This document shows, one piece after another, positions 1 to 35,045 of a DNA stretch of 35,045 bases (position 1 is its first letter; the number at the start of each line of letters is the position of its first letter). The translations under genes and the position numbers were made by a program. The notes under the pieces were generated by a model. It searched no databases, was not told the origin of the DNA, and saw nothing but the letters and a program-made list of their open reading frames with translations. The stretch is from Kiritimatiellota bacterium (GTDB lineage Bacteria; Verrucomicrobiota; Lentisphaeria; Victivallales; JAADHT01), in NCBI GenBank assembly GCA_030590505.1, contig JAUUYH010000004.1, positions 1 to 35,045 on the forward strand. Direction: 5' to 3'.

Positions 1-34
1 CTTAATCTAAACTCCTCTTTCTTATTCCTTGTAT

Positions 35-60
35 GATAATAATCCGTCACTACGTTCGGG
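35..60 (+). repeat. Dispersed intergenic repeat family A, copy 1
   Basis: GATAATAATCCGTCACTACGTTCGGG. Confidence 0.9.
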
Positions 61-183
61 GACTCTTCAAGTACGTTAGGCATTCCTGCCTGACATAGCG
101 TAAAAAACAAGCATAAAAACATGCCCTTCCAGAGCCTGTAAGACTTTTTAAGGACTTTTCTTATTCCTCACCTCTTGCCTCAT

Positions 184-203
184 GTCAGACAGGAATGTCT
201 GAC
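184..203. repeat. Hairpin repeat family E, copy 2
   Basis: Perfect stem GTCAGACA-GGAA-TGTCTGAC; a related, less perfect copy (TTAGGCA-TTCC-TGCCTGA) lies at 76-93. Confidence 0.85.
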
Positions 204-320
204 GTACTTCAGAAGCCTTTCAGGCATTTTATTTACTTATTCTCTTACTCTTTGCCCCCTTCTTTCTCTTCCATTCTCTTCCATTCTCTTCTCTTTCTTC
301 ATTTCTTCATTTCTTCATTC

Positions 321-345
321 GATGTTCGATGTTCGATGTTCGATG
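321..345 (+). repeat. 7-bp tandem repeat (gatgttc)x3 plus partial unit
   Basis: gatgttcgatgttcgatgttcgatg; preceded by attTCTTC and ttccattctc short tandem repeats. Confidence 0.9.
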
Positions 346-371
346 CTGGACGTTCGGGGACGCAATTATCC

Positions 372-431
372 GTATTCTTTTCTTGATCTCTTTTTTTTAG
401 TATTACCCACTCATTTAGGTGAAGACCCTTA
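372..431 (-). repeat. Intergenic repeat family B, copy 1 (reverse orientation)
   Basis: Reverse complement AAGGGTCTTCACCTAAATGAGTGGGTAATACTAAAAAAAAGAGATCAAGAAAAGAATAC matches 16810-16870 and 19949-20010. Confidence 0.85.
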
Positions 432-486
432 ATTGAGTGTAAATAAGATGTTAAGATTTTATCCGTGCAAAGTATAAATAAGCGGG

Positions 487-1353
487 CTAATTGGAGAAAA
501 CGATTGTTCTGTTGCCGGTTACAATAATTTGATGGTCAAGGTGTGCCTTAACCGCTTTTGACAGAACCACACTTTCAATATCACGCCCAATTCTCTTAAA
601 ATCCCCAGGCCCGCATTTATGCGAAACACGCTCTACACCCTGTTCAATAATTGGACCTTCATCAAGTTCTGCTGTTACATAATGGGCTGTTGCTCCAATA
701 ATCTTTACGCCGCGTTCATACGCTCTTTTATAGGGGTTAGCTCCCTGAAATGCGGGCAAAAAAGCATGGTGGATATTTATGATAGGATTTGCGAATTCCG
801 CAAGAAACTCAGGAGTCAGAATTTGCATATACCGTGCAAGTACAGTCAAATCGATATTGTACTTTTTCAGAAGTCCTACAACAACGGCTTCCTGCTTCTC
901 TTTTTCTCCCTTTTTAACAGGTTCGCAATAGAATGGAATATTAAATTGATCTGCAACATATTCAAGATCAGGATGATTACTTATAATTAGCGGTATTTCG
1001 CATTTAAGATCACCCTCATGGTGCTTGAGGAGAATATCATACAGGCAGTGAGATGTCGTAGAGACAAGCAGTGCAACTTTAGGAATATAATCCGAATAGT
1101 GTGCTGACCATTCCAGAGAGTGTTTTTCTGCGAAGTTCGCAAATTCTTGTTCAAAATTATCTTGCGAAGTGCGCAGATTGCTTATGTCAAGAACTATTCG
1201 CATAAAATATTTAGCAGTATTCAGATCCGTATGCTGCTGACAATCGAGAATATTAAACCCTTTTTCATAGAAAAAAGATGTGATCCCCGCGACTAGTCCC
1301 TTGCTGTCATCGCACTGTATTAAAAATATTACTTCTTTCATTTTTGCTTCCAT
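487..1353 (-). CDS. purU: Formyltetrahydrofolate deformylase (PurU): N-terminal ACT domain plus formyltransferase-like domain
   Basis: Full-length ORF with ACT-like N-terminus (FLIQCDDSKGLVAGITSFFYEKGFNILDCQQHTD) and hydrolase region (NIHHAFLPAFQGANPYKRAYERGVKIIGATAHYVTAELDEGPIIEQ). True start may be the internal MKEVIF. Confidence 0.95.
   Translation of the reverse strand: MEAKMKEVIFLIQCDDSKGLVAGITSFFYEKGFNILDCQQHTDLNTAKYFMRIVLDISNLRTSQDNFEQEFANFAEKHSLEWSAHYSDYIPKVALLVSTTSHCLYDILLKHHEGDLKCEIPLIISNHPDLEYVADQFNIPFYCEPVKKGEKEKQEAVVVGLLKKYNIDLTVLARYMQILTPEFLAEFANPIINIHHAFLPAFQGANPYKRAYERGVKIIGATAHYVTAELDEGPIIEQGVERVSHKCGPGDFKRIGRDIESVVLSKAVKAHLDHQIIVTGNRTIVFSN
1129..1141. repeat. TGCGAANTTCGCA palindrome (in purU)
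   Basis: TGCGAAGTTCGCA exact. Confidence 0.95.
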
Positions 1354-1383
1354 TGATAAAATATATATACTTGTAGTGCTATA

Positions 1384-2898
1384 CTACTGCTTCGGTAGTT
1401 CAAATTTTTCGGCAATTGAGAGCGATTTCACCATCGCCTTAGCCTTGCTCTGAGTCTCTTCATACTCTGTAGCCGGATCAGAATCCGCGACAATGCCAGC
1501 ACCAGCCTGCACATAAGCTTTACCATCTTTCAGGAGTGCTGTACGAATTGTAATACACGAATTCACATTGCCATTGAATGAATAGTAGGCAACTGTCCCG
1601 CCGTAAGGTCCACGCTTCTCCCCCTCCAGATCGCTAATAATCTGCATTGCACGTACTTTTGGTGCTCCACTAAGTGTACCAGCAGGGAATGTCGAGCGCA
1701 TAACAGCATCTGGATTATGCTTATCAGCAAGTTTCCCCGTAACATTGGAGACAATATGAATAACATGACTATATTTTTCTGTTGTCATCAGTTCATCCAC
1801 TTTAACTGAACCAGTTTTTGCAATTCGACCAACATCATTTCTGCCGAGATCCACAAGCATTATATGTTCGGCACGCTCTTTAGGATCGGCAAGAAGTTCT
1901 GCCTCTAGTGCAGCATCCTCTTCAGGAGTTGCCCCTCGCTTTCTGGTTCCAGCGATTGGACGCACGGTAATATTTCCGTCAATACACTTTGCATGTACCT
2001 CTGGAGATGCCCCTACTAGTGCAAAATCTTTGCAGTTTAGGAGGAACATATACGGAGAGGGATTGAGCATCCTCAATGCACGATGTACCGAGAGCGGAGA
2101 AACAGGTATATCAGCAGAAAACCGCTGTGAAATAACTGCTTGAATCACATCTCCATCATAGATATAGTCCTTAACCGTCTTTACCATCTCCTCAAACTCT
2201 TCTCGAGTTTTATTAGAGTCAAATGGAACATCTTCAGGCGTATGATTTAGATCGACAGGTGGGAATGTTACTGGCCTTAGAAGTCTTGATTCAAGATCCT
2301 TGATTCTGACAACTGCTTTATCATATACTGCATCCAGATCAGCATCTCCGTCAATATGGGCCTGTACAATAATTTTTATTGTATGTTTTACACGGTCAAA
2401 TACAAGTACATATTCTGTTATCATAAAGATTGCATCTGGCACATTAACAGGATCCTTTTTAGGAACAGGCACACTTTTTTCAAATTCACTGACCACATCA
2501 TAGGAAGCATATCCCACAGCTCCGCCGGTAAAGGGAGGCATGCCTGGAAGTTCAACAGGGTTGTATCTCTTTAATAGATTATGAATCTCTTCAAATATAT
2601 CTTTACCCTTAATTGGCATATTATTGCCACTGGCATCAATCATAGAACCTTTGCCGTCCTTATGAGTAAATATCGCCATAGGGTCAGCTCCGAGAAAGGA
2701 GTAGCGGCCGATATTCTCTCCACCCTCAACGCTTTCGAGGAGGAATGAATAGGGACGCGCCGTTCCATCTGTTTCGTAGGCAACCTTCCAGTAAGCAGAT
2801 ACCGGTGTCTCGGTATCGGCTAAAACTTCCTGCATTACAGGAATCAAATTCCCCTGCTGTGCGTACTTTTTAAATTCTTCTCTTGTCGGTGTAATCAT
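1384..2898 (-). CDS. trpE: Anthranilate synthase component I
   Basis: 504 aa chorismate-binding enzyme; motifs GGAVGYASYDVV, PSPYMFLL, RPIAGTRKRG, LVDLGRNDVGRI, TFPAGTLSGAPKVRAMQII, QAGAGIVADSDP. Confidence 0.95.
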   Translation of the reverse strand: MITPTREEFKKYAQQGNLIPVMQEVLADTETPVSAYWKVAYETDGTARPYSFLLESVEGGENIGRYSFLGADPMAIFTHKDGKGSMIDASGNNMPIKGKDIFEEIHNLLKRYNPVELPGMPPFTGGAVGYASYDVVSEFEKSVPVPKKDPVNVPDAIFMITEYVLVFDRVKHTIKIIVQAHIDGDADLDAVYDKAVVRIKDLESRLLRPVTFPPVDLNHTPEDVPFDSNKTREEFEEMVKTVKDYIYDGDVIQAVISQRFSADIPVSPLSVHRALRMLNPSPYMFLLNCKDFALVGASPEVHAKCIDGNITVRPIAGTRKRGATPEEDAALEAELLADPKERAEHIMLVDLGRNDVGRIAKTGSVKVDELMTTEKYSHVIHIVSNVTGKLADKHNPDAVMRSTFPAGTLSGAPKVRAMQIISDLEGEKRGPYGGTVAYYSFNGNVNSCITIRTALLKDGKAYVQAGAGIVADSDPATEYEETQSKAKAMVKSLSIAEKFELPKQ

Positions 2899-3106
2899 AT
2901 TATATTATTCTTTAATTAAAGGAAATTAATCAATCTTTAACGCTTACGATAGAGCATTTACATATAATCTCAACATTCAGCATCAAAAAAAACAGAAAAA
3001 AGATTGTCCCTTTCGTATATTTGGGATATATTATCCCTATATGAAAAATAAATACAATTACAGAAGATCATCATTATTATGATAAAATGGGTAAAGTTGG
3101 TAAATT

Positions 3107-3931
3107 ATGGATAAATCATTAACGCCGTTAATTGCGGTTTTTGCGCTGATAATACTGCTGTCGATGATTCTGCTTAATTCAAATCTGTCGAATCAGAAGA
3201 AAAACAGAGAAAAAATAGAGGTTAAACAACATGAGTTGGACATTCGCCCAGGGGCTTCTAATTCATTAATACTGTCCAAGACGGGTACTGTAAAGAAAAA
3301 AGCACATGCAAGCCTTATAAATACGAGTAAAGCAATTGCTACGGCAAAAAAACATATAGCTGCCGCTAGGACTAAAGATGCAGAAGAACTACTTAGAACC
3401 ATACTGGTATTTGAGCCAAATAATCGCGAGACACTTTCGCTTTTAGGAGGGATTCTCTACTACTCCAACCGCTACAGGGAGGCAGAGGCAATTTTTAGAC
3501 GTCAGGTAAAACTTGATCCGAAAAACTCTCCTGTCTATAATCGTCTTGGCTCAGTTCTCGCTAAACAGAAAAAATATAAAGAGGCTATCTATAACTCCTC
3601 CATTGCGGTAGGCATAAATCCAGACTTCGGAAGCGGGCATATCAATCTTGCCGGGATATATGCAGTTGCTGGAAATAAAAAAAAGGCAGTGGTACACTTC
3701 AAAAAAGCATATAAACTTATCGGGTATGCCATTCTTCCATTCTCATTTGATGAGGCTTTTGATAATATCAGGGAGATGCCAGAATTTCAGTCAATTATTT
3801 TCAAGGCTAATCAGATCTCTCAGAACAATTTAGATATTCAGAGAATGAAGCCCCTACAAAAAAAAGATACCCCAAGGCAAATTAAGCAAATTATCAATCC
3901 CGAACAGCCAAAATCAAAGAGGAGTAATTAA
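3107..3931 (+). CDS. TPR-repeat protein with N-terminal transmembrane segment
   Basis: TM segment LIAVFALIILLSMILL; TPR-like units (REAEAIFRRQVKLDPKNSPVYNRLGSVLAKQKKYKEAIYNSSIAVGINPDFGSGHINLAGIYAVAGNKKKAVVHFKKAYKL). Confidence 0.8.
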   Translation: MDKSLTPLIAVFALIILLSMILLNSNLSNQKKNREKIEVKQHELDIRPGASNSLILSKTGTVKKKAHASLINTSKAIATAKKHIAAARTKDAEELLRTILVFEPNNRETLSLLGGILYYSNRYREAEAIFRRQVKLDPKNSPVYNRLGSVLAKQKKYKEAIYNSSIAVGINPDFGSGHINLAGIYAVAGNKKKAVVHFKKAYKLIGYAILPFSFDEAFDNIREMPEFQSIIFKANQISQNNLDIQRMKPLQKKDTPRQIKQIINPEQPKSKRSN

Positions 3932-3940
3932 TCCAGCTTT

Positions 3941-5821
3941 ATGAGTAAAATTCGCATACTTCCAGAGGATATAAGTAACCGCATTGCTGCCGGAGAGGTT
4001 ATTGAGCGCCCAGCATCTGTTGTTAAAGAACTTATTGAAAACTCAATTGATGCCAATGCCACTTCAATTACAGTACATATTGAAAAAGCGGGCAAAAAAT
4101 TGATATCAATCACCGATAACGGCGACGGAATGGATGAAGATGATACTCTTCTCTGTTTTGAACCTCATGCAACAAGTAAAATTGTATCCATTGAAGATAT
4201 AGACAACATTGCAACAATGGGATTCCGCGGAGAGGCCATCCCGAGTATTGCATCTATCTCAAGGTTTCGCCTAAGAACAAGACAGCCGGATCTTCTCGAG
4301 GGGTATGAGGTAATTGTTGAGGGCGGTAAATTTATCTCATCATCTCCCGTTGGTTGTGCGCCAGGGACTGAGATGAGTATCAGAGATCTTTTTTTTAACA
4401 CTCCTGCACGCCGCAAATTTCTGCGAACCGACAATACTGAAGAGAAGCATATTACAGATATCGTATGCCAGCTTGCTCTAGCCAATTCCCACATCTCTTT
4501 TGAACTTGTAATTGACGGTGTAAAAGCAATTGAAACTCCTGCAGACTCTTCATTGCTGCCTCGAATTCAGACCTTTTTTGGTAAGACAATGACCAATTCT
4601 CTGCTTCCGATTGAATTTGAAAAAGCAGGCATAAAAGTTTCAGGATACATTGCCCGACATGGCTATACAAAAAGATCACGCAAGGAGCAACGCTCATTTT
4701 TAAATAGCCGGCCGATAGAATCTCAGGCAATATACCGTGGCATAGCAAACGGCTACGAGTCACTGGTTATGAAAGGGTGCTATCCTCCGGTTATTCTATT
4801 TCTCTCAATGGATCCAGGACGTGTAGATGTAAACGTTCACCCAGCCAAGCGGGAGGTTCGTTTTAGAGAGATGGGCTTGGTTAGTGGTGTAATAACTGAA
4901 GCAATTCACAATATATTAAGGAGTGCATCAGTACCCACTGTCGCAGTAGCACCCGAGCTGCAATTAAATTCTATACTTAACGGTGCATCCATAAATTACA
5001 CTCCACAACATATCGAACAGAGATCATTTCAGGGATTTGATCAGAAAACCGCACTTCCTGAAATTAGACCAGAAGAGTATCACCCCATACCTGTTGATTT
5101 CACTACAGATGTGCGAAATTCGCAATCCGAACCATTTGTAGAGCAGCGAACCGAACAACGAGCCGAGCAATCCGAACCGCCTGAAAAAGAGGACGTACAG
5201 CCGGAATCCCCAGAAACCGCCCCGCAGGCAGAGGCGGAGCAAGCTCCAGCAGATCTATCATTTGAAATTCTCGCATTTCTTGACGAAACATATATCCTTG
5301 CATCATCCGACAGCGGGTTGGTTATTATTGATCAACATGCCGCCCACGAACGCATTTTGTTTGAACGCCTTATGCAGAGTGCGAATGTCGCAACAGCTTC
5401 ACAGAAACTTCTAATTCCTGTAACGATAGATCTATCAAGAAGCGAAATTAATTTCCTTAAGAAAAATAGTGAGATTTTTCTAGATTTAGGCTTTGAAGTC
5501 GAATCCTTCGGAAATAACACAGTAATTATCCACGCACTGCCAGCTGCATTGACTGCTGATGATGCTGCAGAACTTTTTACCGACCTACTTTCATGCCTTA
5601 TCGATGAAGAGAAGCTTTCTGGCAGAGTAGATAAAGCGGCAATTGCACAGGCTGCATGCAAAAAAGCAGTAAAAGCTCATGATAAACTGACACTCGAAGA
5701 AGCACAAGCACTCCTGCACCAGATGGGGCAGTGTTCGCTTCCTTACTCATGCCCGCACGGTCGGCCGACAATTATAAGTATCTCATATAAAGAACTCGAA
5801 AAGCGATTCGGAAGAAGATAG
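3941..5821 (+). CDS. mutL: DNA mismatch repair protein MutL
   Basis: GHKL ATPase motifs (IAAGEVIERPASVVKELIENSIDANAT, DNGDGM, GFRGEAIPSIAS), VDVNVHPAKREVRF, C-terminal QHAAHERILFERL and CPHGRPT. Confidence 0.97.
   Translation: MSKIRILPEDISNRIAAGEVIERPASVVKELIENSIDANATSITVHIEKAGKKLISITDNGDGMDEDDTLLCFEPHATSKIVSIEDIDNIATMGFRGEAIPSIASISRFRLRTRQPDLLEGYEVIVEGGKFISSSPVGCAPGTEMSIRDLFFNTPARRKFLRTDNTEEKHITDIVCQLALANSHISFELVIDGVKAIETPADSSLLPRIQTFFGKTMTNSLLPIEFEKAGIKVSGYIARHGYTKRSRKEQRSFLNSRPIESQAIYRGIANGYESLVMKGCYPPVILFLSMDPGRVDVNVHPAKREVRFREMGLVSGVITEAIHNILRSASVPTVAVAPELQLNSILNGASINYTPQHIEQRSFQGFDQKTALPEIRPEEYHPIPVDFTTDVRNSQSEPFVEQRTEQRAEQSEPPEKEDVQPESPETAPQAEAEQAPADLSFEILAFLDETYILASSDSGLVIIDQHAAHERILFERLMQSANVATASQKLLIPVTIDLSRSEINFLKKNSEIFLDLGFEVESFGNNTVIIHALPAALTADDAAELFTDLLSCLIDEEKLSGRVDKAAIAQAACKKAVKAHDKLTLEEAQALLHQMGQCSLPYSCPHGRPTIISISYKELEKRFGRR
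5112..5124. repeat. TGCGAANTTCGCA palindrome (in mutL)
   Basis: TGCGAAATTCGCA exact. Confidence 0.95.
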
Positions 5822-5926
5822 CTTTTAGCTGATGGATTAGCAAAAAAGCCTTCAATAAGGTGTATGCATAACACAAAAAGCCCCTTAGTCAATTGACGGA
5901 TTGGATTCGCACCAACTGATATAAAA

Positions 5927-5940
5927 ACGCCTCTTGGCGT
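5927..5940 (-). terminator. Candidate intrinsic terminator for the 5970-7367 minus-strand gene
   Basis: Stem ACGCC-TCTT-GGCGT; on the minus strand it reads ACGCCAAGAGGCGTTTTTA, with a T-run after the stem, 30 bp past the stop codon. Confidence 0.55.
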
Positions 5941-5969
5941 ATTTCACAAAGAAGAATTCGGGCTAGGAA

Positions 5970-7367
5970 TTAGACAGAGAAGATTACCAGAACAACAATT
6001 AGGTAACAGGTTGCAGTAATCATAAAATAATCGCTTAATGTAAGTTTAGGCTTCTCGGATTTTGGAGTTGGCTTACGGAATGGAGTATTCTCAAACCTAC
6101 AGTAATCGCAGCTTATACAATCCAGTTCATTTTGTCTGCTTACGCCTTTGTCACACTTGCCAGGCTTGATAAAAGGGAGTATTTTTCTTGCTAATTTTAC
6201 ATAATTAAGAATAGATAAAAAAGCACCAGTCGGGCAGAAAATTCGACACCAAAATCGTTTAAAAAATAGTGATAAAATCACAGATGGGAGCATTACAAGA
6301 ATGAAGTAGTTATTCCATAGCCCAGCAAATGCACTGCGTATTATATCGATGTTAAGTATTGGTGTATAATGAAAGAGCATAATGCCGATAATAAGTGAAA
6401 AAAGTGTAAGATATTTGAATGTAGAGAGTATTTTTATTGTCATTTGAGATGGTGATCGAGGGATAAGTTTCTTGGGGCGAATAAGAGCAATCAGTTCTTG
6501 AACAGCTCCGACTGGACAGAGGGAGCCACAGTAGAAATTACCAAAAATAAGTATCAATATAGGCATAACAACTGTAAGTAAAAATGCTGTAGTGTAGATA
6601 GCTGGAATCTGTAGTGAGATTAATGATATAATTTGGTCACTGGAAAACTGAATATTATATACAATACCAAGAATAATCACAGTTAAAATTAAGAATATAT
6701 AGCGGATGGTTGCTGTTATTTTGAATCGTACAGCAATTGCAAGAATAAGCATGACAGAAAAAATAATTACAGGAATCGAGGTTGCTGAACTGCCCTTTTG
6801 GGGTGCTTCTATAACTTTATTTTTTAGAATATGTGCGGAGAAAAGATTACCAGATTTTCTTAAGATCTGTGACATTGCATTTGATGATATGGTAGCACCA
6901 GTTACCATCTCAAGCTTATCGGAAGGTGTGAGTTTAAAAAGATTCTGACCTAGAAAAATCTCTCTCTTTTTAATTACTTCGTCAAGATATTCTGGTGTTT
7001 CATTATGTTCAAGAATTCTAAAATCCTTATGAATCCCGTCAGGTGCTGTATAAATAAGCAGTAAAATTCTATTATTATATCCGATAATATCAGCAGCAAA
7101 GTATTCTGAGCTGAAAATATATCCATCCAGTTCTCCATGTGCTGTCTTAACTTCAAAAAATTCTATATCACCCTTATTGTATTTTGCATTCTGTAGCTCT
7201 AAGACAGCATCGCTTGAAATCATCTCTTTAGCAAGCTGATGTAGTGAACTTTCTTCTTTTTTTTCACTGTTGATATGAGAATACGTTATCAGGGCTATAG
7301 CTGTAATCAGCAATAGGATCCCAAGAGTATCAATAATTTTATAAAATTTCTTGTTGGTCATAAACAC
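5970..7367 (-). CDS. Membrane FMN-binding domain / 4Fe-4S polyferredoxin protein (NosR/NapH-like architecture)
   Basis: FMN-binding signature (LEMVTGATISSNAMSQIL), several TM segments, two C-x3-CP motifs (CGSLCPVGAVQEL, CRIFCPTGAFLSIL), extra Cys cluster CISCDYC. Confidence 0.8.
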   Translation of the reverse strand: MFMTNKKFYKIIDTLGILLLITAIALITYSHINSEKKEESSLHQLAKEMISSDAVLELQNAKYNKGDIEFFEVKTAHGELDGYIFSSEYFAADIIGYNNRILLLIYTAPDGIHKDFRILEHNETPEYLDEVIKKREIFLGQNLFKLTPSDKLEMVTGATISSNAMSQILRKSGNLFSAHILKNKVIEAPQKGSSATSIPVIIFSVMLILAIAVRFKITATIRYIFLILTVIILGIVYNIQFSSDQIISLISLQIPAIYTTAFLLTVVMPILILIFGNFYCGSLCPVGAVQELIALIRPKKLIPRSPSQMTIKILSTFKYLTLFSLIIGIMLFHYTPILNIDIIRSAFAGLWNNYFILVMLPSVILSLFFKRFWCRIFCPTGAFLSILNYVKLARKILPFIKPGKCDKGVSRQNELDCISCDYCRFENTPFRKPTPKSEKPKLTLSDYFMITATCYLIVVLVIFSV

Positions 7368-7455
7368 GTAGTTGTTGTGCAGATTTTAAATCTGGAAATT
7401 GTTTTGTTGTAAGTTTAAACGGAGGTTTGTTAGTGGGGTATAATCAATAAATAAC

Positions 7456-7472
7456 CTGTGCGAAATGCACAG
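7456..7472 (-). terminator. Hairpin between 7492-7920 and 5970-7367; candidate terminator or mRNA 3'-end structure
   Basis: Perfect stem CTGTGC-GAAAT-GCACAG, extended by flanking AATAA/TTATT with one mismatch; minus-strand continuation is T/A-rich. Confidence 0.45.
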
Positions 7473-7491
7473 ATTATTGACTTACACTACC

Positions 7492-7920
7492 TTAGTTGGC
7501 TTTAACACCTTTTCCGAATTTTTTTACCATTGCCTTAAAAATGGAATCTTTATTTATAGATTTTCTGCAGCCTGAAATATAGAGGTCAGCATCATTCTTC
7601 AATGCTTTTGCACAACTTCCAACCGCAATATTAATCCCTTCTGGTAATTTATGTTTTTTCTGATTTCTAACATAAAAAAAGACTTTTGTTTTTTCAGGAA
7701 ACATCGCTTCGAGTTTTGCTAGCATTTTTTTATCTTTCAGCATCTTTTTGATTTCGTTTTCGCATGTACTGCATCCACCCTTTCCTTTATCGATATCAAA
7801 ATCGACCTTTTTTGAACTTTTTGCAAACAGAGGACTCACGACGATTGAAAGAGTTAAAACAACACCCAATCCAATTATTACTTTACGCATAAAGCTTCTG
7901 CGACTGATATCTTTTCTCAT
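7492..7920 (-). CDS. Exported (Tat-type signal) cysteine-containing small protein of unknown function
   Basis: N-terminus MRKDISRRSFMRKVIIGLGVVLTLSIVVSPLFA (SRRSFMRK twin-arginine-like); conserved-looking CSTC, GSCAK and SGCRK cysteines. Confidence 0.6.
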   Translation of the reverse strand: MRKDISRRSFMRKVIIGLGVVLTLSIVVSPLFAKSSKKVDFDIDKGKGGCSTCENEIKKMLKDKKMLAKLEAMFPEKTKVFFYVRNQKKHKLPEGINIAVGSCAKALKNDADLYISGCRKSINKDSIFKAMVKKFGKGVKAN

Positions 7921-8141
7921 AATGTTCTCCTTATTTAACTATATTTTTCTATTTTACTTCAAATACATTAGCATTTACAATAACTTTAGCAAGTATTGAT
8001 TTTTATTTAGCCATACTCGTCTTTTAACTATATTCGCAGAAAATCTCCAAAAAGTTACACTCCTTTGCTTGTTTTTGCTGTCATTTGTTGTAAATCTAAT
8101 ACTTTATTTATGATGACTTAGTTCATAGGAAAAAGAGGAGT

Positions 8142-8885
8142 ATGGGAAAAATTAAACATTATATATTGATTTCATGTGCTGTTATGGCGCGTGAAAGCTA
8201 TTATTGTGCAGCAATATCAAAGAATATTATAGATATTGTTATGCTAGATCAGGGACTGCACGACATTGGTGAAGCGGGAATGGTTGCAGAACTTCAAAAG
8301 GCAATAGATGCAGTAAATATTGAAAAATATGACGCTATCCTTCTTGGATACGGACTCTGCAATAATGGAATTAGAGGAGTTCATGCTGAGCTTCCACTTG
8401 TGATTCCACGTGCGCACGACTGCATAACTCTACTGATGGGCTCCAAAGAGCGTTATAGGGAGTACTTTGACAACAATCCAGGGACATTCTATAAATCTAC
8501 TGGCTGGGTTGAACGTGTCAAGCATAATCTTTCAAATCCCGATAGTACAACAAGTAAACTCGGAATGACCACCTATGAGGAGTATGCGAAACAGTACGGC
8601 GAGGAGAATGCTGCATTCCTGGTGGAGGCCCTTGAGGGTGGATTGAACCATTATGATCGAATGACATATATTGATACAGGTATTGTTGATTTTGAAGAGC
8701 ATACAAATGATGCAAAAGATATGGCATTAGAGCGAAATTGGAAGTTTGAAAGATATAAGGGAGATCATAGCCTAATGCTGGCAATGGTTAATGGAGATTG
8801 GAACACTGAAGTTTTTCTTGTTTTGAAGCCTGGGGAAACAGTTGTCTCTACGCATGACGATGATATTATAGGACCGAAAAAGTGA
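8142..8885 (+). CDS. DUF1638 domain-containing protein
   Basis: Motif block LLGYGLCNNGIRGVHAELPLVIPRAHDCITLLMGSKERYREYFDNNPGTFYKSTGWVER, typical of DUF1638 as I recognise it. Confidence 0.8.
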   Translation: MGKIKHYILISCAVMARESYYCAAISKNIIDIVMLDQGLHDIGEAGMVAELQKAIDAVNIEKYDAILLGYGLCNNGIRGVHAELPLVIPRAHDCITLLMGSKERYREYFDNNPGTFYKSTGWVERVKHNLSNPDSTTSKLGMTTYEEYAKQYGEENAAFLVEALEGGLNHYDRMTYIDTGIVDFEEHTNDAKDMALERNWKFERYKGDHSLMLAMVNGDWNTEVFLVLKPGETVVSTHDDDIIGPKK

Positions 8886-9026
8886 AAACCCTTTTTTTAT
8901 TTTTCAACATTGCAGGATTGAAAAACTTAAAAAGATTTAACAAAACCCATAATAGTGCTTTGCTATATGAGTAAAAAGCGATAAATTATTAAAAACGATT
9001 AATTTTACAATTATCAGGATAAAAAG

Positions 9027-9968
9027 ATGAAAGACAAATATATAAATTTTTTCACAGATTTTGGGTTTAAGAAACTCTTCGGTTCTGAACCGAGCAAAGA
9101 TCTTCTGATTGATTTTCTAAATGAGCTTCTTAAGGGACGTGAAGAGCCCATAAAAACTTTGACATTTAAAAAAACGGAACATCTTGGAGCATCAGAACTT
9201 GACCGTAAAGCGATATTCGATCTTTACTGCGAGAGTGAGACGGGAGAAAAATTTATTGTTGAACTGCAGAAAGCTAAACAAAAGTTTTTCAAAGATCGCA
9301 GTATTTTCTATTCTACTTTTCCCATTCAAGAACAAGCTGAGCGTGGAGACTGGGATTTCAAACTGAAAGCCGTATATACTATCGGCATACTTGATTTCGT
9401 ATTTGATGAAGACAAGGATGATGATAAATTCTTTTATGATGTCAGATTGACAGAACAGGAGACTCAAAACGTGTTCTGTGACAAATTGGTTTTTCTCTAC
9501 CTTGAAATGCCGAAGTTCAATAAAACAGAGAAAGAACTTGAAACACATTTTGATAAATGGATGTTTGCCATAAAAAATCTCTCAAAACTAGAAGAAATTC
9601 CCGGCACACTTCATGAAGATGTTTTTGAACGCTTCTTTGAGATAGCTGAAATAGCCCACATGAATAAAGATGAACGCTCAACCTATGAGAGCAGTCTAAA
9701 ATATTACCGTGATATGAATAATGTAGTAGCAACTGCTAAAGGTGAAGCCTGGGCAGAAGGTAAAGCAGAAGGTAAAGCAGAAGGTAAAGCAGAAGGTAAA
9801 GCAGAAGGTAAAGCAGAAGGTGAAGAGATAGGATTAACTAAAGGCGAAAGAAGAAAGGCTTTTAAGGTGGCGGGTAAATGTATTCAGAAGGGGATTAGTA
9901 ATGAAGATATTTCAGAGATTACTGGCTTATCCGTTGATGAAATAAAAAAACTAAGACAACGTAAGTGA
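9027..9968 (+). CDS. Rpn family recombination-promoting nuclease / putative transposase (PD-(D/E)XK superfamily)
   Basis: N-terminus YINFFTDFGFKKLFGSEPSKDLLIDFLNELL; core RKAIFDLYCESETGEKFIVELQKAKQKFFKDRSIFYST; C-terminal AEGK repeat and LxxEEIxxLR-like tail. Confidence 0.88.
   Translation: MKDKYINFFTDFGFKKLFGSEPSKDLLIDFLNELLKGREEPIKTLTFKKTEHLGASELDRKAIFDLYCESETGEKFIVELQKAKQKFFKDRSIFYSTFPIQEQAERGDWDFKLKAVYTIGILDFVFDEDKDDDKFFYDVRLTEQETQNVFCDKLVFLYLEMPKFNKTEKELETHFDKWMFAIKNLSKLEEIPGTLHEDVFERFFEIAEIAHMNKDERSTYESSLKYYRDMNNVVATAKGEAWAEGKAEGKAEGKAEGKAEGKAEGEEIGLTKGERRKAFKVAGKCIQKGISNEDISEITGLSVDEIKKLRQRK
9753..9824 (+). repeat. 12-bp tandem repeat (gcagaaggtaaa) within the Rpn-family gene, encoding AEGK
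   Basis: Five exact consecutive units plus a sixth with one substitution (gcagaaggtgaa). Confidence 0.95.
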
Positions 9969-10022
9969 GTTGTAAAAACTATACGGGTTATGCTACCTGT
10001 TAGAAATATTTTAATATGGCAC

Positions 10023-10060
10023 GGCCCCAAGGGGCGGGGAATAAAACCCACCTTGGTGGG
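10023..10060. repeat. Intergenic two-hairpin repeat (family C), copy 1; possible bidirectional terminator
   Basis: GGCCCCAAGGGGC then CCCACCTTGGTGGG, between convergent genes; related copies near 16928, 17958, 20355 and 23784. Confidence 0.7.
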
Positions 10061-10076
10061 ATTTAACACACCAGAA

Positions 10077-13000
10077 TTAATCTACTGTATAGACCTGATG
10101 CATTTGAAGTAGCTCTGTGGCAACTGTTGCCTCATTCATTCCTGGATATTTTTTGACAACTTTTTTGTACTGCTCAATGGCCTGAGCTTTTTTCCCTAGT
10201 CGATCCAAAGCCTGCCCCATTTCAAGCATTGCTCTTGCACACCAAACTTTCTTTTCCAATGTTGAGTAGTTGAGCTCAACCTGAACAAGGGCTTTGATTG
10301 CTTTCTCATACTGTTTCTTTGCCATGTAGCACTCTCCGATTTGAAACTGAGATCGTGCAGAAATATCATCCCTAATATGAAATCTAAGTACAGAGTTATA
10401 ATCTCTGATGGCATCATCGTATTTTTTAAGATTTTCCAGGCACCACCCGCGCCACATCTGAGCACGTCTGTCATATTTGCTTCTCGGGAATTCAGCCATA
10501 AATGTTTCAAATGTCTTTTTTGCAGCAGTCCAGCTGTCTCTTAAAGTCTGAGCCTCGCCAAGCCTCAATAGGGCAACTTCGCGAACTTCGCTATCCTTTT
10601 TAGAAGATACAGACATTAGATAGTGCTGATATGCGGTTTCAAAATCTTTTAACTTTAGTCGTAGCTCTCCTGCCTGATAAGCGGCAATTGGAACATAGTC
10701 CGACTTCGGATAGGTCTTTAGTAACTGTTCGAAAGAATCAAGTGCATTTTCGTCCTGATCTCTTCCAAGAAAGCACCAGGCTAAGCGATAGATAACCTGT
10801 TGTTCTAATGCTCCACCTATTCCCTTAGCTAGTAGTTTGTCAAGCAGGGCGATTGATCTATCATATTTTTTAGCTTCGTATTCAACTTCTGCTAATTCAA
10901 AAGTTGCGCGTTCCGCAAGATCGCCAAGTGGAAACTCTTTTAGGAGTGCTGTGTAGTTGTCACGTGCAAGTTGAACCTGCTTCTGGTCTCTCGCACGCCA
11001 TGCTGCTTCATAGAGTGCGCGTTGCACCATTGGAGATTTAGGGTTATTCTGAATAAACTGTTTGAATACATCTTTTGTGGTGGCGTATTTTTGCTGTCTT
11101 GACAGTGTAACTGCATAGTAGAATTGAGCCTGTTCAGTTTTTGGATCATCTTGATATTTGTCAAGAAACAACTTTAGCAACTCTTGGGCTTTTGGATAAT
11201 TCTGATTCTCTATATGTATGATTCCTTGTTGATAAAGAGCATCTGGAGCCAATGGACTATTCGGGAATTTAACTGTAATCCTTTTGAAGTTTTCCAGTGC
11301 GGCATTACTCTTTTTATCTGCAAGATTTATCCATCCTAAAAGATATTCAGCCTGCGGCACAAATACCGTTTTGGGAAATTCAGAAACTACACGAGTCAGG
11401 CTTTTTTTAGCCTTATTATACTCTTTTTGTAAATATTGGAGTTTTCCAAGTTCTGTAAGAGCCTGGGCCAGTAGTTCACTCTTCGGATATGTATCAAGAA
11501 GCTTTTGCATTGTCTCTATTGCTTTACTTCTGTTTTTGAGTTTTATATATGCAGTTGCCGCCTTGAGTATTGCGACATCGGCATTTGCTTTAGTCGGGTA
11601 GTCAGATGCAAATTTGAGAAAATCTTTAATTGCTGGCTCATAGTTATCAAGGTTGTATTCGCATAGACCAGCAATAAAATAGAGCTGTTCAAAGAAATCT
11701 CCAGATACTTTACGTTGCAGAAGTGACTTCATCTCGATAAGAGCATCGTCCCATTTTTTCATATTACACAGTGCACTAGAAATTCTGAACATTGCCTCAT
11801 TTGTATACTTCCCGAGCCCTTCCCAAGGAATGAACTGCCTGTAGCTCTTGATTGCTTCCTTATATTGATCAAGAAAAAATAAGTTTTCCGCTCTGAGAAA
11901 TCCTACATCTTCAGCAGATGGATTTGCTGAATATTTCTCTATAAAAGTTTCGCAAAGATCAAGACTTGCCTGATAGTCACCAGCTCTGTTCATGCAGAAC
12001 CCATCCATTCGCAGAGCATCAGCTGTTAAGGTAAACTCTTTGAAATCATTTGCAACTTTTGTGAATTCCGCAGAAGCTGCTTTATATTTTTTCTGCCCCA
12101 TAAGAGCGTTGGCATAGTTAAAAAGCAGATTCGGATAGAGAGGATCTCTTGAAAAAGAGCGAAGTGCTGGTTTAAGTATTGTAATTATAGAGTCATATTT
12201 TTTCTGCCTAAGAAAGGTTTCACTAAGCCAGAGAGTAGCTTTTGCCTGAACTGGATTCTTTTCGGTAAGTGTTCCGAATGCAGCCTGTGCTCTGCGGTAC
12301 TCCTTCAGCTCCAAGTAGCAACGCCCTGTGTAAATTCCTGCTTCAGTTGCAAGTTTATTTTTAGGATAAAGTGCCTGCAGATCAGAAAAATCCCGCATTG
12401 CCGAACGGTACTCCTTCTGCATGAATTTGATATAACCCATACGAAAAAGTGCATTAACTGCAAGTTTCCCTTTTAATTTACGTGCGACAATTTCATTGTG
12501 CTTAATCGCATTGTCAATATTCCCAAGTTTATGCTGACAATCTCCAAGTAAAAAATATGCATCCTCTTTATAGATAAAATGTGGATCCGCTTTGATTAGG
12601 TCCTGAAGCGTTTTACTGGCTGCTGCATATTTTTTAAGATTGTAATTAGCAAGTGAACTTAAAAATCTTGCACGTGGTGTAAATGGTCCGCGAGGAACCA
12701 CTTTATAGAGGTCTGCTGCAGTTTTCACCACCTCTTTCCATTTTCCTTGCTGATATAGTGCTTCTGTCAAGCCGGCAAGACTTCTCTCAAGAGGTTCAAG
12801 GTCTGTAGGAACAGATATCTGAGACGCTCCAGAGCTTGCTTGACCAACTCCTGGAAGTTCAAGGAAAAATTTTTCTTTGCCACGATTTACACTCCAGCGA
12901 AACGCATATTCCGCCTTAGCTGGTTTCCCTGAAAAAAGAAGGCATTGTCCCAAAAAATTATGAATCTGATCCTGTTTTGGGGCAGTTGTCTGGCCCGCGA

Positions 13001-13301
13001 GTTCATCAAAGAGCACTTCTGCTTCGCGGTATTTTTTCAATTCAAAGTAACAGAAAGCCAACCCCAGTTTGGCATGCAGATATTTTGAGTGCTGAGGGTT
13101 TTTTAGCATAAAGGATTTATATTCTTCTGCAGCAAGCTGATACAATTTTTTGTTATACAATGCATTGGCAGCAAAATATTTATCATCTTCTGTTCCGACA
13201 GCTGCTAGACTCGAAGCACCTGTTGCCACAATAATAAAAAGCAACAACAGTATTGTGCGACGTAAATTGTTCAATAATTTATTATTCATATTATTACCCA
13301 T
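10077..13301 (-). CDS. Large secreted/periplasmic TPR-repeat protein (1074 aa)
   Basis: Signal-peptide-like N-terminus and near-continuous TPR repeats (e.g. FYYAVTLSRQQKYATTKDVFKQFIQNNPKSPMVQRALYEAA). Confidence 0.85.
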   Translation of the reverse strand: MGNNMNNKLLNNLRRTILLLLFIIVATGASSLAAVGTEDDKYFAANALYNKKLYQLAAEEYKSFMLKNPQHSKYLHAKLGLAFCYFELKKYREAEVLFDELAGQTTAPKQDQIHNFLGQCLLFSGKPAKAEYAFRWSVNRGKEKFFLELPGVGQASSGASQISVPTDLEPLERSLAGLTEALYQQGKWKEVVKTAADLYKVVPRGPFTPRARFLSSLANYNLKKYAAASKTLQDLIKADPHFIYKEDAYFLLGDCQHKLGNIDNAIKHNEIVARKLKGKLAVNALFRMGYIKFMQKEYRSAMRDFSDLQALYPKNKLATEAGIYTGRCYLELKEYRRAQAAFGTLTEKNPVQAKATLWLSETFLRQKKYDSIITILKPALRSFSRDPLYPNLLFNYANALMGQKKYKAASAEFTKVANDFKEFTLTADALRMDGFCMNRAGDYQASLDLCETFIEKYSANPSAEDVGFLRAENLFFLDQYKEAIKSYRQFIPWEGLGKYTNEAMFRISSALCNMKKWDDALIEMKSLLQRKVSGDFFEQLYFIAGLCEYNLDNYEPAIKDFLKFASDYPTKANADVAILKAATAYIKLKNRSKAIETMQKLLDTYPKSELLAQALTELGKLQYLQKEYNKAKKSLTRVVSEFPKTVFVPQAEYLLGWINLADKKSNAALENFKRITVKFPNSPLAPDALYQQGIIHIENQNYPKAQELLKLFLDKYQDDPKTEQAQFYYAVTLSRQQKYATTKDVFKQFIQNNPKSPMVQRALYEAAWRARDQKQVQLARDNYTALLKEFPLGDLAERATFELAEVEYEAKKYDRSIALLDKLLAKGIGGALEQQVIYRLAWCFLGRDQDENALDSFEQLLKTYPKSDYVPIAAYQAGELRLKLKDFETAYQHYLMSVSSKKDSEVREVALLRLGEAQTLRDSWTAAKKTFETFMAEFPRSKYDRRAQMWRGWCLENLKKYDDAIRDYNSVLRFHIRDDISARSQFQIGECYMAKKQYEKAIKALVQVELNYSTLEKKVWCARAMLEMGQALDRLGKKAQAIEQYKKVVKKYPGMNEATVATELLQMHQVYTVD

Positions 13302-13672
13302 TATCTTGAATTAGAGTTTGCTAAATTAAACATTTCTATTTTTTAGAATTTCTTTATGTATAAAACTAAAGTATGATACACCAAATAAGAGATTTTGAAA
13401 GCAATAGGGGATGCTTTTTCCAAATTTTTAATTACAGTAATCGTGCTGGGGCTGAAATTTTGCCTAAATGAGCTTATATTTAGGTTATATTTTAAGATCT
13501 GTGCAAATCGATTTGATCCGCCAGTCTCAGGTTTTACCGAAGGGGCTCATCGCTTACCCACGGCACTTTATAGATTCTACTCCAGCAGTTCCGAATGAAA
13601 AATAGTTCTCATGCTACTCCCCCCCATTCATATCTTGTTTTTAATGATTATTGTGTTATATTACTCATTAAT

Positions 13673-13698
13673 GATAATAATCCGTCACTACGTTCGGG
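13673..13698 (+). repeat. Dispersed intergenic repeat family A: GATAATAATCCGTCACTACGTTCGGG, copy 2
   Basis: Exact 26-bp match to 35-60; 25-bp match to 16869-16893. Confidence 0.9.
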
Positions 13699-13742
13699 TA
13701 CAGGCTAAGACCCAAAAATAACATATAAAAAACAGGAAAATT

Positions 13743-14768
13743 ATGTCAGAAAAAAAGATTTCAGGTTTTATCGGCGGAATCCTTGTAGGGGTTCTTGTCG
13801 CAACAGTCGCTTTCGCATTGTTTGTCAAAACTCAGAACAAAGAGACGAAAAATGCAGAAAGTAGCAAAAAAACAGTGCTTAAGCTGGGACATTCTCAACC
13901 TATCAAACATCCGGTTCACGCAGCAATAGAACACATGAAGAAGAGGGTTGAGGAACTCTCCGGTGGGACAGTTACTATTGATATCTATCCCGGTGGCGTT
14001 CTGGGATCCGAAACAAACTGTATAGAACAATTGCAGAATGGTTCCCTTGCGATGACAAAAACCTCCGTTTCTCCAATGGAGGGCTTTATTCCTGAAATGG
14101 GCGTATTCAGTCTTCCTTATGTTTTTCGTGACAGTGATCATTACTGGAAAGTGCTCGACAGTAAGCTCGGGAAGGAACTTCTTCTCAAGGGAGAATATGA
14201 AAATCTTCGGGGTCTCTGCTACTATGATGCTGGTAGCCGAAACTTCTACACAAAAGAAAAACCGGTAAATAGTCCAGATGATCTGAAGGGGTTAAAAATT
14301 CGTGTAATGAACAGTAAAACAGCGATGGATATGGTAAGTGCTCTTGGTGCCGCTCCCACGCCGATATCATGGGGAGAGCTTTACTCCTCACTTGAACAGG
14401 GAGTCGTTGATGGTGCCGAAAACAATCCTCCTTCATACTACACAAACCGTCATCATGAGGTATGCAAGTTTTTCTCTATGGACGGACATACAAGAATTCC
14501 AGATATGCTACTGATAAGCACAGAAATTTGGAAGAAACTTCCTGAACAGACAAGAGAGTGGCTGCAGCAGGCGGCTGACGATTCATCTATTTTCCAGCGT
14601 GAACTATGGAAAAGAGAAACAGAAGAAGCTTTGAAAAATGCTCAGAAAGAGGGTGTAACAGTCACCTATCCCGATCAGAAACCTTTTGTTGACAAAGTAC
14701 AGCCTATGCTTAAATCATATAAAGGCAAGCCTATCGGCGATCTGCTTGATCAAATAAAGGAGATGTAA
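13743..14768 (+). CDS. TRAP transporter substrate-binding protein (DctP family)
   Basis: LGHSQPIKHPVHAAIEHMKKRVEELSGGTVTIDIYPGGVLGSE, PDDLKGLKIRVMNSKTAMDMVSALGAAPTPISWGELYSSLEQGVVDGAENNPPSYY. Confidence 0.95.
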   Translation: MSEKKISGFIGGILVGVLVATVAFALFVKTQNKETKNAESSKKTVLKLGHSQPIKHPVHAAIEHMKKRVEELSGGTVTIDIYPGGVLGSETNCIEQLQNGSLAMTKTSVSPMEGFIPEMGVFSLPYVFRDSDHYWKVLDSKLGKELLLKGEYENLRGLCYYDAGSRNFYTKEKPVNSPDDLKGLKIRVMNSKTAMDMVSALGAAPTPISWGELYSSLEQGVVDGAENNPPSYYTNRHHEVCKFFSMDGHTRIPDMLLISTEIWKKLPEQTREWLQQAADDSSIFQRELWKRETEEALKNAQKEGVTVTYPDQKPFVDKVQPMLKSYKGKPIGDLLDQIKEM

Positions 14769-14770
14769 TC

Positions 14771-15310
14771 ATGCTTATATCTTATATTATAAAAAGTAAA
14801 AAAGTGTTGATAAAAACACTGGAAATCGCACTTATGGTTGCGATGGCAGTGCTTGTCGTCGATGTGCTGTATGGTGTCGGAACCAGATATCTCCTGGGGG
14901 AGCAGGCAAGTTGGACAGAGGAACTTGCAAGGATGCTTCTCATCTGGGTCTCTCTTCTCGGCGGTGCTGTTGCCTATGGCGCAAAAGCTCACCTCGGCGT
15001 CGATTATCTTGTAGAAAAAATGGAAGTTGTCTCGCAAAAGGCGATGAAGCTCATTGTTGATCTTCTCGTCTTGTTTTTTGCCGTGTCTGTACTTCTTGTG
15101 GGGGGCTGGAGTCTCACTTCTGAAACTTTTCACTTTGGACAGATGATGATGGCTCTTGACATACCAAAAGGTTATGTTTATATGGCGGTTCCCATCAGCG
15201 GGATCTTTTTTATCATTTTTGCACTTGAATCGATGTTTGAAACATTTTCGGGAGTAAAGGAAAAAGATGTTGAATCGGAATTAGCGACGGAGGAGGTGCA
15301 GACCACATGA
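14771..15310 (+). CDS. TRAP transporter small permease (DctQ family)
   Basis: Four-TM ORF, WTEELARMLLIWVSLLGGAVAYGAKAHLGVDYL; between dctP-like and dctM-like genes. Confidence 0.93.
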   Translation: MLISYIIKSKKVLIKTLEIALMVAMAVLVVDVLYGVGTRYLLGEQASWTEELARMLLIWVSLLGGAVAYGAKAHLGVDYLVEKMEVVSQKAMKLIVDLLVLFFAVSVLLVGGWSLTSETFHFGQMMMALDIPKGYVYMAVPISGIFFIIFALESMFETFSGVKEKDVESELATEEVQTT

Positions 15311-16809
15311 GTGATATACTTCTTATTATGATCGTCGCCTTTATTGTTATGCTTGCAATGAATGTTCCTATTGCGATTGCCATTGCAATGTCCTCTTTTC
15401 TTGCGATTTTCGCAACCGGAGGTGATGCGAATTATACAGTCGCCATGAAAATGGCCAACGGTGTCGACAGTTTTGCGCTTCTCGCAATTCCCTTCTTTAT
15501 TCTTTCAGGAATTATTATGGGAAGAGGTGGGATCGCCACTCGTCTGATTGCATTTGCGAACGCACTCGTAGGGTGGTTCCCTGGTGGACTGGCATTTGTT
15601 AATACACTTACATGCATGTTCTTCGGTGCAATTTCGGGCTCGTCCGCAGCAGCAGTTTCATCAATAGGTGGATTTATAATCCCAGAGATGACTAAAAAAG
15701 GTTATAACCGTGAATTCAGTGTCGCAGTGACTGTAACCGCAGCCACAACGGGGCTGCTTATTCCTCCGAGCAATATAATGATCGTATATACTGTTGTCGT
15801 CGGCGGCGGGATCTCCGTAGGTGCAATGTTTATGGCTGGTATTATCCCTGGAATCATAACAGGTCTCAGCATAATGGCCGTATGTGCAGTAATCGCAATT
15901 AAACGTGGGTATAAGGCAGAAAAAGATGTAAACTTACAGCGTTGGAAACCTATCGTAATGCTTATTCTTGTAGTTGAAATGATAATATGTGTCGTGCTTA
16001 TTGGAACAGGCTCCAATATCGTACATTTTAAAATATTATCATTACCAATTTCTTTTACATTTTTTGGAAATACTTTAGGAATAATAATTAATATTTACGT
16101 ATATACACTTTGGATACTTCAAATTGTTATTACAGCTTTGATCTGTTTTAAAACTTTTAGAAATGCATTTCTTGGTTTACTACTGATAGTTATTGTGATT
16201 GGTGGTATTCTTGGTGGTATCTTTACTGCGACCGAAGCTGCTGCGATTGCCGTTCTTTACGCTTTTATTCTTGCAGTTTTTGTATACCGTGAAATTAAAT
16301 GGAAGGATATGCCGCAGATACTGCTGCAGTCTGGACGGACAACTGCGGTGGTAATGCTTCTCATCGGTGCGAGTTCCGCAATGTCATGGCTTCTTACTAC
16401 TGAAAATATTCCGCAGACTGTCAGTCAGGCTTTGCTAAATATATCAGATAATCCAATTGTCATTCTAATGATCATAAATGTTCTGCTGCTTTTTGTAGGT
16501 ACCTTTATGGATATGACCCCAGCAGTGCTGATATTTACACCGATATTCCTACCGGTAGTCGAGGAACTTGGAATGCACCCTGTACAGTTCGGAATTATGC
16601 TCATAGCAAACCTCTGTATCGGACTCTGCACTCCACCTGTGGGCTCTTGTCTCTTTATCGGTTGCGGTGTGGGCAAAACATCAATCGCCAAAGTTACGAA
16701 ACCAATGCTGCCGTTTTTCGGTGCAATGGCTTTTTCGCTGTTATTGATCACATATATTCCAGCGATCTCGTTGTGGCTACCAAAATTACTTGATTTGATT
16801 AAAAAATAA
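15307..16809 (+). CDS. TRAP transporter large permease (DctM family) with a central AT-rich insertion
   Basis: DctM motifs (PIAIAIAMSSFLAIF, AISGSSAAAVSSIGGFIIPEM, GLLIPPSNIMIVYTVV, GGIFTATEAAAIAVLYAF, TPPVGSCLFIGCGVG); overlaps the 3' end of dctQ by 4 bp. Confidence 0.95.
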   Translation: MSDILLIMIVAFIVMLAMNVPIAIAIAMSSFLAIFATGGDANYTVAMKMANGVDSFALLAIPFFILSGIIMGRGGIATRLIAFANALVGWFPGGLAFVNTLTCMFFGAISGSSAAAVSSIGGFIIPEMTKKGYNREFSVAVTVTAATTGLLIPPSNIMIVYTVVVGGGISVGAMFMAGIIPGIITGLSIMAVCAVIAIKRGYKAEKDVNLQRWKPIVMLILVVEMIICVVLIGTGSNIVHFKILSLPISFTFFGNTLGIIINIYVYTLWILQIVITALICFKTFRNAFLGLLLIVIVIGGILGGIFTATEAAAIAVLYAFILAVFVYREIKWKDMPQILLQSGRTTAVVMLLIGASSAMSWLLTTENIPQTVSQALLNISDNPIVILMIINVLLLFVGTFMDMTPAVLIFTPIFLPVVEELGMHPVQFGIMLIANLCIGLCTPPVGSCLFIGCGVGKTSIAKVTKPMLPFFGAMAFSLLLITYIPAISLWLPKLLDLIKK

Positions 16810-16870
16810 GGGTATTCACCTAAATTAGTGGGTAACACTAAAAAAAAGAAGATCAAGAATAGAACACGGA
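16810..16870 (+). repeat. Intergenic repeat family B, copy 2
   Basis: GGGTATTCACCTAAATTAGTGGGTAACACTAAAAAAAAGAAGATCAAGAATAGAACACGGATAAT; close match to 19949-20010 and to the reverse complement of 372-431. Confidence 0.85.
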
Positions 16871-16893
16871 TAATAATCCGTCACTACGTTCGG
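16869..16893 (+). repeat. Dispersed intergenic repeat family A, copy 3
   Basis: GATAATAATCCGTCACTACGTTCGG, exact match to 35-59 and 13673-13697. Confidence 0.9.
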
Positions 16894-16927
16894 TGAGAGG
16901 CGAAGAGGCATATATTTTTATATAGAA

Positions 16928-16972
16928 ACGCCCCCAAGGGACAGGGAACTAAACCCACCTTGGTGGGATTAA
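16928..16972. repeat. Intergenic two-hairpin repeat family C, copy 2
   Basis: ACGCCCCCAAGGGACAGGGAACTAAACCCACCTTGGTGGGATTAAAC; convergent gene junction. Confidence 0.75.
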
Positions 16973-17070
16973 ACCCATATCGCTAGACAAAAAAACTCAA
17001 GCAATGCAACCTCTGAGCAGAAAAAAACAAAGGGTGCATTGATTTGAGAATCAATGCATCCCGACAAGTT

Positions 17071-17889
17071 CTACTTCTCCATATGTACATCTAACTGAGG
17101 GAATGGGATAGTAATACCTGCTTTATCAAGAGCGATTTTGATATCTTCATTGGTATTAAAAAAGACATCCCAGTAATCCGCAACGTCGACCCATGGACGG
17201 ACTGCAAAATTCACTGAATTATCTGCAAGTTCACTGACCCCGACGAATGGCTCTGGATCTTTCAATACCTTAGAGTTGGATGCTAATACCTTCATCATCG
17301 CATCTTTGGCCTGTTTAATATCTGAATCATAGGAGATTCCGAATGTAAGATCTATTCTTAAGCGACCTTCACTTGTGTAGTTGATAATATTGCTGCCTGC
17401 CAAAGGTCCATTGGGGATAATAATGGTTTTATTCTGCGGACTTAGCAGGACGGTATTGAAAATATGAATTTGTGTAACAACTCCGATATGTCCTTGGACT
17501 TCTATTAAATCTGAAATTTTAAACGGCTTTAAGATTAGCAAAAGAACTCCTCCAGCAAAATTAGAGAGACTGCCTTGTAGAGCAAGGCCGATCGCCAATG
17601 TTGCCGCAGAAAAGATTGCAATAAAAGAGGTTGTTTCGATACCGACCATGGATGCAACACTTAAGAGCAGCAAGATTTTAAGCACCCACGAAATAATATT
17701 TTTAATAAATGTAATTAATGTTACATCTGTCTTACTTCTGTGCATCCCTTTCTCAGTTATCTTAAGAAGATGCTTAATAACCCACAAACCAACAAGTAGG
17801 GTTATCAATGCCAGTAGAACTTTAGGTCCATACTCCATCATCATCAACACTGCTTGATCCATTAATTTTTGTACATCTAAATTATCCAT
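17071..17889 (-). CDS. mscS: Small-conductance mechanosensitive channel (MscS family)
   Basis: AIFSAATLAIGLALQGSLSNFAGGVLLLILKPFKISDLIEVQGHIGVVTQIHIFNTVLLSPQNKTIIIPNGPL. Confidence 0.95.
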   Translation of the reverse strand: MDNLDVQKLMDQAVLMMMEYGPKVLLALITLLVGLWVIKHLLKITEKGMHRSKTDVTLITFIKNIISWVLKILLLLSVASMVGIETTSFIAIFSAATLAIGLALQGSLSNFAGGVLLLILKPFKISDLIEVQGHIGVVTQIHIFNTVLLSPQNKTIIIPNGPLAGSNIINYTSEGRLRIDLTFGISYDSDIKQAKDAMMKVLASNSKVLKDPEPFVGVSELADNSVNFAVRPWVDVADYWDVFFNTNEDIKIALDKAGITIPFPQLDVHMEK

Positions 17890-17957
17890 ATTTTTTCCTT
17901 TTTATATATGTGCTTTATGGGTACTTACAAAGAATCAAAAACAACTCTTCATTTTTT

Positions 17958-17994
17958 CCCACCAAGGTGGGTTTTATTCCCCGTTCCTTGGGGC
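17958..17994. repeat. Intergenic two-hairpin repeat family C, copy 3 (reverse orientation)
   Basis: CCCACCAAGGTGGGTTTTATTCCCCGTTCCTTGGGGC. Confidence 0.75.
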
Positions 17995-17999
17995 ATACT

Positions 18000-18089
18000 A
18001 TACTTTGCACGGATGCAATCTTAACATTTTCTTTAAACTTAATTAGCTAGCAAAAGAAAACAAGATATCTACCGCTTGCGGTATATATA
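18000..18089 (-). repeat. Intergenic repeat family D, copy 1, abutting a family C copy
   Basis: Reverse complement contains ATATACCGCAAGCGGTAGATATCTTGTTTTCTTTT...AAATGTTAAGATTGCATCCGTGCAAAGTATAG; similar to 23471-23559. Confidence 0.7.
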
Positions 18090-18219
18090 AAAATATATTT
18101 TGCTAAGCTTTTATTAAAAGCGTATATACCTCGTATGCTTATCTACTTTGCAGATCTGTCGCAATGCTCGAGTAGACATCGAGGTAGTTTATTTTTTTAC
18201 CTAAATCGCGCAATCTAGG

Positions 18220-18777
18220 TTACATATTTGCTAGTATCAGCACGGCACGTCTATTTTTTGAGAAAACAGCTTCACCTATTCCGCTAACTGCAGGACGCTC
18301 TTCACCAAAACTCAGAGTCTGTATGCGGTTAGATGGAATGCCAATTATTATTAGATAGTCATGAACTGAAAGTGCACGGCGTTCGCCAAGGGCACGGTTG
18401 TACTCTTCGCTACCGCGTTCATCACAATAGCCTTCAACAATTAGACCAAGACTAGGGTTAGCATTCATATACGTTGCCACTTGATCAAGAATTTTCTTCT
18501 CCCTTGCTCCGATTGTAAATTTATCGTAAGAGAAGTAGATAACAGGAAGTTTAAGTTCCGGACGACGTTCCCATCCTCCTGGCCTTTCGCCTACAGGCCC
18601 ATCTTTAAAGCCTTCTGGAGTTAGCGGATCATCCAATGCAGGCGGAATACTCACAACCTCTCCTTCCGGATCGTCTCCACCAAATGGCCATAAATTCTTC
18701 ATTGTTTTACAGCCGGTTCCCAACATAATGGGCATCACAAACAACATACAGAGCAATATCATTCGGTAATCTCTCAT
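18220..18777 (-). CDS. pal: Peptidoglycan-associated lipoprotein (Pal), OmpA family
   Basis: Lipobox-like LGTGC; OmpA/Pal core (IYFSYDKFTIGAREKKILDQVATYMNANPSLGLIVEGYCDERGSEEYNRALGERRALSVHDYLI). Confidence 0.92.
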   Translation of the reverse strand: MRDYRMILLCMLFVMPIMLGTGCKTMKNLWPFGGDDPEGEVVSIPPALDDPLTPEGFKDGPVGERPGGWERRPELKLPVIYFSYDKFTIGAREKKILDQVATYMNANPSLGLIVEGYCDERGSEEYNRALGERRALSVHDYLIIIGIPSNRIQTLSFGEERPAVSGIGEAVFSKNRRAVLILANM

Positions 18778-18932
18778 CGCTTATCTTCCTTTTTTTTGTT
18801 ATTTTTCTAATTTTACATAACATTTTTACTTATTTAAACAACTTTGCAGTTGAATAACAGCTACTTTGAAATATAATTATACACCTTAAAAAGGTATTTG
18901 TAAACAAAATTTAAAAAAAATGGTGATTTTTT

Positions 18933-19943
18933 ATGCCGAATATAGATTGGGATAAACTTAGATTTGAATATTCTACGACTCGTTCAAATATACGTTTCAA
19001 GTTTCAGGACGGTAAATGGGACAGTGGAACTCTGACTTCTGACTTTAATGTGAGCTTGCATATTGCATCCAGTTGCCTTCATTACGGGCAGGAGTGTTTT
19101 GAAGGACTTAAAGCAACTATGTCAAAAGATGGCAAGGTTCGAATATTCCGTCCAGAACAGAATGCTCGAAGAATGGCATCAACATCGAACTACCTTCTCG
19201 GCCCTGAGCTGCCAGAAGAGCTGTTTGTTGATGCTTGCCTGCGAGTTGCTAAAGATAATATTGACTATGTTCCACCATACGGGACTGGCGGTGCTCTCTA
19301 TATTCGTCCACTCCTGATTGGAACCTCTCCCAGGGTTGGAATTTCTCCAAGCGATGCATACGAATTTATTGTAATGGCAATGCCTGTAGGTCCCTACTAC
19401 AAAGAGGGCATTCATCCTGTAGATGCTCTGGTTATGGATAAGTTTGACCGTGCGGCACCGAATGGAACTGGAAATATCAAGGTTGGCGGTAACTATGCTG
19501 CTGGGTTGATGCCTGCGAAATACGCAAAAGATCGTGGTTACCCTATAAATCTGTTTCTGGATTCTGAAAGTCATAAATTTATCGATGAATTTGGAACAAG
19601 TAATTTTATAGGCATCACTCAAGACGATACGTATATTACTCCGAAATCTCCCTCTATTCTGCCGAGTATCACCAATGATTCGTTAATGCAAATTGCGAAA
19701 GACGCAGGAATGAAGACCGAACGCAGAAAAATTCCTATTGAAGAGCTTGCGGAACTTAAAGAGGTGGGAGCCTGCGGCACAGCTGTAGTGATAACACCGA
19801 TAAGTAACATTGCATATCGTGATGAGGTTTTCTCATACGGTGATACCTGCGGACCAGTTCTTAGAAGTCTCTACGATACATTGACCGGAATTCAATTCGG
19901 GGAACTTGAAGACAAGCACAACTGGCTTTTGGAAGTAAAATAA
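18933..19943 (+). CDS. ilvE: Branched-chain amino acid aminotransferase
   Basis: LHYGQECFEGLKATMSKDGKVRIFRPEQNARRM, TGNIKVGGNYAAGL, FIDEFGTSNF, EVGACGTAVVITPI. Confidence 0.94.
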   Translation: MPNIDWDKLRFEYSTTRSNIRFKFQDGKWDSGTLTSDFNVSLHIASSCLHYGQECFEGLKATMSKDGKVRIFRPEQNARRMASTSNYLLGPELPEELFVDACLRVAKDNIDYVPPYGTGGALYIRPLLIGTSPRVGISPSDAYEFIVMAMPVGPYYKEGIHPVDALVMDKFDRAAPNGTGNIKVGGNYAAGLMPAKYAKDRGYPINLFLDSESHKFIDEFGTSNFIGITQDDTYITPKSPSILPSITNDSLMQIAKDAGMKTERRKIPIEELAELKEVGACGTAVVITPISNIAYRDEVFSYGDTCGPVLRSLYDTLTGIQFGELEDKHNWLLEVK

Positions 19944-19948
19944 TTTTT

Positions 19949-20010
19949 GGGTCTTCACCTAAATGAGTGGGTAACAGTAAAAAAAAAGATCAAGAAGAGA
20001 ACACAGATAA
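19949..20010 (+). repeat. Intergenic repeat family B, copy 3
   Basis: GGGTCTTCACCTAAATGAGTGGGTAACAGTAAAAAAAAAGATCAAGAAGAGAACACAGATAA. Confidence 0.85.
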
Positions 20011-20011
20011 T

Positions 20012-20024
20012 TGCGAATTTCGCA
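20012..20024. repeat. TGCGAANTTCGCA palindrome (intergenic)
   Basis: TGCGAATTTCGCA exact. Confidence 0.95.
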
Positions 20025-20150
20025 AATTTTTGATGCTGAATTGAAGATTAAGAGAAGAATTTAGATTAAGACAAAAAATTTGATTAAGACAAAGATTAAG
20101 AAAAAACGGTTTGAGCAAAATAAGAAGTAAATAAAATGTGCGAAGCCCAA

Positions 20151-20178
20151 GTACGTTAGACATTCCTGCCTAACGTAC
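20151..20178. repeat. Intergenic hairpin repeat family E, copy 3
   Basis: Perfect 9-bp stem GTACGTTAG ... CTAACGTAC with loop ACATTCCTGC; related hairpins at 71-93 and 184-203. Confidence 0.85.
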
Positions 20179-20354
20179 GTGAAGAGGAGTAAGTATCAAT
20201 TCATCAACTAATTAGCGCATTTAGCAAACATTTAAATTTTACGTATTTCACTTCTCACAATTCACTCTTCCGCCTCCTTAGCGTCTTAGTACCCTTGCGT
20301 TAACTCTTCTCCTTCTGACTATCAAAAAGATTTGAGGCTGTTTAGGTATAACGC

Positions 20355-20394
20355 AACCCACTAAGGTGGGTTTAATTTTCTGCCCCTTTGAGAC
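20355..20394. repeat. Intergenic two-hairpin repeat family C, copy 4 (degenerate)
   Basis: AACCCACTAAGGTGGGTTTAATTTTCTGCCCCTTTGAGAC between convergent ilvE and trpG. Confidence 0.6.
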
Positions 20395-20463
20395 ATACAG
20401 AAGAGATCTAGCCACGGGAAGCCAAGGGGAAAGCAAGAGAATACAGATTAAGAGACATATTTT

Positions 20464-21039
20464 TTATGGCAAAGCTATATCTAGAAAGTTCTGCAGTAGT
20501 TTATGTCCGTATTCAGTGATAATTGATTCAGGGTGAAACTGCATTCCATATATCGGCAAACTCTTATGGGTAATTCCCATAATGATCTTGTCTTCTGTTG
20601 TTGCAGTAACCTCAAGAACATCAGGTAACGTTATCGGATCAATGGTCAGAGAATGGTAACGTGTCGCTTCAAACAGATCAGGAATCCCTTTAAAAAGCCC
20701 CTCTCCATGATGAAGAATCTTTGAAACTTTACCATGCATCAAATATGGTGCATGTACAATGTTCCCACCAAAAACCTCTCCGATAGACTGATGCCCGAGG
20801 CATATTCCAAGTGTAGGAATTTTTTTCTCAGCAGCATATCTAATCGCATCGCACGAAATGCCCGCCTCCTTTGGGGAACACGGCCCAGGCGAGATCACTA
20901 AAGCATTGAAATCTAGTTGATCCAGACCGCCTATATCTATCTTATCATTCCTGTAAACTTCAGGAGCATGTCCCAATTCACCTAAATACTGTACAATATT
21001 ATAAGTAAATGAGTCATAATTATCTATCATTAAAATCAT
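20464..21039 (-). CDS. trpG: Anthranilate/aminodeoxychorismate synthase glutamine amidotransferase (component II)
   Basis: Class I GATase: MILMIDNYDSFTYNIVQYLGELG, LVISPGPCSPKEAGIS, PTLGICLGHQSIGEVFGG, YGMQFHPESIITEYG. trpG versus pabA cannot be decided from sequence alone. Confidence 0.92.
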   Translation of the reverse strand: MILMIDNYDSFTYNIVQYLGELGHAPEVYRNDKIDIGGLDQLDFNALVISPGPCSPKEAGISCDAIRYAAEKKIPTLGICLGHQSIGEVFGGNIVHAPYLMHGKVSKILHHGEGLFKGIPDLFEATRYHSLTIDPITLPDVLEVTATTEDKIIMGITHKSLPIYGMQFHPESIITEYGHKLLQNFLDIALP

Positions 21040-21182
21040 AATTTCACCAATGTTAAAAAGTATTCACGGATTTCTAATATAGTCCGTACCTCGAACTCTT
21101 CAACCGCTAAAACGCAGTAGAAAAATGAAAAAGGTAAAAAATCAATGAGATTTTTTCCTCGCAAAAGGGGCAGGGTGAAGGC

Positions 21183-21219
21183 AAAAAAAAACCTGGAAGT
21201 GTCCGGAGACACTCCCAGG
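21183..21219 (-). terminator. Strong intrinsic terminator on the minus strand
   Basis: Minus-strand RNA: CCUGGGAGUGUC-UCCG-GACACUUCCAGG-UUUUUUUUU. 12-bp stem (one G-U, valid only on the minus strand), UNCG-type tetraloop closed by C-G, then nine Us. Confidence 0.88.
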
Positions 21220-21280
21220 CCAAACCAAGGGGGGGAAGAATATAATATTTTTTAATATTTCTAAATTTTTACTCTTTCTA
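21183..21280 (-). ncRNA. Predicted sigma-54-dependent small RNA of ~98 nt (or 5' leader/attenuator of trpG)
   Basis: Bounded by a consensus -24/-12 promoter (predicted +1 ~21280) and an intrinsic terminator; no ORF of the provided track covers it. Confidence 0.55.
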
Positions 21281-21290
21281 TAATTGATAT

Positions 21291-21307
21291 AGCAAATCGC
21301 GTGCCAA
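21291..21307 (-). promoter_or_regulatory. Sigma-54 (RpoN) -24/-12 promoter
   Basis: Minus strand TTGGCACGCGATTTGCT matches YTGGCACGrNNNTTGCW with exact GG-to-GC spacing. Confidence 0.8.
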
Positions 21308-21400
21308 CTTTTTACCTTTCAATGTAATTCGTTGATATGTAAGGTAATAAAATTTTTATTCACATCTTCAACAAATAACTCGATTGCTAGTTGAGGTTAA

Positions 21401-21463
21401 AATCATGATTATCATAATGATAGGATTATCATTTTGATAGTCAATTATTACCATTATGGTAAT
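21401..21463. promoter_or_regulatory. Cluster of dyad-symmetric sites; candidate enhancer-binding or iron-type regulator sites
   Basis: AATCATGATT (perfect palindrome), repeated GATTATCAT/ATGATA elements, and ATTACCAT-T-ATGGTAAT; lies ~120-185 bp upstream of the predicted sigma-54 start. Confidence 0.4.
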
Positions 21464-22619
21464 TATTCATAATATATCTGTACTCTTTGAGTATCATTTT
21501 TTCAATAGTTACTGGTTTTATTTTTTCAGGAAGTACGTTATATGTATATGTTTCTATTTCAATATTTGAGCATATTTCCGGATTATTGATAATTAGCTTT
21601 ATGACTTTGTTTAATTCAGTTGCTGCGGTTGCGAAATTCGCAGAAATGGATTTATAGAATATGGGCATATGAAAATGTATAACAAGTGATTGAGCTTGTT
21701 TTAGTGTTTGCAGATCGGAGTTGTTCTCGATATCTGAGATATCTTTGTATGCTGCAACGATTTTTTGTTTTGAGTTGAAAAATCTTGTCTGGTGCAGATA
21801 TACAAGATCTGCGAAATTCGCAAGTTCTTTGAGCAATGAGGTTGCATCAGTATTCGATTTTCCGCAAAGGGCGGTGCTTAATTGAATCTTAGCAATTGGT
21901 ACTCTAGCATTCAGCAGGCATTGGAGGCCGCTACCGGGAGTACCTTCTAGGAGTTCCTGGTGGCATGTATCATAACAGACCCCAATAAATTTTCTACTGT
22001 TTGCGGTTCGCAGATATTGTTTGCGAAATTCGCAGAATTCTTGTGGTGTCTCCCATATACAGTCGGGCTCCATTTCAACACCTAACGTAATTATTTTTCC
22101 TAATTTTGTCTTAATTTGTGCCAAATGCTCTGCTACTTGGTTCAGATTTTTTGCTATATCTGCTAGTTTCGCACTATTTTGGTGAAATTTATATGCACCA
22201 GGAACTGTACTGATGCTGCCGACAGTGTTGTCAGGTAGCAATTCGGCTAGTATATCAGCTACTCTACATGTAAAATCGAGTCTTAAATTTGAGCTCCAAT
22301 CGGGCAGATATACGTTCTCTTTTATTGGCCCATTATGAAATTTACCATACGGAAATGCATTAATAGTAAAGGAGTAAAAGTTATTATCAGCGAGTAGTGA
22401 TTTAAGTTGTGCGAGATTCGCAGATTGTTGTAACTCCTCAACTGACTCTGCATCAAGCCAGAGCCCAAGGGCAAACGGAGTATCATCAGTCAAGTTAAGG
22501 TTTCTGCGAATTTCGCACATTTTTGGAAGGATCGCTTTAACTGTATTTATATATCCCTCTTTGTTGCGTGGAAATAGATTAAGGCTGTAACATAAGTGAG
22601 TCGTTGGATTAATTTTCAT
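21441..22619 (-). CDS. EboE-like metabolite traffic protein / TIM-barrel (xylose isomerase-like) protein
   Basis: Start THLCYSLNLFPRNKEGYINTVKAILPKMCEIRRNL resembles EboE HLxYCTNxxPGE...; internal LGVEMEPDCIWET, GVCYDTCHQEL. Confidence 0.6.
   Translation of the reverse strand: MKINPTTHLCYSLNLFPRNKEGYINTVKAILPKMCEIRRNLNLTDDTPFALGLWLDAESVEELQQSANLAQLKSLLADNNFYSFTINAFPYGKFHNGPIKENVYLPDWSSNLRLDFTCRVADILAELLPDNTVGSISTVPGAYKFHQNSAKLADIAKNLNQVAEHLAQIKTKLGKIITLGVEMEPDCIWETPQEFCEFRKQYLRTANSRKFIGVCYDTCHQELLEGTPGSGLQCLLNARVPIAKIQLSTALCGKSNTDATSLLKELANFADLVYLHQTRFFNSKQKIVAAYKDISDIENNSDLQTLKQAQSLVIHFHMPIFYKSISANFATAATELNKVIKLIINNPEICSNIEIETYTYNVLPEKIKPVTIEKMILKEYRYIMNNYHNGNN
21630..21642. repeat. TGCGAANTTCGCA palindrome (in EboE-like gene)
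   Basis: TGCGAAATTCGCA exact. Confidence 0.95.
21810..21822. repeat. TGCGAANTTCGCA palindrome (in EboE-like gene)
   Basis: TGCGAAATTCGCA exact. Confidence 0.95.
22022..22034. repeat. TGCGAANTTCGCA palindrome (in EboE-like gene)
   Basis: TGCGAAATTCGCA exact. Confidence 0.95.
22505..22517. repeat. TGCGAANTTCGCA palindrome (in EboE-like gene)
   Basis: TGCGAATTTCGCA exact. Confidence 0.95.
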
Positions 22620-22637
22620 AACAGGAAAATTTTCCCT

Positions 22638-23378
22638 TTAATGCCAACGTGGCAGCAATCTATTTAGCAGTTTGCTAGGCAAAATTTCTGAACGCAAAGA
22701 ACGCTTAAACTTCTTCCAGCATTTTGCCTTTACAAAAGATGATAAAATTGGAAAGTCAAAATACCATGGACATTTATCCATAGGACGAAACCTGTCTAGA
22801 TCAATCATAACAATATCATCAGAGCCTTGTTTGATATAAACATGCTTTGCAAAAAGGTCTGGATAGGTATATTTTGCAGAGTGAACCTGTTTCATTATAT
22901 CAGCCAACTGCGTAAGTATCGCCTCTTTTCTTTCGATAAAATCAGCAACAGCCACTTTGGGTGCCTTACCAGTAATCAACTCTCGAATTGAGCAGTATCC
23001 GCTGAGTTCTTTCAGCAATAGAAAGGCTGCCCGATTCTCTTCATCAATCATATATGCAACAACTTCGGGCGGCTTAATGTTAAATTCAGGCAGAACATTT
23101 ATTGCCTCAAACTCATTCCTTATCCCTTCAAAGGCAACTCCTTCAGCCTTTTTCAGGAAAAAAATATTATCCGCTATCTCTATTTTTGTTACACGACGAT
23201 TGATTTCTCCGCTATTTTTATCCGCATGCTCGCGCATAATGGTTGTCTCTATTCCTGTACGCTTTTCTAGATCGAGGGGTGTCTCTTTTGCAAAAGACAT
23301 AAAGGTCTCAACGGTAAAATCGGAGAACAGTTTCTCCGCCTTTTTATCATTCCAAATTATAGTGCTACTATTTTTCAT
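22638..23378 (-). CDS. Lipopolysaccharide kinase (Kdo/WaaP/InaA) family protein
   Basis: Kinase-like pattern: FFLKKAEG, AFLLLKELSGYCSIRELI, LADIMKQVHSAKYTYPDLFAKHVYIKQGSDDIVMIDLDRFRP. Confidence 0.75.
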   Translation of the reverse strand: MKNSSTIIWNDKKAEKLFSDFTVETFMSFAKETPLDLEKRTGIETTIMREHADKNSGEINRRVTKIEIADNIFFLKKAEGVAFEGIRNEFEAINVLPEFNIKPPEVVAYMIDEENRAAFLLLKELSGYCSIRELITGKAPKVAVADFIERKEAILTQLADIMKQVHSAKYTYPDLFAKHVYIKQGSDDIVMIDLDRFRPMDKCPWYFDFPILSSFVKAKCWKKFKRSLRSEILPSKLLNRLLPRWH

Positions 23379-23470
23379 TATTTTCAGTATCTCTTTTCTG
23401 TAATATCTAATTTATGTTATCAATATATAAACAGATAGATGGTGCATATACATAAGTGCATTCTCAAAAA

Positions 23471-23559
23471 TATACCGCAAGCGGTAGAGATCTTGTATTT
23501 CTTTTATTGACGACTAAACCTTAAGTGAAATGCTAAAATTTCACCCGCGTAAAGTATAG
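23471..23559 (+). repeat. Intergenic repeat family D, copy 2
   Basis: TATACCGCAAGCGGTAGAGATCTTGTATTTCTTTT...TTAAGTGAAATGCTAAAATTTCACCCGCGTAAAGTATAG; similar to reverse complement of 18000-18089. Confidence 0.7.
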
Positions 23560-23783
23560 AAAACCTTAATCCCACAACTGGGGATTAATGGTAGAGACTA
23601 TACTCAATGACTGCAAATTAACATTATATGGCATAATATAGCTTCCATTATTAAAATTTCAATAGTCCATGAAGCGTGAAGATGAACTGAATCGTTAGAA
23701 ATATTTCTAAGAATGGACTACCTCGAACGAGTACAAGGCATCTATGCTTTTGAGGAAAGCATGAGCAAATATTTTTTAATAAA

Positions 23784-23824
23784 ACGCCCCCAGAAGGGTG
23801 ATAGAAATGCACTTTGGTGGCATT
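23784..23824. repeat. Degenerate intergenic repeat family C, copy 5
   Basis: ACGCCCCCAGAAGGGTGATAGAAATGCACTTTGGTGGCATTA just past the DUF58 gene stop. Confidence 0.5.
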
Positions 23825-25205
23825 ACAGGTTGCGAATATGCCCTAAAAATACATCTCTAGGATGCAGAACCATTGCATTGTCTGGATAATCATCAGATTG
23901 GGTTAAAGAAATAATAATAATTTTCAGGGTAATGCCATGCTGATGAAGTTGCTCGACGAGCTCCTTCCTTGCATCATCCCACTTCAGTAGCAGAAGCATC
24001 GCACTACCAATGCCTGCCATCTCTTCAATTACAGCAGATTCAAGTTTGTTTATCGACTCTGTCCTGCTTGGCTCAAGACATGCGAGGATGTCCAGTATCT
24101 GGTCTAGCTGTGCAAGGCTTCTTCCCCCTTTAAAGTGATAAACATCGCTACCTGCAGCAAAAACATCTACGATATAATCACCATGAGCTAGATAGTGTGA
24201 AAGTGCCGCAGTTAGCGAAAGGGCTGCTTCAAAAGATGGATTTTGATTTACTTTTTTAGACTTAAGGAAAGATTTTGAGCAGGGAATAAAAGTATCAACG
24301 ATTAGGGCTATACGACAAAGGTACTCCTCCTGAAATTCACGTACAATAAGACGATTTTTGCGTGCGGTACTCGGCCAGTGTATATGCTTAGGATTATCTC
24401 CTGTGCGAAATTCGCGACATGCATGAAATTCAAGAGACTCACCTACATGCGAGACCAATGACATACCCTCTTTCTGAAATCGTGCATTAACCGGCAACTG
24501 AACAGAGTTTAAAGGTTCATACCTCGGATACACCATAACTCTCTGAAAATGCCTGTTCCTACATGTCCACTTAATAATGCCAAATGGGAATGATGTGGAT
24601 GCAAAGGCCGGTTTAAGTATATACTCCCCACGTTTTTTAGAATGTATATAAGATGTCATACTCACGGTATTTTTTGATTTAATAAAGTCCAATGAGGCAA
24701 GATTCGCTTCCCGCCGCATCCAGCCGTATTGATGAATTGGATCCAAGCTTATATCCCATGCAGGCATTTTTCTCAGATTTTTAATGGTATAGTGAATCTT
24801 AATTACACTGCCCGCCCTGATGCGGAGGGGGATTTCTCTGCGGATATCCAAACGAGGCAAAAAAAGTAGCCCTACGACAAAATCAGTAACAAGCAGTGCT
24901 AGCAACATAAAGGCTAATATTCTAAGAGGGCCTTCCGAGACAACCGCACCGTAGAGTAGAATAAGCACAATGACGGATATAATCATACGCCCAGGAACGG
25001 TAAATATGCGAATATACCATGCGTAGAGCCATGCAAACAAAAGAAGCGTAGGTGACTTATATCCTGATTTACGTTTCAACATATATGCAGGTAGGTCAAT
25101 CCAACCAGGGCCTTCATAAAAGCGCTTACGCAAAAGTAAAAGGAGCTTAAATGGATAAACTATAGATGTTTTTAAGGAGGTGCGCATAATATTCCCGATA
25201 TTCAT
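23823..25205 (-). CDS. DUF58 domain-containing protein
   Basis: ESLEFHACREFRTGDNPKHIHWPSTARKNRLIVREFQEEY, typical DUF58 core; two N-terminal TM segments. Confidence 0.9.
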   Translation of the reverse strand: MNIGNIMRTSLKTSIVYPFKLLLLLRKRFYEGPGWIDLPAYMLKRKSGYKSPTLLLFAWLYAWYIRIFTVPGRMIISVIVLILLYGAVVSEGPLRILAFMLLALLVTDFVVGLLFLPRLDIRREIPLRIRAGSVIKIHYTIKNLRKMPAWDISLDPIHQYGWMRREANLASLDFIKSKNTVSMTSYIHSKKRGEYILKPAFASTSFPFGIIKWTCRNRHFQRVMVYPRYEPLNSVQLPVNARFQKEGMSLVSHVGESLEFHACREFRTGDNPKHIHWPSTARKNRLIVREFQEEYLCRIALIVDTFIPCSKSFLKSKKVNQNPSFEAALSLTAALSHYLAHGDYIVDVFAAGSDVYHFKGGRSLAQLDQILDILACLEPSRTESINKLESAVIEEMAGIGSAMLLLLKWDDARKELVEQLHQHGITLKIIIISLTQSDDYPDNAMVLHPRDVFLGHIRNL

Positions 25206-25231
25206 CTTCCTGCATGAAAAATTTATTATAA

Positions 25232-26209
25232 TTATATACTACCAGCAATCTCTTTACGTTCAAATGCGATAGTTGCAATTACTAGAAAAATAGTAGATTG
25301 CAAAACTGCATTCGCCAAGCGCGGCAGAAAAAATGATACTGTAGATACTTCTTTAGCTGAAATTATTTCCGAAATCCAATATGCCTGCCAATTTGGAATA
25401 ACAGTATTAAAAATAGCATTACCGAAGCCGTTCGGCACAATAAGATTGATAAAATATGCAGAGAATAGTCCAAGAAAAAATATGACAACTGCACATGCCA
25501 TAAGCAGAGAAACATCCATCATAACAGCACATAATGAGATAATTGCAGAGAATATAACCAGAGCCATAAAAATATAGAGATAGGCCAGAGATGACTGCCA
25601 GTCCACCAGCGAACCGTAGCCAGCTTGAGCATGTCCGTTGTAACCCCAGAAATTCAATATAAAAAATGCCGACGCAAAAATGAGTACAAGTGAAATATTT
25701 GCCTGCCACATATAATTTCCACCCTTTATGTAGTGATGTATGGCAACAAGCAGAAGTGTTCCGAAGAGAGCAGCGGTATATACAGAAAAGCCTAGGGTTT
25801 CAACCATGTGTTCAGTTGTTATAATCCTGGAAGCCCATAGGCATGCGATAGTCGCAGATATAAAAATAGTAAAGAGTGCGGAAAGCAACCCAACCCACTT
25901 GCCTGCTAGCAATGCGGAATATGATACCGGCCGACTCATTATCGTCGGCAACATACCAATTCGTATATCCTCACTGATTATTTTTGCAGCACCCACTGCG
26001 GCAACAAGGGAGCCAGAGATAAATGAGAGTGCCATTGCCTGATCTCTGACAAGTTTTAGCTGACCGCCGAGAGTAAAGCCTGGCAGAGAGGCGATAAGCA
26101 GCGTGATACTGATAATAAAAATATGCATTATCAGCATTACAGGATCACCCATCAATACAATAAATGAGTTACGTGCAACAGCCGAAAATTGCTTAAACCA
26201 TTGTTTCAT
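25232..26209 (-). CDS. ABC transporter permease (ABC-2 type)
   Basis: FSAVARNSFIVLMGDPVMLIMHIFI, ISEDIRIGMLPTIMSRPVSYSALLAGKWVGLLSALF; multiple TM segments. Confidence 0.8.
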   Translation of the reverse strand: MKQWFKQFSAVARNSFIVLMGDPVMLIMHIFIISITLLIASLPGFTLGGQLKLVRDQAMALSFISGSLVAAVGAAKIISEDIRIGMLPTIMSRPVSYSALLAGKWVGLLSALFTIFISATIACLWASRIITTEHMVETLGFSVYTAALFGTLLLVAIHHYIKGGNYMWQANISLVLIFASAFFILNFWGYNGHAQAGYGSLVDWQSSLAYLYIFMALVIFSAIISLCAVMMDVSLLMACAVVIFFLGLFSAYFINLIVPNGFGNAIFNTVIPNWQAYWISEIISAKEVSTVSFFLPRLANAVLQSTIFLVIATIAFERKEIAGSI

Positions 26210-26214
26210 GCAAA

Positions 26215-28299
26215 TTATTTCCCCATGAAGAAAATTAAATAAATAGCAGTAGCCACAACAAGAGCATTAACAATGCCCAGAACAATCCATATTCTCGTCT
26301 TTGTTTTTTTCTGCTTTTCCATATATGCTTTATACATTTCAGGGTCTTTAACTCTCATCTCTTCAATTAAAGCCTGTTTTGTCTTCTGCATTGGTGGTCT
26401 TGTAGATTTTCCTCTAGCCTCATTTTTGCCTGCACCTACCCTTGTCTTAGACATCCCTGGCTTCTTCATTCCGTTTTTGGTCATTTCCTGTTTTTTCTTG
26501 CTTCCTGCCTGGGGCTTAGCTCCAGAAGGTTGCTGCTCTTTTGGCGTCTTTTTGGCGTTTTCAGTGTCAGATGTCATCTTTTTTCCCCTCTTTTTTGCAT
26601 TAATCTTCTGTTTTTTATCACTTCCATCGGCTGAACTTTTTTTATCTGAATATTTCTTCTTTTTTATTTTCGATTCAGGGTTAGGCTTTAAATTTTTAGG
26701 AGCCACTGTTTTACTGCTCTCTGAGTGCACAGGTTTTGATGGTTTTTTACTCTCTCCACTCGTCTTTTTTTCCACTGGTGGTCTTTCAGTAGATGGCTCC
26801 GTAGTAATCGTATTAGAAACCAAAAGCGCCTTACTCTTTGCTTCAAGTTCCTCTTTTTCGCGCTTCAGCTCTTCCGCCTGTCGTCGCTCAACCTCTCTTT
26901 GCTCTGCTTCCATCTGTGCCTGTTGCTGAGCCTCAATTTCAGCCTGTTCGGCTGCCTGTTCAGCAGCTTCGTGTGCAAATAATTGAGCTCTCTCTTCTTC
27001 AAGGCGTGCGTGCTCAACAAGCTGAGCCTGTTCATTCACAGCTCTCTGTTCTGCCTCTAATTCTGCCTGCTGAGCTGCGAATTTCGCAGCTTGGTCAATC
27101 GCGGCTGACTCAAGTTCAGCAGGAGCATGGGAATCATGCTGTTGTGGTTGAATATTTGGAAATGCCGATTGAGTACGAGCAGCATCAAGTGATTGAACAC
27201 GCAGTGGTCCAGTATCAGTCGCTGCAAGTCGCGGTGCGACAGGTGCGACAGGTGCAGCAGCCTGCGGAGCAGGAGCTATGGTTGCTTTTTTATTCTGAAT
27301 CTTGAAACCAGAAGTGACTACCTCATTAGCAGTTGGTTGCTGTGGTGCTAGAGGGGCTGGTGCTGCTACAGGTTGTTGTGGTGCTGCTACAGGTTGTTGT
27401 GCTGCTTGTGCCGTAGCTGTTCTGGTTGCTGATTTCTTCTTAAGTGCAAATGATTTTTTACCTTTGCCGATACGTGTAGCTGTCGGTTTTGCTTGAGGAG
27501 CAGGTGCTGCTACAGGTTGTTGTGCTGCTTGTGCAGTAGCTGTTCTGGTTGCTGATTTCTTCTTAAGTGCAAATGATTTTTTACCTTTACCGATACGTGT
27601 AGCTGTCGATTGTGCTGGAGAGGCTGGTGCTGCTACAGGTTGTTGTGCTGCTTGTGCAGTAGCTGTCCTGGATGCTGATTTCTTCTTAAGTGCAAATGAT
27701 TTTTTACCTTTGCCGACACGCGTAGCTGTCGATTGTGCTGGAGAGGCTGATGCTGCTACAGGTTGCTGTGGGGCTTGTGCAGTAGCTGTCCTGGTTGCCG
27801 ATTTTTTCTTAAGTGAAAACGATTTTTTAGGTGCACCTCCGCTCTTTTTAGCACCTTTACTCTTTTTAGGTGCAGAAGGTTGTGGAGCAACTGCTTGAGG
27901 AGCCACGGGTCCTGGTGCTGGTGCTACGGGGGCTGGTACGGGTGCTGGTACGGGTACTGGGGCAGTGCCTACGGGAAGTCCAGTCGAAACAGGAGCGGCA
28001 ACGCGTGCTCCAGAAGCGGGTGCGGAAGACGAAGTTCTTCCCTCTGATAAAATTCCACCAAATCCAAGATCAACTGCCTGAGCCACTTTAATTCCTGAAG
28101 CTGGAGCTTCAGAAGTCGCAAAATTCCTAGGTATAGCAATTGTAGCATCCTCATCTAGCTCATACGGAGCCGGTTGATTAACAGCATTAAGAGGTTTCAT
28201 TGTTCCACCGCATTGTGGACAGTCAAATGTCTCGTAATATGTATCCAGTTCCCCAACTACCATACATGATTCACACTGATATTGAAAAAGATCACTCAT
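26215..28299 (-). CDS. Zinc-ribbon, Ala/Pro/Lys-rich repeat protein with C-terminal transmembrane anchor
   Basis: N-terminal CESC...CPQC; four ~41-aa repeats KKSFALKKKSATRTATAQAAQQPVAAPA...TATRIGKG; Glu/Gln/Ala coiled region; basic tail; C-terminal TM TRIWIVLGIVNALVVATAIYLIFF. Confidence 0.75.
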   Translation of the reverse strand: MSDLFQYQCESCMVVGELDTYYETFDCPQCGGTMKPLNAVNQPAPYELDEDATIAIPRNFATSEAPASGIKVAQAVDLGFGGILSEGRTSSSAPASGARVAAPVSTGLPVGTAPVPVPAPVPAPVAPAPGPVAPQAVAPQPSAPKKSKGAKKSGGAPKKSFSLKKKSATRTATAQAPQQPVAASASPAQSTATRVGKGKKSFALKKKSASRTATAQAAQQPVAAPASPAQSTATRIGKGKKSFALKKKSATRTATAQAAQQPVAAPAPQAKPTATRIGKGKKSFALKKKSATRTATAQAAQQPVAAPQQPVAAPAPLAPQQPTANEVVTSGFKIQNKKATIAPAPQAAAPVAPVAPRLAATDTGPLRVQSLDAARTQSAFPNIQPQQHDSHAPAELESAAIDQAAKFAAQQAELEAEQRAVNEQAQLVEHARLEEERAQLFAHEAAEQAAEQAEIEAQQQAQMEAEQREVERRQAEELKREKEELEAKSKALLVSNTITTEPSTERPPVEKKTSGESKKPSKPVHSESSKTVAPKNLKPNPESKIKKKKYSDKKSSADGSDKKQKINAKKRGKKMTSDTENAKKTPKEQQPSGAKPQAGSKKKQEMTKNGMKKPGMSKTRVGAGKNEARGKSTRPPMQKTKQALIEEMRVKDPEMYKAYMEKQKKTKTRIWIVLGIVNALVVATAIYLIFFMGK
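27076..27088. repeat. TGCGAANTTCGCA palindrome (in zinc-ribbon repeat protein gene)
   Basis: TGCGAATTTCGCA exact. Confidence 0.95.
27380..27830 (-). repeat. In-frame 123-bp (41-aa) tandem repeat, ~4 units
   Basis: 'ggtgctgctacagg' recurs at 27503 and 27626 (123-bp spacing), with further copies on either side; the protein shows matching 41-aa units. Confidence 0.9.
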
Positions 28300-28331
28300 A
28301 ATTATTATATCCTATTATATTATCAATTAAT

Positions 28332-31300
28332 TTATCCAGTTTTTTTTAGTGATAAAGCGATTATCGCACCATCCACATCCAACTCCGTCATATCTTTAGA
28401 GTTGGTAGATATACATAACGTTGTTGCCAACGTTTCACTGCATATATAATCTTTAAAAAGAGAGAGAGCCTCTTTCAGCTTATCATCTTCAACACTATAT
28501 AATATATCAATTCTATCAGAGACTTCAAACCCCAAATCTTTTCTGAGATTCTGAATCCTGCTTACCAACTCTCTTGCCAGCCCTTCACGCTTCAAGTCAT
28601 CGCTCAAAACTGTATCCAGTGCAATAGTAATCTCTTTTTCTGTAGAGACACAAAGGCCAGGTTTCTCAGCTCGCTGAATAAGTACATCATCCTGAGTTAT
28701 TTGTAAAGTTTCTCCTGACGAAAGTGTCAGAGTAGCAATGCCACCATTTAAGACTTCACTTACTGCATCAACATCCAGCTGCATTATCAGGTTTGCAACC
28801 TCTTTCATATTCTTACCAAGTTGTGATCCAAGCACCTTATAGTTTGCTTTAACTGTGCGAATAACAAGCACTGACTCATCAGCATCAATTTCTACATTTT
28901 TCACATTTAGCTCTTCTGCTATTATGTCTGATGTCTCTTGTAAAAGAGTTCGTGTCTCTTCATCAGGAGAGGCTATAAATACTTTATTCAACGGCTGACG
29001 CACTTTAAGAGAGTGCTGCGCTCTAAGGAATCGTCCCTGCGTAACTGCATTCATTGTATATTCCATCTGTCTTTCAAGGCGCGGATCCCTGCTCTTTTTG
29101 TCTGCTTCAGGGAAGTCGCAAAGATGTACTGATTTAGGCATACTTTCCGTACGCAGGTTACTATACATCTCCTCCGTTATAAATGGAATAAATGGAGCTG
29201 CTGTTTTACAAAAAGTTACAAGTACATAGTAGAGTGTACTATATGCATCATTCTTATCTGTATCGTTCTGACTTTTCCAGAACCGACGACGACTTCGTCG
29301 GATATACCAGTTGGTTAGATCTTCAACAAATTTTTCAAAACGGTTTGCCGCCTTTTGCAAAATATAGTTATCCATATTCTCACGAATCTCATCTACCATC
29401 TCAGAGAGGGATGAGAGAATCCATCGATCAAGGGGGTTTTTGGGATTGTCAGGAGCAGTCAGCGTTGGCGGAGCCTCCCATTTGTCCAAATTTGCGTAAG
29501 TAACAAAGAAACTATATGCATTCCACATAGGAATCATCACTCCGCGAAGCACGTCTTTAATAGAGTCTTCAGAGAATTTCAGATCTTCACCACGCACAAC
29601 GGGCGATCCAAGCAGGAATAGACGTAAGGCATCTGCTCCGTATGAATCAAAGATAATCTTCGGATCGGGATAGTTTTTTTTGCGTTTGGACATCTTCTGA
29701 CCGTCCTCTGCAAGAATCAATCCATTTACAATAACGTTACTAAATGCCGGTTTATCAAATAGCGCGGCACCTAACACAACAAGAGTATAGAACCAGCCAC
29801 GAGTCTGATCCACCCCTTCTGCAATAAAATCCGCTGGAAAATTAGACTCAACATGTTCTTTGTTTTCAAATGGATAATGATGCTGAGCGTAGGGCATTGA
29901 ACCACTCTCAAACCAGCAGTCAAGCACTTCAGGAATTCTGAGTAAAGGCTCTTTTCCTGTCGGAGAAGGTATCTCTATTTTATCAACAAAATGCTTATGA
30001 ATATCATCAACTTTTACTCCGCTAAGTTTTTCAAGTTCTTCAACCGAGCCTATGCAAATCGTCTCTCCTGATTCATTACGCCATATTGGCAGAGGGTTAC
30101 CCCAGTAACGGTTACGGCTAATTGACCAGTCTCTAGCATTCTCAAGCCATTTTCCGAAACGACCATCTTTAATATGTGAAGGAGTCCAGTTTATCTTACT
30201 GTTAGCATCCAGCATTTTCTGCTTTATTGGTTCGATATTTATAAACCATGTTGAGACTGCACGATAGATAAGCGGGGTGTCATCACGCCAGCAATGCGGG
30301 TAGTTGTGATTAACTGTTGAGCGGTGAATAAGAATACCCTCGTCCTTCAAGTGCCTTATTATATCCTTGTCCGCCTCTTTTACATATCGCCCAGCGTAAT
30401 CTGCTACCTCTTCAGTAAAGCAGCACTCTTCATCTATCGGACAAACTTCAGGAATTCCATGCTCTTTTGCTGCCGCGGCATCATCTTCACCAAAACCGGG
30501 TGCAATATGAACAATCCCTGTTCCATCCTCTGTTGATACATAGTTAGCTGTAATAATTTTAAATGCACCCTCATCTGCGAGATTCGCAAAATATGGGAAC
30601 ATCGGCTTGTAGGTTCGCCCATTAAGCTCTGAACCTTTCAGCTTACCTATCAATTTATAATCACCAGCCTCTTTGTAGTACATCGGAAGCCTGGCTTCTG
30701 CAAGAATAAATTCATCATCACCGTCTTTTATATGAACATAATCTATATCAGGGCCAACCGCCAGGGCAAGGTTTGAAGGCAGTGTCCAAGGAGTAGTTGT
30801 CCATGCAAGATATGATAAGTTGCTATTTTCGCAATCTCTAAAACGTACTGTAATTGCAGGATCTGTTACCTCAAGGTAGCCTTGATTAGCCTCGAAATTT
30901 GAGAGAGGAGTTGAGCATCTCGGACAATATGGAAGAATCTTGTGCCCCTCATAAACTAGTCCCTGATCCCATAGTTGTTTAAAAACCCACCAGATAGACT
31001 CCATAAAGTCAAGATCCATCGTTCTGTAGCCACGTTCAAAATCAACCCAACGCCCCATGCGAGTAACTACAGCTTCCCACTCTTTTGTGTAGCGGAGCAC
31101 GATACCTCTACACGCTTCGTTAAATTTATCTATACCATACTCTTCAATCTGATGTTTCCCGGAAATCTCCAACGATTTCTCCATCTCATACTCTACAGGC
31201 AGTCCATGACAATCCCAACCGAAAGTACGATCCACAAATTTTCCACGCATGGTCTGATATCTTGGAATAACATCCTTAATTGTTCCCGCAAGAAGATGTC

Positions 31301-31469
31301 CGTAATGCGGTAATCCGGTAGCAAAAGGAGGTCCATCATAAAAGATATACTCCTCCTCTTCTTTTCGGTTTTCTATTGATTTTTTAAATGTGTCGTTCTC
31401 TTTCCAGAACTTTAAAATATTTGTCTCTATTTCTGGTAGATTCGGGTGGTTATTTACTGGGTTAAACAT
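28332..31469 (-). CDS. ileS: Isoleucyl-tRNA synthetase, IleS2-type
   Basis: PPFATGLPHYGHLLAGTIKDVIPRYQTMRG, FGWDCHGLPVEYEMEK, DGQKMSKRKKNYPDP; 1045 aa. Confidence 0.97.
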   Translation of the reverse strand: MFNPVNNHPNLPEIETNILKFWKENDTFKKSIENRKEEEEYIFYDGPPFATGLPHYGHLLAGTIKDVIPRYQTMRGKFVDRTFGWDCHGLPVEYEMEKSLEISGKHQIEEYGIDKFNEACRGIVLRYTKEWEAVVTRMGRWVDFERGYRTMDLDFMESIWWVFKQLWDQGLVYEGHKILPYCPRCSTPLSNFEANQGYLEVTDPAITVRFRDCENSNLSYLAWTTTPWTLPSNLALAVGPDIDYVHIKDGDDEFILAEARLPMYYKEAGDYKLIGKLKGSELNGRTYKPMFPYFANLADEGAFKIITANYVSTEDGTGIVHIAPGFGEDDAAAAKEHGIPEVCPIDEECCFTEEVADYAGRYVKEADKDIIRHLKDEGILIHRSTVNHNYPHCWRDDTPLIYRAVSTWFINIEPIKQKMLDANSKINWTPSHIKDGRFGKWLENARDWSISRNRYWGNPLPIWRNESGETICIGSVEELEKLSGVKVDDIHKHFVDKIEIPSPTGKEPLLRIPEVLDCWFESGSMPYAQHHYPFENKEHVESNFPADFIAEGVDQTRGWFYTLVVLGAALFDKPAFSNVIVNGLILAEDGQKMSKRKKNYPDPKIIFDSYGADALRLFLLGSPVVRGEDLKFSEDSIKDVLRGVMIPMWNAYSFFVTYANLDKWEAPPTLTAPDNPKNPLDRWILSSLSEMVDEIRENMDNYILQKAANRFEKFVEDLTNWYIRRSRRRFWKSQNDTDKNDAYSTLYYVLVTFCKTAAPFIPFITEEMYSNLRTESMPKSVHLCDFPEADKKSRDPRLERQMEYTMNAVTQGRFLRAQHSLKVRQPLNKVFIASPDEETRTLLQETSDIIAEELNVKNVEIDADESVLVIRTVKANYKVLGSQLGKNMKEVANLIMQLDVDAVSEVLNGGIATLTLSSGETLQITQDDVLIQRAEKPGLCVSTEKEITIALDTVLSDDLKREGLARELVSRIQNLRKDLGFEVSDRIDILYSVEDDKLKEALSLFKDYICSETLATTLCISTNSKDMTELDVDGAIIALSLKKTG

Positions 31470-31480
31470 AATTTTATTTT

Positions 31481-32191
31481 CTATTCTCCTTCCTCATTTT
31501 CCAAAGTTTCTTCAATCACTTCTTCTTCATCCATTTCATCTGGTGCTTCTGCATCCGCAAGCCATTGCGATCTTAGCATACATTTTTTTATTTTAGCATA
31601 CGGTAACCTAATCGTCCGTGCCTTGTCACCATCACCTACCTGAACTGCTACTGCAGGTGGCAAGGCCTCCACAATACACTCAATTTCTAAAATCTGGTCA
31701 TCATCAAGTTCCAGAATAAATGGGCCACGTGGGTTCCCCAATTCATCTTTTGCCGTACGTGTAAAGTATTTCTGATCTAGTACATCTATATCAGAGGCAA
31801 CATCGCTATTCTTCTTTTTTGCCTTCCTAAATGCCTTTAAGTCGGAGTCAGGGACTGCATCGTCCAGAAGTTCTTTTTCTATAATTTCTTCCTCCTTGTT
31901 CTGCACGACACTCGGAATAAGAAAAAATAGCACCACTGGATAAATGATAGGGCATATAAAACCAAGCGCTCCATGTCCAATTCTATTTCTAGATTTCATC
32001 TCTGCTATCGTCATTGCCGCCATTGCACTACCGCAGAAGATTACGCACCACACTATCGTAACGATTAAAGAACCCTTGGATATTACAAATCCACTATCTG
32101 TAGCATTCTGTAACCATGTCACGCAATAGTGATGTGTCTGTATAAAAAAACCGAACAAAGTGTCCCGAATAAGACCTATAAGTTCTATCAT
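31481..32191 (-). CDS. Two-TM membrane protein with acidic C-terminal tail, unknown function
   Basis: TM segments LIVTIVWCVIFCGSAMAAM and GFICPIIYPVVLFFLIP; C-terminus DEMDEEEVIEETLENEEGE. Confidence 0.6.
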   Translation of the reverse strand: MIELIGLIRDTLFGFFIQTHHYCVTWLQNATDSGFVISKGSLIVTIVWCVIFCGSAMAAMTIAEMKSRNRIGHGALGFICPIIYPVVLFFLIPSVVQNKEEEIIEKELLDDAVPDSDLKAFRKAKKKNSDVASDIDVLDQKYFTRTAKDELGNPRGPFILELDDDQILEIECIVEALPPAVAVQVGDGDKARTIRLPYAKIKKCMLRSQWLADAEAPDEMDEEEVIEETLENEEGE

Positions 32192-32456
32192 AGCATTTCC
32201 TTTTTAATAATAAACACCCTGCAAAGGCAATTTAAGGTACACCGTTTATCCGCATCTACATTTGCAGAATTAAAGTTTAGTATATTCACCATATACTTCA
32301 GTATACACTTAAGAGAATTAGTATATCACTTGAGTATAAGTTACAATTTACACTCGTTTTACCTCTTTGGCAAGCTAAAAAGGCGAATTCAGGAAGTAAT
32401 CTTGCCTATTTTTTGTCAGTAACGAACAAGTTAGAGTTTTTTTTACAAAAATCTGA

Positions 32457-33377
32457 TCATTTTTTTAGACGAGCTGCAATGATTTTCCAGCGCAACTCGG
32501 ATTGGCTTTTTATGTCAATATAGGCTTGAATATCATCCGTTTGCGCCATCTCTATTATTTCAGGTTTTATTGAACGAAACAGCAGGGCCTGTGAATTTTT
32601 TATTCCTATTTTTTCCAGTTTTTTCTTTGCCTTGAAAAAACTATTTCTGACAACCTGATTTCTTATCATTAAAAATAAAGGGAACGATCCAGCAAGAATC
32701 CAGAACGGATATATTGGCAACCATGTAAGGTGCATAAACTGCTGACAAGCCTGAGCAGCCAGCAACAGAAAAAACGGAAAAATAAAAAGAAGAGCATCAA
32801 TAGGTGACTGGAAGCAGTTTCCCATATATCTACGAAATCCGCTTGGAGATGAACGATAAGCAAAATGCTCTTCAAGTGAGTGATCTGCCAGCGGCATACG
32901 TGCAATATGACACAGTTCATGCGAGATTAGTTCGTCACGCCTGTATATCAGCCATTTCTGCTGTTTTGCGAAGTTCGCACGAATAAGAAAAATTGAAAGA
33001 TTATCTTCTGGCATAGAGATTGCACAGCCACCCCATAGAAAACCGAGACTTTTTGAGAGAAAAAAACCTGGAACCCACTCTATTTTAAAACCGTAAAACT
33101 CCTCATTTATCGCCTCCGCTTCCTCCATTATTTCAGGTGGAATCTGACGCTCTTTATCAAGAACAACCCAGTCGAAGAGTTTAACGCTTTTTTGCTCTTC
33201 CAGTTCTGCGTATATCGCATCAAGATGATTGAATATTTTAGTTAAGCGCTCTTTGTATTGCGGTAGCCTCTCACCAGGTGCAATAAGAAGCCCCATCGCA
33301 TCCAGTTCTACAAGAGTCTCAGTATCGCCCTCTTTGAGAGATGCGATCTTCGCAACTGTTTCTTTGATATTCTGCAA
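32457..33377 (-). CDS. Putative membrane-associated zinc metalloprotease (HELCH motif), otherwise unassigned
   Basis: RRDELISHELCHIARMPLADHSLEEHFAYR, HExxH plus downstream Glu; two hydrophobic segments follow (ALLFIFPFFLLLAAQA, IYPFWILAGSFPLFLMI). Confidence 0.6.
   Translation of the reverse strand: MQNIKETVAKIASLKEGDTETLVELDAMGLLIAPGERLPQYKERLTKIFNHLDAIYAELEEQKSVKLFDWVVLDKERQIPPEIMEEAEAINEEFYGFKIEWVPGFFLSKSLGFLWGGCAISMPEDNLSIFLIRANFAKQQKWLIYRRDELISHELCHIARMPLADHSLEEHFAYRSSPSGFRRYMGNCFQSPIDALLFIFPFFLLLAAQACQQFMHLTWLPIYPFWILAGSFPLFLMIRNQVVRNSFFKAKKKLEKIGIKNSQALLFRSIKPEIIEMAQTDDIQAYIDIKSQSELRWKIIAARLKK
32967..32979. repeat. TGCGAANTTCGCA palindrome (in HELCH protein gene)
   Basis: TGCGAAGTTCGCA exact. 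Confidence 0.95.
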
Positions 33378-33393
33378 AATAATCTGTTACCCC

Positions 33394-34323
33394 TTAGGAA
33401 AACTGCAGCATTTTTTCTATCGGCTTAACTGCATCCCTTCTTATCTCTTCAGGAACCACAATTGAGTGCTGCTTATGCTCCATTGCGGCAAGTACGTTAT
33501 CAAGCCTGTGCATCTTCATCATAGGGCAGATTGCCTGCTCAGATAGGGCAATAAACTGCTTCTCTGGATTCTCTTTTGAGAGACGATAGATCATGCCAAG
33601 CTCTGTTCCGGTAATAATCTGTTTTGCTGTTGTTGATTTCGCAAATTTAATCATTCCTCCAGTACTCAATGCCTCATCGGCAAGGTCAATCACATCAAGC
33701 CGTGCCTCTGGGTGAACAATCACCACAGCATCTGGATACTCCCTTTTTCTCTGCTCAAGTTGTGCCACAGTAATACGCATATGTGTCGGACAGTACCCAG
33801 GCCAAAGAATCATTTCACGACCAGTCTCACGTGCAACATACGCTCCTAGATTCTTATCAGGAACAAAAATAAGTTTTCGATCTTCTGGCAGTGATGCAAC
33901 TACCTTTACGGCATTCGCTGACGTTACACAAATATCGCTCAATGCCTTAACTTCAGCAGAGCTATTTACGTACGTGACAACTAGCGCATCAGGATGCTCT
34001 TTTTTCATCTTTTTAAGGTCTTCAGCCTCCGCCATATCCGCCATCGGACAGCCCGACGCAAGCGACGGTAATAAAACCGTCTTCTCTGGTGATAACATAT
34101 AGGCCGTCTCTGCCATAAATTTTACACCACAGAACACTATAACATCCGCTGTAGTTTTTGATGCTTTAATACTAAGCTCCAAGCTGTCACCTACAAAATC
34201 AGCTATATCCTGCACCTCTCCAAGCTGATAATTATGTGTCAGTATTACGGCATTAAGTTCCTTGCGAAGTTCGCAAATACGAGTCACCATCTCTTTATCA
34301 GTAAGCATTTCCATTATAATCAT
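33394..34323 (-). CDS. nadA: Quinolinate synthase
   Basis: AVILTHNYQLGEVQDIADFVGDSLELS, FCGVKFMAETAYMLSPEKTVLLP, GCPMADM, VTYVNSSAEVKALSDICVTSANAVKVV, WPGYCPTHMRI, EQAICPMMK. Confidence 0.97.
   Translation of the reverse strand: MIIMEMLTDKEMVTRICELRKELNAVILTHNYQLGEVQDIADFVGDSLELSIKASKTTADVIVFCGVKFMAETAYMLSPEKTVLLPSLASGCPMADMAEAEDLKKMKKEHPDALVVTYVNSSAEVKALSDICVTSANAVKVVASLPEDRKLIFVPDKNLGAYVARETGREMILWPGYCPTHMRITVAQLEQRKREYPDAVVIVHPEARLDVIDLADEALSTGGMIKFAKSTTAKQIITGTELGMIYRLSKENPEKQFIALSEQAICPMMKMHRLDNVLAAMEHKQHSIVVPEEIRRDAVKPIEKMLQFS
34263..34275. repeat. TGCGAANTTCGCA palindrome (in nadA)
   Basis: TGCGAAGTTCGCA exact. Confidence 0.95.
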
Positions 34324-34602
34324 CCTGTTAATCTTTTACTTATACATTTCTATATATTGATTAAATATAGCATAAGGGAGAGGGGAAATCAACTTTAAAA
34401 AATAAGATATGGCGAATGAATTTTCCAAATTACTTGCATAGAACAAAAAAACCCTCAAAAAACATTTGTAAATTCATGCAAGTATGGTATTATGCGTGCT
34501 TAACTAATGAGATGGAATAGAGATTTTTTGTAGATAATAACACAATTTTTTACTGAATATTATTATATTATTTAGTGATTGAGTGAAAGGATACGAGCAA
34601 TT

Positions 34603-35031
34603 ATGGGGAACAAGAATTCAAAAACAGAGAATGGTAAAATTCCGGAATTACGCGGGAAGAATAAGAAGTTTTATGATGCATTAATGCTCTCAAGAAGTAA
34701 ATTTGAGCAGCAGGTGGAGTTTCATTCATCCGAGGCTCTGACTAATAACGCAAATGCTGGTGAAGCTGGAATGTCAACTCACATGGCGGATCTCGGTAGT
34801 GATAATGCCCGTCACGACATGGAGCTTTCAATGATAACCAATGAAGGTGATGCTCTTGAGTTGATTGACGAAGCAACTGAAAGGTTGTTAGGCGGTTCTT
34901 ATGGTATATGCCTAGACTGTTCAGTTAAAATATCAGAAGATCGCCTTGAGGCAAAACCGTATGCAAGATTTTGTATCAAATGTAAATCGATTCGTGAGAA
35001 TAATGGCGGATTCAATCCTGAGCATGAATAA
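34603..35031 (+). CDS. TraR/DksA family zinc-finger protein
   Basis: C-terminal YGICLDCSVKISEDRLEAKPYARFCIKCKS. The ORF track starts at a TTG (34579); ATG at 34603 preceded by GAAAGG is the likelier start. Confidence 0.88.
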   Translation: MGNKNSKTENGKIPELRGKNKKFYDALMLSRSKFEQQVEFHSSEALTNNANAGEAGMSTHMADLGSDNARHDMELSMITNEGDALELIDEATERLLGGSYGICLDCSVKISEDRLEAKPYARFCIKCKSIRENNGGFNPEHE

Positions 35032-35045
35032 TTAAGGCTACGAGA

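Follow-up and report, generated by a model that had tools for sequence, protein, structure and literature searches.

Does the minus strand at 21183-21307 of the window (the whole stretch of 35,045 nucleotides that was analysed) carry the gene for a regulatory RNA, and if it does, how might this RNA act? A sequence-only reading had described a sigma-54 promoter, a short transcript and a terminator at this place, and had left two options, a stand-alone RNA or a conditional leader of the trpG-like gene downstream.

The predicted RNA and its sigma-54 promoter

The features to which the argument refers are given here in plain form; C177 is a contig of the same genome (G000) that carries a second copy, and G001 and G002 are genomes of two other genera of the family.

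21448..21462, minus strand: possible third, degenerate dyad TTACCATAATGGTAA, centre -175, overlapping the end of the upstream ORF
21426..21440, minus strand: distal enhancer-site dyad CTATCAAAATGATAA, centre -153; matched at -152 in C177, similar in G001 and G002
21409..21423, minus strand: proximal enhancer-site dyad CTATCATTATGATAA, centre -136; matched at -136 in C177
21291..21307, minus strand: sigma-54 -24/-12 promoter TTGGCACGCGATTTGCT; kept at C177 and G002, in weaker form at G001
21183..21280, minus strand: predicted 98-nt non-coding RNA, its start placed by inference 12 nt past the -12 C
21221..21238, minus strand: conserved unpaired core CTTCCCCCCCTTGGTTTG; the same in C177 and G002, with C8 in G001
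21192..21219, minus strand: terminator hairpin CCTGGGAGTGTC-TCCG-GACACTTCCAGG, from direct reading, folding and covariation
21183..21191, minus strand: nine-T tract, tail of the intrinsic terminator, from direct reading
L110 (G000, contig C104), about 14779-14856: divergent core copy with a sigma-70-like promoter, its C-tract split by a hairpin

Direct reading of the minus strand from 21307 to 21291 gave the promoter element, whose GG is at 21305/21304 and whose GC is at 21293/21292. The arms of the terminator stem occupy 21219-21208 and 21203-21192 around the TCCG loop at 21207-21204, the stem contains one internal G-U pair, and its base is extended by two further G-U pairs. The C7 tract of the core was located at 21235-21229. 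All the bases and coordinates quoted in the sequence-only reading matched the sequence, and the hairpin with its internal G-U, the UCCG loop, the nine Us and the C7 tract that it had described are present on this strand. The hairpin was the strongest among 18 terminator-like sites within 18000-25000, and the predicted RNA folded with a z value of -2.8. No ATG occurs inside the predicted transcript (21183-21280), the only overlapping minus-strand ORF of at least 50 amino acids starts with a GTG inside the hairpin, and no coding potential is common to the homologous loci described below.

The exact -24/-12 pattern was found once in the window, at 21291-21307, and three perfect sites are present in the 2.54-Mb genome, where base composition would give approximately 0.14. 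Two of the three belong to the locus studied here and to its paralogue in C177, and the third (contig C98) precedes an ORF that we call Hsp20-like from reading its translation. When one mismatch was allowed, the pattern was detected at 16 genomic sites, and the reversed control at 4. Besides the perfect site before the Hsp20-like ORF (L002), one-mismatch versions were seen before small, Cys-containing, secreted-looking ORFs (L007 and L014), likewise named by reading. Regarding the machinery that such a promoter requires, rpoN, whose presence had been proposed as a check, was found on contig C104 (E 7.9e-60), and the genome yielded six strong matches to bEBPs, the activators of sigma-54; both partners of a sigma-54-controlled sRNA are encoded. 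We consider that 21183-21280 is very probably the gene for a regulatory RNA of about 98 nt that is switched on through sigma-54 only.

Related loci, enhancer dyads and conserved structure

A homologue search with a 266-base query covered 61 relatives. The paralogue in C177 shows 82% identity over 134 bases (E 1.6e-29) and carries a perfect -24/-12 site itself, while parts of the element were found in G001 and G002, which belong to uncultured Victivallales/Lentisphaeria. The G002 locus sequence matches JAFGFR010000090.1 (Victivallales bacterium Zod_Metabat.1329), and that of G001 matches WFSE01000133.1 (Lentisphaeria bacterium S016_21_esom). The four loci share one order of parts: dyad(s), -24/-12 element, spacer, CTTC(7-8)TTGGTTTG, hairpin and T-run. 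Hence the predicted non-coding RNA is preceded at each of the four loci by a -24/-12 element at fixed spacing, as in sigma-54-dependent sRNAs, and the conservation of this element in two other genera answers positively a check suggested earlier; the version in G001, TTGGCATTCGTATTGCT, is the weakest. From the predicted start to the core, the spacer measures 42 nt in the window, 40 in C177, 102 in G002 and 42 in G001.

Upstream of the promoter, a dyad of the type TTATCAnnnTGATAA is present at 4/4 loci, with two copies at each of three loci and one at G001. The centres lie at -136/-153 in the window, -136/-152 in C177, -149/-197 in G002 and -161 in G001, that is, about 80-200 nt before the start, where the activator site of a sigma-54 sRNA is expected. 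The tandem pattern was seen only at the window locus and C177 among four family genomes. In this genome the exact dyad has two copies, in tandem before the C177 RNA, and the two dyads of the window differ from it by one mismatch each; direct reading also revealed that C177 carries TTATCATAATGGGAA at the same distance as the degenerate dyad of the window. The exact sequence occurs once in G001 and once in G002, each time at the RNA locus, so every exact dyad of these three genomes falls at RNA loci; approximately 0.7 exact sites per genome are expected by chance. The single exact dyad of G003 (L057), a genome where no RNA copy was recognised, was set aside, having no sigma-54 promoter nearby. 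When one mismatch was allowed, dyads of G000 were not in excess (12 versus 19 sites per strand for the reversed-pattern control), and the argument consequently stands on exactness, pairing and position, not on loose-match counts. The location of the dyads in the expected enhancer position independently supports control by sigma-54 and an enhancer-binding protein. The promoter, predicted RNA and terminator of the sequence-only reading were thus supported, while the tandem dyads and the second genomic copy had been missed there.

To describe the structure, we built a model (R1) from the sequences of the window, C177, G002 and G001. Its 14-bp terminator stem consists of 100% standard pairs, 8/14 of them with changes on both sides, and the covariation score reached 0.786, whereas slid partners scored 0.202 at most, values that rest on few sequences since only four independent loci were available. 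Adding the sequence of a Mu-like phage contig raised the pairs with both-sided change to 12/14, a figure that leans towards the model because the phage alignment was fitted to it. The stem is accordingly kept by compensatory change, as the sequence-only reading would predict. The members' loops read UCCG, UUAG, GCAA and GCAA, a switch between UNCG-like and GCAA types, and a U-tract follows the hairpin at 4/4 loci. The core CUUC(7-8)UUGGUUUG is strictly conserved at 4/4 loci and unpaired in the members' folds, with a partial exception in the longer G002 transcript.

When the covariance model was run against 138 genomes of the order and 390 of the phylum, strong matches were confined to this family, although Infernal ran with its stricter filters and may have passed over distant members. 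The search of the same and related genomes suggested with the sequence-only reading recovered the members in C177, G001 and G002. Beyond this family, weak matches within the order and phylum included L029-L031, which read like ordinary terminators, and L044-L052, all with E values above 1e-4; core matches in six other genomes and viral contig L202, which lacked a matching hairpin, were taken as chance. No Rfam covariance model, including those of the Qrr, CrcZ and GlmY/GlmZ families, matched at the gathering cut-off; below it, matches to the L20 leader, tfoR and others had no sequence support and were likewise dismissed as chance. A search of open-licence papers returned no earlier description of a sigma-54 sRNA in Lentisphaerae/Victivallales. 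Altogether, we are highly confident that the locus is a sigma-54-controlled non-coding RNA unit, as judged from its sequence.

The core also appears in other settings. A third, divergent match in this genome lies on C104, approximately 350 bases downstream of rpoN (30 bits, E 6e-4), and reads CTTCCCCCC, small hairpin, CCTTGGTTTGG, terminator, with a sigma-70-like site in place of the sigma-54 one. On the minus strand of the Mu-like phage contig (L043, 1111-1175), an ORF is followed directly by the core with a terminator hairpin, and in G003 CTTTCCCCCCTTGGTTTGG follows an IrrE-domain ORF; neither has a recognised sigma-54 site. In G001 it stands between both genes of IS21-like elements (gene names by reading), and at L081 and L089 of G001 it immediately precedes the second gene and could fold on the ribosome site of that gene. 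By sequence, these matches may be functional relatives or partly chance. It is rather improbable, in our estimation, that one recognised RNA module, CUUC(7-8)UUGGUUUG, is common, in the same sense, to the enhancer-controlled sRNAs, the sigma-70-type variant beside rpoN and the mobile elements (Mu-like phage and IS21-like), with sRNA and mobile elements competing for one protein or target set where Hfq was not found.

Possible mode of action and rival explanations

As there is neither a conserved ORF nor synteny, the product is likely to be the RNA itself. The explanation that we favour as a whole, with reasonable confidence, is a stand-alone trans-acting sRNA of a new family that acts via its C-rich core. 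The conserved sites suggest that one bEBP would bind the TTATCAnnnTGATAA dyads, which lie 136-200 nt upstream, and would open the sigma-54 polymerase at the -24/-12 promoter, so that the RNA would be made only while the activator is active. The transcript would end at the intrinsic terminator and would present the fixed unpaired CUUCCCCCCCUUGGUUUG beside the stem, and two sibling copies would be under the same control, as in the Qrr or CrcZ/CrcY siblings. The core, which resembles an anti-Shine-Dalgarno sequence, might then serve as a seed that pairs with G-rich mRNA stretches and represses in trans without Hfq; we regard pairing with G-rich mRNA sites as a possible mechanism, carrying slightly less than even weight.

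Pairing of the core with 572 start regions (0.72 Mb, about 30% of the genome) was not above the reversed or intragenic controls. The Hfq family gave no match in any of the four family genomes (assemblies 72-91% complete), so that two attributes of Hfq-dependent sRNAs, Hfq in the genome and seed complementarity to start regions beyond chance, were not observed. The top single target match fell in the coding sequence of the upstream gene, part of an AbiEii-like pair (name by reading), and was rejected as a target. Exact CCAAGGGGGG occurs in this genome only opposite the two RNAs themselves. A dispersed palindromic repeat, AAGGGACGGGGAATAAAACCCACCTTGGTGGG, has 25 copies in 0.72 Mb (in the window at 10029, 16936 and 17989, and at many other G000 loci) and can pair partly with the core; since 0.1 Mb of sequence from family relatives contained no copy, a role as the conserved target is unlikely. 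A short palindrome, TGCGAATTTCGCA, and its variants are also repeated in the window (e.g., 20011-20025, 21809-21823 and 22020-22036), and occur inside coding sequence as well.

After the result with the start regions, the transcription unit is well supported, trans-acting base pairing leads among the modes of action, though unproven, and protein titration is its main rival. In the latter case, the C-rich core would capture an RNA-binding protein, so that induction through sigma-54 would take this protein away from other RNAs, in the manner of CrcZ with Hfq/Crc. The invariance of the core, including UUGGUUUG, across genera agrees with this idea, as do its presence in further RNAs, again in the same sense (the IS21-like intergenic leader of G001, and after ORFs in the phage contig and G003), the C104 copy, whose C-tract halves would be left adjacent by the interrupting hairpin, and the lack of enrichment in start-region pairing. 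However, each RNA has a single core copy, versus the many that are usual in titrating RNAs, and there is no candidate protein, Hfq not having been found in the four family genomes; we therefore judge titration unlikely.

The two remaining explanations seem highly improbable to us. A conditional leader or attenuator of the trpG-like gene would fit the start of this gene 143 nt past the T-tract on the same strand, but neighbouring genes are unrelated from locus to locus, and the downstream one is trpG/pabA-like in the window, convergent in C177, hemW-like in G002 and lgt in G001. The position before trpG or related genes that characterises a trp-type leader is thus not conserved; in addition, a sigma-70-like site lies between the terminator and trpG (21103-21076), and folding predicted no alternative antiterminator helix. 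This option of the sequence-only reading was rejected for lack of synteny, and its other option, the stand-alone RNA, is favoured. Alternatively, core and hairpin could be a conserved terminator module copied between operons, with no regulatory RNA and a fortuitous promoter, which would account for their presence after ORFs in L043 and G003; against this, the four loci have a -24/-12 element and enhancer dyads ahead of the core in a fixed order, with no ORF between.

Comparison with known sigma-54-controlled RNAs

The sRNAs under sigma-54 control are known chiefly from Proteobacteria, where the best-studied ones use Hfq. Those of the Qrr group in Vibrio depend on LuxO and sigma-54 and need Hfq; the Victivallales RNA resembles them in being a short sigma-54 sRNA with several copies, an identical core and an intrinsic terminator, but differs in sequence and fold. 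With GlmY/GlmZ of Enterobacteria, which are controlled by sigma-54/GlrR and act through RapZ and glmS, it shares a sigma-54 promoter with upstream activator sites, whereas its sequence is different. In Pseudomonas, CbrB activates the sigma-54 sRNAs CrcZ and CrcY, which sequester Crc/Hfq (PMC8871633); a review of sibling sRNAs is also available (PMC4211561). The likeness to CrcZ/CrcY lies in a sigma-54 promoter with a bEBP, sibling copies and a non-coding product; unlike CrcZ, the Victivallales RNA has one C-rich core, Hfq was not found, and, as for Qrr and GlmY/GlmZ, there was no Rfam match.

Given that the promoter, the activator site, the core and the terminator can all be read in the sequence, the regulon and the activator of the family are directly testable. 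The family would exemplify an sRNA bearing a C-rich core in bacteria whose genomes gave no Hfq match.
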